DNA from: Tannerella forsythia
GTDB taxonomy: Bacteria; Bacteroidota; Bacteroidia; Bacteroidales; Tannerellaceae
Reading direction: 5' to 3'
NCBI RefSeq assembly: GCF_003860135.1
Contig: NZ_RQYN01000014.1
Span: forward strand, 1-56,288
Length of the DNA stretch: 56,288 nt
Each line of letters opens with the position of its first letter. Within the stretch, counting starts at the first letter, position 1. Below are positions 1-56,288 of this stretch, piece by piece. The notes under the pieces were generated by a model. That model was not told the origin of the DNA and made no database searches. It worked only from the letters and a program-made list of their open reading frames with translations. The translations under genes were made by a program, and so were the position numbers.

Positions 1-73
1 ACTTTATGGATATGGTATACTACATAAACGGAGGAAGGAATTTCCATTACCCACTCAAATCAACATAGAGCCA
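1..73. repeat. Left copy of 73-bp terminal inverted repeat
   Basis: Bases 1-73 are the exact reverse complement of 56215-56287. The repeat contains the last nine codons and stop of an IS982-type transposase and 46 bp of downstream sequence. It is probably the 3' end of an insertion sequence present in several copies, at which the assembled piece breaks. The outermost IS terminus is not identifiable because the window ends here. Confidence 0.9.
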
Positions 74-358
74 GATTTTTTCTATCGCGGAATCTGGGTT
101 GATTCCGGTTACAAGATGGATGCCGTCATCAAAGAGGCTTTCAAAGAGTTTAGGGGAGATATATCTCTTATCTTCAAAGAGTTTTCCGTATAGTTCTTTA
201 GCCGGAACCTGCCGGACTTTCGGGTTTCTGTCATCCATGTTAGACCCTGTAAGACAAAACGTAATAAACTCTTCACGATCATTGCATACGAAATGAAGTT
301 TCAATCCATGACACCATCCCATGGTACTTTTTCCGTTTGTGGCTATACCTTTGGTTTC
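47..358 (-). pseudogene. IS982-family transposase, C-terminal remnant
   Basis: The minus strand is open from 358 to the TAA at 47-49 and encodes about 103 residues. It starts after an in-frame TGA (359-361) and has no start codon suited to a full gene. It contains the phrases GKSTMGWCHGLKLHF and GKLFEDKRYIS, typical of the C-terminal half of IS982 DDE transposases, which are normally near 290 residues, so about two thirds is missing. Nothing upstream (359-402) resembles the missing part, so this is a 5'-truncated copy rather than an active element. Family assignment rests on motif recognition. Confidence 0.8.
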
Positions 359-402
359 TCAGGGGCTTGAGCGTTCGTGCTGTCCTTGTTATAGAGAAGA
401 AG

Positions 403-717
403 TTATTTCTTTTTTTTTCGTTTCGGATTGGCAGGGAACCAGCCTTTTTCGACACGTTGGGCTTGTTCGAAAATCTCGATAATAGACCAAAAGCACGAAA
501 AAGCGACAACTCCCGCCAAGGTCGATAAAAAAATATGGTCGAGCATAATGGATACTCCTGTTAGAATAAGCCCGGCGATTAAAAATACCCACCAGCAAGC
601 TGTTCCGAAATAATACTCTGTTTTAATGACGATCGGATGAAAAAGTCCGATGATCAGAAACGTTGAAATTCCTGTTGTTAACCCCCAAAGGTTATATGTC
701 GTAAGAAATTCCGTCAT
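403..717 (-). CDS. DUF4491 family small membrane protein
   Basis: A 104-residue protein with about four hydrophobic segments (near residues 12-28, 38-58, 63-80) and a basic tail ending in KRKKKK. The pattern LIIGLFHPIVIKTEYYFG near residues 20-38, a WWVFL segment and the terminal EKGWFPANPKRK match the Bacteroidota family DUF4491 as I know it; the function of that family is unknown. It starts 11 bp after the stop of the TonB-dependent receptor and is probably cotranscribed with it, suggesting an accessory role at the envelope. The ATG at 717 gives the usual family length. Confidence 0.8.
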   Translation of the reverse strand: MTEFLTTYNLWGLTTGISTFLIIGLFHPIVIKTEYYFGTACWWVFLIAGLILTGVSIMLDHIFLSTLAGVVAFSCFWSIIEIFEQAQRVEKGWFPANPKRKKKK

Positions 718-728
718 GATTGTTAATT

Positions 729-3041
729 TTAAAATGTAATATTAAGTTTAGTGCCGAACTGCAAAGGGCTTCCCTTTTGCATGAACGACTTGTCGAATGA
801 TTTGAAATAGAAAGCCGAATAATCCGTATCGGTCAGATTCTTTATCCATAGATCGAGTGAAAAGATGCCTTTGCGCACGCCGGCTTGCGTATGGATCGTT
901 GCATAAAACTTTTGTAAAAGATCGTTGTGTTCTGTCCAGTAGATGGGGCCTGCTCCATTACATTGTGCCGATGCGAAGAATTGGTTGATCCAGCAATGTT
1001 TCAATGACTTGGTGTAATGCAACCCGACACCCAGCGTATGTCGAGGGGTATAAGGGATATAACGACCGGAAAAATCTGTGCGACCATCATGATAGTCACG
1101 AAACGTAGCATGCGTATAGCCGTAGTTCAGGTCGGCGGTAAGATCATTTGTCAAGATGGCACGTAAAGAAAGTTCTGCTCCGTAACTTTCGGCTTTTCCT
1201 GCATTGCTGAGGATACGTCCGTGACCGCTGGTTACGAATTTTGTGATCTGAAGATTCGCAATATCCAGATAAAAGAATGTCAACTCTGCGTGAAGATGAT
1301 CGCGTATCAATTCACTTTTTACCCCTATTTCATAATTCCAGCTCGTTTCCGGACGATACGAAATAACGTCTTTAACGGCTTCCGGTTCTATTTTCGGAAT
1401 AGAAGGCATAAATGTGCTGAACACATTCATCATATCGTACTGCATCCGGGCTTGCATGATGTCGGCAGACATTTGCATATTGTATCCTCCCGTTTTATAC
1501 CCTTTAGAAGCGGAAAGATAAGTTACCGTACGTGGAGAACATTCATATTTGATCGAGATTTTGGGTAACACCTGCCATAAATCGGACGAAATGGATTCGT
1601 CGATAACCGAAGCGGGGTAGAGGCTGCTGATATCTTTGGGTTCGGGCATTTTGGGCGGCAGTTGCATCGTCAGGTGCATTTTGCCTTTGGCATTGTAACG
1701 CAAGTCTTGTTTTTCGTAATCGAGCCGAACTCCTGCCGTCAGTGAAAGACCTTTGATGAACAGGTTTTTATAGGTGGATTGATGGTAAAGAGCGGCGCCG
1801 TACGAAGGCGTCTCGAACGTGCTGGGGATACCGATAGACTTGTCGGTGATAACAAGCGAGGGCATTTTCGGATTAATCGCCTTCAGTCGGTCGAAGATGG
1901 GTTGCAGGTTTCTTTTAATGCCGTCCTCCTTGAGTTCGACCGGGGCTTCCGTGCGCATGTCCGTGTAAAATCCGTATGCACCGACTGACCACTGATAATT
2001 CTTTTCGGTACGACTTTTAACAGAAACTTCTTGGCTGAAGGCGTGTTGTTTCTGCAATTGATTCAGAACAAAGACGGAGGCTGCCGAAAAGTCCTGATCC
2101 ATTTTCATGTCATCGTCAAAATACTGGTAACCGGTTGTCGAGGACAAAAGGATTTTTTTTGTCTCATACGTCAATGAAAGGCTTTGATGAAGCATTGTCC
2201 GGCGATACGATGAAGGATCATTCATCTTTACTTGTGCTACTTTCCCTGTTGTTAGGTCGTATAATCCGTAAGGGAAGGCACCCTGATCGGAATATTCGCC
2301 CGAGAGGGAGTAAAGAGCTTTAATACCGGGAGTAATCTGCCAATGTAGTTTCAGATGTCCGCCGGTTGTCTTTTCGGCATCGGCTTTCTTCCCAGTGTAT
2401 TCATTCTTGAAAAAACCGTCTCGGCGGCTATAATATGCACCGGCCGACAGTCCGAATGAATGGGTGATCTTCATATAATGCGATGCTTTCGCGCGAAATC
2501 TCCCGTAATTTCCATACGCCAGCGAAAGTTTTGTCCCTTGGTAGTCGAGCGGAGAAAGCGTATGAATATTAATGATTCCTCCCATCGCATTGCGTCCGTA
2601 AAGTGTGCCTTGGGCACCTCTTAACACTTCGATGCGCTGCACATCGGGCAGCTCGAAATCAAAAGTGCTTTTATCGGGATAAGGTGCGTTGTCGACATAG
2701 AGTCCGACAGACTGTCCGCTGCTTCGTGCCCCGACACCACGGATATAAATGGCCGACGTCAGTTTGGCTCCGTAATCGGGCAGATACAAGTTGGGGACGA
2801 AAGAGCGGATATCTTTGATAGATGTCATTTGTCGCCCTTTGATCTGCTGGGGGGTAAGAATCGAGACGGCTCCCGGCAGCGTACGTAAGCTGTTCGTTTC
2901 TTTCGCCGATGAAGTAATCACCACCTCATCGATGTTATACGTTTTGAGCGTATCGGGCAATATCTTTCCTTTTTCGGCATGTACTTTCGCTGTTGTCAAA
3001 CACATACAGGAAACCCACCATAACAAATAAAATTTCTTCAT
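729..3041 (-). CDS. TonB-dependent outer-membrane receptor
   Basis: A 770-residue receptor: signal peptide (MKKFYLLWWVSCMCLTTAKVHA), TonB-box-like segment (DEVVITSS), plug domain with the IRGVGARSSGQSVGLYVD and VLRGAQGTLYGRNAMGG motifs, then a 22-strand-type beta-barrel ending in an aromatic residue (NITF). It lacks the N-terminal carboxypeptidase-like domain of SusC proteins and has no SusD partner, so an iron, siderophore, haem or vitamin ligand is more likely than a glycan; the exact ligand cannot be read. The ATG at 3041 was chosen because an upstream TTG lies inside the -7 box. Followed by DUF4491. Control is probably at the palindrome on its promoter. Confidence 0.92.
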   Translation of the reverse strand: MKKFYLLWWVSCMCLTTAKVHAEKGKILPDTLKTYNIDEVVITSSAKETNSLRTLPGAVSILTPQQIKGRQMTSIKDIRSFVPNLYLPDYGAKLTSAIYIRGVGARSSGQSVGLYVDNAPYPDKSTFDFELPDVQRIEVLRGAQGTLYGRNAMGGIINIHTLSPLDYQGTKLSLAYGNYGRFRAKASHYMKITHSFGLSAGAYYSRRDGFFKNEYTGKKADAEKTTGGHLKLHWQITPGIKALYSLSGEYSDQGAFPYGLYDLTTGKVAQVKMNDPSSYRRTMLHQSLSLTYETKKILLSSTTGYQYFDDDMKMDQDFSAASVFVLNQLQKQHAFSQEVSVKSRTEKNYQWSVGAYGFYTDMRTEAPVELKEDGIKRNLQPIFDRLKAINPKMPSLVITDKSIGIPSTFETPSYGAALYHQSTYKNLFIKGLSLTAGVRLDYEKQDLRYNAKGKMHLTMQLPPKMPEPKDISSLYPASVIDESISSDLWQVLPKISIKYECSPRTVTYLSASKGYKTGGYNMQMSADIMQARMQYDMMNVFSTFMPSIPKIEPEAVKDVISYRPETSWNYEIGVKSELIRDHLHAELTFFYLDIANLQITKFVTSGHGRILSNAGKAESYGAELSLRAILTNDLTADLNYGYTHATFRDYHDGRTDFSGRYIPYTPRHTLGVGLHYTKSLKHCWINQFFASAQCNGAGPIYWTEHNDLLQKFYATIHTQAGVRKGIFSLDLWIKNLTDTDYSAFYFKSFDKSFMQKGSPLQFGTKLNITF

Positions 3042-3062
3042 TCTTGAACGTTTTTTATGTTG

Positions 3063-3111
3063 CAAAGGAATATAAAAACGTCTGTCAAGGCAATCACTAC
3101 ATGTAGTGATT
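3063..3111 (-). promoter_or_regulatory. Promoter and palindromic operator of the TonB-dependent receptor
   Basis: On the minus strand a near-consensus -7 box TTCCTTTG (3063-3070) is separated by 20 bp from TTG (3091-3093). A perfect 20-bp palindrome AATCACTACATGTAGTGATT (3092-3111) covers the -33 TTG. A dyad exactly over a promoter element is the classic position for a repressor or metal/haem-responsive regulator. The regulator is not identifiable here. Confidence 0.55.
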
Positions 3112-3423
3112 TTTTGCTTTTTGTTCGATTATAGTTGAATGATTATTCGTTTTAAATGCTTATGCCGTCCTGATAAAGCACGAAAAATCATCGTTCTTGT
3201 TCCGGAGCGATTGCTAAAAGAAAGGCGGGAAAAAAAGAGGAGAATGGTATTGATTCAGATTGTCGTTTATAACGCTTTGTTACCTGAAGACCATCTGCGG
3301 TTCAGGTAATAAGTGAGCTCGATATCATCGAGCGAAACATAACTTATCTTCTTCATACCGTCGGATACGGCTTTGCGATACAAAAAAAGGACGATATACG
3401 TTTCGTTGATTATAAATAATGTA
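3112..3423. other. Intergenic region with two adjacent hairpins
   Basis: Between the divergent receptor and M13 peptidase genes. It holds two perfect inverted repeats: TTACCTGAA/TTCAGGTAA (3280-3309, 12-base loop) and GCTCGAT/ATCGAGC (3317-3333, 3-base loop). A 29-codon minus-strand frame (3267-3356, MKKISYVSLDDIEL...) overlaps both and continues open upstream without a further ATG; its reality is doubtful. No RNA family recognised. Confidence 0.4.
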
Positions 3424-3431
3424 TACCTTTG
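3424..3431 (+). promoter_or_regulatory. -7 box (TACCTTTG) of the M13 peptidase operon
   Basis: Perfect match to the Bacteroidota -7 consensus TAnnTTTG, 18 bp before the ATG at 3450. No well-placed -33 TTG is present (a TTG lies only 15 bp upstream). The predicted start near 3438 leaves a very short leader. Confidence 0.55.
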
Positions 3432-3449
3432 CCAGAAAAAACAGTTAAT

Positions 3450-5483
3450 ATGAAAAAAAAGTATTTATCAGTAGCATTAATCCCATTGATGATGGCTTGG
3501 AATTCAAATCCGAAGACGGCTACCTTAACGGACGATGCCGGTATCCGTCTCGAAAACCTCGACACGACCACCAATCCGGGTACTAATTTTTATCAGTATG
3601 CTTGTGGCGGGTGGATGAAAAATCATCCCCTCACGGGTGAATATTCGCGTTTCGGCTCGTTCGACAAACTGGGTGAAGACAACCGCGAGCAACTGAAAAG
3701 TCTGATCGAAGAAATTGCCGGAAAAGAGCATGAGAACGGTTCGGTTGCACAGAAGATCGGCGACTTGTACCATATCGCCATGGACAGCGCCAAACTCAAT
3801 ACCGACGGAACAGCGCCGTTGAAGCCTTGGCTCGATAAGATCGCAGCCATCAGCGATAAAGCCGAACTGTCCACCTTTCTGGCCGAGATGAAACTGTCGG
3901 GTATGTCAGCGTTTTTCAGTGTGTATGTTGGTGCGGATGTAATGGATAGCAAGAAGAACATCTTTTCGACGTATCAGGGCGGACTCTCGCTGGGAGAACG
4001 TGATTATTACCTCGAAGAGGATGAAAGCACGATGAAAATCCGTAACGAATTCAGAAATCATGTCGTCAAGATGTTCGAATTGTTCGGGATTTCGGGCGAA
4101 CAGGCACAGCGGCAAATGGAAGATGTGATGCGTATCGAAACACGTTTGGCCAAGTCACATTTCGACAAGGTGAAAACGCGCGATCCGTATGCGAATTATC
4201 ATAAAATGACGGTCGACGAACTCCGGAAACTCGTTCCGAATATCGATTGGACGAAGTTTTTGAACACCCTTAACGTCGATGTCAAAGAACTTTCCGTATC
4301 GCAGGAGGAACCGATGGTCGAGGTGAATAAGCTGATTGCCGAAGAGCCATTGAGTGCGATTCAATCGTATCTTTCATGGAAAGCGATCAATCATGCCGCT
4401 TCCTACTTGAGTGACGAGATTTATGCGCAGAACTTTGAATTTTACGGTAAGGTGCTTTCGGGCAAGACCGAGATGCAACCGCGTTGGAAACGTGCGCAAG
4501 CCAGTGTGAACAACTGTCTGGGCGAAGCGGTGGGACAGATGTATGTTGCGAAATATTTTCCGCCCGAAGCCAAAGAGCGTATGGTCAATCTTGTGCATAA
4601 CTTGCAGAGTGCTTACGCCGAACGGATTCGTAATCTCGACTGGATGGGCGATTCGACGAAAGCCAAAGCGATCGATAAACTGAATGCGTTCTATGTGAAG
4701 ATCGGTTATCCCGACAAATGGAAAGATTACACGTCGCTTGAGGTGAAGAAAGATTCCTACTTTGCCAATATCGAACGTGCCACGCAGTTTGCCATACGCG
4801 AAATGCTCGATAAGGCAACGAAACCCGTCGATCGCGACGAATGGTACATGACACCGCAGACCGTGAATGCTTATTATAATCCTACCACGAACGAGATTTG
4901 TTTCCCGGCGGGGATTCTTCAGTATCCGTTCTTCGATATGAATGCCGATGACGCCTTCAATTACGGGGCGATAGGGGTCGTGATCGGCCATGAAATGACT
5001 CACGGCTTCGATGATCAGGGACGCCAGTTCGATAAGGACGGTAATCTCAAAGATTGGTGGACGGCATCGGACGCGGAGAAGTTCCAGGAACGTGCCAAAG
5101 TGATGTCCGATTTCTTCGATAACATCGAGGTGGCACCCGGTGTGCATGCCAATGGGAAGTTTACATTAGGCGAAACACTGGCCGATTACGGTGGTTTGCA
5201 GATTTCCTACCAAGCCTTTAAGAATGCGACGGCCGGTAAAACATTGGAGAATAAACTCGGCTTTACCCCTGATCAGCGTTTCTTCCTTGCGTATGCAGGC
5301 GTTTGGGCAGGTAATATCCGGGACGAAGAGATTCTTCGTCGCACGAAGACGGATCCTCATGCCTTGGGTAAGTGGCGTGTAGACGGTGAACTTCCGCATA
5401 TCGATGCATGGTATCAGGCCTTCGGCATCACGGAGAACAGTCCGATGTATATCGCCAAAGAAAAACGAGTAACGATCTGGTAG
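3450..5483 (+). CDS. M13 family zinc metallopeptidase (neprilysin/PepO-like)
   Basis: A 677-residue secreted endopeptidase. A signal peptide (MKKKYLSVALIPLMMAWNS) precedes the M13 N-terminal helical domain (FYQYACGGWMKNHPLTGEYSRFG). The catalytic zinc site is HEMTH at residues 514-518 and the third ligand is in ETLADYGG from residue 575. The C-terminal segment CRVDGELPH-type pattern appears as WRVDGELPHIDAWYQAFG, but the usual terminal C-x-x-W is replaced by KRVTIW. Family knowledge says it cleaves small peptides in the periplasm or at the surface. The start at 3450 follows the -7 box; an upstream TTG lies inside that box. First gene of an operon with an LRR protein (6-bp gap) and an SGNH hydrolase. 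Confidence 0.93.
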   Translation: MKKKYLSVALIPLMMAWNSNPKTATLTDDAGIRLENLDTTTNPGTNFYQYACGGWMKNHPLTGEYSRFGSFDKLGEDNREQLKSLIEEIAGKEHENGSVAQKIGDLYHIAMDSAKLNTDGTAPLKPWLDKIAAISDKAELSTFLAEMKLSGMSAFFSVYVGADVMDSKKNIFSTYQGGLSLGERDYYLEEDESTMKIRNEFRNHVVKMFELFGISGEQAQRQMEDVMRIETRLAKSHFDKVKTRDPYANYHKMTVDELRKLVPNIDWTKFLNTLNVDVKELSVSQEEPMVEVNKLIAEEPLSAIQSYLSWKAINHAASYLSDEIYAQNFEFYGKVLSGKTEMQPRWKRAQASVNNCLGEAVGQMYVAKYFPPEAKERMVNLVHNLQSAYAERIRNLDWMGDSTKAKAIDKLNAFYVKIGYPDKWKDYTSLEVKKDSYFANIERATQFAIREMLDKATKPVDRDEWYMTPQTVNAYYNPTTNEICFPAGILQYPFFDMNADDAFNYGAIGVVIGHEMTHGFDDQGRQFDKDGNLKDWWTASDAEKFQERAKVMSDFFDNIEVAPGVHANGKFTLGETLADYGGLQISYQAFKNATAGKTLENKLGFTPDQRFFLAYAGVWAGNIRDEEILRRTKTDPHALGKWRVDGELPHIDAWYQAFGITENSPMYIAKEKRVTIW

Positions 5484-5488
5484 TGTAA

Positions 5489-6958
5489 ATGAAACAAATT
5501 GTAGTCGTATTTTTAAGTATCGTTTGTCTGTCAGGTGCCTTGCGCCTGACAGCACAGACGTATAACGCGCAGGAAGTAGCCAAGCTGAAAGCGTTTTTAA
5601 TCCAGAACTCGGCGGAGAAAGGGAAAAAGAATTATGAACAATTGGGGGTTGCTCCACTTGATGCCGTAGACTGGAAGAACGTTCCCGGACTGACATGGAA
5701 CGCGAACGGGCGTGTGGAGAGCATAAACTGGAACAAGAAGAAACTGGGAGGCGATTTAGATGTCAGTGGCTTTACCGATTTGTTGGTAATGCATTGTGAA
5801 AGGAATCAGTTGCAGTCTTTGAATGTCACCGGCAATACGAAGATGACTTATCTCGACTGTTACAATAACGAATTTAAGTCGATCGATATCTCTACCAATG
5901 TCAATCTGACACGTTTCTGTTGTCGTTATAATCAGTTGACGAAGCTGGACGTGACCCATAATCCGAAACTTACGTTTCTCTGTTCGAGCGGGAATCGGTT
6001 CGAACACATCGATCTCTCGAACAATGCGGAACTCGTAGAATTTTATGCGGCCAACGGTAAACTGAAGCGTATCGATCTTTCTCATAATCCGAAACTGAAA
6101 GAGGTGGCTTTGCGTACGAATCAACTCACATCGCTGGACGTCTCGAATCTGACAAAATTAGAAAACCTGACTTGTTACGAGAATAAATTGACAACATTCA
6201 AGGCGTCCGGGTGTAAATCGTTAAAATTGATTCGCGCTTACGAAAACAAAATCACGTCTCTCGATGTGTCGGGGTGTACGGCATTGGAGACCTTGGCTTT
6301 CTATTCCAACAACCTCGCGGAGTTGGATGTGTCGGAATGCCCGAATATTGAGTTTATTTCGTTGATGAACAATGGGACACATACATTAAAACTTCCGCCT
6401 AATCCGTCGGATAAGCTGCGAATCATGTGCGAAAGAAACCGCTTTACTTTTTCCACGTTACCCCGGCCTTCGTTCTTGCGCTCTTATGCACCGCAAGCCA
6501 AAGTGACGTTATCGGCGCCATGCGACAAAATCGATCTGAGAAGCGAGTATAAACTGAATGGAGTGGCATCCGTGTTTGTCTGGACGGACAGGGGCGCTCC
6601 CGTGATTCCTGAGGCTAATCGAGACGGACTCTTTTCGTTTGCCGAATCGTATGTGGGCAAAACGTTGACGTGTACCGTCACGAACCCCGCATATCCCAAG
6701 CTGACGATGACGTATGAGGTGTCGTTGACGGAGCCGGTAGCCAATATCATCGTCGAATCGGAAGTAGCGTTCCGGACACAAAGAGAATTGCTTTGTCTGA
6801 CGGCAAGTCGTCCTGTGACCGTGCATATTTATACGATCATCGGCGCGCTGTTGCGGAAACAAAGACTGAGCGAAGGCGAGACCTGCTTCACGTTGCCGCA
6901 GGGGATATATATCGTGTCGTTGAGCAACGGTACGGTACGAAAAATAGTGATACCGTAA
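5489..6958 (+). CDS. Leucine-rich-repeat protein with T9SS type A C-terminal sorting domain
   Basis: A 489-residue exported protein. After a signal peptide (MKQIVVVFLSIVCLSGALRLTAQ) and a short N-terminal region, residues about 85-300 form ten or more repeats of 21-22 residues of the type LxxLDVSxNxxLxxLxCxxN, the Bacteroidota LRR type. A beta-rich region follows (about 330-415), and the last about 75 residues (VHIYTIIGALLRKQ ... LPQGIYIVSLSNGTVRKIVIP) fit a type A T9SS sorting domain. It would thus be exported across the outer membrane and anchored or released. Probable role is binding or adhesion; no target can be read. It lies 6 bp after the M13 peptidase gene and 23 bp before the SGNH gene. 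Confidence 0.88.
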   Translation: MKQIVVVFLSIVCLSGALRLTAQTYNAQEVAKLKAFLIQNSAEKGKKNYEQLGVAPLDAVDWKNVPGLTWNANGRVESINWNKKKLGGDLDVSGFTDLLVMHCERNQLQSLNVTGNTKMTYLDCYNNEFKSIDISTNVNLTRFCCRYNQLTKLDVTHNPKLTFLCSSGNRFEHIDLSNNAELVEFYAANGKLKRIDLSHNPKLKEVALRTNQLTSLDVSNLTKLENLTCYENKLTTFKASGCKSLKLIRAYENKITSLDVSGCTALETLAFYSNNLAELDVSECPNIEFISLMNNGTHTLKLPPNPSDKLRIMCERNRFTFSTLPRPSFLRSYAPQAKVTLSAPCDKIDLRSEYKLNGVASVFVWTDRGAPVIPEANRDGLFSFAESYVGKTLTCTVTNPAYPKLTMTYEVSLTEPVANIIVESEVAFRTQRELLCLTASRPVTVHIYTIIGALLRKQRLSEGETCFTLPQGIYIVSLSNGTVRKIVIP

Positions 6959-6981
6959 AACAAACAACTTTTTAAACAAGT

Positions 6982-8697
6982 ATGAATAAAATATATACCG
7001 TAATAGGTCTGTGCCTGATCTCGATGACTCTACAGGCGCAGACCATGAAGTGGTTTAATCCGCAACAGAGTGAAACACCCTGCATTCAGCAACGCGGCTG
7101 GGCCGATGAGATGAAGAACAGTTATGCACGCCTTCCCGACCGTGCCCGCTCCGAGGTGCGCGAACCGGTTTGGAAATTATCGCGCAACGCTGCCGGATTG
7201 GCAATTTATTTTTATACGAATGCTTCCGAAATACGCGTGCGATACACGGTCAGTAGTGGGATGAGCATGCCTCACATGCCGTCGACCGGTGTTTCGGGTG
7301 TGGATTTGTATTCCATCGACAAGCAGGGACGCTGGATGGATAACGGAGTTAAATACATCTTCGGAGATACGATTCTCTATACGTATACCGATCTGAACAC
7401 GAAGATGGAACGTGAATACCGGCTGTATCTTCCGCTTTATAATTCGGTGACGTGGATGGAAATCGGAGTTCCCGAAGGATCAGTCTTCAAGGTCGAACCG
7501 GTGCGAAGGGAGAAACCGATCGTCGTTTACGGCACTTCGATTGCACAAGGTGCCTGCGCTTCGCGACCGGGCAACGCGTGGACGAATATCCTGGCCCGCA
7601 AGCTGGACTGGCCGGTCGTGAATTTCGGTTTTTCGGGTAACGGACAATTGGAACCTGAGGTGCTCAAATATATCAACGAAGTAGACGGAGCGGCCTATCT
7701 GCTGGATTGCTATCCGAATCTCGGAAAGTTTACAGTCGAGGAGAAGACGCGTCGTACCATCGAAGCGGTGCGCTCTATTCGTGCGAAGCATGCCGCTCCG
7801 ATTGTGATTGTGCAGCATACCGGATTTAATCAGGACGAGGTGCAGGCATCGACCCGTATTCAGGTGGCGGAAGCGAATGAGGCGGCACAGAAGGCGTACG
7901 ACCAACTCAAGAACGAGATCAAAGACCTTCATCTGATGACGTTCGACGAAAGTGTTCGCACAACGGAGACAACGGCCGAAGGCATTCACCCGAACGATTA
8001 CGGCATGGTCGTTTTGGCCGGTCATCATGAAGCGTTCTTGCGTCGGCTTCTGCGTATGCCGAAAGGAACGAAGAGCACCATGATTCCGGTGACGCAACGC
8101 CGTGAGCCGGGTACGTACGACTGGCAGGCGAGGCATCAGGATATCCTGCGCCAGAATGCCGAACAGGCTCCGCGGCGTGTCATCATGGGCAATTCCATTA
8201 CTCACTATTGGGGAGGAGCGCACAGGATTCAAGACGGCAAGGAAAGCTGGAACAGAGAGTTTGTGCCGGCGGGATACCGCAACATGGGCTACGGTTGGGA
8301 CTATGTGCAGAATGTGCTCTGGCGAGTGTATCATGGCGAGCTGGACGGATTTGAGGCCGAAAAGGTGGTGCTGAATATCGGTACCAATAATTTGACGTTC
8401 GATAGTGACGAAGATATCGTCGAAGGACTACTCTTTCTGCTGGCCGCGATTCGCGAGCGTCAGCCCAAGGCGGCTATTAAAGTCGTTGCCCTGTATCCGC
8501 GTCGGGCGATGGAGGAGCGCGTAGCCGGGCTGAATCGCAAGATTGAGCAGGCTGTGCTTCCGTTGGGTTACGAGTACTGCGATGTGGGCAGTTACTTTCT
8601 CAAGCCCGACGGAAAAATCGATGAAACGCTCTTCAGAGACGGTTTGCATCCCAATGCGAAAGGGTACGAACGGATCGCCGCGAAAGTAGCGGAATAA
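6982..8697 (+). CDS. Two-domain SGNH/GDSL hydrolase with N-terminal GxDLY domain
   Basis: A 571-residue exported esterase-like protein (signal peptide MNKIYTVIGLCLISMTLQAQ). An N-terminal beta domain carries the GVDLY motif (GxDLY family). A first SGNH domain has YGTSIAQG with Ser186 and HPND with His336; the residue three before that His is Glu333 rather than the common Asp. A second SGNH domain has MGNSITHYWGG with Ser405, GTNN, and RDGLHPN with Asp553 and His556. Such proteins usually remove acyl or acetyl groups from glycans; the substrate is not shown. Third gene of the operon starting at 3450. The stop codon is part of a 20-bp tandem duplication (8681-8718). Confidence 0.88.
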   Translation: MNKIYTVIGLCLISMTLQAQTMKWFNPQQSETPCIQQRGWADEMKNSYARLPDRARSEVREPVWKLSRNAAGLAIYFYTNASEIRVRYTVSSGMSMPHMPSTGVSGVDLYSIDKQGRWMDNGVKYIFGDTILYTYTDLNTKMEREYRLYLPLYNSVTWMEIGVPEGSVFKVEPVRREKPIVVYGTSIAQGACASRPGNAWTNILARKLDWPVVNFGFSGNGQLEPEVLKYINEVDGAAYLLDCYPNLGKFTVEEKTRRTIEAVRSIRAKHAAPIVIVQHTGFNQDEVQASTRIQVAEANEAAQKAYDQLKNEIKDLHLMTFDESVRTTETTAEGIHPNDYGMVVLAGHHEAFLRRLLRMPKGTKSTMIPVTQRREPGTYDWQARHQDILRQNAEQAPRRVIMGNSITHYWGGAHRIQDGKESWNREFVPAGYRNMGYGWDYVQNVLWRVYHGELDGFEAEKVVLNIGTNNLTFDSDEDIVEGLLFLLAAIRERQPKAAIKVVALYPRRAMEERVAGLNRKIEQAVLPLGYEYCDVGSYFLKPDGKIDETLFRDGLHPNAKGYERIAAKVAE

Positions 8698-8731
8698 GCG
8701 CGAAAGTAGCCGAATAAGATAGAGTGAAGAG

Positions 8732-8771
8732 GAGGGTGTGTCAAAGCGGAATGCTTGGGCACACCCTCTTT
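8732..8771 (+). terminator. Rho-independent terminator after the SGNH gene
   Basis: A long hairpin: GGGTGTG/CACACCC extended by CAAAGC/GCTTGG with one wobble and one mismatch, loop GGAAT, followed by TCTTT. It closes the operon at 3450-8697. Confidence 0.8.
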
Positions 8772-8801
8772 AAGAATAGGCGAAAAGCCAATCTCCCGGT
8801 A

Positions 8802-9040
8802 TGATTAAGTCTTCCGATGGCCATAATGAAGCCTTCACATCGTTATGGTTAAGCTTGCCGATGCTTATGAGTTATTTAAACCACAGTTGTGTTCCAATTG
8901 GAACACAACTGTGAAACAATTGTCTCACAACTTTGATCCAATTGGAACTCAATTGTGGGACAAGTAACCGAATGTGATCCGTCGGCTTAACTGTACGCAT
9001 CGGAGGGCTAAACTGTGCCGATCGCTTGGGTTACCCCCGG
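8802..9040. repeat. Nested palindrome cluster
   Basis: Gene-free. In the middle is a perfect 32-bp palindrome at 8882-8913 (CACAGTTGTGTTCCAA then its exact complement), followed by a decayed palindrome of about 44 bp (about 8918-8962) that also centres on CCAATTGG. To the left is CCATAATGA/TCGTTATGG (about 8820-8847). Motifs like TTAAGCTTGCCGATGC occur twice to the left in plus orientation and twice to the right in inverted form (for example GCATCGGAGGGCTAAA), so the whole stretch has rough mirror symmetry. No coding frame and no promoter seen. Confidence 0.65.
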
Positions 9041-9059
9041 ATTCCGCAATGGAACCAAA

Positions 9060-9480
9060 TAAGAATGAATTTAATTCAGGCTTTCAGCCCTCTAAATAGG
9101 GTGCGGACATCGATACCCCACCCTTACGGGATGGGGCTGAAATAATTCGGGCTTTCAGCCCTTGGATGCCCTTCGGGGGGGGAGTTGTTGAGTTGTTGAG
9201 TTGTTTATTTGTTGATTCGTTGAGTTGTTTGATTGTTGAGCTGAAGGCTGATTGCTGAAAAAGCCCTGCAGGGGCGCGTTAATTCAGCCCAATGTGGAGC
9301 GAAGCGAAGCGTTGGGGAAAAAGGCATTGCATCTCGGCGGAGGGCTGTAAGCCTGACATAATGAATGGTTATGAATGATAAACGCCGAACTGTGTATCGC
9401 GTAATTTGGGTTAAAAGCAGGGTGGAAGTACCGATAGGTTTTGCCAAAAGGAGCTTAATGGCTGTTATGCTTCGTAAAGA
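9060..9480. repeat. GC-rich intergenic repeat elements and TTGTTGA microsatellite
   Basis: Contains the perfect stem GGGCTGAAA/TTTCAGCCC (about 9132-9160), a second CTTTCAGCCC upstream (about 9080), CCCCACCC/GGGATGGGG (about 9107-9133), CCCTGCAGGG, and a run of TTGTTGA-like units (about 9184-9240). The related words CTTTCAGCCC, GGGCTGTAAGCC and CAGCCC suggest a dispersed structured intergenic repeat; I see no gene here. A genome search would show its copy number. Confidence 0.5.
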
Positions 9481-9526
9481 GATGCTTTTTTGTGGGCTCG
9501 TATATCGGTATTTCGGCTTTTTTATC

Positions 9527-9534
9527 TATGTTTG
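9527..9534 (+). promoter_or_regulatory. -7 box (TATGTTTG) of the ketosynthase gene
   Basis: Matches TAnnTTTG and lies 39 bp before the chosen GTG start at 9574. It excludes starts further upstream, which would lie before the transcription start. No clear -33 TTG. Confidence 0.5.
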
Positions 9535-9573
9535 CTGCGTTTTGCACAGACGATAACATTAGAACAGAAGAAC

Positions 9574-10800
9574 GTGAATAGAAGAGTAGTTATTACCGGT
9601 ATGGGCATTTATTCGTGCCTCGGAAAGAATCTGGACGAAGTGCGGGAATCGCTTTATCACGGAAAATCAGGAATCATCTTTGATCCTGTCCGAAAAGAGA
9701 TGGGATTTCGTTCGGCGTTAACGGGGCATCTTGAAATCCCCGAATTGAAAGGGATACTCAGCCGCAGTCAACGCGGATATATGCCCGAGCAGGCTAAATA
9801 TGCTTATGTCGCCACATGTGAAGCGATGGCGCAGGCACGACTCGATGCCGATTATATCGAACGGCACGAAGTCGGTATCCTTTATGGGAACGACAGCACC
9901 TCGGAAGCCATGGTCAGAAGCGTGGACATCTTGCGCGAAAAGAAGGACACGACCTTGATCGGTGCGGGGGCTATTTTTCAGTCGATGAATTCGACGGTGA
10001 CGATGAATCTTTCGTGCATCTTCAAGTTGAGAGGTATGAATCTGACGGTTTCGGGCGCCTGTGCGAGCGGATCGCATGCGATAGGTCTGGGCATGTTGCT
10101 AATCCGTGACGGATTGCAAAACTGTGTGGTTTGTGGGGGAGCCCAAGAGATCAATCCATTTGGCGTTAGCAGCTTCGACGGAATCAGTGCGTTCTCGGTC
10201 AGAGAAGGTGAGCCCACGAAGGCTTCCCGCCCGTTCGACCGCGATCGTGACGGATTGGTGCCCGGCGGTGGCGCCGCAACGGTTATCCTCGAAGACTATG
10301 AATCGGCCGTACGCCGGGGAGCACCGATTCTCGCCGAAGTGTGCGGGTACGGCTTTTCGTCGAACGGCGACCATATTTCGGTGCCGAACGTCGAGGGCCC
10401 GGTACGTTCCTTGTATATGGCGCTCAGGCAGGCAGGCATAGACATCCGCGAGATTGGCTATGTGAACGCTCATGCGACTTCAACCATCGTGGGCGATAAG
10501 AATGAAGCGAAATCGATCGATACTGTGTTCGGCGACTGGAAGCCCGAAGTGACTTCGACCAAGTCCATGACCGGACATGAGATGTGGATGGCGGGAGCGA
10601 GCGAGGTCATCTATTCGATGCTGATGATGAAGAATGATTTTATCGCGCCGAATCTCAATTTTGAAAATCCTGATGAAGATTCGGCCAAACTTAATATTCC
10701 CGCGACACGCATCGATAAACATTTTGATATGTTTTTGTCGAACTCGTTTGGCTTTGGCGGAACGAATTCGACCCTTGTCATCCGAAACATGAACGGCTGA
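9574..10800 (+). CDS. Beta-ketoacyl synthase (FabF/KS-type)
   Basis: A 408-residue condensing enzyme with the full catalytic triad: Cys163 in SGACASGS, His300 in NAHATST and His335 in KSMTGHEM. The glycine-rich end NSFGFGGTNS is also present. It forms C-C bonds from acyl-thioester and malonyl-ACP. The GTG at 9574 was chosen because NRRVVITGMGIYSCLG is the usual N-terminus and the -7 box is just upstream. It is followed by a CrtI-like oxidoreductase and stands away from fab housekeeping genes. This pairing suggests a specialised lipid or polyene product rather than bulk fatty acids, but other pathway genes (ACP, ketoreductase, dehydratase) are absent. Product unknown. Confidence 0.9.
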   Translation: MNRRVVITGMGIYSCLGKNLDEVRESLYHGKSGIIFDPVRKEMGFRSALTGHLEIPELKGILSRSQRGYMPEQAKYAYVATCEAMAQARLDADYIERHEVGILYGNDSTSEAMVRSVDILREKKDTTLIGAGAIFQSMNSTVTMNLSCIFKLRGMNLTVSGACASGSHAIGLGMLLIRDGLQNCVVCGGAQEINPFGVSSFDGISAFSVREGEPTKASRPFDRDRDGLVPGGGAATVILEDYESAVRRGAPILAEVCGYGFSSNGDHISVPNVEGPVRSLYMALRQAGIDIREIGYVNAHATSTIVGDKNEAKSIDTVFGDWKPEVTSTKSMTGHEMWMAGASEVIYSMLMMKNDFIAPNLNFENPDEDSAKLNIPATRIDKHFDMFLSNSFGFGGTNSTLVIRNMNG

Positions 10801-10835
10801 CCGTTCGTATCACCTACCTGTCAACATATACAACA

Positions 10836-12299
10836 GTGAATTACGACGTAATTATTATCGGAGGAGGTCTGGGGGGACTGGAGTGCGGTTTCATATTAGC
10901 CCGTCACGGACTGAATGTATGTGTATTGGAACAACATACACAGGTTGGCGGCTGCTTACAGACTTTTCGGCGAAAAGGCGTGACGTTCGACACGGGTTTT
11001 CATTATATCGGAGGATTGGGCGAAGGCGAATCGCTTTATCCTTTCTTCCGTTATTTCGGGCTGCTCGATTTGCCGTGGCAGCGAATGGACGATCTGTTCG
11101 ACGAAGTGGTTATCGGAGAACAGTCTTACTTTTTTGCCAACGGACACGAACGCTTCGTCGATACATTGGCAGAATCCTTTCCGCATCAGCGCAAACAATT
11201 GGAGACTTATACCGCTTTTCTGAAAACGGTCGGCGAGCATCTGCTCGATGTGTTTGATCCCGACGTGATGAATGGAGAGTATGTGCTTCCCCTGTTCGGA
11301 CGGTCGGCGTATGAATTTCTGCATGAAACGATCGACGATCCGCTGTTGCGAAAGGTCCTTTCGGGTACTTCGCTCAAGATGGAGCTGGATGCCGACAAAT
11401 TGCCGCTCTATACGTTCGCGCAGATTCATAATTCCTATATCCAGAGTGCGTGGCGGCTGCGTGGCGGAGGCTCACAGATTGCCGATCGTCTGGTACAACA
11501 GATCGAGGCGATGGGAGGTGTCGTTCGTACCCGTAGCGGAGTAACACGGCTGATCGAAACGAACGGACGAATTTCCGCAGTCGAGGTGAACGGTGACGAG
11601 CAACTTACCGCCCGCTTTTTCATCTCCAACGCCCATCCGGCCTATACGTATTCGATGCTCGAAGAGAGCCGGTGTATCCGTAGAGCCTTCCGTAAACGCA
11701 TCACCCATCTGCCTAATACGACCGGCGTATTTACAGCCAACATCCGCCTGCGTCCGGGCTGTGTGCCCTACTGCAATCGCAATATTTACCTTCACGACGA
11801 AGCGTCCGACCTCTGGCACTACCGTTTCGACAAAGAACCGTCCGGCATGTTTATCAGCTATAAGACGCCGGAGAACGGTGATTGCCATACGTCGAACATC
11901 GATTTGCTCACGCCCATGTCGTGGGGCGAGGTGGAGCGCTGGAAAGACGGCCCTCGCGATGCGGATTATGTTGCCGTCAAGCGCGAAAAGGCCGAGGCAT
12001 GCCTTGCTTTTGCCGCACGCCGGATGCCTTGGCTGCGCGATGCCGTCGAAGAGATATATACCAGTACGCCTCTGTCGTACCGTCGCTATACGAATACGGT
12101 CGACGGTTCGGCGTACGGTATCCGAAAAGACTGTACATCTCCGATCAGTACCGTACTGATGCCGCGTACGCCTGTTCCTAACCTGTTCCTGACAGGACAG
12201 AACCTGAGCCTGCACGGCATCCTCGGCGTATCCGTAACGGCTCTCTTTACTTGTGCCGAAATCCTCGGTATGAAGACGGTAACGAACGATTTTGGATAG
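10836..12299 (+). CDS. CrtI/phytoene desaturase-like FAD-dependent oxidoreductase
   Basis: A 487-residue flavoprotein. The N-terminal dinucleotide motif is VIIIGGGLGGLECGFILARHGLNVCVLEQ; the GGCLQTF and DTGFHYIGG segments follow, and a C-terminal FAD-contact region reads PNLFLTGQNLSLHGILGVSVTALFTCAEIL. This is the arrangement of phytoene desaturases and retinol saturases, acting on lipophilic polyenes or related substrates. The GTG at 10836 is 35 bp after the ketosynthase stop, so the two form an operon. It ends 25 bp from the convergent acyltransferase gene. Substrate inferred only from neighbours. Confidence 0.85.
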   Translation: MNYDVIIIGGGLGGLECGFILARHGLNVCVLEQHTQVGGCLQTFRRKGVTFDTGFHYIGGLGEGESLYPFFRYFGLLDLPWQRMDDLFDEVVIGEQSYFFANGHERFVDTLAESFPHQRKQLETYTAFLKTVGEHLLDVFDPDVMNGEYVLPLFGRSAYEFLHETIDDPLLRKVLSGTSLKMELDADKLPLYTFAQIHNSYIQSAWRLRGGGSQIADRLVQQIEAMGGVVRTRSGVTRLIETNGRISAVEVNGDEQLTARFFISNAHPAYTYSMLEESRCIRRAFRKRITHLPNTTGVFTANIRLRPGCVPYCNRNIYLHDEASDLWHYRFDKEPSGMFISYKTPENGDCHTSNIDLLTPMSWGEVERWKDGPRDADYVAVKREKAEACLAFAARRMPWLRDAVEEIYTSTPLSYRRYTNTVDGSAYGIRKDCTSPISTVLMPRTPVPNLFLTGQNLSLHGILGVSVTALFTCAEILGMKTVTNDFG

Positions 12300-12324
12300 A
12301 GTGGGGGAGAAGAGATGCGGCAGA

Positions 12325-13062
12325 TTACTTGAACTCTTCCCAAAGGGCTGACGTGATCATCTGTTTGGTGGTATCGGCCCACTGTTGCAGATGAGATGAA
12401 TCGGCCGATTGTTCCGTATCGCAAATCGGCGGATGAATCACCATCTCCATCCGGTGAGGCCGTACACGCCATGATCCGATGGGTAAGACGTGATATGGAC
12501 CGTTCAGCGTAATGGGCACAATCGGCAGATGGAGGTCTAACGCTATCTGAAAGGCACCTTTCTTAAAACGCCCGACTTTCCCCGTTTCTGATCGTGATCC
12601 TTCCGGAAAGACCGCCAGCGATGCCCCGTTCTTAAGCCTCTGTTCGGCTTCGGCGATACTGCGTCGCGCAGCTTTCGGCGATGAATTATCGACAAAAATA
12701 AATCCTGCCGCACGACAGGCATATCCCACGAAAGGAATTTTAGCCAGCCCCTGTTTCATCATCCATTTCATGGGGACGCCCAGAAAACCGTATATCAGAA
12801 AAATGTCGAATGCTCCCTGATGATTGGCTACAAATACATACGACTGTCCTTTACGCAGATGTTCGCGTCCGCGTACTTTAACCGGACACATGGCGAGCCG
12901 GCACGTTACCTTCGACCAAAACATCCCCGGATAGAACGAAAAGAATTTTTCTCCTCCCAGCAGGCAGCCGACCGTTACGATCAGAGCGGTCAGAATGGTA
13001 TGCACCACAAAAACAGGGGCTGCGATCAACCAGAAATAAACGGTATAAAGTATTCTCAACAT
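12325..13062 (-). CDS. 1-acyl-sn-glycerol-3-phosphate acyltransferase (PlsC-type)
   Basis: A 245-residue membrane-bound acyltransferase. Hydrophobic N-terminus (LRILYTVYFWLIAAPVFVVHTILTALIVTVG), catalytic HX4D as NHQGAFD, FPEGSRSETGKVGRFKKGAF as the second substrate motif, and PIVPITLNG. It transfers an acyl chain to lysophosphatidic acid or a related lipid at the inner membrane. The ATG at 13062 was chosen because an upstream TTG lies within the -7 box. It could serve general phospholipid synthesis or use the product of the convergent ketosynthase pair; nothing in the sequence decides. Confidence 0.9.
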   Translation of the reverse strand: MLRILYTVYFWLIAAPVFVVHTILTALIVTVGCLLGGEKFFSFYPGMFWSKVTCRLAMCPVKVRGREHLRKGQSYVFVANHQGAFDIFLIYGFLGVPMKWMMKQGLAKIPFVGYACRAAGFIFVDNSSPKAARRSIAEAEQRLKNGASLAVFPEGSRSETGKVGRFKKGAFQIALDLHLPIVPITLNGPYHVLPIGSWRVRPHRMEMVIHPPICDTEQSADSSHLQQWADTTKQMITSALWEEFK

Positions 13063-13083
13063 CTGTTTGTCTTTTTTCAAGGG

Positions 13084-13091
13084 CAAATATA
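13084..13091 (-). promoter_or_regulatory. -7 box (TATATTTG) of the acyltransferase gene
   Basis: On the minus strand TATATTTG matches TAnnTTTG, 21 bp before the ATG at 13062. No clear -33 TTG. Confidence 0.5.
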
Positions 13092-13205
13092 AAAGGTTAT
13101 TTGATTCATTTCATCATTTTTTTGCCGAAATATTTTTCGAATCGAAGAATTATTCCTTTATTTGTGCTTAAAATTAGCATGTAATAATAATTAAAATATC
13201 AAACC

Positions 13206-13385
13206 ATGAGTGCATTAAAGTATTTAGGAGTTCTTGTTCTCCTGATTGGAGTGGTCATATTGGCAATCCCTGCAATAAGCGGAAGCGCCGGGAGTAATGT
13301 CATGCTTGTTTTAGGTCTTGTGCTCGTTCTTTTAGGATATATAGGTCATATTTTCCTGAATAAGAACAGCAAAAGAATCGAATAG
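13206..13385 (+). CDS. Small two-helix membrane protein, 59 residues
   Basis: ATG at 13206 to TAG at 13383-13385 encodes 59 residues (MSALKYLGVLVLLIGVVILA ... FLNKNSKRIE). There are two transmembrane segments (about residues 5-24 and 33-51) separated by a short glycine/serine loop, and a basic C-terminus, so the termini are probably cytoplasmic. It has its own A+T-rich upstream region and a strong terminator 20 bp after the stop, consistent with a monocistronic expressed gene. It resembles small hydrophobic proteins common in Bacteroidales, but I do not recognise a named family. Confidence 0.7.
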   Translation: MSALKYLGVLVLLIGVVILAIPAISGSAGSNVMLVLGLVLVLLGYIGHIFLNKNSKRIE

Positions 13386-13405
13386 AAGCGATACGTCAAC
13401 AGGTA

Positions 13406-13460
13406 GAGAAAAGGGGCTGTCCGATTAAGTCGAAAGACTTTGCGGACAGCCCCTTTTCTC
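13406..13460. terminator. Bidirectional terminator
   Basis: Perfect 18-bp arms (GAGAAAAGGGGCTGTCCG and its complement) with an inner AAGTC-GAAA-GACTT stem capped by a GNRA-type loop. It lies between the 59-residue protein gene and the convergent GH3 gene and serves both. Confidence 0.9.
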
Positions 13461-13462
13461 TT

Positions 13463-16447
13463 TTATTTCTTTATCGCGCGATAAATTGCGTCCTGAATGC
13501 GTGTGCGGATTTCGAGCGATGAGAGTTTCCCGTTAGAACGTGTCGGATGAACCCGATTGCTTAGGAAGATATAGATTAATTGATTGTCCGGATCTACCCA
13601 GAAAGCCGTTCCGGTATATCCGGTGTGTCCGTAAACCGAAGCAGGTGCTAATACACCACAGGGTGACGCATCCGGATTGCCGGTATCGGGTTTGTCGAAT
13701 CCCAGCCCGCGACGGCAAGTCGGACTTTTGCTTTCCGTAAAAAGCTTGCAGGTCTCGGCTGAAAGATACGATTCGCCGCCATACGTACCTTTATTTATAT
13801 ACAATTGCAGCAGCTTGGCCAGATCGCCCGCATTGGAGAACAGGCCTGCGTTTCCCGAAACACCTCCCTGAAAGGCTGCGGCTTCGTCATGTACGTAACC
13901 ACGCAACAACTGCCGACGTATAAACTCGTCGTTCTCGGTCGGAACAACCACCATCGTATCCATTTTATGCAGCGGGTTGTAAGTCGTTGTACGTGCTCCC
14001 AATCGATCGAAAAAATGAGTCTGCAACAGCTTGTCCATCGGTTGTCCGGTTTGCTGTTCAACAATCATCTTCAGCAGAATAAAGTTTATGCAACTGTATC
14101 TGTACTTGCCGCGCTCACCGAGCTTCGAGTCTTTGATCTCTTGCATGATGATATCCTTGAACGAATCGTGCACATAGATATGCTTCGCAGCTTCGGCTGT
14201 GAACCCGGGCTTTTTCGTCTCCGATATCAGATGAGAGAAGAACTTGAAATCGTTACGGGCATAAGTGTGTGCATCCAGACGTACGGGATGGGTAGCGCTT
14301 TGGGTACGGCTGTATAACTTGCCGGTGTAACTTTTTTCATCGATGGCATTCATGTAAAAAGGAATGGACGGTACGAGGCCCGACTGGTGATACAACAACT
14401 CCTCAACCGTCAGATGCACTTTGTTGCTTTCTCGCAGGGATGGGATATAGGAGGAGACAGGGCTGTTCAACGTGATCAACCGGTCGTCGTAAGTTTTCAT
14501 CACGGCCAGCAGGGTGCCAGTTGCTTTTGAGACTGACGCCAGATCATACACCGAGCGGCTCGTTACTTTCTGCTTCCGTTGGTAGTCATAATATCCGAAC
14601 GATTTGTCGTATACGACCGTCCCATTCTTGACTACCAATACTTGACATCCCGGATAGGCCTCTTTACTCAATCCTTCTTTTACAATGGCATCGATTTCTG
14701 CCAGACGGGCCGCATCCATCCCGACCTCTTCGGGAAGATGATAGCCTAAACGTGTCTTTTCCGTGAAAACGCCTGTTCCCGCGTAAAACATACCGGGGAT
14801 GGTGACAGCCAATTTGCCCTTCGTCGGGATACCGCCGAACACTGCCTGCGCCGCGTATTTCTGTGCGAAAGGAGTGCCTTCATAAGCCATGACTACAGCC
14901 TTCGCATGCTTGATAGACACTTTATACTCTTTGCAGAAGTAGGGCAGAGTGAAGAAAACATATATCCAATCTTTCCGTGCGGCGAGTTTGGCTAATGCGG
15001 GATGTTCGTTGATTCGTACCGTATAGACACCGCAGATAATCACATCATATTTCTCTAAATCACGCACGATGGTCTCGATTTCTGCTTCCTTTGTCGAAAG
15101 CGTAATCCTATAATGGTCAATGGCGTCATATTTACCGAGTGTCGATTGAAACTCTTCGTCATATAAATCGCCGACGGAAAGCAAGGCAATCTTTTTCTTT
15201 TCGAGTTGCTTCAAAGGCAGGTAGTCCGATTCGTTTTTCAATAACGTAATCGATTCTTCGTTCAACTTGGCTGCGAGCCAAGTGGCATGGGCGGAGTTTA
15301 ATCGTTCCGGAAGGCCTTCGATCTTAATCGGACGATAATTGTTCAATCCGGCAATATATTTATACGACAAGACCTTTTTGCACTTCAAAGCGATATCATT
15401 CTTACTAAGCGTACCGTCGGTAATCGCCGCTTTTACGGCTTCTATTTCTTTGGCTAATTTATTCGGAGCAAGGGCAATGTCGTTTCCTGCCTTTAAGGCC
15501 AGAACCGAAGGACTTTCCTGCTTGTTGCGTTCGGCACCTTTCATGGCCAAAGCATCCGTAAAGCAAAGTCCCTGAAAGCCGTCTTTCTTCTGTAGTAGAT
15601 CCGTAACGACCGCATCCGACAACGAAGCCGCTCTTCTCTCTTTTTTGTCGAGGGCCGGCACATACAGATGAGCTGTCATGATACCTGCAAATCCGGCCTT
15701 GATATAATGACGAAAAGGAGACAGTTCAATGCTGTCCATCTCTTTTAGGGAACGGCGTAAAACGGGTAAGGTATGATGCGAATCGTCCGACGTATCGCCA
15801 TGCCCCGGGAAATGCTTCGCTACGGAGAAGATGCCTGTGCTTTCAAGTCCGCGCGCATACGCTACCCCTTTTTCCGCTACAGCATCGGGATCTTCACCGA
15901 ATGAGCGGAGACCGATAACGGGATTATCCGTATTGCTGTTCACGTCGATAGTCGGTGCGAAGTTGATATGGATGCCCATCTCTCGGCATTGTCGTCCGAC
16001 TTCGGCGCCGTAAGCTTCAATCAGACGGATGTCTTCAATAGCCCCCAGCATCATGTTTTTGGGAAACCGTGTAGTTTCGCTCAGACGCATCGATAAGCCC
16101 CACTCTCCGTCGAGAGCGATGAACAGCGGAACGCGTGAAACTTTTTGCAACCGATTCGTCACCTCGGCCTGTGTCAACGGATTGCCTTTTTGAAAAAGTA
16201 CGCCGCCCACTTTCTGATTTGTGATATAACTTTCGATCTTCCGCATATTCGCAGCATCAGATTTCGGTTCGGCTATGACCATAAATAATTGTCCGATTCG
16301 TTCATCGTCAGTCATTGTCCGGTATACGGAATCGACCCAATGGTTCATCTTCGCTTTATCTGCTTTCCGAAATAAGGCAGGCTCTACTTGCGACGTCATG
16401 CTCATCCCAAGCAGAAAAAACAGCAAAATATAATTGATCTTATTCAT
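13463..16447 (-). CDS. GH3 beta-N-acetylhexosaminidase (NagZ-like) fused to a serine beta-lactamase-like domain
   Basis: A 994-residue exported two-enzyme protein. Signal peptide about 1-20. GH3 N-terminal domain about 35-390 with the NagZ-type loop KHFPGHGDT (211-219) followed by DDSHH, and nucleophile Asp298 in FTDALAM. A GH3 C-terminal-like region follows (about 400-570). The beta-lactamase/esterase-like domain (about 600-990) has SVSK at 638-641 as the SxxK site, a YSCINFILL segment as the candidate YxN/YxS site, and a late HTGYTG in place of KTG. This fusion is known in Bacteroidetes and is thought to act in peptidoglycan turnover. Whether the second domain is a peptidase, an amidase or an esterase is not shown. 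Confidence 0.9.
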   Translation of the reverse strand: MNKINYILLFFLLGMSMTSQVEPALFRKADKAKMNHWVDSVYRTMTDDERIGQLFMVIAEPKSDAANMRKIESYITNQKVGGVLFQKGNPLTQAEVTNRLQKVSRVPLFIALDGEWGLSMRLSETTRFPKNMMLGAIEDIRLIEAYGAEVGRQCREMGIHINFAPTIDVNSNTDNPVIGLRSFGEDPDAVAEKGVAYARGLESTGIFSVAKHFPGHGDTSDDSHHTLPVLRRSLKEMDSIELSPFRHYIKAGFAGIMTAHLYVPALDKKERRAASLSDAVVTDLLQKKDGFQGLCFTDALAMKGAERNKQESPSVLALKAGNDIALAPNKLAKEIEAVKAAITDGTLSKNDIALKCKKVLSYKYIAGLNNYRPIKIEGLPERLNSAHATWLAAKLNEESITLLKNESDYLPLKQLEKKKIALLSVGDLYDEEFQSTLGKYDAIDHYRITLSTKEAEIETIVRDLEKYDVIICGVYTVRINEHPALAKLAARKDWIYVFFTLPYFCKEYKVSIKHAKAVVMAYEGTPFAQKYAAQAVFGGIPTKGKLAVTIPGMFYAGTGVFTEKTRLGYHLPEEVGMDAARLAEIDAIVKEGLSKEAYPGCQVLVVKNGTVVYDKSFGYYDYQRKQKVTSRSVYDLASVSKATGTLLAVMKTYDDRLITLNSPVSSYIPSLRESNKVHLTVEELLYHQSGLVPSIPFYMNAIDEKSYTGKLYSRTQSATHPVRLDAHTYARNDFKFFSHLISETKKPGFTAEAAKHIYVHDSFKDIIMQEIKDSKLGERGKYRYSCINFILLKMIVEQQTGQPMDKLLQTHFFDRLGARTTTYNPLHKMDTMVVVPTENDEFIRRQLLRGYVHDEAAAFQGGVSGNAGLFSNAGDLAKLLQLYINKGTYGGESYLSAETCKLFTESKSPTCRRGLGFDKPDTGNPDASPCGVLAPASVYGHTGYTGTAFWVDPDNQLIYIFLSNRVHPTRSNGKLSSLEIRTRIQDAIYRAIKK

Positions 16448-16468
16448 GCGTTACGTTTTTATATCCCG

Positions 16469-16498
16469 CAAAAATACACGCCCGGGGACAAAAAACAA
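16469..16498 (-). promoter_or_regulatory. Full Bacteroidota-type promoter of the GH3 fusion gene
   Basis: On the minus strand TTG (16496-16498) is separated by 19 bp from the perfect -7 box TATTTTTG (16469-16476), about 22 bp before the ATG at 16447. Confidence 0.7.
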
Positions 16499-16606
16499 CA
16501 ATAATTTGTTTGCTTTTTATCAACAAGCGGTGATAAGAGCGACTTTTCTCGTTCGAACAGGCCGTAAAAACATACTTAGAAAATGCGTGTATATCTGTTT
16601 TTTTTG

Positions 16607-16614
16607 TATCTTTG
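16607..16614 (+). promoter_or_regulatory. -7 box (TATCTTTG) of rplS
   Basis: Perfect TAnnTTTG, 90 bp before the rplS ATG, giving a leader of about 80 nt. No TTG at the usual -33 distance. The leader could hold autoregulatory structure, but no known r-protein leader was recognised. Confidence 0.55.
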
Positions 16615-16704
16615 CAGCCGCTTTACGTAATCGCTGTCGGGAAAGAGTGAGACCCGTTATGTTGCGTTTTGTTCGAATTATAAACATATAAAGAGCTATA
16701 AACA

Positions 16705-17061
16705 ATGGATTTAATTAAAGTCGCAGAGGAAGCATTTGCTACGAAAAAAGAACATCCCGCGTTCAAGAGCGGCGATACGATCACGGTTTCGTATCGAATC
16801 AAGGAAGGAAACAAAGAGCGTATTCAGCAGTATCGGGGCGTGGTAATTCGCATTTCGGGACAGGGTGACAAGAAGCGTTTCACGGTTCGGAAAATGTCCG
16901 AAAATGTCGGTGTAGAAAGAATTTTCCCGATCGAATCTCCTTTTATTGAGAGTATTGTACTTAACAAAGTCGGTAAAGTTCGTCGTTCTAAATTGTATTA
17001 TTTGCGCAAGCTTACCGGAAAGAAAGCACGTATCAAAGAAAAAAGAGTTACTACGATTTGA
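16705..17061 (+). CDS. rplS: 50S ribosomal protein L19
   Basis: A 118-residue ribosomal protein of the usual length. KSGDTITVSYRIKEGNKERIQQYRGVVI and the highly conserved FTVRKMSENVGVERIFPIESPFIESI are diagnostic of L19, which lies at the 30S-50S interface. It is monocistronic here: a perfect -7 box upstream and a terminator 26 bp downstream, unlike the rpsP-rimM-trmD-rplS operon of proteobacteria. Confidence 0.98.
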   Translation: MDLIKVAEEAFATKKEHPAFKSGDTITVSYRIKEGNKERIQQYRGVVIRISGQGDKKRFTVRKMSENVGVERIFPIESPFIESIVLNKVGKVRRSKLYYLRKLTGKKARIKEKRVTTI

Positions 17062-17087
17062 TCGATTTCGTAACAAAATTAAAACAA

Positions 17088-17120
17088 GGCCGTCTCGAAT
17101 CTGTAACGAGGCGGCTTTTT
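17088..17120 (+). terminator. Rho-independent terminator of rplS
   Basis: Hairpin GCCG-CTCG/CGAG-GCGGC followed by TTTTT, directly after rplS. Confidence 0.85.
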
Positions 17121-17261
17121 CGTTATAGCAACCTGAAAATCATTTTTTCCTACACCGGAAAGTCTACTGTGTTTTATGCTCTTGAAGTCGGTTTCAACTC
17201 AAGTGCCTAATTGAAGCTAAAAAGGTTGTTCAAAACATTTGTCTTGGTACAAAAGACTAAA

Positions 17262-17301
17262 GTGTCCAAAAATTAGACATCGTTGTCCAATTTTTGGACA
17301 C
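17262..17301. repeat. 40-bp near-perfect palindrome upstream of the permease gene
   Basis: Arms GTGTCCAAAAATT and AATTTTTGGACAC are perfect 13-mers. The inner 14 bp (AGACATCGTTGTCC) are themselves palindromic, with two mismatched pairs. No T-run follows, so it is not an obvious terminator; it lies 105 bp before the permease ATG. The rest of 17121-17406 shows no gene and no clear -7 box. Confidence 0.65.
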
Positions 17302-17406
17302 CATAAAGCAAATAGAGTTTTTACAACTGACTGATTCGTTGATTGATTGCTGTATTGGCATTGTTTTTGAAAGAACATGACCGAAAGAATCTAAAAGCGA
17401 AAAAAG

Positions 17407-19800
17407 ATGTTGTTAAGGCGATTAAAGAAAAGTAAATCATTGCGATTAGTCAACTTATTGGGACTATCGGTTATTTTTGCGTGTCTGCTACTTTCGTATG
17501 CCTATATCTGCAAGGAAACAAGCTATGACCGGTTTCACCCGTATGCCGAGCAGATCGTCCGGTTATCTTTTCGGACAGATAACGAACCGATCGATGTGCG
17601 TATTCACGGATTCGGACCATCCGATCCGGCATTAGCAGGCATTACAGGAATAGAAGCCGTCGTCAGAATGCACAAAAGCGAGAGTGGAGAATTGCGGCAC
17701 GAAGGAAAAAATTACCTGACGGATCATTTCTATTTTGTAAGTAAAAATTTCTTTGAAGTGTTTGATTTTAGTCTTTTGAACGGTGATCCGCATACCGTCC
17801 TGAACGCTCCGGAGAAAGCCGTAATCAGCCGCAGTTATGCCAATCGACTGTTTGGCGATACTTCCCCCATAGGGAAAGAGTTGGAGCTTGTTAACGGACG
17901 TAAATTTGCCGACCGTAAAGTGTTTATCAGCGGCGTTTTTGAGGATTTTCCGGAAACGTCTCACTTCCATACGGATTTACTTGTCCATTTACCGGACGAT
18001 GCTATAAGTTTGTTTTCATACGTTTATCTGTTGCTTCATCCTCAGACCAATATGACAGACTTGGAGCAAGGTATTGCCGCCAATCTGGAAAAACTGAACA
18101 GCAATGCTCCGCGTAAGGTATCTCCCTTGTTATTTCCGCTAACCGATATTCATTTGCATAGCCATTTCCAACGTGAACACGAACCGAATGGAAACATTTA
18201 TTACATTTACTTGATTATCGGTGCTAACTTGCTATTGTTACTAATTGTGCTCTTCAATCTTTGGCTGAATGCCGGACTGATTTTTTCGTTCAATCGCCGA
18301 TATTATCAGTTGTTACGGCTTAACGGAGCATCGTCATGGCGCGTCTTTTGGGACGAATGCTTGCTGGCGATCATTCTGGGAGGCGCAGCGGTGTTTGCCG
18401 GGCTGCTTTCCGCACAATCGGTGATGCCCGATTTATTTTCCGAAGCTGTATCAAACACAAAGGCTCTAATCTTGCTTTGTACTTTATTTCCGATCTTGGT
18501 GATGGTAACGTCTGTCATACCGGTTATCCGTCATATGTCTTCTACGCGCTTTTTAAGTATGCGCTTCCATCCTCACGGTGCGGGATTTGCTTTATCGAAT
18601 ATCAGGTATATGTTGATCGGGCAATATGCGATTGTTATGTTTGTGGTCATTGTGAGCGTCTGTATTTCAAGACAAATCGGGCTGATTCGTATCAGCCAGA
18701 TCGGAGGTAAAGAGCGAACTATTTTGGTGATGAGAGAACAGCCGTCGAGCGTGATACGAGGCTACGGGTTGTTGAAAGCCGAATTGGCTAAGCATCCCGA
18801 GATTCATCGGGTTACCTCGGCTATGCAGCTGCCCGGCTCAGCCATTCGGGACGGCGTGTATGTACGTACTGACCAGGAAAGCGAAGAAGAAGGTCGACGA
18901 CTTCCTGTACTCGTTGTCGGTGAAGATTTTGTTCCATTCTTCGGCATTCGTCTTCTCTCGGGAACAGATTTTAGCAAAGGATTACATACCCTCGAAGAAG
19001 AAGAGCAAATGCTTTTTGACTCGATAGACGGCCAACCTGCACCAGACCTAACGGAAGAATATATTATTAACCGAAAAGCGGTGGAAGTGCTTGGATTTGA
19101 AACACCGGAAGAAGCTGTCGGGCAACAGCTGCATATTCGTCATGGGAAAGGAGGGATCGATTATATTAATAAAGGAACAATCGTCGGGGTAACGGAAAAT
19201 TTCAACTATACGACGACTTATGACGATGCGATCCCTCAACTGCTACTGCAACGTGCCCTCTTTCAACATTGCCTGATGGTCTACCTCTCACCCGATAATA
19301 CGGAAGAAGCTCTCCGCACATTTAATCGTGTCTGGCAGCAAATTAATCCGGATTATCCGGCACACTACACTTTTCTGCACGATGTATACGACGGCATCTA
19401 TTACAACGAACTGCATGCCGAACAACTGACCCATATCTTTTCTGCACTATGCTTGCTGGTGGCTACATTAGGCTTGATTATTGTAATGGCTTTCATCGTG
19501 AAACGGAAGACAAAAGAGATAGGTATCCGTAAAATAAACGGAGCGCAGCCTTCGGATATTCTTCGTATGTTGAACTATCGCTTTGTACTTTGGATTGGAA
19601 TCGCTTTTTTGTTAGCCGTACCGGGAGCTTATTTCGTGTTGGTGAAATGGTTGGAAATCTTTGCTTTCAAAATCTCACTGGATTGGTGGGTATTCCTATT
19701 GGCAGGATTGTGTGTACTGCTGCTTTCGGTTGCGGCCGTTTCGTGGCAAAGTTTGCGTGCCGCTACGATCAATCCGGTTAAAACGCTGAAAAGCGAATAG
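17407..19800 (+). CDS. FtsX/MacB-type ABC transporter permease
   Basis: A 797-residue permease of the large Bacteroidota type with two FtsX modules. An N-terminal helix (LRLVNLLGLSVIFACLLLSYAYICKETSYDRFH) precedes a MacB-like periplasmic domain (about 45-255). Three helices follow (about 265-375), then a second helix-periplasmic-domain unit (about 400-665) and three C-terminal helices with MAFIVKRKTKEIGIRKINGAQPSDIL near residue 695-720, the FtsX signature. These proteins need a separate ATPase and often move lipoproteins, peptides or drugs, or transmit mechanical force. No ATPase gene is adjacent, so the partner must be encoded elsewhere. Confidence 0.88.
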   Translation: MLLRRLKKSKSLRLVNLLGLSVIFACLLLSYAYICKETSYDRFHPYAEQIVRLSFRTDNEPIDVRIHGFGPSDPALAGITGIEAVVRMHKSESGELRHEGKNYLTDHFYFVSKNFFEVFDFSLLNGDPHTVLNAPEKAVISRSYANRLFGDTSPIGKELELVNGRKFADRKVFISGVFEDFPETSHFHTDLLVHLPDDAISLFSYVYLLLHPQTNMTDLEQGIAANLEKLNSNAPRKVSPLLFPLTDIHLHSHFQREHEPNGNIYYIYLIIGANLLLLLIVLFNLWLNAGLIFSFNRRYYQLLRLNGASSWRVFWDECLLAIILGGAAVFAGLLSAQSVMPDLFSEAVSNTKALILLCTLFPILVMVTSVIPVIRHMSSTRFLSMRFHPHGAGFALSNIRYMLIGQYAIVMFVVIVSVCISRQIGLIRISQIGGKERTILVMREQPSSVIRGYGLLKAELAKHPEIHRVTSAMQLPGSAIRDGVYVRTDQESEEEGRRLPVLVVGEDFVPFFGIRLLSGTDFSKGLHTLEEEEQMLFDSIDGQPAPDLTEEYIINRKAVEVLGFETPEEAVGQQLHIRHGKGGIDYINKGTIVGVTENFNYTTTYDDAIPQLLLQRALFQHCLMVYLSPDNTEEALRTFNRVWQQINPDYPAHYTFLHDVYDGIYYNELHAEQLTHIFSALCLLVATLGLIIVMAFIVKRKTKEIGIRKINGAQPSDILRMLNYRFVLWIGIAFLLAVPGAYFVLVKWLEIFAFKISLDWWVFLLAGLCVLLLSVAAVSWQSLRAATINPVKTLKSE

Positions 19801-19840
19801 AAACTTATTCAAAAGAATATAAAAAACGTTCCGAAAAACT

Positions 19841-19888
19841 GACTGTCGGGCGAAAGCGCATATATGCTGCGTGTTTCACCCGATAGTC
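19841..19888. terminator. Hairpin between convergent permease and dnaA genes
   Basis: Long imperfect stem: GACTGTCGGG / CCCGATAGTC outside, GAAA/TTTC and CGCA/TGCG inside. Read on the minus strand it is followed by CAGTTTTTC, so it most plausibly terminates dnaA. It may also stop permease transcripts. Confidence 0.65.
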
Positions 19889-19930
19889 AAACGACATATT
19901 CTTTTATTTCAATTAATTACCGGTTGGATA

Positions 19931-21334
19931 TTAGTTTCTTAAACAGCCTTCAATGGTTTCCACGGTCGAACGGAAAGTTTTATTTATTTCCATTTGATCT
20001 TTCACAGTCTTACAAGCATGCAAAACAGTGGCATGATCTTTTCCTCCGACGATTTTACCGATATGTGAAAACGACGACTCCGTGTATTTTTTGGCCAGAT
20101 ACATCGTGATTTGACGTGCCTGTACAATTTCTCTTTTTCGTGAGGGGGTTTGAATCAGCGCCTCCTCGAGGTTAAAATAGTGACATACGGTCTCTTGAAT
20201 CTTCTCGATAGAGAGCTGCTTCTCCTCGATTCTTACCGTCTGGGCAATCACCCGCTGAGCCATTGCCATATCGATACTTTTGTTGTTTATCAACGAATGG
20301 GCCATGAGAGAGACTAAGACGCCTTCCAGATCACGAACATTATCCGTTACGTTGTCAGCGATATAGTTAAACACATCGTCGTTGATTACTAATCCTTCGT
20401 GGGCGATCTTGTTACGTAGAATTTTTCTGCGCAATTCCGGATCGGGACGTCCCAATTCGGCCGTGAGTCCCCATTTCAGACGGGTAATCAGTCGCTCTTC
20501 CATCCCTTGCATATCAACCGGAGCCTTATCCGATGTCAGCACCAGCTGTTTTCCCAGCTGGTGTAGGTTGTTGAATATGTGAAAGAAGGCTTGCTGTGTC
20601 TTGACGAGTCCCACCAACTCATGGATATCGTCCAGAATCAAGACATCCAGACTTTGATAAAAATTCAAGAAGTCGTTCGATGTATTTTTTCGTACGGCAT
20701 CCGTATATTGTATGCGGAAACGGTTAGCCGACACATATAATACACGTTTCTCGGGATGTAACTCCCGAATGCGAACACCGATGGCATGACAGAGGTGAGT
20801 CTTTCCGACCCCTGACGGCCCATAGACAAACAACGGATTAAAGGTTGTTTTTCCCGGATCGTTCGCAATAGCTTCGCCGGCTGTCCGTGCCAATTTGTTG
20901 CTGACTCCTTCGAAGAACGTTTCGAAAGTATATTTCCGGTTCAATTGTGAATCCAGATCTTGCGGAGCCACCTGTGAAAAGGGGGTGAACGGGACTTTGT
21001 TCACATCAAGCGGCGTATTCCGTTGAGGAGCGGCAACGCCGTTTTCGGTCGGGTAATCTACCGTACCGTTCGAAGAACCTTGATCAACCATTACGCGGTA
21101 ATTCAGAATGGTTCCCTCGCCAAAGACACGAGGAATCGTCATCTTGAGTACACTGACGTAGTTTGCTTCCAGATATTCGTAAAAGAAAGGACTGGGTACC
21201 TGAATCGTGACCTTACGATCTTCGTAAGACAAAGGGACAATTGGCAAAAACCATGTTTTATAAGCCGCTTCCGGTACAATATCCTTGATAATGGACAAGC
21301 ATCTACTCCATAATAATTGACAGTCTGATTCCAT
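19931..21334 (-). CDS. dnaA: Chromosomal replication initiator protein DnaA
   Basis: A 467-residue AAA+ initiator. Domain I about 1-85, variable linker about 86-130, AAA+ domain with Walker A GPSGVGKTH (172-180) and Walker B LILDDIH (232-238), and arginine-finger region MEERLITRLKWGL. The C-terminal DNA-binding domain ends with the helix-turn-helix signature GKIVGGKDHATVLHACKTV. It opens oriC in the ATP-bound form. It stands alone, not with dnaN or recF, and its flanks show no cluster of TTATCCACA boxes, so the origin is probably not here. Confidence 0.98.
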   Translation of the reverse strand: MESDCQLLWSRCLSIIKDIVPEAAYKTWFLPIVPLSYEDRKVTIQVPSPFFYEYLEANYVSVLKMTIPRVFGEGTILNYRVMVDQGSSNGTVDYPTENGVAAPQRNTPLDVNKVPFTPFSQVAPQDLDSQLNRKYTFETFFEGVSNKLARTAGEAIANDPGKTTFNPLFVYGPSGVGKTHLCHAIGVRIRELHPEKRVLYVSANRFRIQYTDAVRKNTSNDFLNFYQSLDVLILDDIHELVGLVKTQQAFFHIFNNLHQLGKQLVLTSDKAPVDMQGMEERLITRLKWGLTAELGRPDPELRRKILRNKIAHEGLVINDDVFNYIADNVTDNVRDLEGVLVSLMAHSLINNKSIDMAMAQRVIAQTVRIEEKQLSIEKIQETVCHYFNLEEALIQTPSRKREIVQARQITMYLAKKYTESSFSHIGKIVGGKDHATVLHACKTVKDQMEINKTFRSTVETIEGCLRN

Positions 21335-21698
21335 ATTTTAACAATATATAAATAATCTCACAATATCCAATTCGATTTTCGAGTTGTAAAGGTCGGCATT
21401 ATTTTCAAAATAAAAAATGAGGTGTGTCCCTACATAAGCAGGTTGAGCGTCAGTAGGCGATTGTATCATAGCTGTTTGTGTATATTGTGCTGATTCTTTA
21501 TGCCTTATGACTGCTTCGAGAACATGACTTCTTGATAATACGGCTATTTTATGCCGGCGTGTTCTTTTTTACACATTGCGTAAGTTTTTCTTTGTTTTCC
21601 GGAAAACTCGCCAATAAACCGTCTGCGGTGCCATTTTCAAAAAAACAAGTGCCTTTTTAAATATAGAATGGCTCTAAGTTTGTTTTGCTTTTAAGGAG
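21335..21698. other. Gene-free spacer upstream of dnaA
   Basis: A 364-bp A+T-rich region with no convincing coding frame, RNA gene or strong terminator. A weak minus-strand promoter for dnaA could lie around 21385-21415 (TTTTG with a poor -7 box). No DnaA-box cluster seen. Confidence 0.5.
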
Positions 21699-22583
21699 CT
21701 AAAACAATGAAAAACGAACATACCGTTTCGGGTTCTGTTTCAAGTCAATAAGCAGATCAGAAGCGTTTATAACCGTCTTATTCAAATTGTTATAGAGCAA
21801 TGTGTCGTTAAGTAAAAGCCCCAATGAGTTATCTTTTGCATTTAATTTCGTGGTTGTTTGTCCCAAATTGTCGATCGTTAAATTCAACGACTGAATGCTA
21901 CCTTTTAAATTCAGATTTTTCATTTCCTCACTCAAGGCTGCAAAATTATCCGTTGTCGTTTTTAAATTTGAGGCAATCACCGGCACATCATTACCGAGTA
22001 ATTGATTTAATTGCCGCGACGAGACTTCAAGGCTGGCCGTTGTTTTTTCGATATGGTCTAATGACCGCGAGAGCGCCGGATGGCTGACTAATAATTGCAA
22101 GCTGTATAAGATCGAATCCAATTTGGGGAGCAGGTCGATAATCTGAGGAAGCATTTTCTCTTGTACCGAGGTCATCATATCTTCAGGAGACCGCCCTTCG
22201 ATCGTATCACCGGATTTCAGGTATTCGTCTACATATTTATTCAAATGGATATGCAGTTCTCCTCCGCTCAGAAGTGTTTTTTCCAGAGAAATATAGCTTC
22301 CTTTATTGATGCGCATGCTCTCTTCCAGGCTGATCTCAACCATGATTTTTCCGGTTGTTGAATAGTCATAAGAAATACTGCGTACGAGTCCGACTTTAAA
22401 GCCTTCAACAAAAACAGGACTTGATATGGTTACGTCTTTAACATTCGAGCAGGCGACGTAATAATGATTGGCCGGGCGAAAGAGGTTAATCCCTTTCAAA
22501 TAATTCACACCGATATATAACAATACGAGGCTGATGATGGTTACGATACCGATTGTTACCTCTTTACTAAACTTCATCTTCAT
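21699..22583 (-). CDS. MCE/MlaD family lipid-transport protein
   Basis: A 294-residue inner-membrane-anchored protein with one N-terminal helix (about residues 9-28, VTIGIVTIISLVLLYIGVNYLKG). A single MCE domain follows (about 37-115; VTISSPVFVEGFKVGLVRSISYD), then a long helical C-terminal part with regular leucines. MlaD-type proteins form hexamers that carry phospholipids between membranes with MlaE/MlaF. No permease or ATPase gene is adjacent. It lies 22 bp after the amidase gene, a pairing I associate with Bacteroidales. ATG at 22583 or the in-frame ATG two codons later are both possible. Confidence 0.88.
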   Translation of the reverse strand: MKMKFSKEVTIGIVTIISLVLLYIGVNYLKGINLFRPANHYYVACSNVKDVTISSPVFVEGFKVGLVRSISYDYSTTGKIMVEISLEESMRINKGSYISLEKTLLSGGELHIHLNKYVDEYLKSGDTIEGRSPEDMMTSVQEKMLPQIIDLLPKLDSILYSLQLLVSHPALSRSLDHIEKTTASLEVSSRQLNQLLGNDVPVIASNLKTTTDNFAALSEEMKNLNLKGSIQSLNLTIDNLGQTTTKLNAKDNSLGLLLNDTLLYNNLNKTVINASDLLIDLKQNPKRYVRFSLF

Positions 22584-22605
22584 TTTCTTTCGCTGTTTTA
22601 TAAGT

Positions 22606-23751
22606 TTATTTTAAACGTTTTCCGTCTTTCATCCGGATGATGAAAGCGTCTCGGAAGTCTTTGGATATTTTTTTCTGAATCTTCTGAATTTCTTTGAAGT
22701 CCGATGATTCTCCGTACGTATATTTATAGGTTTTACCTTCCTGATAGAAATCTGCTTTGTAACCTTTCAGTTTGGGAGAATGTGCCGGCAACCGTCTGTC
22801 CGAAGTCAGAATCTGTACTTTATAAACGACTTTTCCGCTTATCTTTTCATTTGCTTCAGGACGAGGCGTCTCTGTCCCTGTTTTCTTTGCGTTCTGCTGT
22901 TCTTTTTTCCGGAGCGTCGGTGGATCTTCGTTGGTCTTTTCGGTTATTTGCGTATTCGTGATTCCTCCCTGTTTACGAACATAATTCCGCTTATAACGCG
23001 AAAAAGCACTATAAATCGCTTTGGCCAATTTGTTTTGTCCTTCGGTCGAATGCATGTAGCGTTCTTCTTCATGATTGGAAATAAATCCCAATTCGATAAG
23101 TACACTGGGCATACTGGTGGCTTTCAGCACGAGAAATCCGGCTTGCCGAACTCCACGATTTACACGCCGGGCTGCTACGAATTCTTTCTGAATCTCCGAG
23201 GCAAACGAGACGCTCTGTTCTACATGCTTATTTTGCATGAACTCGAAAATAATATATGATTCCGAAGAATTCGGATCGAAGCCCTCATAACGTTGTCTAT
23301 AATCATCTTCTAACAGAATAACGGAGTTTTCGAGCATGGCGACTTCCAGATTTTCTTGCGTCTTCGCCAAACCGAGGGTATACGTTTCAGCCCCTTTGAC
23401 GGAGGCATTTTTTTTCTTTAACGAATTGGTATGGATAGAAATAAACAGATCGGCTTTGTTTCGGTTGGCGATATTGGCACGTTCGCTCAACTCTACGAAT
23501 TTATCCGTTTTACGGGTATAAATCACCTGCACGTCGTCGTGTCCGGCCGAGATCAGATTTCCTAACTTGAGGGCGACGGCAAGGTTGATTGTCTTTTCGT
23601 TCGTCTTTACCCCTTTAGCTCCGGGGTCTTTCCCGCCGTGACCGGCGTCGATTACTACGATAAATGTATCTCCTTTAGCTAAAAGAGGCAGAGCAATCCC
23701 GCACAACACACAGATTACCGGTATGACGAAAAGAAACCGTAATCTGTTCAT
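22606..23751 (-). CDS. N-acetylmuramoyl-L-alanine amidase (Amidase_3) with C-terminal SPOR-like domain
   Basis: A 381-residue exported cell-wall hydrolase. Signal peptide about 1-26. Amidase_3 domain about 30-255 with zinc ligands His38 (DAGHGGKDPG), Glu52 and His107 (SIHTNS), and the catalytic Glu in VLIELGFISN. A charged linker (about 260-305) leads to a SPOR-like domain (YKVQILTSDRRLP ... FRDAFIIRMKDGKRLK). It cleaves the bond between N-acetylmuramic acid and the stem peptide; SPOR domains target denuded glycan at the septum, so a role in daughter-cell separation is likely. Own promoter at 23779-23786. Confidence 0.93.
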   Translation of the reverse strand: MNRLRFLFVIPVICVLCGIALPLLAKGDTFIVVIDAGHGGKDPGAKGVKTNEKTINLAVALKLGNLISAGHDDVQVIYTRKTDKFVELSERANIANRNKADLFISIHTNSLKKKNASVKGAETYTLGLAKTQENLEVAMLENSVILLEDDYRQRYEGFDPNSSESYIIFEFMQNKHVEQSVSFASEIQKEFVAARRVNRGVRQAGFLVLKATSMPSVLIELGFISNHEEERYMHSTEGQNKLAKAIYSAFSRYKRNYVRKQGGITNTQITEKTNEDPPTLRKKEQQNAKKTGTETPRPEANEKISGKVVYKVQILTSDRRLPAHSPKLKGYKADFYQEGKTYKYTYGESSDFKEIQKIQKKISKDFRDAFIIRMKDGKRLK

Positions 23752-23778
23752 CGTATATATCTTTTACGAATCATGCAG

Positions 23779-23786
23779 CAAATATA
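23779..23786 (-). promoter_or_regulatory. -7 box (TATATTTG) of the amidase-MCE operon
   Basis: Perfect TAnnTTTG on the minus strand, 27 bp before the amidase ATG and directly after the rplI terminator. No TTG at the usual upstream distance. Confidence 0.55.
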
Positions 23787-23806
23787 GTAATTTCCGAATA
23801 GATATG

Positions 23807-23833
23807 AAAAAAGGCCTCAATGGAGGCCTTTTT
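23807..23833 (-). terminator. Terminator of the rpsF-rpsR-rplI operon
   Basis: Perfect hairpin AAAAAGGCCTC-AATG-GAGGCCTTTTT located 24 bp after the rplI stop, with U-run on the minus strand. Confidence 0.9.
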
Positions 23834-23856
23834 AACATGTATGGCAAATCGGAATA

Positions 23857-24303
23857 TCAGGCTTCCGATATGACTTCGAACGGAATTTCGACCGAAACTT
23901 CTTTGTGAAGCTTCAGCACGGCATGATATGAGCCGACTTCTTTTACCGCATCCTTGATAAGGATTGTCTTACGGTCTATTTCGAATCCTTTCTTGGCCAA
24001 TTCTTCAGCAATCTGAATATTCGTTACTGAACCGAAAATGGTACCGGTCGAACTTGTTTTTGCACCGATCGTCAACGAAACACCTTCGAGTTTTGCAGCC
24101 AATGCCTGTGCATCTTCTTTGATCTTGGCCAGTTTGTGAGCACGTTGTTTCAGGTTTTCAGCCAGCACTTTCCGTGCCGACTCCGAAGCAATCACTGCTT
24201 TACCTTGCGGGATTAGAAAGTTACGTCCGTAACCGTCTTTCACGTTTACGATATCGTCCTTGTAGCCTAAGTTCGCTACATCTTCTTTCAAAATAACTTG
24301 CAT
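23857..24303 (-). CDS. rplI: 50S ribosomal protein L9
   Basis: A 148-residue protein of the usual length. [40 protein letters not shown] is the canonical N-terminal rRNA-binding domain, followed by the long connecting helix and a C-terminal domain ([25 protein letters not shown]). Last gene of the rpsF-rpsR-rplI operon, 26 bp after rpsR. Confidence 0.98.
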
Positions 24304-24329
24304 ATTCTGTCTCCTCTTTACGTTTAAAA

Positions 24330-24608
24330 TTATTTCATCAAATCGGTTACATAGGGCAGCAATGCCAAATGGCGTGCTCTCTTCACGGCCTGTGCCACAC
24401 GGCGCTGAAACTTCAGTGACGTACCGGTGATACGGCGCGGAAGGATTTTTCCCTGTTCGTTCAAGAATTTCTTCAGAAACTCAGGATCTTTATAATCGAT
24501 ATATTTGATTCCGCTCTTTTTGAAACGGCAATATTTTTTCTTCTTTACATCCGACGACATCGGGGTCAGATATCTGATTTCCGTCTGATTGCTATTTGCT
24601 GTTGCCAT
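24330..24608 (-). CDS. rpsR: 30S ribosomal protein S18
   Basis: A 92-residue protein with the S18 core [41 protein letters not shown] and [12 protein letters not shown]. It pairs with S6 on the 30S platform, matching its position 2 bp after rpsF. Confidence 0.98.
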
Positions 24609-24610
24609 AA

Positions 24611-24967
24611 TTAATTCTCTTTTTCTGTTTCTTTCGATGCTTTCTTCAAACCTCTTCTCTTCGCAGCATATTCAGCCGCATACTTGTCTTGACGGAAAGT
24701 CAGGAAGCGGATAACGCGCTCGTCGCGGCGGAATTGTGTTTCCAATGTCGTAATCGTTTCCGGATTTGCCTTAAACTCAATCAGCCAATAAAAGCCGGTT
24801 GTCTTTTTCTCGATCGGATAAGCCAGTTTACGCAAGCCCCAATCTTCTTCATTCACAATCTCCGCCTTTTCGGCAGAGAGCACTGCTTTGATTTTGTCTA
24901 CCGCTTCCTTCATCTGTGCGTCAGATAAAACGGGAGTTAAAATGAAAACGGTTTCGTAATTGTTCAT
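24611..24967 (-). CDS. rpsF: 30S ribosomal protein S6
   Basis: A 118-residue protein: [27 protein letters not shown], the [25 protein letters not shown] core, and a lysine-rich tail. The ATG at 24967 was preferred to one 35 codons upstream because the strong promoter at 24996-25025 lies between them and the family begins with MNNYE. First gene of the S6-S18-L9 operon. Confidence 0.97.
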
Positions 24968-24995
24968 AAATGTTACTGTTTTAAAATTTGCGGTG

Positions 24996-25025
24996 CAAAG
25001 GTAGTCATTTTCTTGACATATCCAA
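24996..25025 (-). promoter_or_regulatory. Full promoter of the rpsF operon
   Basis: On the minus strand TTG (25023-25025), 19-bp spacer, perfect -7 box TACCTTTG (24996-25003), about 29 bp before the rpsF ATG. Confidence 0.8.
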
Positions 25026-25050
25026 CTTTTCGCGATGAAGTTTTTTTTCG

Positions 25051-25058
25051 TAGCTTTG
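25051..25058 (+). promoter_or_regulatory. -7 box (TAGCTTTG) of the Wzi-like gene
   Basis: Perfect TAnnTTTG, 28 bp before the ATG at 25086 and divergent from the rpsF promoter. No -33 TTG at normal distance. Confidence 0.5.
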
Positions 25059-25085
25059 CGGTCGTTTATCATGTAATGCTCGATA

Positions 25086-26624
25086 ATGAAACGATATTTT
25101 CGCTTTTTTTTATGTGTTGCCGGTATTCTTTGCTATATCGGAGGATATGCCGAACAAGCGGATACGCTACGTCTATATACATTATATTATACAGGAGCGT
25201 TCGGCTCCGTAGCTTCGAATGATCTGACGCCTTTCGGTATCGTGAACGGCCGGTACGGCAAAGTTCCTTTGAAAGCGAACAATGGCTATCTGTATGGTTC
25301 CGTATATCATCGGCAACAGTTGGGGAAAGGGTTGGGCTGGCATGCCGGGGTGCAATTGATCGCTTCAACATCGCGTTATCGGAATATATATCTGCAAGAA
25401 CTTTATGCAGAGGTATCGTATAAGAACCGATTTTATCTGAGTGCCGGAAGTCGTGAGGGGAGAGACGATGGATACAATCCGTCGCTTTGGGATCGGCAGT
25501 TGAGCAGTGGTGATCTGGTGCTTTCGTCGAATGCTCGTCCTATTCCGGAGATCAATTTCTATATCCCGCGTTTCCTGACGATTCCGCGCACCGCAGGCTG
25601 GTTGCAGGCGAAAGGAAATTTTGCCGTCGGGCGTTCGTTCGATACGGACTATTTGGAGTCGTTCCGGGGGGCACAGCAGACATACGTTCGGAATGTGTTG
25701 TGGCATCATAAGTCGATGTATCTGCAAATACAAGATACGCGCGGAGATTTTCCCGTCTCGCTGATACTCGGCGCGCGTCATTTCGCGCAATGGGGTGGCA
25801 CATCAACACATCCCAAATTGGGAAAGCAACCTCGATCGGTGAAAGATTTTCTGCGTATTGTGGCGGGTACGTCGGGAGGAAGTGACGCGAGTATTTCCGA
25901 CCAGATCAATGTGTTGGGGAATCATTACGGCTCCTACGATTTTCGTCTGGCCTACGAGCCCGGAGACTGGTCGATTTTCGGGTACTATCAGCATTTTTTC
26001 GACGACCGGTCGGGTATGGAATGGTATAACGCATGGGATGGCCTGAAAGGGATTCAGCTTCAGCTACCTCGTCTGCGATGGATGAATAAGGTGGTTGTGG
26101 AGCGTCTCTCTACGATGGATCAGAGCGGGCCGTTTCATTTTATCGAGTTCGACCATGACAAGTATCCGGGCTACGGAGGAGGAGCGGACAATTATTACAA
26201 TAACGGCGAATATACGACGGGGGCTTCGTATTTTAACCGTTCGCTCGGTTCTCCGCTTCTGATTTCGCCGGAATATAATACAAACGGAGTACTTGGTTTC
26301 CGTCATAACCGGGTACGTGCATGGCATCTCGGCATCGAGGGAGAAGTGTCCGGGAACGTGGCTTACCGGGTAAAAGCCTCTTCGGTCGAGAGTTTTGGAA
26401 CACCGTATGCACCGACCTTGCGTAAGCTGACTCTTTTTTCGATCGCGACCGACTGGCGTTATACTTATCGTTCACGTTGCGCGAAGAAAGAACACGAAAC
26501 ACCCGGCTGGGAGTTCGGAGTAGCTGCCGGAATGGACTGCGGTTCGTTGCTTGGAAATCATTGGGGAATAAGCTTCTCTGTAACAAAAAGCGGAGTGATC
26601 AGCCGCACGTTCCAACGAAGATAA
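25086..26624 (+). CDS. Wzi-type capsule assembly outer-membrane protein
   Basis: A 512-residue beta-barrel protein with signal peptide ([21 protein letters not shown]). Segments recognised from the Bacteroidota Wzi-like family are [20 protein letters not shown], a long run of amphipathic strands, [36 protein letters not shown], and a C-terminal barrel strand ending in RTFQRR. Wzi proteins bind nascent capsular polysaccharide at the surface. No capsule locus is adjacent. Monocistronic: it has its own -7 box and is followed by a terminator. Confidence 0.85.
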
Positions 26625-26646
26625 ACGTTCGGTACATCCCCTGAGC

Positions 26647-26669
26647 AAAGGCGTTTTCGGAACGCTTTT
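26647..26669 (+). terminator. Terminator after the Wzi-like gene
   Basis: Short hairpin AAGGCGTT-TTCGG-AACGCTTTT about 22 bp after the stop; stem of eight pairs with one wobble. Confidence 0.6.
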
Positions 26670-26723
26670 CAGACACCTATCCATCGATCGTAACGAAAGC
26701 GGGGAATCGCCTCCTCAAAAAAA

Positions 26724-26794
26724 ATGAGTAAATTACTCATACGAAAATGAGTAATTTTACTCATTGACGTACCCCTTATACCTCTTTATCTTTG
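26724..26794 (+). promoter_or_regulatory. Promoter with two tandem palindromic sites
   Basis: TTG (26764-26766), 20-bp spacer and perfect -7 box TATCTTTG (26787-26794) form a full promoter for the lipoprotein/5'-nucleotidase operon. Directly upstream lie ATGAGTAA-A-TTACTCAT (26724-26740) and ATGAGTAA-TT-TTACTCAT (26747-26764, extendable by one base pair each side), identical in their 8-bp arms. The second touches the -33 box. The dyad centres are about 23 bp apart, near two helical turns, so two dimers of one regulator could bind on one face. Confidence 0.65.
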
Positions 26795-26849
26795 TACCGT
26801 GATTCTTAATAGAACTTTTTGAACGTTGAACCTGTAAAAAAACAAGACA

Positions 26850-27281
26850 ATGAAAAAGACGAAGCGTAATTTAGCAGCAAGTATGCTGTGTGTGTTATTG
26901 ATCATCGTATGGGGAACCGGTTGTGGTGGTACTCAGAAAGAGCAAGCAGACGGTGAAGAAAAAGCGGCCACGTTTGTGTACGAGATTGAAGACATCTTCC
27001 AGCTCAAAGACAACGGAGTCGTGGTGGTAGGAGAAGTATTGGACGGGAAGTTAAAGGTGGGCGACAAAGTGAATTATTACGATTCGGTCGGCGATAAAAT
27101 CTTCGTTTGTACCGTTTCGGCCATCGAGCAACCGCCTCAGACAGGACTGAAAGAGGCTTCGGCCGAAGGGGAACACACGCATTATGCGTTTATGATTGAA
27201 AATAAAGGAAAAACCGATTTCGAGATAAAAGGATATCTCGTCAAAGGCGATTTACACAAGTGGCTTGCCCAAGAAGAATAA
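26850..27281 (+). CDS. Lipoprotein with EF-Tu domain-2-like beta-barrel
   Basis: A 143-residue protein with a lipoprotein signal (lipid Cys25 in WGTGCGG). The mature part reads FVYEIEDIFQLKDNGVVVVGEVLDGKLKVGDKVNYYDS, closely like domain 2 of EF-Tu-family GTPases (F-V-E-D-x-F-x-I-x-G-R-G-x-V-x-G-x-V-x-x-G-x-L-K-V-G-D-x-V). No GTPase domain is present, so it is not a translation factor; a ligand- or protein-binding barrel on the membrane surface is inferred. It is cotranscribed with a 5'-nucleotidase-like lipoprotein (16-bp gap) under the promoter with tandem palindromes. Function unknown. Confidence 0.8.
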   Translation: MKKTKRNLAASMLCVLLIIVWGTGCGGTQKEQADGEEKAATFVYEIEDIFQLKDNGVVVVGEVLDGKLKVGDKVNYYDSVGDKIFVCTVSAIEQPPQTGLKEASAEGEHTHYAFMIENKGKTDFEIKGYLVKGDLHKWLAQEE

Positions 27282-27297
27282 GGAAACTGCATTTAAA

Positions 27298-28791
27298 ATG
27301 AACAATAGAATGAAAACGATTCAAAGAAAAACGTGGGCAGTCATTACGCTGTCCGTTATCGTACTGCTCTCGTGGACAAGTTGCGGTACGAGCCGCAAAC
27401 AGGCACTTGTGCCGCAGGAGCCGAAAATGTTGCATATTCTGGCGGTAAACGATATGCATGCGGCGATCGACAATTTTCCGCGCTTCGCTTTTATAGTCGA
27501 CAGCCTGCGCGCGTTGTATCCCGACATGCTGCTTTTCTCGGGTGGCGACAATCAGACCGGTAATCCGATCAACGATCAGTATTCGCCCAAAGGATTACCC
27601 ATGATCGAATTGATGAACGCCCTGCGGTTCGATGTTTCGGCCGTCGGTAATCACGAGTTCGACTGCGGTCCCGAAGGCTTCCGGCTCTTGCTCGAAAAGG
27701 CATCGTTCGATTTTCTCTGCGCCAACCTTGCGCCTCCGACCGGGAAAACGTACCGTATCCTTCCGAACAAAACGATCAAGATGCCTAACGGACTGACGGT
27801 CGGCGTGACGTCGGTATTGGCCATCAACACGGGAGGAATTCCCGATACGCATCCCGACAATGCGGTGGGATTCACTTTTTACGATCCTTTTGAAACGGCA
27901 TCCAAACAATTAGCGATGCGCGACCGTTGCGATGTCTTCATTTATCTCAACCATTTGGGATTCGAAGAGGATATGGCGCTGGCCGGTCAGTTGCCGAAAG
28001 ACGCGGCCGATCTGATAATCGGCGGACATTCGCATACGAAGATCGACAACGAACAGTTTCATCACAACATCCTGATTACGCAGGCCGAGAACAAACTCAA
28101 ATATGCGACGCTCATCACGGTCAAGGTAAATCCCGACGGTACGAAAGAACGCCACATGAAACTGCTGCCTGTGGGGAAAAAAGGCAACGAACAAGCGACC
28201 GTTCGTGCGATGGTAGACAAGTACAACGATAATCCGGCCATGAAAGAACTTCTGGCCGAAGCGACGGACGAATTTACGAGCTACGAACAGGTAGGCTACC
28301 TGATGGCCGACGCGCTGCGCGACGGTACGAAAACCGAGATCGCGCTGATTAACCACGGAGGCGTGCGCATTGAGCAACTATCGAAGGGAGGGATTACCGT
28401 GCGTGATGTGTACACCATGGATCCTTTCGGCAACGAATCCGTCCTCTTTAAACTTACCGGACACGAACTGAAAGCGCTCTTTATCGCCGCCTGGCCGCTC
28501 GACGAGGAACTGCCCATCTATCCTTCGGGATTGAAAACACGCTACCTCTTCGCGCCCGACGGTACCGTCAGCAACGTGGAACTGTTTATGCCCGACGGCA
28601 CACCGGCCGATATGGACCGTACCTATACCGTAGCGATGAACAACTATATGGCTTCGGTCTACAAGTACGAGCATCAAGATCCGGGTACAGGGCTTTTCCA
28701 GCCTACGGCCGAGAATATGATCCGGTATTTGAAAGCGTTGAAAACCGTTCCCAGCTATCGGAACGAACAACGCGTAGAGCTGAAGAAGTAA
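27298..28791 (+). CDS. 5'-nucleotidase/2',3'-cyclic phosphodiesterase-like lipoprotein (UshA family)
   Basis: A 497-residue exported enzyme. Lipoprotein signal with Cys29 (LLSWTSCG). The metallophosphatase domain has metal ligands Asp52 and His54 (NDMH), Asp84 (SGGDNQTG), Asn118-His119 (GNHEFDCG), His219 and GGHSHTK (242-248). The 5'-nucleotidase C-terminal domain (about 300-497) includes NHGGVR and YTMDPFGN segments. It hydrolyses extracellular nucleotides or related phosphoesters. The ATG at 27298 avoids overlap with the lipoprotein gene and puts a normal signal sequence first; 27310 is an alternative. The palindromic array begins 10 bp after its stop with no terminator between. Confidence 0.9.
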   Translation: MNNRMKTIQRKTWAVITLSVIVLLSWTSCGTSRKQALVPQEPKMLHILAVNDMHAAIDNFPRFAFIVDSLRALYPDMLLFSGGDNQTGNPINDQYSPKGLPMIELMNALRFDVSAVGNHEFDCGPEGFRLLLEKASFDFLCANLAPPTGKTYRILPNKTIKMPNGLTVGVTSVLAINTGGIPDTHPDNAVGFTFYDPFETASKQLAMRDRCDVFIYLNHLGFEEDMALAGQLPKDAADLIIGGHSHTKIDNEQFHHNILITQAENKLKYATLITVKVNPDGTKERHMKLLPVGKKGNEQATVRAMVDKYNDNPAMKELLAEATDEFTSYEQVGYLMADALRDGTKTEIALINHGGVRIEQLSKGGITVRDVYTMDPFGNESVLFKLTGHELKALFIAAWPLDEELPIYPSGLKTRYLFAPDGTVSNVELFMPDGTPADMDRTYTVAMNNYMASVYKYEHQDPGTGLFQPTAENMIRYLKALKTVPSYRNEQRVELKK

Positions 28792-28800
28792 AACAGCCTG

Positions 28801-29194
28801 TTGACTTATAGTCAAAGCACCGAAAACGGAAAAAAGCGTGTCTTGACTATAAGTCAAAGCACCGAAAACGGAAAAAAGTACCCATTGACTATAAGTCAAA
28901 GCGTCGAAAACGAAAAAAAGCGTCCATTGACTATTAGTCAAAGTGTCGAAAACGAAAAAAAGTGCCCATTGACTATTAGTCAAAGCGTCGAAAATGGAAA
29001 AAAACGTGTCTTGACTATTAGTCAAAGCATCGAAAACGAAAAAAAGCGTCCATTGACTATTAGTCAAAGCATCGAAAACGAAAAAAAGCGTCCATTGACT
29101 ATTAGTCAAAGCGTCGAAAACGAAAAAAAGCACCCATTGACTATTAGTCAAAGTGTCGAAAACGAAAAGAAAGCATCCGTTGACGAATCGTCAA
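28801..29194. repeat. Ten-unit 42-bp palindromic tandem array
   Basis: Units begin at 28801, 28843, 28885, 28927, 28969, 29011, 29053, 29095, 29137 and 29180. Each starts with a 15-bp palindrome and continues with about 27 bp rich in A-tracts (like CGAAAACGAAAAAAAG). The palindrome is TTGACTTATAGTCAA in unit 1, TTGACTATAAGTCAA in units 2-3, TTGACTATTAGTCAA in units 4-9 and TTGACGAATCGTCAA in unit 10. Since 42 is a multiple of three, several frames stay open on both strands (plus frame 28801-29226 repeats LTISQSVENEKKRP), but unit differences are mostly amino-acid changing and the only start would be TTG. I read it as non-coding. It lies between the 5'-nucleotidase and DUF6261 genes. Confidence 0.92.
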
Positions 29195-29244
29195 CGCGAG
29201 AAAAAAGGAACAGATATGAATCATAAACGAGAGGAGATAAAACA

Positions 29245-29991
29245 ATGAATGAAGAAAAAGTAAGAGGTCTCAACATTGCAAGGCTTCAAAATCATGAACA
29301 ATTTGGTTTCATCACCGAATTTAAGATGGAGTTGCAACGGTCGAATATCGGCCCGCTACTGCCGTTTGTTGACCAACTAACGCCGCTTGTGGAAGAAGAA
29401 GATCGGGCGCTGGAGTGGATCAGACGCAGTGAGCATACCCGGCAGCTGGCCGAACTCGATACGGCATGCGACAATTGTTATCGGGGCTTGATAAAAACGG
29501 TTCACGCGGCGCATCACAGCCCCGAAACCGACGAACGCGATGCGGCCGAACTGCTGGAAATCCCGTTGCAGACATACGGCAATTTCACGGTCGAGAGTTA
29601 TGAGATACAGCACAGCAAAACGCGGAATTTGATTCAAGACCTGCGGCTGCCCAAATATAAGCCGGCGGCCGATCTGCTTGGCGTCAGCCGATGGGTAGAA
29701 CGTCTCGAAAAGGCCGACGATGCGTTTATGACGCTCTACCGTATCCGTCGCGACGAGCAGGCTCAGACGGCTCAGGAGCATCGTCCGCTGCGGGTCATCC
29801 GTGGCGAAGTGGAGCGAAAGTATCGTGAAATCGTGCGGCATATCAACGCGTTGGCCGTGCTCCAGCCTCATGCCGAATTGAGCGCGCTGATTGCTCGCAT
29901 CAATGTGCATATCGACCGTCTGAACGCTGCGATGGCTACGCGCTCTACGCGCGCCCGCAAGAAGCAGGAAGACGAAACGAACGAAGGATAA
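29245..29991 (+). CDS. DUF6261 family protein, helical, function unknown
   Basis: A 248-residue, soluble, almost fully helical protein without signal peptide or membrane helix. LNIARLQNHEQFGFITEFK at the N-terminus, EEEDRALEWIRRSEHTRQLAELDTACDNCYRGLI, LEIPLQTYGN, LIQDLRLPKY and YREIVRHINALAVL fit the Bacteroidota family DUF6261 as I know it; the tail is basic (RSTRARKKQ). No catalytic motif is seen. No -7 box lies between the palindromic array and the ATG, so transcription probably enters from the 5'-nucleotidase operon through the array. A structured 3' region and a strong terminator follow. Family assignment is from memory of the pattern. Confidence 0.75.
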   Translation: MNEEKVRGLNIARLQNHEQFGFITEFKMELQRSNIGPLLPFVDQLTPLVEEEDRALEWIRRSEHTRQLAELDTACDNCYRGLIKTVHAAHHSPETDERDAAELLEIPLQTYGNFTVESYEIQHSKTRNLIQDLRLPKYKPAADLLGVSRWVERLEKADDAFMTLYRIRRDEQAQTAQEHRPLRVIRGEVERKYREIVRHINALAVLQPHAELSALIARINVHIDRLNAAMATRSTRARKKQEDETNEG

Positions 29992-29994
29992 ACG

Positions 29995-30098
29995 GGCCGG
30001 AGAGAGAATCCCTGAGGGAATTTTCTGCGCGGCGCGTACTTTCATAGGCGGGGAAGTTCGGAAGAGCCGTTCGGAAAAATAAACCACAGTCTCCGGCC
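29995..30098 (+). other. Possible structured 3'-UTR element after DUF6261
   Basis: Outer arms GGCCGGAGA (29995-30003) and TCTCCGGCC (30090-30098) are perfectly complementary and enclose about 86 nt with an inner AATCCCTGAGGGAATT hairpin (about 30008-30023). It starts 4 bp after the DUF6261 stop and ends just before the terminator. No RNA family recognised. Confidence 0.4.
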
Positions 30099-30109
30099 TA
30101 CCTTTAAAA

Positions 30110-30146
30110 AGCCCCCCTTCCCGGTTCACAACCGAAAAGGGGGGCT
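30110..30146. terminator. Bidirectional terminator between DUF6261 and pgi
   Basis: AGCCCCCCTT / AAGGGGGGCT arms with inner GGTT/AACC pairs, T-runs on both strands. Confidence 0.9.
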
Positions 30147-30165
30147 AACTTTTTTACCCTCTCCT

Positions 30166-31512
30166 TTATTTAAGTTTTTTGCGGATGGCTTTACTTTCTT
30201 TTTCGTAACCGGGCTTGTCGAGCAGAGCGAACATATTCTTTTTATACGCCTCTACGCCGGGTTGGTCGAACGGATTAACTCCCAACATATAGCCGCTGAT
30301 GCCGCATGCTTTCTCGAAGAAATAGAACAATTGACCGATGTAGTAGGCGTTGAGTTCGGGCAAGGTGATTTTGATGTTGGGCACGCCACCGTCTACGTGT
30401 GCCAGCTGGGTACCGAGCTCCGCCATTTTGTTGACCTCATCCACCCGCTTACCGGCCAGAAAATTCAGGCCGTCCAGATCGGTTTTATCGCTCGGAACAG
30501 TCATTTTATGATCGGGCTTGGCAACCGAGATGACGGTTTCAAAGATCGTACGTTCGCCTTCCTGTATCCATTGTCCCATCGAGTGGAGATCGGTCGTCAA
30601 ATCGACCGATGCGGGGAAAATCCCTTTGTGGTCTTTTCCTTCGCTTTCGCCGTAAAGCTGCTTCCACCATTCGCCGATGTAGTGCAGTTTCGGATGAAAG
30701 TTGGCTAAAATCTCGATCTTTTTGCCTTTGTCGTAAAGGGCGTTGCGCGTCGCGGCATACATCGCCGCGATGTTCCGGTCGAACGGTTTTTTTACATCGG
30801 TCGCTTTTTCCATGTCGCCAGCTCCTTGCACAAGGGCGCGGATATCGATACCTGCCACCGCGATCGGGAGCAAGCCCACCGGAGTGAGCACCGAGTAGCG
30901 TCCGCCTACATCGTCGGGGATTACGAACGTCTTGTACCCTTCCTTGTCGGCCAGCGTGCGAAGCGCGCCTCGCGAACGGTCGGTGACGGCCACGATGTAT
31001 TTCCGGGCTTCGTCGACACCGATATTCTTTTCCAGTTGTTTTTTCAGGATGCGGAACGCGATGGCCGGCTCGGTCGTCGTGCCCGACTTGGAGATGTTGA
31101 TAATACCGAACTTTTTGCCTTCCAGCGTAGCGCACAGTTCAAAAAGATAATCTTCGCCGATATTGTTTCCGGCGTAAAGCAGCACCGGATTCTTGCGTTT
31201 CGACGTTTGCAACCAATCGAAGCTGTTGTTCAACGCCTCGACGACTGCTTTCGTGCCGAGATAGCTGCCACCGATACCGATCACAACGACAGCCTTGCAT
31301 TTGCGCAGTTGAGCCGCCGTTTTCTCAATGTCTTTCAGTTCCTCTTCGGTGATGGATGAGGGCAGGTTCAACCAACCGAGAAAATCGCTTCCCGGTCCTG
31401 TACCTTTGTGCAGCATTTCCATGCTTTGGGTCGCTTTCGGGGCCAATGCCTCGATTTGTTTGCGAGTCACCGCACCGAGTGCTTTATCAATGTCTAACGT
31501 TATTGTTTTCAT
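30166..31512 (-). CDS. pgi: Glucose-6-phosphate isomerase
   Basis: A 448-residue enzyme of the short bacterial type. [36 protein letters not shown] (sugar-phosphate site), [14 protein letters not shown] and [15 protein letters not shown] are diagnostic. It interconverts glucose-6-phosphate and fructose-6-phosphate. It lies 37 bp after gpsA and is the last gene of lysS-gpsA-pgi, an order I associate with Bacteroidales. Confidence 0.97.
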
Positions 31513-31549
31513 CTTTCTGTTTTATATATTGGTTTTCAACGTTCCGTTT

Positions 31550-32548
31550 TTATGTGAAAGTTTCTGCCAGTTGGCGGATGATGGTCATCGGCGATTTCCG
31601 TTCGTAGAGAATATCGTACAGCGCGTTCAGAATAGGCATATCGACCTGATACTTCTCGTTGATTTCGTGAATACACTTGGCGCCGTAATACCCTTCGGCA
31701 ATCATCTCCATCTCCAGTTGTGCCGTTTTGACCGAATAACCTTTCCCGATCATTGTTCCGAACGTCCGGTTGCGGCTGTAACGTGAATAGGCCGTCACTA
31801 ATAGATCGCCCAGATAGGCTGATGCGGTAATGTCGCGCGGCAGAATATGCGCCGAGTCGAGAAAGCGCTGCATCTCTTTGATCGCGTTCGACAGCAGAAC
31901 GGCTTGAAAATTGTCGCCGTACTTCATGCCGTGGCAGATACCCGCTACAATCGCGTACACATTTTTCAGGACAGAGGCGTATTCAATTCCTTTTACATCC
32001 TGACAGCACGATGTTTTCAGATAATTGTTGCGGAATATGCGGGCCAGGTCTTCGGCCTTTTGCAGGTCTTTACATGCCAACGTGATATACGAAAGCCGTT
32101 CGAGCGCGATTTCTTCGGCATGACACGGCCCCGCGATGATGGCAAGATTCTCCAACGGCACCTGATAACACTGCGCGAAATAGTCGGTAATCAGCATATT
32201 TTCGTCCGGTACAATACCTTTGATGGCCGAAACGATTATTTTATTCCTTAGAGGCGTTTCGAGTTTTTGCAGATGCTGCTTGAGGAAAGGAGAGGGAGTG
32301 GCAAAAATCAGGATGTCGGACTGTTCGACCACTTCATTGATGTCCGAATAAAAACCGATTCGATCGGTATCGAACGATACGGCCGACAAGTAGCCGGGAT
32401 TATGCTTCATCCGCCTGAAATCTTCGATTGCTTGCGGACGACGCATATACCAGTGAATATTCGGCTGAGTAGACAGTACGATTTTGGCCAACGCCGTAGC
32501 CCAGCTTCCGCCTCCCATAATCGCCACCTTTCCGAAAATATCTTTCAT
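31550..32548 (-). CDS. gpsA: NAD(P)H-dependent glycerol-3-phosphate dehydrogenase
   Basis: A 332-residue enzyme. VAIMGGGSWATALAKIV is the nucleotide-binding motif; IVSAIKGIVPDENMLITDY, AGPCHAEEIALERLSYI, KTSCCQDVKGIEYASVLKNVYAIVAGI and ASAYLGDLLVTAYSRYSRNRTFG complete the GpsA pattern. It makes sn-glycerol-3-phosphate for phospholipids. The ATG at 32548 was chosen because an upstream in-frame start would overlap lysS and add 20 atypical residues. 32 bp after lysS. Confidence 0.96.
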   Translation of the reverse strand: MKDIFGKVAIMGGGSWATALAKIVLSTQPNIHWYMRRPQAIEDFRRMKHNPGYLSAVSFDTDRIGFYSDINEVVEQSDILIFATPSPFLKQHLQKLETPLRNKIIVSAIKGIVPDENMLITDYFAQCYQVPLENLAIIAGPCHAEEIALERLSYITLACKDLQKAEDLARIFRNNYLKTSCCQDVKGIEYASVLKNVYAIVAGICHGMKYGDNFQAVLLSNAIKEMQRFLDSAHILPRDITASAYLGDLLVTAYSRYSRNRTFGTMIGKGYSVKTAQLEMEMIAEGYYGAKCIHEINEKYQVDMPILNALYDILYERKSPMTIIRQLAETFT

Positions 32549-32580
32549 GTCGTAGAATTTGGTAGTTGATGATTTGTTGT

Positions 32581-34317
32581 TTAATGCCCCGTAACGACCT
32601 TGATCCATGCTTCGACCGTTTGTAACGGAGGCAATTCCAATCCGAGATTGTATTTCTTGTTCAGCTCGAACAGCGATTGTCTTAGCAATTGCGGATTAGC
32701 TCCTTCCAACATCTCGACCGTTACAAAGCCTGCTTTCTGTATCGCCGGTACCCATTCGGCCGGTATTCCTAACGGAGCATATTTTTCGGGTGCATCTTTC
32801 TTCACCGTCTTCTCCGGACGCATTTGGGGGAAGAACAACACCTCCTGAATCGTCGTTTGTCCGGTCATCAACATCACCAGCCGGTCGATGCCGATTCCCA
32901 TGCCGCTCGTCGGAGGCATGCCGTATTCGAGCGCACGCACAAAGTCCATATCGATAAACATCGCTTCATCGTCTCCTTTCTCACTCAGGCGCAGCTGTTC
33001 CTGAAAACGCTCCAGCTGGTCGATCGGATCGTTCAATTCCGAATAAGCGTTACAAAGTTCCTTGCCGTTGACGATAAGCTCGAAACGTTCGGTCAGGTCG
33101 GGATTGTCGCGGTGACGCTTGCAGAGGGGCGACATCTCGATCGGATAGTCGGTGATAAACGTAGGTTGGATATAATTTCCTTCGCATTTTTCGCCGAAGA
33201 TTTCGTCGATCAGTTTACCTTTACCCATCGTTTCGTCTACTTCGATGTCGAGCTGTTTACACGTTTCACGTAACTGGGATTCATCCATTCCCGTAATGTC
33301 GATTCCGGTAAATTCACGAATGGCTTCGATCATCGTCACTCGTCTGAACGGCGCCTTGAAGCTGATGGTCTTATCGCCGACCGTTGTTTCTGTCGTACCG
33401 TTTACGTCGAGACAAATCTTTTCAATCATCTGTTCGGTAAACTCCATCATCCAATGGTAATCCTTGTACGCTACATAAATTTCCATGCAGGTAAATTCGG
33501 GATTATGCGTACGGTCCATACCTTCGTTGCGGAAGTTTTTCGAGAACTCGTAAACCCCCTCAAATCCGCCGACGATCAGACGCTTCAAATATAACTCGTT
33601 GGCAATGCGAAGATACAAATCGATGTCGAGCGCATTGTGGTGCGTGATAAACGGGCGCGCCGCAGCTCCTCCCGGAATAGATTGCAGAATCGGCGTCTCT
33701 ACTTCCAGATAGCCTCGGGTGTTGAAATATTCACGCATCGAAGCGTAGATTTTGTTACGCTTGATGAAAATATTTTTCACGTCGTTATTGACAACCAGAT
33801 CGACATAGCGCTGCCGATAGCGCAACTCCGGATCATTGAAGCCGTCGTACACCACACCGTCTTTTTCTTTGACTATGGGTAACGGACGTAACGACTTCGA
33901 GAGTACCGTCAGCTCTTGTGCATGAACGGATATTTCGCCCATCTGTGTGCGGAAAACGAATCCTTTGACGCCGACAAAATCGCCGATGTCGAGCAGTTTT
34001 TTGAACACGGTATTGTACAGTTCCGTGTTGTTTTCGTCCGGGCAGATGTCATCACGAGTGATATATACTTGAATACGTCCGGTCGAATCCTGCAATTCCA
34101 TAAATGAGGCTTTGCCCATGATGCGACGGCTCATGATACGTCCGGCAATCGTTACTTGCCGTGGTTGGGCATCGTCGTTGAAGTTTGCTTTTATTTCATC
34201 GGCATATCCGTTAACCGGATACGCGGCAGCCGGATACGGGTTGATATTCATCTTGCGCAACTGTTCGAGACTGCCGCGCCGGATGATTTCCTGTTCGCTT
34301 AAATCTAATACGTTCAT
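32581..34317 (-). CDS. lysS: Lysyl-tRNA synthetase, class II
   Basis: A 578-residue synthetase. OB-fold anticodon domain about 55-170; class II motifs include motif 2 [26 protein letters not shown] and motif 3 [16 protein letters not shown]. About 75 residues follow motif 3 ([41 protein letters not shown]), a C-terminal extension seen in Bacteroidetes and longer than the E. coli enzyme (about 505 residues). The start at 34317 ([20 protein letters not shown]) is the usual N-terminus. First gene of the operon. Confidence 0.97.
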
Positions 34318-34345
34318 TACTTGGTCAAAAATGGTAATAATCGTG

Positions 34346-34353
34346 CAAAAGTA
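34346..34353 (-). promoter_or_regulatory. -7 box (TACTTTTG) of the lysS-gpsA-pgi operon
   Basis: Perfect TAnnTTTG on the minus strand, 28 bp before the lysS ATG. No TTG at the usual -33 distance. Confidence 0.55.
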
Positions 34354-34377
34354 CAAAAAAATATTCGGATAGCCCAT

Positions 34378-34686
34378 GTATTTCTTTTTTTTGATGCCAC
34401 GGCTGACGCATTAAAATTGTAAACTTGCTTTTTGGGGGAATCATCATTATAACGATTTATATGTATCAGCTCCTGTCTTGTTAGAAACGTTCTTCTTAGT
34501 CGAAGATTCACGCTTAGAGCGAAGAATGATTCACTTACCAGACTTCCTGATTTTAATCGTCTTTCCTTCGACTTTCTCGGACAGTATCCCTCTTGGTATG
34601 AAGTCGAAGCAGCAACTTCTTGAATGTCGAAGCCCAAACCAAAATTTTGCCGGAGAAAAACATCAGTTTGTCGCTTGAATAAAAAA
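34378..34686. other. Intergenic spacer, no recognised gene
   Basis: Holds repeated short words: GTCGAAG three times (about 34500, 34602, 34625) and once inverted as CTTCGAC (about 34567), GATTCAC twice, and no promoter. The minus strand is open across it (34317-34751, 144 codons) and overlaps the lysS start. The product (for example LRLRRTFLTRQELIHINRYNDD) is unfamiliar, its frame runs across the lysS promoter and a terminator, and I do not call it a gene. Confidence 0.4.
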
Positions 34687-34715
34687 GAGGCTGTCTTAAA
34701 ATTAAAGACAGCCTC
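34687..34715 (-). terminator. Terminator of the thioredoxin-like gene
   Basis: Hairpin GAGGCTGTCTT-AAAATT-AAAGACAGCCTC with TTTTTT on the minus strand, 28 bp after the stop at 34744. Confidence 0.85.
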
Positions 34716-34743
34716 CTTTCTAATGCGATTAAAATGAATGTAG

Positions 34744-35247
34744 TTACACACTTTTGTGTACGATTCGGGATACGGCTTCGGGAGTCAGGTCTACACCTAC
34801 AATCACCCCTTTAGCGTCTATCAGAAAGTTTCTCAGTCCTTTCTTCAAACCGTACGCTTTGTATAGCGACGACGATTTTCCCTTTCCATCGTACCACTGA
34901 TTCGCCGATTCCAGTCCATCTGTTTTCAAAGTCTCCGTAAATACGGATAATTTTTCATCCATCGAAACGGAATACACTGTAATACGTGTCGAATCCCAAT
35001 CTTTCACTTTGTTCCAAAGCGCTATGTTGCGAACACGGGAATCAGCGTCGTAAGCTGCCCAGAAATTTACTAACGTGTAGCCTTCGGAACGATTTCGGAA
35101 ATCAATATCTCTATTGTTTTCCAAAGACTCTATCCTCGGAGCAAGGTCTCCCAAACGATATCCTTCGGTCATCCCTGCTTTATCCGTCCCGGCCGATAAG
35201 AATAACCCAATCACCGCGGCGGAGAGTACACAAGTTCCAATCTTCAT
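34744..35247 (-). CDS. TlpA/AhpC-like thioredoxin-fold protein lacking the CxxC active site
   Basis: A 167-residue exported protein (signal about 1-25). The fold markers are clear: GDLAPRIESL, TLVNFWAAYDADSRVRN, ITVYSVSMDEKLSVF, LYKAYGLKKGLRNFLIDAKGVIVGVDLTPEAV. At the place of WCxxC it reads YDAD (residues 66-69), so both redox cysteines are absent and thiol-disulfide exchange by this site is impossible. Similar redox-dead members occur in Bacteroidales. A binding or scaffold role in the periplasm is inferred. Monocistronic with a long leader (promoter near 35424-35431) and its own terminator. Confidence 0.85.
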   Translation of the reverse strand: MKIGTCVLSAAVIGLFLSAGTDKAGMTEGYRLGDLAPRIESLENNRDIDFRNRSEGYTLVNFWAAYDADSRVRNIALWNKVKDWDSTRITVYSVSMDEKLSVFTETLKTDGLESANQWYDGKGKSSSLYKAYGLKKGLRNFLIDAKGVIVGVDLTPEAVSRIVHKSV

Positions 35248-35370
35248 ACTTTATATTTATAGTGAAAAAAACATCGAAAAACATATCGGGAATACTCGCC
35301 CCGCTTGTCTGTTCAGACCGCAAGAAACGCTTATTTCTTCTATATTTTTCGACCCCCTGAGTTTCAGGAG

Positions 35371-35431
35371 TGAGAAAAAAAGACCGCCTTCGCTAAGGCC
35401 GGTCTTTTACCTCAATTCGCATGCAAAGATA
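35371..35431 (-). promoter_or_regulatory. Promoter followed at once by a terminator-like hairpin (attenuator or small RNA)
   Basis: On the minus strand the perfect -7 box TATCTTTG (35424-35431) would start RNA near 35416. About 8 nt later comes the hairpin AAAGACCGGCCTT-AGCG-AAGGCGGTCTTT (35377-35408; one bulged base), followed by a U-run at 35371-35377. Read-through would reach the thioredoxin-like gene at 35247 after about 125 nt. So a transcript of about 45 nt, or an attenuated leader, is expected. Two hairpins with 3-base loops flank it (CCTGA/TCAGG 35356-35368; GCCTGA/TCAGGC 35474-35488). The remaining 35248-35643 holds no gene. Confidence 0.5.
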
Positions 35432-35643
35432 ATGCAAAATTTCAGAGCAGAAATCGATTTAACATTACTTGACGCCTGAAAGTCAGGCCTGAAATCGTCT
35501 GCGACCAACGACTTTTCTTATTTTATCGGCTTTCTGAACCATTCCTGCTTTTCAAACGGCCGATTTATATGGAGATGATTACGAATATCTTTCATAATAT
35601 TCCGTTTTCGATTGATATACAAACAGGAAGAAGATAAAGTTTG

Positions 35644-36348
35644 TCAGGCTAAAATCTTAATTTGTGTTATGTAACCGTTTTTACGAATGGCCGTGAACAG
35701 GCTGATATAAGAAGAGCGCGGTTTGACATTAACTTTATACGTAAGTACAGCCGTGTCGGTCTCGTAGTTCAATTCGTAAGAATTACTCATGACGTAGACA
35801 TTTTGCTCTTCCAATGTCTTGCGCATCAATTTCAAATCAGGCTCTGACGTCGAACAGGTAATCACCAGAATTTTATTCACTCCGTCGAGCAAAATCCGTT
35901 TCTCGAAACGCTCCAACGATATCAGAACCGTTACGGTAAGCAACGTCACGATAATAGCGGCCGTGAACATACCGGCCCCCACGGCCAGTCCGATGACGGC
36001 TACCACCCAAATACACGCTGCCGTCGTCAGTCCGTACACGCTGCCGCGACTCTGGATAATCGCGCCGGCACCCAGAAAACCGATACCGGTCAATACCTGT
36101 GCGGCAATACGCCCCGGATCGCCGTTCAGAAAATTCGGATAAATCTGCGGAATCCAGATCGAGATCAGCATCGCCATGGTAGAACCGAGGCAGATGAGGG
36201 TGAACGTGCGCAAACCGGCTTCCCGACGACGCATCTGACGCTCCGTACCCACGATCGCGCCTAACATAAAACTAATGATCAATCGCAGTATGGTAGTCCA
36301 TACATCGATCTTTGTACTGCTCATCACTTCATTTAACCATTCCATCAT
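35644..36348 (-). CDS. MgtC/SapB family membrane protein
   Basis: A 234-residue protein. About five N-terminal helices carry the family signature: RLIISFMLGAIVGTERQ, REAGLRTFTLICLGSTMAML, DPGRIAAQVLTGIGFLGAGAI and GSVYGLTTAACIWVVAVIGLAVG. An ACT-like cytoplasmic C-terminal domain follows (about 155-234). Members act in magnesium homeostasis or regulate membrane ATP synthase or phosphate uptake. It starts 1 bp after the lipase-like gene's stop, so the two are cotranscribed. No M-box or other riboswitch was recognised upstream. Confidence 0.92.
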   Translation of the reverse strand: MMEWLNEVMSSTKIDVWTTILRLIISFMLGAIVGTERQMRRREAGLRTFTLICLGSTMAMLISIWIPQIYPNFLNGDPGRIAAQVLTGIGFLGAGAIIQSRGSVYGLTTAACIWVVAVIGLAVGAGMFTAAIIVTLLTVTVLISLERFEKRILLDGVNKILVITCSTSEPDLKLMRKTLEEQNVYVMSNSYELNYETDTAVLTYKVNVKPRSSYISLFTAIRKNGYITQIKILA

Positions 36349-36349
36349 T

Positions 36350-37621
36350 TTACTTGTATTTGGGAAGATACGACATCAGATAAATAAAATAAGAGACGCC
36401 CGCACCGGTATGGTTACCCGGCACATCGATGAACTTCACTTTGCCTCTGGAAGCATGATGTTTCGCCGCATATCCTTGTGCGTTTTCGAAATGAACCGTC
36501 CGGTCGTCTTTTCCGTGAATCAGTACGAACTCGCACCGGTTATCCCAAGGTTGCAGGCTGTTCGCTTCGAGTATCGCATCAATTTGCGCATTCGCATGAT
36601 GCGTGTTATGTATAAACGCGTCTGTAAACAAGTCGTGCGTCTTGTCGGGGAACTCCTTATATGTATGACTCTTTCCGTCGAAGTAAACGGCCAGCCTCGA
36701 CGCGTATGGCTCTTTCAGCAGGCGTCTCACATCCAAATCGGGATAACTGTTCTTTTTATACCCGTAAATAGCAAGAGGCAACAGATATGGCTCCGGCATC
36801 GTTTCCGAAGTCCTTACCTCGTCGGCGATATTTTTCAGCAGACAAGGCGTACCCCCGGCCAGCAGTAGATCGACCGTTAGACCGTCTATCGGATTAACTT
36901 CCAGTTCGCGTGCCACTTGTGTCGCGACGAAGCCGCCCAACGAATAGCCGGTGACAAGTACATTTTTCTTTTTGGCATAATGATTCTCCTGTAGCACTTT
37001 CTGTGAGGCTCGCATGAAATCGATCGTGGTACGCACCATCGATTTTTTCTCGATATATGGAATAAAACATTTTTGGTACGAGTCGCCAAACCCTGGGTAA
37101 TCGGGAATCATAACGATATAGCCTTTCGATGCCTGCCACATCCAGAAAATCAGGTAAGCCTCCAGAGTGGAAGCGTCGTAGTCCGTCAATTGTCGGGTAG
37201 GGGCCTGTTTGTCGAGTACATACGTGTAGGGAGGCGCAAGTATTTGCCGATGGAGCGTCGCCGAGTCGATGGCCGGCGGTACCAACAACACGCCGGACAG
37301 GGTGATTTTTTCGTCGGATCCGTTCGGATTCGCAGAGGTGCATATAACCTTGAATGCACGCAACTGAATGTCTCCATCAAAAACAGGCGTATTACCGATC
37401 AGACTAAACGCCGAAAGTCCGAGTCCTTTTTCCGCAGCTTTCAGTTCGGCAAACGTGAATTCTTTTAAAAGCTTCCATTTTACCCCTAATACCTCTTCCG
37501 GTTTGAGAGGGTTATCCGGCCGGTCGATAATCGAAGGAAGATTTTCGTCGCAGGCTGTAAACAGATACAGCGATGCGATAAACCATCCCAGCAGATATTT
37601 TATTAGCCTCTCTTTTTTCAT
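36350..37621 (-). CDS. Alpha/beta-hydrolase lipoprotein (secretory lipase-like)
   Basis: A 423-residue exported hydrolase anchored by lipid at Cys24 (LFTACDE). The nucleophile elbow is GYSLGG (Ser227). Acid and base candidates are the Asp pair in LIHGKDDRTV and the His in VPGNHTGAG near the C-terminus. The fold order and an insert between strands resemble secretory lipases/tannase-like esterases. Substrate unknown. A possible -7 box TAAATTTG (37681-37688, minus strand) overlaps the stop of the upstream LRR gene, and a CCCTCC/GGAGGG hairpin lies in the short leader. Confidence 0.85.
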   Translation of the reverse strand: MKKERLIKYLLGWFIASLYLFTACDENLPSIIDRPDNPLKPEEVLGVKWKLLKEFTFAELKAAEKGLGLSAFSLIGNTPVFDGDIQLRAFKVICTSANPNGSDEKITLSGVLLVPPAIDSATLHRQILAPPYTYVLDKQAPTRQLTDYDASTLEAYLIFWMWQASKGYIVMIPDYPGFGDSYQKCFIPYIEKKSMVRTTIDFMRASQKVLQENHYAKKKNVLVTGYSLGGFVATQVARELEVNPIDGLTVDLLLAGGTPCLLKNIADEVRTSETMPEPYLLPLAIYGYKKNSYPDLDVRRLLKEPYASRLAVYFDGKSHTYKEFPDKTHDLFTDAFIHNTHHANAQIDAILEANSLQPWDNRCEFVLIHGKDDRTVHFENAQGYAAKHHASRGKVKFIDVPGNHTGAGVSYFIYLMSYLPKYK

Positions 37622-37685
37622 GCCCTCCGTTTTTTACATACGTTATGGAGGGTAAAAATAGGCATTTCCGCCCATACCGACAAAT

Positions 37686-39947
37686 TTACCGATAATTTAC
37701 CTGTGCTTTAATCGGGTAAGCCAGTTTTGAATAGACCACCTCGCGAGGACAGTAAAGCGTTTCTAACGCAGGCATCGGAGCAGATTCCAGAAATTTGAGC
37801 TTTAAGTTTTGACGCACATCGATTACTTTTAACTCATTGCCCATGCATTTCAGTCGCTTGAGCATCGGATTCTTGCTGACATCCAAATCACTTAATCGGT
37901 TGTGCGAACAATTGAGCGACTCTAATGCGGGATTCTTCGCAAGGTTCAACTCGCTGATCGCATTTCCGTTGCACGCCAATTCGATGAGTGCGCCGTTATG
38001 CGAAACATCGACACGATCCAGTGAATTACGTCCGCAATCGAGAATCCGAAGTGCGGAATTACGGCTTACATCGACCGAGGTGAGCTGGTTCTCACTGCAT
38101 ACCAAACCGGTTAGTGCCTGATTGCGTACCACATCAATCACCGTCAGTTGGTTCGCACTGCAATCCAGATAGTTTAAGCCGCTATTCTGCGATACGACGA
38201 GCATCTTCAATTTGTTTTTTCCACAGTTCAGGGTGTCGAGTTGTTGATTCTTCGTGATATCAAGTGCCGTCAGATGGTTGTTATGGCAGCTCAACACACG
38301 GAGAGCAAGATTCTTAGCAATGTCCAACTTGATAAGACGGATGCTGTTGCAATGCAAGCTCTTCAACGACGGATTATGGCTTATGTCGAGTGTGATAAGG
38401 TTGTTCTCGGAGCATTCCAGATCGGTCAGCATCGGGTTTCTACGAACATCTAACCGGTGAAGTTTATTGCGGGAACAGTCCAGCGATTTCAAGGCCGGGA
38501 AATAACTCATGTCTAATGCCGTGATACGGTTATCGCTACATTTCAGTTCTTCGAGCGATGAGAAATATTCAAGTCCTTCGACGGATGTCAGTCCCAGTCG
38601 CGAGCAATCCATCGTTTTGACGGCACGCGCTTCCGCCCCCGACAACTCGCCGTCGCCATTCGTATCGTACCGTCCGAACAGGAAAGCAGCCAATACGGCA
38701 TCGGGTACGGTGATGTTTCCGGTGTATGTTCGTATGGCGGTGCGGCGTTGCTCTTCCGCTATACGCTTTTCTTCTTCCAGTTTACGCAACTCGGCCTGTC
38801 GGCGGGCTTCATCGTAATACCTCTCACGGGCGGTAAGCGGACGCTCCGCAGAGGCTTCTTCTCCGCTTTTTACAGCCGTTTCGGGAGCTTTCGTCGTCTC
38901 TTCTTCCTTTGTCTTTTCCGTTGCGGCAATATATGTTTCAATTTCCGCCGTTGCCGTCTCCGTATCTACGCGATAGGTCGTTACCGAAGCAACCAGATAA
39001 CTCAGGTTTTGATACTCCGAACCTTTGATCAGGTAGACAGAAGTTAGTGATGGCATCGCGTTGCAATACAGATTTTTGAGTGCCGGATTATGCGAGACGT
39101 CTAATGTTGTCAGACGATTGATACTGCATTCCAGATCGGTCAATGCCGTATTTCGCGAGAGATCGAGAGCCGTTAAACGGTTGCTGCCGCAATCGAGATC
39201 GGTCAGCGCCGTATTGTGAGAGACAACGAGCGAATCCAGTTTGTTGTGGCCGCAATAGAGTTGCGACAAATGGATATTGGTTTTCAGTTCCAAAGTTGTC
39301 AGCAGGTTATTATTGCAAAACAAATGCTCCAGATTGGCATTCTGTGCCACGTCGAGCGAAGTCAACCGGTTTTCCGCACAATTCAGCCATCGTAGCGATG
39401 GGCACGAACTGACATTCAGCGATTCTAAACGGTTCGTACCGCAGTGGAGTAGTGCAAGGGCACGACAATCCTCAAGTCGCAAATGCGTCAAGCGGTTATT
39501 GTCGCAGAGCAGCTCCTCCAATACTCTATGACGACCGACATCGAGCGATCGTAACAGATTATTCCGACAATGCAATTCGGTCAATTCTACGTTCTGACTG
39601 ACGTCGAGCGAATCGAGCCGGTTATTATCGCAATGCAGTTTTTTTAGCGCCTGATTGCGGCTGAGATCAAGCGAAGTAAGGCCGCCGCGTTGGAAGTAAT
39701 TCGCATACGAACAGTCGAGTTCTTCCAAGGCCGTAAAATATTCAATTCCCTGCAACGAAGTGAGCGGTTTATCCGTACATTCGATTTTCCGCACGGTACG
39801 TGCCTCCTCGACCGATATTTCACCGTCGTTGTTCGTATCGAAGTTTTCCAGCAGATACGTTTTGAAGGTTGTATCGGGAATGGTAATCTGTTGCGCGCCG
39901 GCGTACAACGACGTGGCCGCAAAAAATAGAAGAATATTTTTTCTCAT
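37686..39947 (-). CDS. Duplicated EF-hand/leucine-rich-repeat protein
   Basis: A 753-residue exported protein (signal MRKNILLFFAATSLYAGAQ) built as two similar halves. Each half begins with an EF-hand-like loop (DTNNDGEISVEEA about residues 34-46; DTNGDGELSGAEA about 420-432). Each then has an x-SLxGIEYFxxLEELDCS cap and about ten to thirteen 21-residue repeats LxxLDVSxNxxLxxLDCxxN. A charged Glu/Lys/Arg-rich linker (about 340-405) with coiled-coil character joins them. Calcium binding in the loops is expected. Unlike the LRR protein at 5489 it has no T9SS sorting domain, so it may stay in the periplasm or on the membrane. It starts 12 bp after pyrD and is the last gene of the pyrK-pyrD operon, an odd place for such a protein. 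Confidence 0.88.
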   Translation of the reverse strand: MRKNILLFFAATSLYAGAQQITIPDTTFKTYLLENFDTNNDGEISVEEARTVRKIECTDKPLTSLQGIEYFTALEELDCSYANYFQRGGLTSLDLSRNQALKKLHCDNNRLDSLDVSQNVELTELHCRNNLLRSLDVGRHRVLEELLCDNNRLTHLRLEDCRALALLHCGTNRLESLNVSSCPSLRWLNCAENRLTSLDVAQNANLEHLFCNNNLLTTLELKTNIHLSQLYCGHNKLDSLVVSHNTALTDLDCGSNRLTALDLSRNTALTDLECSINRLTTLDVSHNPALKNLYCNAMPSLTSVYLIKGSEYQNLSYLVASVTTYRVDTETATAEIETYIAATEKTKEEETTKAPETAVKSGEEASAERPLTARERYYDEARRQAELRKLEEEKRIAEEQRRTAIRTYTGNITVPDAVLAAFLFGRYDTNGDGELSGAEARAVKTMDCSRLGLTSVEGLEYFSSLEELKCSDNRITALDMSYFPALKSLDCSRNKLHRLDVRRNPMLTDLECSENNLITLDISHNPSLKSLHCNSIRLIKLDIAKNLALRVLSCHNNHLTALDITKNQQLDTLNCGKNKLKMLVVSQNSGLNYLDCSANQLTVIDVVRNQALTGLVCSENQLTSVDVSRNSALRILDCGRNSLDRVDVSHNGALIELACNGNAISELNLAKNPALESLNCSHNRLSDLDVSKNPMLKRLKCMGNELKVIDVRQNLKLKFLESAPMPALETLYCPREVVYSKLAYPIKAQVNYR

Positions 39948-39959
39948 TTGAATAAAGTC

Positions 39960-40874
39960 TTAATCTATGGTCAATGCACCGACCAGCTCGGCAACAGAGG
40001 CGAACCCGTAACGCTCGCAATAAGCCTCGATCCCTTCGATGACACTCACCGAAACCGTCGGATCGATGAAATTATACGTTCCGATCTGAATGGCTGTTGC
40101 GCCGGCAAGCATAAATTCGATGGCGTCCTGCCATGAAGCGATCCCTCCCATACCGATCACCGGAATCCGCACTGCCGAAGCCGTTTGCCATACCATCCGA
40201 AGAGCCACAGGTTTGACACAAGGGCCGGACAATCCTCCCGTCACGGTCGAGAGCAAGGGACGACGACGCTCGACATCAATTGCCATGCCGAGCAACGTGT
40301 TGATCAGCGACACCGCGTCTGCTCCTTCGGCCTCCGCCGCACGAGCGATCTCGGTAATATCGGTTACATTGGGCGAGAGTTTTACAATCAGTGTCTTAGG
40401 GTAAACTTTACGCACTGCGCGCACCACTTCGGCGGCCGACGACGCGCAAACCCCGAACGACATGCCTCCCTGCTTCACATTGGGACAGGAAATATTCAGT
40501 TCGATGGCGGGAATCCGGTCCAGCGCGGCCATTTTTTCGGCACATTCGACATACGTCTCGATGGACGAGCCGCTGACGTTGACAATCATATTCGTATCAA
40601 TCTCGCTGAGTCGCGGATAAATCTCACGCGCAAAATAGTCGGCGCCTTTGTTTTGTAATCCAACGGCATTGAGCATCCCCGACGGTGTCTCAGCCATACG
40701 TGGATAGGGATTTCCTTCGCGCGGTTCCATCGTCGTACCTTTCACAACGATCCCGCCGAGTCGGGCGATATCGAACAAATCGGCGTATTCGATCCCGTAA
40801 CCGAACGTTCCCGATGCTGTCATTACCGGGTTTTTCAATGTCAAACTTCCTATGGTCGTTGTCAAATCTGCCAT
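39960..40874 (-). CDS. pyrD: Dihydroorotate dehydrogenase (class 1B), catalytic subunit
   Basis: A 304-residue FMN enzyme. [62 protein letters not shown] and [28 protein letters not shown] are diagnostic. The catalytic base of class 1B is the Cys near residue 130 (FGVCASS region). It oxidises dihydroorotate to orotate using the PyrK partner to pass electrons to NAD. Overlaps pyrK by 13 bp. Confidence 0.97.
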
Positions 40875-41641
40875 GTCAATCGATTGATGTTAAATACCGG
40901 ACCTTCGGTGCAGGCGCACACATTGCCTTCGGTGGTGCGCTCGACGCAACAGAGACATACGCCGAAACCGCATGCCATCATATTTTCGAGCGATACTTCG
41001 CAAGGTGTTCCGACTGTCTTCGCATATTTCGCCACAGCCATCATCATCGGCTTGGGGCCACAAGTATAAATTTGTCCGAATGTTTTCTCTTTCAATATGG
41101 AATGTTGTGTGACCAATCCTTTTTCTCCCATCGATCCGTCTTCGGTCGTAATGTATACCGATCCGTGCTTCTCGAAATCTTCACGTTGCAGGATGTCGCT
41201 TCCCGAACGGGCACCCAAGAGGAATACGGGGGTAAACCCCGCCTTCTTCAACGACTCACCCAAGTAGAGCATCGGTGCCGTTCCAACTCCTCCGCCGACC
41301 AGCAGTAGTTCCGGCGACGACGGTTTCTGCGGTATCGAGAAGCCGTTGCCCAAAGGCAACAACACATTCACCGTTTCGCCTGCTCTATACCGCGCCATGC
41401 GTCGCGTTCCTTCACCGATCAGACGTATCAGTAGCCACAGCTCGTTTTGTATTCGATCGACATAGTTGACCGAAATCGGACGGCGCAGAAAAGTCGATGG
41501 CGAGTCGTCGACACGCACCTCTACGAATTGTCCGGGAACCATTTCGGGTAATGTCTGTTCGGTCGTCAATTTCAACAAACAATAGTCATGGTGTAACGGC
41601 TCGTTCGATGTCACCGTCATATCCAGCAAGTATTTCTTCAT
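40862..41641 (-). CDS. pyrK: Dihydroorotate dehydrogenase electron-transfer subunit
   Basis: A 259-residue protein with an FAD domain ([23 protein letters not shown]), an NAD domain ([19 protein letters not shown]) and a C-terminal 2Fe-2S motif whose cysteines lie in [22 protein letters not shown] and the later CTEGP. It pairs with class 1B PyrD. ATG at 41641 ([10 protein letters not shown]) was preferred to the ATG three codons upstream, which gives the odd start MERM; both are possible. It follows the SHOCT/DUF4870 gene by about 30 bp. Confidence 0.96.
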
Positions 41642-41678
41642 CCTCTCCATTTTACTCCACAGGTGCCAAGTGTGCGGT

Positions 41679-42125
41679 TTATTTCAGGAAACGGATGGTC
41701 AGCGGATATTTCCATGATTCGCCATTCAGCGCCTTGACGATGGCGATAATGATCATCACAAAAATAGCAATGCCCACTACGGGAACGATGACAAGGCCCA
41801 CAATCGTTATACATAACACGATAATATATAATGTATAGCTGATTTCGAAATTGAGAATTTCTTTGCCGGCCTCGTCTACTTTTGCACTTTTGTCTTTATA
41901 CAGTAACCAAACGATCAGCGGTGCGATAAAGCTCGACAGAAACTGTGAGGCATGCATCAGTCCGACGAATGTCCGTTCGTCTATTCCCAAATCCCATGCC
42001 GGCTGTCCCGGCGAAGAAACGGGTGGAGTGAGAAGTTTCGCCTTTTCACGTTCATATTCCTCGTGCGTAATGGCACCTTCGTCCAGCAATTTCTTCAATT
42101 GTTCCAGTTTTCCGTATGTATCCAT
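41679..42125 (-). CDS. SHOCT and DUF4870 (Tic20-like) membrane protein
   Basis: A 148-residue protein. The N-terminal SHOCT motif (LEQLKKLLDEGAITHEEYEREKAKLL, residues 6-31) is joined by a proline-rich linker to a DUF4870 domain with about three helices (LMHASQFLSSFIAPLIVWLLYK, ISYTLYIIVLCITIVGLVIVPVVG and IAIFVMIIIAIVKALNG). SHOCT is thought to mediate oligomerisation; the membrane part has no proven role. Promoter at 42193-42200. Confidence 0.88.
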   Translation of the reverse strand: MDTYGKLEQLKKLLDEGAITHEEYEREKAKLLTPPVSSPGQPAWDLGIDERTFVGLMHASQFLSSFIAPLIVWLLYKDKSAKVDEAGKEILNFEISYTLYIIVLCITIVGLVIVPVVGIAIFVMIIIAIVKALNGESWKYPLTIRFLK

Positions 42126-42192
42126 CCGTATCTTTTTTCTAAATGTCTATATTTACTTTTTGATATTCTTCTGTTTGTTTTCTTTGAACGGA

Positions 42193-42200
42193 CAAAGATA
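42193..42200 (-). promoter_or_regulatory. -7 box (TATCTTTG) of the DUF4870-pyrK-pyrD-LRR operon
   Basis: Perfect TAnnTTTG on the minus strand, 67 bp before the DUF4870 ATG; no TTG at standard -33 distance. No further promoter is obvious before pyrK. Confidence 0.5.
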
Positions 42201-42296
42201 AGCATTTCCGCAAAATACGACAGACTCCGCCGTCAAAAGTGAACGGCCGGACAACAAGCGGAAGCGCACCGGTACAAACCATCCTTTATATGAATA

Positions 42297-43175
42297 TCAA
42301 GAGGATGACTCTTCTGTTTTTACATTGACCGGTTGCCCGCAATACTTGCAGTACGAAGCGTCGAGGTCGTTATTTTTTTCGCAATGCGGACATTTTTTAT
42401 TTCGGGTGCCGGATTTTTGCATCATCGTTGCCGATACGATGCCCGTCGGTACGGCGATAATCGTGTAGCCCAACAGCATGACCAATGCGGAGAGGAAACG
42501 TCCGGCACCCGTCATCGGGGTAATGTCACCATAGCCGACGGTGGTGAGCGTCACGATCGTCCAATATATACTATTCAAGATGTTATCGAACCCCGGCGTG
42601 TGATTCGCTCCTTCGATCATATACATCAGCGTACCGAGCGAGATGGTCAGAATCAGGACAAAGAGGAAGAAAACGAAGATTTTGCGACGACTCTCCTTGA
42701 GTGAATGAAGCAGAACATTCCCTTCGGAGATGAATCCGAAAAGCCGGAAGATGCGGAACACGCGTATCAGACGGAACGAGCGTGCAATGACCAGATAAGC
42801 GGCCGTATGAAAAAAGAAGGTCATATAAAGCGGCAGCGTCGATATTAGATCGACAATGCCGTAGAAACTGAATATATACTTCTTGGGCTTTGGCGAACAA
42901 TAAATTCGAAGCACGTACTCTACCGTGAAAAACAATGTGATGATCCACTCCAGCACATGCAATATCTGGTTAAACGTGTCCGTAAACAAGTGTAAACTGT
43001 CGACGATGATCAACAGGATACTGACGAGAATAAAGACAAGCAATACGACATCGAAGAGTTTACCTTCACGGGTATCTGCCTCGAAGATGATTTCGTATAT
43101 CTGCTCTTTCCGAGTCATTCCCGACAAGGATTTCTTCGGCAATAAACTTTTTCGACTTCGTTTTTTATATTTCAT
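42297..43175 (-). CDS. Voltage-gated K+ channel-type ion transporter with C-terminal zinc ribbon
   Basis: A 292-residue six-helix channel subunit. S1 about 41-60, S2 about 72-92, S3 about 104-124, S4 with arginines at every third position (Arg132, 135, 138, 141, 144), S5 about 166-188, and a pore loop with the potassium filter TVGYGD (212-217), then S6 about 226-250. The tail carries CPHC-x10-CKYC (Cys262, 265, 276, 279), a complete zinc-ribbon motif. Tetrameric voltage-sensitive K+ transport in the inner membrane is expected. The zinc ribbon could act as a cytoplasmic sensor or assembly clamp; that is inference. Confidence 0.92.
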   Translation of the reverse strand: MKYKKRSRKSLLPKKSLSGMTRKEQIYEIIFEADTREGKLFDVVLLVFILVSILLIIVDSLHLFTDTFNQILHVLEWIITLFFTVEYVLRIYCSPKPKKYIFSFYGIVDLISTLPLYMTFFFHTAAYLVIARSFRLIRVFRIFRLFGFISEGNVLLHSLKESRRKIFVFFLFVLILTISLGTLMYMIEGANHTPGFDNILNSIYWTIVTLTTVGYGDITPMTGAGRFLSALVMLLGYTIIAVPTGIVSATMMQKSGTRNKKCPHCEKNNDLDASYCKYCGQPVNVKTEESSS

Positions 43176-43285
43176 GATCCGTATTATTTATTCCGCACTT
43201 TTCTCCGGAATCGGTTGCCGGAGGATGTTGTAACTTCACCCGATTAATTTTCGGAAAACCAAAGAAGATTTCCTCAAAATATACA

Positions 43286-43293
43286 CAAAAATA
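43286..43293 (-). promoter_or_regulatory. -7 box (TATTTTTG) of the ion channel gene
   Basis: Perfect TAnnTTTG on the minus strand, giving a leader of about 100 nt before the ATG at 43175. No well-placed -33 TTG. Confidence 0.45.
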
Positions 43294-43397
43294 CAATTTA
43301 TTCGGAATATACGTTATCATATTCTGTGTGGATTGTTTATTCTTTCTGATTCATTGTCGATATGGCGAGGGATCGGGTAGCGATCGTTTTTTACCTG

Positions 43398-43565
43398 AAG
43401 GATTGCTTCCTTAAGATGAAGGAACACTTCTTTAAGGTCAAGGAACGCTTCCTTAAGGTCAAGGAACGCTTCCTTAAGGTGAAGGAGCACTTCCTTAAGG
43501 TGAAGGATTGTTTCCTTAAGATGAAGGAACACTTCCTTAAGGTGAAGGAGGCCTTTCTTAGGATA
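43398..43565. repeat. Eight-unit 21-bp palindromic tandem array
   Basis: Units begin at 43398 and every 21 bp to 43545. Each is a 15-bp palindrome AAGGAA-NNN-TTCCTT followed by AAGGTC, AAGGTG or AAGATG. Units 3, 4 and 7 have perfect 6-bp arms; units 1, 2, 5 and 6 have one or two changes and unit 8 is diverged. Both strands are open across it (plus frame 43362-43586 repeats FLKVKEH; minus frame repeats LHLKEVF) because 21 is a multiple of three; neither frame has support as a gene. It lies between the channel and YigZ genes. Confidence 0.9.
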
Positions 43566-43633
43566 GGGGGTGAAAGAAAACGTTGAAAATTGGGAGAGTG
43601 GTGGATGATGGTTTCCCGATGGGGTATTTCGGG

Positions 43634-44233
43634 TTAGCTGTCTTTTAGGTAGGCTCCTTCGATCATGAACAAACGGTTCTTTAACGTCTCTTCCTGACTT
43701 TGGCGGATACGGAGTGTCATCTCGCAATTCGCTTCGAAGGTCTGTGAAACGATAGCCGGTTGCATCTCTTTCACCACACGCATGATGTCATTCAAAAAAG
43801 GGTATTCGAAAACCACGGTACATTCGGCATCTACGGTGCGCTCTTCGACTTCGGCAGCCGCAATCGCTTCGGCCGCGGCCGAACGATAAGCAACGATCAG
43901 ACCGCTCGTGCCCAATTTGATGCCCCCGAAATAACGCACCACAATCACGAGAATATCCGTCAATTCGTTCGCATTGATCTGTCCGAGTATCGGTTTGCCG
44001 GCTGTCGACGAAGGTTCTCCGTCGTCGTTGGCTCGAAATGTGGTACGGTCGGCACCGAGCATATAAGCCCAGCAGACGTGACGCGCGTCGTAATATTTCT
44101 TTCGGCAGGCCTCCACCTGCGCCTTCACCTCTTCGGGTGTACGCACAGGGATGGCGAACGAAAGAAAACGACTGCGTTTCTCCGTATAATAGCCTTCGCT
44201 TGCGGCACGAATGGTTTTGTAAAGATCGGACAT
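43634..44233 (-). CDS. YigZ/IMPACT family protein
   Basis: A 199-residue protein. The N-terminal IMPACT fold carries EKRSRFLSFAIPVRTPEEVKAQVEACRKKYYDARHVCWAYMLG and DDGEPSSTAGKPILGQINANELTDILVIVVRYFGGIKLGTSGLIVAYRSAAAEAI, the UPF0029 signature. A C-terminal DUF1949 domain follows (about 135-199). IMPACT proteins influence translational control in eukaryotes; the bacterial role is unsettled. Last gene of the operon that includes uvrA. Confidence 0.94.
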   Translation of the reverse strand: MSDLYKTIRAASEGYYTEKRSRFLSFAIPVRTPEEVKAQVEACRKKYYDARHVCWAYMLGADRTTFRANDDGEPSSTAGKPILGQINANELTDILVIVVRYFGGIKLGTSGLIVAYRSAAAEAIAAAEVEERTVDAECTVVFEYPFLNDIMRVVKEMQPAIVSQTFEANCEMTLRIRQSQEETLKNRLFMIEGAYLKDS

Positions 44234-44274
44234 CGGTTGCGGTTATGCTTCGTCGTTTTTTTCCTCTCGGCAGG

Positions 44275-44493
44275 TCAGTCCGGCACGTGCGTTTGCTGTT
44301 CTTCCAAATAGGCGCGGAAGTCTTTCATGATTTCTTCGATCTCTTCGATAAAACGCGGATCTTTCACCTTGTCTTTGACGTTTTCGTAATAAGTTTCGAT
44401 GGCAGGAAGCGCACAAATGTCCTGACCGCGCAACAGAAAATAGGGTTCGTCCTTCTCGTTGCATTGCTTGATCATCTGTATCGGATTCTTCAT
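44275..44493 (-). CDS. Conserved-looking small protein, 72 residues
   Basis: A 72-residue acidic, helical protein (MKNPIQMIKQCNEKDEPYFLLRGQDICALPAIETYYENV...) that starts 3 bp after the uvrA stop and ends 41 bp before yigZ, so it belongs to that operon. The segment PYFLLRGQDICALPAIETYYE has normal protein composition and I recall similar small proteins in Bacteroidales, but no named family or function. The tight spacing is the main support. Confidence 0.75.
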   Translation of the reverse strand: MKNPIQMIKQCNEKDEPYFLLRGQDICALPAIETYYENVKDKVKDPRFIEEIEEIMKDFRAYLEEQQTHVPD

Positions 44494-44496
44494 TTT

Positions 44497-47370
44497 TTAT
44501 TTCATCTTTTTATGGTCTGATAATTCTTCTTTCAGAAAAGGGGCTGTAAAGCTTTTTGTCCGGGCTTTTACCAACGCTTCCGGTGTTCCGGCAAACAGGA
44601 GCTGTCCGCCTTGTTTCCCACCGTCAGGCCCCATGTCGATTAAGTAGTCGGCACATTTGATGATGTCGAGATTATGCTCGATCACGATCATCGTGTTCCC
44701 TTTGTCGACGAGTTTGTTGAGCACGCCCAGCAGCACGCGGATATCTTCGAAATGCAATCCTGTAGTCGGTTCGTCCAGAATATAGAGTGTGCGTCCCGTA
44801 TCGCGCTTCGACAGTTCGGCCGCAAGTTTCACCCGTTGGCTTTCGCCCCCCGATAATGTCGTCGAAGGTTGTCCCAGTTTGATATAGCCCAGTCCCACAT
44901 CTTGCAGCACCTTGATTTTATTTAGGATAGAAGGTATGTTCTCAAAAAACTCGACAGCCATGTTGATGGTCATATCCAGCACGTCTGCGATCGATTTGCC
45001 GCGATAGCGTACTTCCAGCGTCTCACGATTATAACGTTTGCCGTGGCAATCTTCACAAGGTGCCAATACATCGGGCAAGAAGTTCATCTCAATCGTTTTA
45101 TATCCGTTTCCTTTACACGTTTCACAACGCCCTCCCGAGACATTGAACGAGAAACGTCCGGGTTTATACCCGCGTATCTTCGCCTCCGGCAGTTCGACAA
45201 ACAAATTACGGATATCCGAAAACACTCCGGTATACGTGGCCGGATTGCTGCGGGGAGATCGTCCTATCGGCGACTGATCCACATCCACCACCTTATCGAT
45301 ATGCTCCAATCCTTCGATCGACTGATAGCCGAGAGGCGAGCGGAGCGAACGGTAGAAATGTCTGCTCAAAATTGGTTGAAGGGTGGCATTGATAAGGGTC
45401 GATTTGCCGCTTCCCGAAACGCCGGTGACGCAAATTAGCGTACCCAGCGGAAACGATACATCGACCTTCTTCAGGTTATTTCCGGTAGCTCCTTTCAATA
45501 CAAGCCAATGGCCGTTCCCTTCGCGGCGAACGGCCGGTACATCGATCGATCTTTTTCCGTTCAAGTATGAAGACGTCAGCGTGTCGGTTGCGATCATCTC
45601 TTGCGGAGTGCCGGCAAAGACGATTTCGCCCCCCAGACGACCGGCCTTAGGCCCCATATCGACCACGTAGTCGGCATTCAGCATCATGTCTTTATCGTGT
45701 TCTACCACAATCACCGAGTTGCCCATGTCGCGCAATTCCTTGAGCGAATCGATGAGCCGCTTGTTATCCCGCTGATGTAATCCGATGCTCGGTTCGTCGA
45801 GGATGTACAGTACATTCACTAATCGGCTACCGATCTGCGTAGCCAGTCGGATGCGCTGGCTCTCTCCGCCCGAAAGCGTGGCCGAAGGTCGGTTCAGAGA
45901 CAAGTAATCGAGGCCGACTTCCAGAATAAATTCAAGTCGGGAGCGAATTTCTTTCAATATCTCCACCGCGATTTTCTGTTGCGATGGCGACATCTTTTTC
46001 TCTACCGCGTTGATCCATCTCGCTAATTCGGCAATATCCATCTGAGCCAGCTCGGCAATATTCTTTCCATCGATGCGATAATGTAAGGCTTCTTTATTCA
46101 GGCGTTGTCCGTGACATTCCGGACATTCCGTCATGCTGATAAACTGCTCCGCCCATTTCTGTGCCGACGCCGGAGCATCATCGTCCTGCTGCATCAGAAT
46201 GTATTTGGCAACTCCTTCGTACGAATAAAAATAATTGGAGCTTCCCAATGATTCGTTCCGAATATGAATCCGCTCTTCGGTACCGTTCATAATCTCATCC
46301 ATAGCCTCTTCGGGAATATCTTTAATGGGCGTTTTGATCGTGACGCCATGCTTTTCGCAAAGCGCCTCGATTTGCCAGAAGATGAGTGATTTTTTATATT
46401 TCCCTAATGCCACGATACCTCCGTTATAAATACTCAGTGAAGGATCCGGGACAATTTTTTCCATATCCAGAATATTCACTTCTCCGAGTCCTTTGCAGCG
46501 CGGACACGCGCCATGCGGAGAATTGAACGAGAAGTTATGCGGCGCCGGTTCACTGTAAGATAGTCCCGTCACGGGGCACATCAATTGCCGGCTATAATAG
46601 CGTGTCTCGCCACTGTCGGCATCGAGCAGAAGGATCAATCCGTCGCCTTGCTTCATCGCCGTACGGAGACTTTCTTTCAGGCGTTGTCCGTCGGTTGCGG
46701 AGACAATCATTTTGTCGACTACCACCTCGATACTGTGCATCTTATAACGATCCAGTTTCATCCCGTGACGTATCTCCTGCAACTCGCCGTCGACACGGAC
46801 ATTCAGATAGCCTTTCTTGCGTATCTGTTCGAAAAGCTCCTTGTAGTGTCCTTTCCGGTTACGCACCAGCGGAGCAAGCATATACGTTTTTTTGCCTTTA
46901 TATTCCTCAAGGATCAGTTCCAGAATCTGCTCTTCGGTATATTTGACCATCTTCTCTCCGCTCAGATAGGAATAGGCATCGCCGGCACGCGCATAGAGCA
47001 GACGCAAGAAGTCGTATACCTCGGTGGTTGTCCCCACTGTCGAACGCGGGTTCCGGTTCGTCGTTTTCTGTTCGATCGAGATGACCGGGCTCAATCCGGT
47101 TATCTTATCGACATCGGGCCGTTCGATGGCTCCTAAAAAGTTCCGGGCATAAGCCGAAAACGTATCGATATAACGCCGTTGACCTTCGGCAAAAATCGTA
47201 TCGAACGCCAACGACGATTTACCGCTTCCACTCATACCCGTGATCACGGATAAACTGTTACGGGGCAGTACGACATCAATATTTTTCAGGTTGTGAACAC
47301 GTGCACCCCAGACGCCGATACTTCCCTTTTCGACTTGCTCGCTTTGACTGTTTTCTTTCTTTTTCGCCAT
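44497..47370 (-). CDS. uvrA: Excinuclease ABC subunit A
   Basis: A 957-residue DNA-damage recognition ATPase. First Walker A GMSGSGKSSLAFDTIFAEGQRRY, the first zinc module CPRCKGLGE and CPECHGQRL, ABC signature LSGGESQRIRLATQIGS, second Walker A GVSGSGKSTLI, second zinc finger CETCKGNG/CEDCHGKR, and second signature LSGGESQRVKLA. With UvrB it finds bulky lesions for nucleotide excision repair. Length and domains are complete. Third gene of the operon beginning at 49721; 32 bp after the transglycosylase. Confidence 0.98.
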   Translation of the reverse strand: MAKKKENSQSEQVEKGSIGVWGARVHNLKNIDVVLPRNSLSVITGMSGSGKSSLAFDTIFAEGQRRYIDTFSAYARNFLGAIERPDVDKITGLSPVISIEQKTTNRNPRSTVGTTTEVYDFLRLLYARAGDAYSYLSGEKMVKYTEEQILELILEEYKGKKTYMLAPLVRNRKGHYKELFEQIRKKGYLNVRVDGELQEIRHGMKLDRYKMHSIEVVVDKMIVSATDGQRLKESLRTAMKQGDGLILLLDADSGETRYYSRQLMCPVTGLSYSEPAPHNFSFNSPHGACPRCKGLGEVNILDMEKIVPDPSLSIYNGGIVALGKYKKSLIFWQIEALCEKHGVTIKTPIKDIPEEAMDEIMNGTEERIHIRNESLGSSNYFYSYEGVAKYILMQQDDDAPASAQKWAEQFISMTECPECHGQRLNKEALHYRIDGKNIAELAQMDIAELARWINAVEKKMSPSQQKIAVEILKEIRSRLEFILEVGLDYLSLNRPSATLSGGESQRIRLATQIGSRLVNVLYILDEPSIGLHQRDNKRLIDSLKELRDMGNSVIVVEHDKDMMLNADYVVDMGPKAGRLGGEIVFAGTPQEMIATDTLTSSYLNGKRSIDVPAVRREGNGHWLVLKGATGNNLKKVDVSFPLGTLICVTGVSGSGKSTLINATLQPILSRHFYRSLRSPLGYQSIEGLEHIDKVVDVDQSPIGRSPRSNPATYTGVFSDIRNLFVELPEAKIRGYKPGRFSFNVSGGRCETCKGNGYKTIEMNFLPDVLAPCEDCHGKRYNRETLEVRYRGKSIADVLDMTINMAVEFFENIPSILNKIKVLQDVGLGYIKLGQPSTTLSGGESQRVKLAAELSKRDTGRTLYILDEPTTGLHFEDIRVLLGVLNKLVDKGNTMIVIEHNLDIIKCADYLIDMGPDGGKQGGQLLFAGTPEALVKARTKSFTAPFLKEELSDHKKMK

Positions 47371-47402
47371 AATTGTTTACCGAAACATTTCATAGCCGGT
47401 AT

Positions 47403-48377
47403 TCACCGTACCACCCAACGTTTGTCGTGCACCGTTTGATTCGGTTCGTTATAATACATATCTTTCTTGCGCGGAATCGAGATGGTGAAACTTTTTCCGT
47501 TAACAACCAGCTTCGTATCTCTCAACCACGAATTAAAACGTTTCAGGTCGGCATACGTGATGTCATGCGATTTGGCAAATGCTACCAGATCGGGAATATC
47601 GTTCGATACAATCACTTTTTCGCACGAAATCGGACGGTATAAATCTTTCGCGTGCATCACAAAGCCGTATTTATACGGATTCTCGAAAATCTGCTTGATG
47701 GCGAAGATTCGATAGACATAGCGCGATGTCTCTTCGACTAACCACAAATTCAGTGCCGATGCTTCGTTTTGACGGGCATATTCGGACGAGATGCGTCCCA
47801 TTCCGGCATTGTACGAGGCGGCTACCGAAATCCAGTCGCCATACTTGGCATACGCGTCCCTGAGGTAACGGCAGGCGGCTTCCGTAGCACGTTCCACATG
47901 GTACCGTTCGTCTACTGTCGGGGTAACGATCAATTGGTATTGTTTGGCGGTTGCCTCCATAAATTGCCACATGCCCGCAGCTCGTGCCGGAGACACGATG
48001 CGTGGATCGAGATGACTCTCGATAACGGCCAGGTACTTGAAATCGTCCGGAATGCCATTGGCTTTCAGAATCGGTTCGATCACGGGGAAATAACGGTTCG
48101 CCCGTTTGATCATCAGCATGGTCGTTGAATGAAAGTAGGTGAAACTGCTCAACTCCCTGTCCATACCTTCATACATATTGTATCGGGTCAGATCGACTTT
48201 CTCTCCGCAAAACGTAACGTGCGTAGGGACAGTCGGTGTCATGGTGACTGACGAAACGGCCGGTCGTTCCTGCATCACCTGTTCCGAGTCTTGCGAACTT
48301 ACCGACAGACATGCCGTCAAGCCGATTCCTCCGGTCAGCAAAAGCGCTATACTTATTGTTTTTATATTTTTTCTCAT
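47403..48377 (-). CDS. Membrane-bound lytic murein transglycosylase (MltD-like)
   Basis: A 324-residue exported enzyme, lipoprotein-like at LTGGIGLTACLS (Cys23). The SLT domain (about 90-230) has the catalytic Glu in LAVIESHLDPRIVSPARAAGMWQFMEATAKQYQL and the AASYNAGMGRI motif. The remaining C-terminal region (about 255-310, SNDIPDLVAFAKSHDITYADLKRFNSWL) resembles one LysM-like repeat. It cleaves peptidoglycan between N-acetylmuramic acid and N-acetylglucosamine, leaving 1,6-anhydro ends. 3 bp after the upstream T9SS-type gene. Confidence 0.92.
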   Translation of the reverse strand: MRKNIKTISIALLLTGGIGLTACLSVSSQDSEQVMQERPAVSSVTMTPTVPTHVTFCGEKVDLTRYNMYEGMDRELSSFTYFHSTTMLMIKRANRYFPVIEPILKANGIPDDFKYLAVIESHLDPRIVSPARAAGMWQFMEATAKQYQLIVTPTVDERYHVERATEAACRYLRDAYAKYGDWISVAASYNAGMGRISSEYARQNEASALNLWLVEETSRYVYRIFAIKQIFENPYKYGFVMHAKDLYRPISCEKVIVSNDIPDLVAFAKSHDITYADLKRFNSWLRDTKLVVNGKSFTISIPRKKDMYYNEPNQTVHDKRWVVR

Positions 48378-48380
48378 TCG

Positions 48381-49721
48381 TTAGGGTGTTTGACTGTTCA
48401 TTCTATTAGATCTTACGACATTAATATCTCCACTCAGTTTATGCGTTTTTCCGTCGGTTCCCGTATATTCGATCACGTAATAATAAGCTCCCGCAGGTAC
48501 ATATTTTCCGCGATACTTACCATCCCATCCTTCGTTCGGGTCTGTCCAGTGATATAACTCATTCCCCCAGCGATTGAATATCCAAGCCCGGAAACGTACC
48601 ACCGATTTATGAACTACCTTAAAAATATCGTTCACCCCCGGCGAGTCGCCCGGAGTAAAAACATTCGGCACCTTAACGATGGTCTCCGTAATGTGGATGT
48701 TGTATGATGTTTCGTTGTGCGTACATTTTCCTGATCGATCGCTTACTTCGAGTGTTACCTTGTATTCGCCGGCTGTATCGAACGTGTAATCCATTTCTGC
48801 TTCCGTGAAGCGGACGAGCGGTCTGTCGCCCGTCGGCTCTTTCTTTACAATCTGCCAGACGAACAGCGAAGCGACAGGAGTATTGGCATAAGCTTTGAAA
48901 TGCACATGGGCCGGGGCCAGCAACTCGCCCTTTTTTCGTGACAGATTCGTTTTACTTTCCGACGAAACAAGCGTATCGGCATGTACTTCGATGGCTACGG
49001 TTTCGAATAAATCGATCGCAGCCGATTGCTCTACCCCGAAGTGACGTGCGAATAAATCGCCAGTCAACTCGATTTTTGTATCGCGCAGAGGCGGACGAAT
49101 CTGGGTCGCGAACGGATTGCCCCTGAGCGTATCGATGGCCAGCTCTTCGATAAACCGTTTGCCGGATTTACTCCATGCTTGCGTCAGGTAGCTTACTTCA
49201 AATTCGCGTTTTACCTCCATCTCTTTACCATCCGGAAGAAAATATTTCAGTGCAGGCATTTCTGCCGATCCGTCGAGGCGGAGACCGGAGCAGCGGTCGG
49301 ACGATTCGCCTACCTTCAGGTGGCTGATGTTAAACGGATATTTACTGTAGTCAATCAGCCAGATATAATGTTTCATCCCGCCGTCGTTCACGAAATAGCC
49401 ATATCCTTCGGTCAGATTGGTTACGGTCGAAGTGGTGCCATTCTGTGTTGAAGGAACAGCTTCCCATTCATCTTCGAGGGCTGCTTTTGTTTTATAGCGG
49501 TACCAACGGTGCGAAGCAGATGCCGAGGTATAACTGATTGTTACTCCTTCCATACCGTAGACCAAATAAACCTGCAATTTATAGGCCGTATTTTCCACCA
49601 CTTTCAACGGCTTTTTGGCACCACTGTCTACCTGATACTGTGCCCACAGTTTAGCTTCCGAAAGCATCAATGCGAGCATACAGCTCACGATTATCCTAAA
49701 CATTCTTTTTCGCATACTCAT
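48381..49721 (-). CDS. Exported protein with PKD-like domain and gliding-motility C-terminal (T9SS type B) domain
   Basis: A 446-residue secreted protein (signal about 1-27). The middle (about 290-345: EAEMDYTFDTAGEYKVTLEVSDRSGKC) is PKD-like. The last about 95 residues read NVFTPGDSPGVNDIFKV ... FRAWIFNRWGNELYHWTDPNEGWDGKYRGKYVPAGAYYYVIEY, the gliding-motility-associated C-terminal domain used as a type B T9SS sorting signal. N-terminal part unrecognised. ATG at 49721 or 49715. First gene of a five-gene operon (with transglycosylase, uvrA, small protein, yigZ) from a full promoter. Confidence 0.88.
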   Translation of the reverse strand: MSMRKRMFRIIVSCMLALMLSEAKLWAQYQVDSGAKKPLKVVENTAYKLQVYLVYGMEGVTISYTSASASHRWYRYKTKAALEDEWEAVPSTQNGTTSTVTNLTEGYGYFVNDGGMKHYIWLIDYSKYPFNISHLKVGESSDRCSGLRLDGSAEMPALKYFLPDGKEMEVKREFEVSYLTQAWSKSGKRFIEELAIDTLRGNPFATQIRPPLRDTKIELTGDLFARHFGVEQSAAIDLFETVAIEVHADTLVSSESKTNLSRKKGELLAPAHVHFKAYANTPVASLFVWQIVKKEPTGDRPLVRFTEAEMDYTFDTAGEYKVTLEVSDRSGKCTHNETSYNIHITETIVKVPNVFTPGDSPGVNDIFKVVHKSVVRFRAWIFNRWGNELYHWTDPNEGWDGKYRGKYVPAGAYYYVIEYTGTDGKTHKLSGDINVVRSNRMNSQTP

Positions 49722-49735
49722 TCCGAATCAGCTTA

Positions 49736-49765
49736 CAAAAGTACAATTTTATCCCGCAACCACAA
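49736..49765 (-). promoter_or_regulatory. Full promoter of the T9SS protein-transglycosylase-uvrA operon
   Basis: On the minus strand TTG (49763-49765), 19-bp spacer, perfect -7 box TACTTTTG (49736-49743), 14 bp before the first ATG. Confidence 0.75.
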
Positions 49766-49810
49766 GGAGGCTTCACCAACTTTCCTTCGCGAGCTTTTTT
49801 CTTTCGCCGG

Positions 49811-49842
49811 TTGCTCGGATGAAAAAATATATGCTATCTTTG
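49811..49842 (+). promoter_or_regulatory. Full promoter of the LysM/PBP1-PorT operon
   Basis: TTG (49811-49813), 21-bp spacer and perfect -7 box TATCTTTG (49835-49842), 22 bp before the ATG at 49865; divergent from the preceding promoter. Confidence 0.75.
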
Positions 49843-49864
49843 CCTAAAAAATAATTGAAGAACG

Positions 49865-51655
49865 ATGAACAGATTTACTATTCACCTGCTCACCTTTTTA
49901 TTTAGCCTGTCGATAGCGTTTGTTTCGGCACAGGAAAATCGGTCACAAATTCATACGAATAACGTACAAGACGAAAATATATTTCATCATACGGTCGAAC
50001 GCGGCCAGACGGTATATGCCATTTCGGCCATGTATAATATAGATAAAGAAGATATCTATCGCCTCAACCCGACGAGTCGCGACTATATCAAAGTGGGTGA
50101 AATATTGAAAATCCCCCAGAAACACGTCGCTGATCATCCCGATACGGGAGCAGAAGACTTACACACGTATCATACCATCCGCTCCGGCGAAACCTTGTAC
50201 GGCATATCGAAACAATATAACGTACAGGCTGCAGCCATCACCAAGGCGAATCCCGGACTGACTTCTCTGACTTTCTCTGCGGGAAAGACGATCCGTATTC
50301 CGGCTACTCAGATTGAGGCGTTACCGACGAGAGCCATCCAAAAGGTCACAAAAGAAATCGAATATAAAGTCAAGAAAAAGGAGACGATGTATCGCCTCTG
50401 TAAGAAATTCAATACGACCAGTCATGAGCTGATCAGACTCAACCCGGAGCTGAAAAGCGGACTGCAAGCAGGTATGATCATCAAAGTCCCGGTGGAAACG
50501 GAAGAGACCGTCACGACGCAAGCGCATGAAACGAATGAATTCGATATCAATGCTCTGATCAAATATCGGAAAGAAATGCAGCGGGTAGACGTAGCGAAGA
50601 TCGCTTTGCTGCTACCGTTTCAAACGAGCGACACTAAGAATTCAGCGCGTATCGTCGAGTATTACGAAGGCTTTTTGCTGGCGGTGGACAGCTTGAAAAA
50701 GATGGGCTACTCGATCGACCTATCGGTGTTTGATATCGGCGACGGTGTACAGAAAACGCAGGAGGTGCTCAAGAACGACCGTCTGGCGGACGTGCATCTG
50801 ATGATTGGAGGGGTTACGAACGAACAAATCGAACTGATTGCGAATCATGCCAGAAAGCATGAAATTAAATACGTGATCCCCTTATCGTCGAAGAGCGACC
50901 GTGTGACCTCGGGGAATGCCTACGTTTTTCAGGTCAACACCCCACATTCCTATCTTTATTCGCTGGCCACAATGCGTGCTTGTACGTTATTTGCGAATTA
51001 CAACGTGATATTGGTCAATACGGGCGACAAAGATCCGAAAACGGAGTTCATCCGTACATTTAAGGCCGATATGAATCAGAGAAATATTCCGTTCCGTGAG
51101 ATAAACTATAACGAACGGACATTCCGCAATGATATGGCTGGCATACTGAGCAGTACGAAACCGAATCTTGTTATGCCATTGTCCAGTTCGATGGAAGCGC
51201 TTGTAAAAATCAAAGGCCCGTTGCGCATGCTCGCTGAAAAAAATCAGGGATATCAACTGACTCTCTTCGGCTATCCCGAATGGCAAACGTACACGAATGA
51301 ATGCATCGAAGATTTCTTTGCTCTTAACACATACATTTACACACCGTTTTATGTGAATCGATTTTCGAATCAGACACGAGACTTTAGTGCTAAATACAGA
51401 CAATGGTATAAGAAAAATATGAGTCAGACGTATCCCAGATATGCAATGCTTGGATTCGACACGGGCATGTATTTTATGAGTGCGATCAGTAAACTCGGCT
51501 CTAATTTTGAAGACCATCTTCGGCAGATGCAATATAATAGCTTACAAACCGGACTTCGTTTCGATACGCGCACGAATAATTGGGGGGGATTTATGAATAT
51601 GAATCTTTATTTTGTGCATTACAATAAAGACTTATCCATCATACGAACCGAATGA
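49865..51655 (+). CDS. Periplasmic protein with three LysM domains and a PBP1-type ligand-binding domain
   Basis: A 596-residue exported protein. Signal about 1-23. LysM repeats at about 38-82 (HTVERGQTVYAISAMYNID), about 104-146 (YHTIRSGETLYGISKQYNV) and about 168-211 (YKVKKKETMYRLCKKFNTT). From about 240 to the end is a periplasmic-binding-protein type 1 fold (VAKIALLLPFQTSDTKNSARIVEYYEGFLLAVDSL, DVHLMIGGVTNEQIELIANHA). LysM should hold it on peptidoglycan; the PBP1 fold suggests sensing or binding of a small ligand, or a structural role like LpoA. It overlaps the PorT-like gene by 4 bp. Confidence 0.9.
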   Translation: MNRFTIHLLTFLFSLSIAFVSAQENRSQIHTNNVQDENIFHHTVERGQTVYAISAMYNIDKEDIYRLNPTSRDYIKVGEILKIPQKHVADHPDTGAEDLHTYHTIRSGETLYGISKQYNVQAAAITKANPGLTSLTFSAGKTIRIPATQIEALPTRAIQKVTKEIEYKVKKKETMYRLCKKFNTTSHELIRLNPELKSGLQAGMIIKVPVETEETVTTQAHETNEFDINALIKYRKEMQRVDVAKIALLLPFQTSDTKNSARIVEYYEGFLLAVDSLKKMGYSIDLSVFDIGDGVQKTQEVLKNDRLADVHLMIGGVTNEQIELIANHARKHEIKYVIPLSSKSDRVTSGNAYVFQVNTPHSYLYSLATMRACTLFANYNVILVNTGDKDPKTEFIRTFKADMNQRNIPFREINYNERTFRNDMAGILSSTKPNLVMPLSSSMEALVKIKGPLRMLAEKNQGYQLTLFGYPEWQTYTNECIEDFFALNTYIYTPFYVNRFSNQTRDFSAKYRQWYKKNMSQTYPRYAMLGFDTGMYFMSAISKLGSNFEDHLRQMQYNSLQTGLRFDTRTNNWGGFMNMNLYFVHYNKDLSIIRTE

Positions 51656-52341
51656 TGAAAGGGCTGGTCTTTCTTTTTTTCGGTCTGACATTCGTCTTTT
51701 GTTCTCCTATTCAAGCACAGGAAACGTTTAGGAGGGAGTGGGCAGTCGGTGTTTCAGGTGGCATCAATGCTTCGTCGGTGTTTTTTGCGCCCAAGGTACA
51801 GCAAAAAATGCTACTGGGATACAACGGAGGGCTGACGGTACGATGGATCACGGAGAAAAATCTTGGTCTGCAACTCGAAGCCAATTTCAAACAGCAGGGA
51901 TGGAACGAACGCTTCGAAGTTCCCGAAGGATATCCGAACCCCGAAACGTATCCCGATTATCGGTATATTCGCCGGATGAACTATATCGAACTGCCGTTTC
52001 TGACACATATTTATTTCGGCAGTGAGCGGGTGCGCTTCTTCTTCAACATGGGCCCTCAAATCGGACTCTTGACGGGCGAAAGTACGGAAGAAAACCTGCG
52101 GGGAGCAACCCCGAACAAAACGAACGCCCAGCATACGATGGCGGCCGAAAAGAAATTCGCATGGGGATTATGTGGTGGGCCGGGACTTGAAGTCCGTACC
52201 GGAATCGGCTACTTTTTACTCGAAGCACGCTATTACTATTCGTTAGGTGACTTTTACAACACCCGCCGTCAAGACGTTTTTTCCAAAGCCTCGACGCAGG
52301 TGTTCTCAGCCAAACTGTCTTATCTGATTTCCTTTCGCTGA
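51652..52341 (+). CDS. PorT-family outer-membrane beta-barrel protein
   Basis: A 229-residue predicted beta-barrel with signal peptide (MKGLVFLFFGLTFVFCSPIQAQ). GVSGGINASSVFF, YNGGLTVRWITEKNLGLQLEANF, RRMNYIELPFLTHIYFG, FFFNMGPQIGLLTG and a terminal aromatic strand (LSYLISFR) match the PorT/OmpW-like family of Bacteroidota. True PorT is part of the T9SS, but the family is broad, so T9SS function is not proven here. ATGA overlap with the LysM/PBP1 gene shows translational coupling; the two may form one envelope complex. Confidence 0.82.
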   Translation: MMKGLVFLFFGLTFVFCSPIQAQETFRREWAVGVSGGINASSVFFAPKVQQKMLLGYNGGLTVRWITEKNLGLQLEANFKQQGWNERFEVPEGYPNPETYPDYRYIRRMNYIELPFLTHIYFGSERVRFFFNMGPQIGLLTGESTEENLRGATPNKTNAQHTMAAEKKFAWGLCGGPGLEVRTGIGYFLLEARYYYSLGDFYNTRRQDVFSKASTQVFSAKLSYLISFR

Positions 52342-52410
52342 GACCGGCTTAGAGAGAGACGAAGAATATATAGAGTAGCTTGACCGAGCTGAAATCTCTT
52401 GTCTTCGCTT

Positions 52411-53346
52411 TCAGTCTTCTGCTCTCTTATCGGGATTCGGGCGATAGCCTTCCAGCAGACTGTCGTTTTCCATTAGGAAGGGCGATGCGGTGGGTTGTCC
52501 CCATTCGACGTCATACATCTTCATCAAATAATCGTTCAGCTCGCTGCGGTTGTTGAAGCGGATGACCTGGTAGGGAGCTTGAAATGTCAGTTTTTCGACA
52601 AAAAGCAGTTGATTGCTGACAGGAAGCAGTACACCGGCGTGTCCCACAAAGAGGAAGCTCTCCTCCGGCGTAATAGCCGAATGCATCACTACGGATATCA
52701 GCGATGCCTTAGCCCGGTCGTTTTTATGAATAAAGCGAATGCCTTTGCGCTGCCAATAATCTTGTATGTTTTTCAGATGCTTGTCGATCTCTTTTTCGTT
52801 AGGCGTGGGCACAGGGGCGAAAAGGTTTCGGAAAGCTTGCCTCTCGACGGAAGAGAAGAGGGTGCGACCGCAGTTGTCGAGCGTCTCTTCATCGAACATC
52901 AGTGTTGTGGGATGTTCGTCGGCAGGCTGATCGACAGCGATGAAGTCTTTCAGCAGATCGTAGGAAGTGATTCGGCAATTGTAACCCGCAAACTCCGGAT
53001 GTTTCTCATCCCAATTTGTCTGTATGGCTACTTCGTCGTAGTGAGGAAGTATGCTGTCTAACTTCACAAAACCGCTTGACACAAGTCCATGCCCTTCGAT
53101 AGCGTCGTTGAACTGCTTCACATTTTGCAGAAACGATGCGACGTTTTCGGACGCTATGCCGGCATGGGTCATGGCTTTGCTTACTTCCTCCTGCGTCTGC
53201 TTGTCCAGTAGGTTCGAATAAGTAACGGTTGGGGTGTCTTGCGTAGCTTCCAAAGCATTATTTTTTTGTTTGTTGCTCCGACATCCCCAAGCTATCGTCA
53301 TCACAAATGCCAAAGTTGCTGCGATATAAGTGTAATGTCTGTTCAT
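52411..53346 (-). CDS. DUF4300 family lipoprotein
   Basis: A 311-residue exported protein with a lipoprotein signal (FVMTIAWGCRS, Cys22). VTYSNLLDKQTQEEVSKAMTHAGI, FLQNVKQFNDAIE, GYNCRITSYDLLKDFI and FVGHAGVLLP fit DUF4300, a family of unknown function. The ATG at 53346 was chosen over one 67 codons upstream because it begins a normal signal sequence; the longer frame would put the signal in the middle. Monocistronic, convergent with the PorT-like gene. Confidence 0.8.
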   Translation of the reverse strand: MNRHYTYIAATLAFVMTIAWGCRSNKQKNNALEATQDTPTVTYSNLLDKQTQEEVSKAMTHAGIASENVASFLQNVKQFNDAIEGHGLVSSGFVKLDSILPHYDEVAIQTNWDEKHPEFAGYNCRITSYDLLKDFIAVDQPADEHPTTLMFDEETLDNCGRTLFSSVERQAFRNLFAPVPTPNEKEIDKHLKNIQDYWQRKGIRFIHKNDRAKASLISVVMHSAITPEESFLFVGHAGVLLPVSNQLLFVEKLTFQAPYQVIRFNNRSELNDYLMKMYDVEWGQPTASPFLMENDSLLEGYRPNPDKRAED

Positions 53347-53754
53347 ATTGTCTGTGTTTAAATTGTTTGATTGTTCTTTTACTTGACTTTGTTGCAATGT
53401 TATTGAAGGATAGGGGGGATATTTTTGTATTTGCAAATGAGGTTGCGTCATAAATGTTTTACCGGATTGTGATACCTTAAAATTACGAAAGCGGGGTTTC
53501 ATAACAGGCGAATTGCTTCGTTGCTTACGGCAAGTGAGCTCGGTCACATACGTTCGTATGCTCCCTCGCTCTCATCCTTAGCGCCCCTAATTTTACCCTT
53601 TCTTACACACCTAAAGAGGGTATGCCCAAACATTACGTTTTGAACATCCCCCTTTCCGTGTCATTGGCTTTTTCGGTCATAGATTCCCCTAAAAAGTCAA
53701 TGCTAATGCGTATAAAACTTCAACGGTTGTCAGATCAAGTCGTCGTTCATTGCA
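53347..53754. other. Intergenic region with decayed hairpin related to a terminator family
   Basis: No gene supported. A hairpin-like segment (53615-53655, GAGGGTATGCCCAAAC and GTTTTGAACATCCCCC) resembles the terminator at 8732-8771 but has mismatches. The stretch 53500-53600 (GTTTCATAACAGGCGAATTG... to ...AGCGCCCCTAATTTTACCC) has an unusual base pattern and may be a dispersed intergenic repeat; not provable here. Confidence 0.35.
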
Positions 53755-54090
53755 TTATGCTAACGTTTGATCATCGATAGTTGCATCGGGAGCGTTCTTT
53801 TGTACCGATTTGATACCGTTATCGCAAGAGACTTCACTTTCGTACATTTGACTACTGCCAATTACTTGTCCGTTTGTAGCCTTCAGGTTAAAATAAAATT
53901 TACCATTTTTTGCGATGCCCTTCTCATAACGACTCTCAGTCGGTGCATTTTTCTTTACCGATTCTACCCCGTTCATGCATGCAGCTTTGGTTGTATAACC
54001 TTCACTCGATAAAATCACCTGCCCGTTTGTAGCTTTCAGATTGAACTGAAATTCACCGTTCTTACGGGTTGAAATTACAAATTTTCCCAT
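53755..54090 (-). CDS. YegP family protein (two DUF1508 repeats)
   Basis: A 111-residue cytoplasmic protein of two tandem DUF1508 units: GKFVISTRKNGEFQFNLKATNGQVILSSEGYTTKAACMNGVESVKKNAP and, near residue 58, a second NGKFYFNLKATNGQVIGSSQMYESEVSCDNGIKSVQKNAP. This two-unit form equals E. coli YegP, a small protein of unknown function seen in stress conditions. No clear promoter; a TTGTTTAAACAA palindrome lies upstream (about 54134-54145). Monocistronic by context. Confidence 0.93.
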   Translation of the reverse strand: MGKFVISTRKNGEFQFNLKATNGQVILSSEGYTTKAACMNGVESVKKNAPTESRYEKGIAKNGKFYFNLKATNGQVIGSSQMYESEVSCDNGIKSVQKNAPDATIDDQTLA

Positions 54091-54221
54091 TGTCTTTATT
54101 TTATTTTGTATGATAAATATTTTTTGTCATTGTTTAAACAAACAAGATGTCAGGATTGTTCAAAATCGACAGACGATCATTACATGAGACCGTTCTTTAT
54201 TCACCGAGTTAAAAAACTCAT

Positions 54222-54824
54222 TTATCCGGGTGGGAGATTCCCCATTGCATCGATATGCGCACACAGCAAAAGCAGCAATGGGTAGTAGTCTTTCAGTTCA
54301 TGCCGTAGGGTTTTCAGGGCTTTGCTCATGCGGGCTTCGACGGTTTTGGGGGAGACATCGAGTTGTGTGGCAATTTCGTGATACGTCAGTCCGTTGAAGC
54401 GGTTCATTTCAAATACTTCACGCACATCGCTCGATAATTTTTCCAACGCTTGGTGAAGGAGGACTTCGAGTTCGCTCAACGTGTAGAAATCTTCGGGCGA
54501 CATGGATGCATGGGAAGGCTCAACTTGACCGGTATATCGGGCTGTAACCGATTCTTTGCGCAGATAATCCGTACAACTGTTGCGGACGCTGGTAAGCAGG
54601 AAGTTGCGAAAAGAGAGCCGGATATCGATGGTCTTTCGATTTTTCCAGACTTTTAGAAAGGTTTCTTGCACGATGTCTTCCGAGGTTTCCCAATCATTTA
54701 CATAACGTTGGGCAAAGACGCACAAAGCGGGGTAAAACTCAAAAAACAATTCCTTGAAAGCCTCGCGACTGTCATGAACGCCTATTTTCCTGAAAAGATT
54801 TTCGATGTATGCATCGTTTTTCAT
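54222..54824 (-). CDS. ECF-type RNA polymerase sigma factor (Bacteroidota family)
   Basis: A 200-residue sigma factor. Sigma-70 region 2 about 20-90 (FAQRYVNDWETSEDIVQETFLKVWKNR), a linker with LRKESVTARY, and region 4 about 125-180 (LEKLSSDVREVFEMNRFNGLTYHEIATQLDVSPKTVEARMSKALKTLR). In this phylum such factors usually work with a FecR-type anti-sigma and a TonB receptor; none is adjacent, so it may be controlled differently or by a distant partner. 89 bp after the histidine kinase gene. Confidence 0.93.
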   Translation of the reverse strand: MKNDAYIENLFRKIGVHDSREAFKELFFEFYPALCVFAQRYVNDWETSEDIVQETFLKVWKNRKTIDIRLSFRNFLLTSVRNSCTDYLRKESVTARYTGQVEPSHASMSPEDFYTLSELEVLLHQALEKLSSDVREVFEMNRFNGLTYHEIATQLDVSPKTVEARMSKALKTLRHELKDYYPLLLLLCAHIDAMGNLPPG

Positions 54825-54913
54825 GTTTTTTGTTTCTGCCCTCGAATATTACGGATGATTCACCGCAAATGTATAACATATCGGGCATATCTGCAAACCA
54901 TTCATGCCGCTTT

Positions 54914-56122
54914 TTATGCGGGTTTGCCACGCAAAGTGAGCGACGGAGAATCTTCTCTTATTGGGTGGTGGGGGCGTAGGCGCATCTCGATACGGAAGGT
55001 GGTGCCTTTGCCGATCTCGGAAGATTTTACATAAATTTCGCTGCCCGGTGTCGTCTCCACAATGCGGCGGACGAGTGATAAGCCTAATCCCCAGCCGCGT
55101 TTTTTGGTCGTATAGCCGGGGTTAAAGATAGTTTGAAAGCGTGACTTTGGAATACCTTTGCCTGTGTCGGTCACCTCGATCCAGACACGTTGTTTTCGGC
55201 TGCCTGTACGGAAGGTGATCACTCCCTGTCCCTCCATGGCATCAACGGCGTTCTTCGTCAGGTTTTCAATCACCCACGAGAAGAGCGATTCATTCATCAT
55301 CACGAACAGGGCCTGGTCGGAGAACTCGGTTTCAATGCGTATTTTCGACGAGATACGCGTGCTCATGTAGTCGCAAGCCGAGCGGATGGCTTCGTTTACG
55401 TTAAGCGGTTTCAATGCGGGATCGGATCCGATTTTGGAAAAGCGGTCGGCGATGACTTCAAGTCGTTTCACATCTTTCTCCATCTCGTGCAGGTAGGTGC
55501 CGTCCACTTCTTTTGTTTTGAGGTATTCGATCCATGCGATCAAGGATGAGATGGGGGTTCCGAGCTGATGGGCTGTTTCTTTCGAAAGACCGACCCATAC
55601 TTTGTTCTGCTCGGCTCTTTTAGTACTGGCTAATGCCAGAAAGGCGAGCAGGATAAAAACGAAGACGACCGACAGTTGTACATAAGGATACATTAGTAAC
55701 CGTTTGAGGAGGATAGAGTCGTCGTAATAGAGGTATTGGTATGAGTTGGGACCGATCTCGACGGAGATGGGGGGATTCTTCGATTTAAATTCGGTGACTT
55801 TTCGTTTAAGAAAAGCGTCTTCGTCGCTGCCGCGCACATCGATGTTACGGTGACTGAGAATATTTCCGGCATCGTCGCAAAGGATAACGGGGATGGAAGT
55901 ATTGCCTTCGATGATGCGCAGGACAACCATCAGGTTTTGATCTGTGTTCTCGGTGGTCAGGACACGATACGCTTCCGTCCATATTTCCATCCGTACGCGC
56001 TCTTCGTGTGCCAGTTTTCGGATTAGCATATCGGAGACCACGACCGACGCGATGGCAATCAGTACGGCTCCGATAATAAAGGCATATTTCAAATTCCGGC
56101 GCGACTCATATAAATTATTCAT
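54914..56122 (-). CDS. Sensor histidine kinase
   Basis: A 402-residue membrane kinase. Two helices (about 13-33 and 147-165) flank a periplasmic domain of about 110 residues. The phospho-acceptor is His185 in KETAHQLGTPISSLIAW. The ATPase domain has the N-box ENLTKNAVDAM (286-296), DTGKGIP (319-325) and GWGLGLSL (343-350). No response-regulator gene is adjacent, so it is an orphan in this window. The IS982 remnant begins 92 bp upstream of the start; no TAnnTTTG box is seen in that gap, so promoter loss or replacement is possible. Confidence 0.93.
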   Translation of the reverse strand: MNNLYESRRNLKYAFIIGAVLIAIASVVVSDMLIRKLAHEERVRMEIWTEAYRVLTTENTDQNLMVVLRIIEGNTSIPVILCDDAGNILSHRNIDVRGSDEDAFLKRKVTEFKSKNPPISVEIGPNSYQYLYYDDSILLKRLLMYPYVQLSVVFVFILLAFLALASTKRAEQNKVWVGLSKETAHQLGTPISSLIAWIEYLKTKEVDGTYLHEMEKDVKRLEVIADRFSKIGSDPALKPLNVNEAIRSACDYMSTRISSKIRIETEFSDQALFVMMNESLFSWVIENLTKNAVDAMEGQGVITFRTGSRKQRVWIEVTDTGKGIPKSRFQTIFNPGYTTKKRGWGLGLSLVRRIVETTPGSEIYVKSSEIGKGTTFRIEMRLRPHHPIREDSPSLTLRGKPA

Positions 56123-56214
56123 AACTTATCGTCTTGTATCACTACGTTAGTAAACGATGAGAGATATGAAATATTATACGCGTCGCGCCGGAATGGTGGA
56201 ACGGTGTTTTTTTA

Positions 56215-56287
56215 TGGCTCTATGTTGATTTGAGTGGGTAATGGAAATTCCTTCCTCCGTTTATGTAGTATACCATATCCATAAAGT
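56215..56287. repeat. Right copy of 73-bp terminal inverted repeat (IS982 3' end)
   Basis: Exact reverse complement of 1-73. It contains the last nine transposase codons (WLYVDLSG... to the TAA at 56239-56241) in plus orientation, joined abruptly at 56214/56215 to unrelated sequence. A second IS982 copy cut just inside its 3' end, or the edge of a repeat at which the assembly stopped. Confidence 0.9.
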
Positions 56288-56288
56288 T

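Follow-up and report, generated by a model that had tools for sequence, protein, structure and literature searches.

RESULTS

A phased dyad array separates a 5′-nucleotidase-like ORF from a DUF6261 gene

The window analyzed here is a 56,288-nucleotide stretch of Tannerella forsythia DNA, in which an array of ten 15-bp dyads lies directly upstream of a DUF6261 gene (Table 1). Nine of the dyads are exact copies of TTGACTNNNAGTCAA, starting at positions 28801, 28843, 28885, 28927, 28969, 29011, 29053, 29095, and 29137, and the tenth is a variant; eight start-to-start steps measure 42 bp and the final one 43 bp. With up to two mismatches allowed, the dyad is found 14 times in the window, ten of these being the array itself, compared to a mean of 2.36 and a maximum of 8 after shuffling, and none of 100 shuffles reached 14. 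TRF describes the array with a period of 42, 9.5 copies, 86% matches, and a score of 535. The original prediction of a ten-dyad array at this gene is thus borne out, as is its claim that the array fills the gap between the two genes: the first dyad starts 10 bp past the stop codon of the 5′-nucleotidase-like open reading frame (ORF), and the array ends 50 bp before the DUF6261 gene.

TABLE 1 Features at the array locus
Feature	Positions	Strand	Basis
5′-Nucleotidase/metallophosphoesterase-like ORF; upstream neighbor, outside the system	27265..28791	+	ORF list, profile search
Ten tandem 15-bp dyads spaced at 42 bp (43 at the last step); consensus unit TTGACTATTAGTCAAAGCGTCGAAAACGAAAAAAAGCGTCCA	28801..29194	.	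TRF
Tenth dyad, variant TTGACGAATCGTCAA with 2 mismatches	29180..29194	.	Sequence scan
141-aa open frame across the array; judged not to be a gene	28801..29226	+	ORF list
50-bp stretch from array to DUF6261 start codon; purine-rich GAGGAGA before ATG	29195..29244	+	Sequence reading
DUF6261 protein, 248 aa; one of 15 paralogues in its own genome	29245..29991	+	PF19775, E 4.9e-37

Regular repeats of about 40 bp recall a CRISPR array. However, the segments between the dyads are themselves conserved, A-rich, near-identical repeats rather than unique spacers, which rules out CRISPR, as had been argued from the start; no cas gene was found among the four neighboring ORFs scanned. The palindrome center is variable (ATT, TAT, ATA). 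A coding repeat was also considered, as 42 is divisible by 3. However, sister arrays with periods of 41 and 40 bp cannot keep a reading frame, and the 41-bp period of many sister arrays means that coding does not account for the repeats.

A consensus scan of positions 28500 to 30200 returned one sigma-70-like match, on the minus strand inside the DUF6261 gene (shuffles give 1.4), and one terminator-like match, on the minus strand and coinciding with the last dyad (shuffles give 2.9). Both are within the shuffle level, so the claim that the locus lacks a promoter and a terminator holds only for the consensus scan, with Bacteroidota promoters lying outside the coverage of that scan. The window contains no Rfam family at threshold and no detectable tRNA, and TRF found no second array downstream of its DUF6261 gene.

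Other repeats are present in the window. Positions 43396 to 43549 hold 7.3 copies of a 21-bp unit, half the period of the DUF6261 array, with a dyad like AAGGAACGCTTCCTT; this array sits between two longer ORFs, is crossed by a 136-aa frame with a TTG start, and has no adjoining DUF6261 gene. At positions 8888 to 8957, a 22-bp unit occurs three times, each with the palindrome CCAATTGG.

Arrays of similar period precede DUF6261 genes across genomes

The genome from which the window derives (G000) carries 15 DUF6261 genes. Their upstream DNA, read to a distance of at most 560 bp, contains arrays that are similar in period but differ widely in sequence. When any period from 12 to 99 bp was allowed, the best upstream array has a period of 41, 42, or 83 bp at 13 of the 15 genes. 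In a complete genome of the same genus (G030), the best upstream array measures 39 to 43 or 80 to 86 bp at 46 of 55 genes, and none of the 55 shuffled regions passed the threshold (all shuffles were by single bases). A clear array is missing at 2 of 15 and 9 of 55 genes, respectively, and a second criterion for an upstream array gave 11/15 and 47/55. Where TRF reported an array at a G030 locus, it was upstream in 40 of 42 cases and only downstream in the remaining 2.

The association extends well beyond the genus. Across the order, with one locus per genome and the period again free from 12 to 99 bp, an upstream array of 41, 42, or 83 bp was found in 25 of 28 genomes at a score of at least 17 (21 of 28 at a score of at least 25); these 28 loci are those returned from the 48 genomes with a DUF6261 match. 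Six of seven further loci in this analysis likewise had a period of 41, 42, or 83 bp. We also compared DUF6261 ORFs to other ORFs at 82 loci, of which 77 come from a scan of named genomes and five are additional. The 77 are mostly from Bacteroidales metagenome-assembled genomes (MAGs) and include the complete chromosome of Draconibacterium orientale, where an array precedes the DUF6261 gene, and eight are from Fibrobacterota-type MAGs. The comparison comprises 69 DUF6261 ORFs and 580 other ORFs, each with at least 250 bp of upstream sequence; 25 of the 580 had an array, and 53 of the 580 were dropped as their upstream DNA is common to a DUF6261 gene. An array at a lag of 39 to 44 bp precedes 53 of the 69 DUF6261 ORFs but only 15 of the 527 remaining ORFs, a count that retains several arrays preceding DUF6261 matches truncated at contig ends or interrupted by frameshifts. 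Similarly, inspection by eye places 10 of the 16 arrays of period 41 to 43 that were not classed as upstream before DUF6261 matches disrupted in this way; these were kept, and two arrays across the 82 loci were classed as downstream. In a Prevotella nigrescens record, a 41-bp array lies over the annotated start of the DUF6261 gene. Enrichment in other genomes was the point on which the predicted link between array and gene depended, and it proved to be very strong.

DUF6261 itself is distributed patchily, with matches in 25/31 genomes from the genus, 48/393 from the order, and 3/148 from a sample of the phylum, with the window's own genome counted each time. A genome of another family (G360) contains 22 arrays in 400 kb, counted irrespective of gene location, and all four of its sampled DUF6261 ORFs have an upstream array. 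Conversely, the sampled sequence of five genomes without a DUF6261 match is free of 39- to 43-bp arrays (0 in 239 kb). DUF6261 genes or arrays were seen at the ends of several contigs (G000 C182, G020 C85, and G025 C39, C79, and C80); the arrays therefore probably break assemblies, and counts of the system from draft genomes are probably too low. Palindromes like GGGGCGTATGCAATACGCCCC and CCGGGTACATGT occur downstream of several G030 DUF6261 genes, such as those at L083 and L065, and are perhaps terminators or a further repeat family.

The dyads appear to be conserved as DNA

We examined array anatomy in 142 upstream regions at periods of 40 to 43 bp only, unlike the free period of the enrichment counts, and found arrays in 103 of them, at lags of 42 (68 arrays), 41 (30), 40 (4), and 43 (1) bp. 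In this set the median array has 5.2 copies and ends 73 bp before the start codon. The consensus units are palindromic beyond chance, with a score of 6.46 compared to 4.21 for shuffled units (102 arrays). Variation is lowest in the arms (8.4%), higher in the spacers (13.0%), and highest in the centers (15.7%); in one further unit comparison, low arm variation is partly built in because the arms served to select the units. At a distance of 21 bp from the first dyad is a second, weaker one, with 3.13 pairs versus 2.22 when spacers are shuffled (71 arrays). Since about 42 bp corresponds to four turns of DNA, equivalent sites lie on the same side of the helix.

These properties bear on the simplest alternative, in which the arrays are neutral tandem repeats tolerated by chance in these genomes. 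Tandem repeats do expand and contract, and unit numbers differ between sister genomes. However, a period of about 41 to 42 bp whatever the sequence, the placement beside one gene family, dyads above the level of shuffled units, and the lack of arrays in sampled genomes without DUF6261 make chance tolerance extremely unlikely.

An RNA function was proposed in the original prediction as a tandem-hairpin leader, and repeat RNA acting on DUF6261 in the manner of a type III toxin-antitoxin system is a related possibility. In ToxIN, gene-specific tandem repeats of about 40 nucleotides lie directly upstream of one gene, a layout that the regular array before each DUF6261 gene resembles. Promoter-like boxes also point to transcription at part of the loci. 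The Bacteroidota −7 box is TAnnTTTG, and this motif occurs in the 200 bp before arrays at 1.50 per kb, compared to 0.32 in shuffled sequence and 0.62 on the other strand (28 of 97 sequences), suggesting that some arrays may be transcribed from upstream. The arrays would therefore often lie in a leader, where bound protein could block transcription. At 8 of 90 loci, a promoter-like box is instead found between array and gene, so control of the own gene cannot be identical everywhere.

The substitution pattern nevertheless argues against RNA pairing. A hairpin kept as RNA would favor G-U over A-C mismatches, yet among broken arm pairs on the gene strand of 123 arrays, GT (183) does not exceed AC (210), the GT fraction being 0.47 (interval, 0.42 to 0.52). 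In the same arrays, 48 pairs have changed on both sides while remaining complementary, compared to about 8 expected by chance. The dyads are thus kept as DNA. Three window units folded on the gene strand reach only −4.7 to −6.4 kcal/mol, values matched by 24 to 33 of 200 shuffles. The DUF6261 arrays further differ from ToxIN in having many dispersed members far from any DUF6261 gene, beside genes in all orientations, and the window protein has DUF6261 as its only Pfam match; no Rfam family and a period of about four turns independent of sequence also speak against RNA. The hairpin leader is weakened accordingly, and we regard any RNA reading as very unlikely. Of the three readings first offered, a DNA platform for multiple dimers fits the sequence evidence best.

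Many gene-distant arrays match the families of gene-linked arrays

Arrays are not confined to DUF6261 genes. A sample of 40 stretches of G030 (800 kb, 26.5% of the genome) contains 118 arrays with a period of 39 to 43 bp, of which 11 lie within 1.5 kb of a DUF6261 gene and 107 lie beyond; we refer to the latter as solo arrays. In 20 stretches of G000 (400 kb), 2 of 10 arrays are near a DUF6261 gene. Solo arrays thus outnumber gene-linked arrays by about 10:1 in the G030 sample and 4:1 in the G000 sample, and extrapolation gives roughly 400 arrays in the 3 Mb of G030 beside its 55 paralogues. Where both flanks were in view, 84 of 100 solo G030 arrays are intergenic and 16 are inside a longer ORF, and the flanking genes occur in all orientations. 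Regular chromosomal spacing was considered and rejected, as counts per 20 kb have a mean of 2.95 and a variance of 2.20, close to random. A special target gene beside the solo arrays was likewise rejected; the largest clusters of flanking proteins hold only 8, 5, and 4 rows, some of which are one gene counted beside several arrays. Eight cluster members that we checked comprise two TonB/outer-membrane proteins, two ABC proteins, and four tyrosine recombinases.

The units of many solo arrays match those of gene-linked arrays in the same genome. At a cutoff of 17 of 18 positions, 29 of 107 solo G030 arrays match a G030 gene-linked unit, and no match is made by shuffled units, G000 decoy units, or decoy units from other genomes. 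At 16 of 18 or better, 34 match, compared to 0.3 for shuffled units, 0 for G000 decoys, and 5 for other-genome decoys. At 15 of 18, 55 of 107 match (shuffled, 4.3) and 52 match no gene-linked unit; other-genome decoys match 17 of 107 at this level (shuffled, 3.3), so the looser cutoff is not fully specific. By sequence match, then, about a third to a half of solo arrays are trans members of a gene-linked family. At 15 of 18, one or more solo arrays could be assigned to 26 of the 55 G030 paralogues in the 26.5% of the genome sampled, against 4.3 shuffled matches in all. In G000, two more arrays (C47:44017-44285 and C58:17650-18044) contain the window dyad and have no DUF6261 gene next to them, and four of eight solo arrays bear, by eye, the dyads of the paralogues at C182, C14, and C91.

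The array families follow the proteins. Unit similarity rises with protein identity, from 0.605 where BLAST finds no hit between the two proteins to 0.79 at 60 to 80% identity and 0.92 above 80%. Among seven genomes, arrays of TTGACTNNNAGTCAA occur only in G000 and its sister G025; G027 has one lone exact site, and the four others have none. The window protein parallels this distribution, with 100% identity in G000, 95% in G025, and a next best of 33%. Likewise, the G030 gene at 2233418 has the dyad GATTGTANNNTACAATC, which is found at 15 sites in G030 but is absent from six other genomes. The diversity of arrays among paralogues and the gene-distant arrays had escaped the original prediction because both lie outside the window.

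Solo arrays can persist at their loci, and array and gene move or duplicate together

We compared four solo G000 arrays with the sister genome G025. Three of the four, at C58, C158:10341, and C47:28141, are present at the same loci with 87 to 93% DNA identity, although at C58 the G025 contigs end within the array and the join is inferred; the flanks of the fourth are on different G025 contigs. With three of four arrays common to both genomes, no empty site was found. At C158:10341 and C47:28141, unit number and spacers have changed but the dyad has been retained. The region L116 2690-2975 (G000 C47), which adjoins a solo array and is the source of most of the 70 matches listed in G025, is another dispersed short repeat and not a 42-bp array. 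In G030, three cassettes are 95 to 97% identical from the first array dyad to the stop codon and have unrelated flanks, indicating that array and gene move or duplicate together; no target-site duplication is evident by eye at any of them.

Such duplication as a unit would be expected if only the gene-linked array were functional, as an autoregulatory operator, and solo arrays were leftovers of cassettes that have lost their gene. The enrichment of −7 boxes upstream of arrays (28/97 sequences) and the half of solo arrays without a matched gene also suit this reading. It is difficult to reconcile with the 10:1 (G030) and 4:1 (G000) excess of solo arrays, with the 26 of 55 G030 paralogues that are still present alongside at least one solo array of their family, and with the two orthologous solo arrays that have retained their dyads through changes in unit number and spacers. 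We therefore consider an operator-only role improbable.

Alternatively, the arrays may be selfish or mobilized repeats like REP/BIME elements, with DUF6261 copying or moving its own array family and having no host binding function. An extrapolated total of hundreds of dispersed arrays (118 counted in 26.5% of G030), the three near-identical cassettes in unrelated surroundings, and the patchy distribution (48/393 genomes of the order) are in keeping with mobility. Tyrosine recombinase genes (Phage_integrase, Arm-DNA-bind_5) border 4 of 84 intergenic solo G030 arrays as a raw count (L242, L251, L256, and L269), and coevolution and co-occurrence of protein and repeat are features of REP/RAYT as well (PMC2817692). 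The shared loci in G025, the lack of visible target-site duplications, and the properties of the protein described below oppose it, and we judge mobilization unlikely.

DUF6261 proteins show no consistent transposase match and no recognized DNA-binding relative

The window protein matches PF19775 with 127.7 bits (curated cutoff, 27) over residues 65 to 220, covering profile positions 1 to 154 of 154, and has no other Pfam match. Searches of 63 members against Pfam, NCBIfam, PHROGs, and PADLOC found no consistent relative outside DUF6261, only scattered weak hits, and among these no consistent transposase or nuclease match and no recognized DNA-binding relative. No HUH tyrosine transposase (Y1) domain is among the matches listed for these members (the best 25 of 41 rows for Pfam, plus NCBIfam, PHROGs, and PADLOC), a conserved HUH motif was not found, and H.H occurs anywhere in only 4 of the 63. 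A PDB search revealed no sequence relative (best E, 0.78). Conserved positions include R15, N16, K61, D72, R75, D76, W150, N158, R168, R186, Y193, and N220, and the proteins are mostly acidic, with a median pI of 5.7 (n = 71).

A C-terminal tag resembling PDIxLPEE follows a Pro/Lys/Glu-rich or glycine-rich stretch in 37 of 55 G030 proteins (by eye) and is present in none of the 15 G000 proteins. Some DUF6261 proteins of about 310 to 320 aa (L040, L044, L046, L050, L052, and L058) carry a C-terminal Ig-like stretch, ...VTYKNNV..GTA..IHGKG.Y.G.KTVTFNI, and their N termini show no signal peptide by eye. A possible relation to HagB/HagC of Porphyromonas gingivalis was dropped, having no support in the papers searched (among them PMC5266723). 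A phage origin was also rejected: an unverified 6.3-kb record contains a relative but no 39- to 43-bp array, and a search of viral contigs yielded 46 pattern matches without any relative among them.

DISCUSSION

The nearest known arrangement is that of REP/BIME elements and RAYT proteins (REPINs). As described previously (PMC2817692, PMC3116915), these are dispersed intergenic families of palindromic repeats, each matched to a protein whose gene carries the same repeat, and protein and repeat change together and occur together. The DUF6261 arrays are similar in forming dispersed intergenic families matched to a repeat-carrying gene, with half of the G030 solo arrays unmatched. However, neither a match to a transposase family nor a conserved HUH motif is found in DUF6261; its arrays are head to tail, with a period of about 41 to 42 bp, and mostly upstream, whereas REPs lie inverted on both sides; and up to 55 DUF6261 paralogues occur in one genome. 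Given a protein without the domain that defines RAYTs and a different layout, we do not file the system under REP/RAYT.

Plasmid iterons and single-protein centromere systems such as StbA and pSK1 Par also pair one protein gene with helically phased tandem sites upstream, a likeness shared by DUF6261. In contrast to these, the DUF6261 system is chromosomal, comprises dozens of pairs per genome, has a four-turn period, and includes many arrays distant from the gene. The original prediction called this locus a candidate undescribed system, and the literature that we searched agrees: work on arrays in Bacteroidota, Porphyromonas, and Tannerella and on REP/RAYT yielded no description of a DUF6261/array system. 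Of the papers searched, one mentions DUF6261, and by its title it concerns Streptococcus oralis.

Sequence analysis establishes the association of the arrays with DUF6261 genes, their period, their dyads, their family-specific units, trans membership for about a third to a half of solo arrays, and the lack of such arrays in the DUF6261-free genomes sampled. We propose, with moderate confidence, that DUF6261 and the 41- to 42-bp-phased dyad arrays form a system of many pairs, in which each paralogue binds its own array family both at its gene and in trans. Since the arrays are paralogue specific, phased, and conserved at the level of DNA, binding by DUF6261 itself would be the simplest explanation. 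Each paralogue would be matched to one family of array sequences, of which one array usually lies just upstream of its own gene and the others are scattered, mostly between genes. DUF6261 dimers would bind adjacent dyads along a single face of the helix, with a site every four turns and the weaker second dyad offset by two turns. Binding in its own leader would let the protein control its own expression, with array-bound protein possibly acting as a roadblock. At distant arrays it would act in trans, giving a set of chromosomal sites that carry the same protein and that it may mark or bridge. A bolder and rather doubtful extension is that a single chromosome bears dozens of mutually specific pairs of protein and array, and that each DUF6261 protein coats and joins its own phased arrays, such that orthogonal labels address and fold the chromosome, with the PDIxLPEE-like tag perhaps recruiting a common partner.

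DUF6261, a family without an assigned function, thereby gains a sharp and testable one, as the targets can be read from the DNA before each gene. Should binding be confirmed, dozens of naturally occurring protein-DNA pairs with mutual specificity would become available from these genomes, of use for studying the evolution of specificity and as tools. The DUF6261 arrays would then stand alongside REP/RAYT as a new class of repeat-protein system in bacteria, possibly one that organizes the chromosome.
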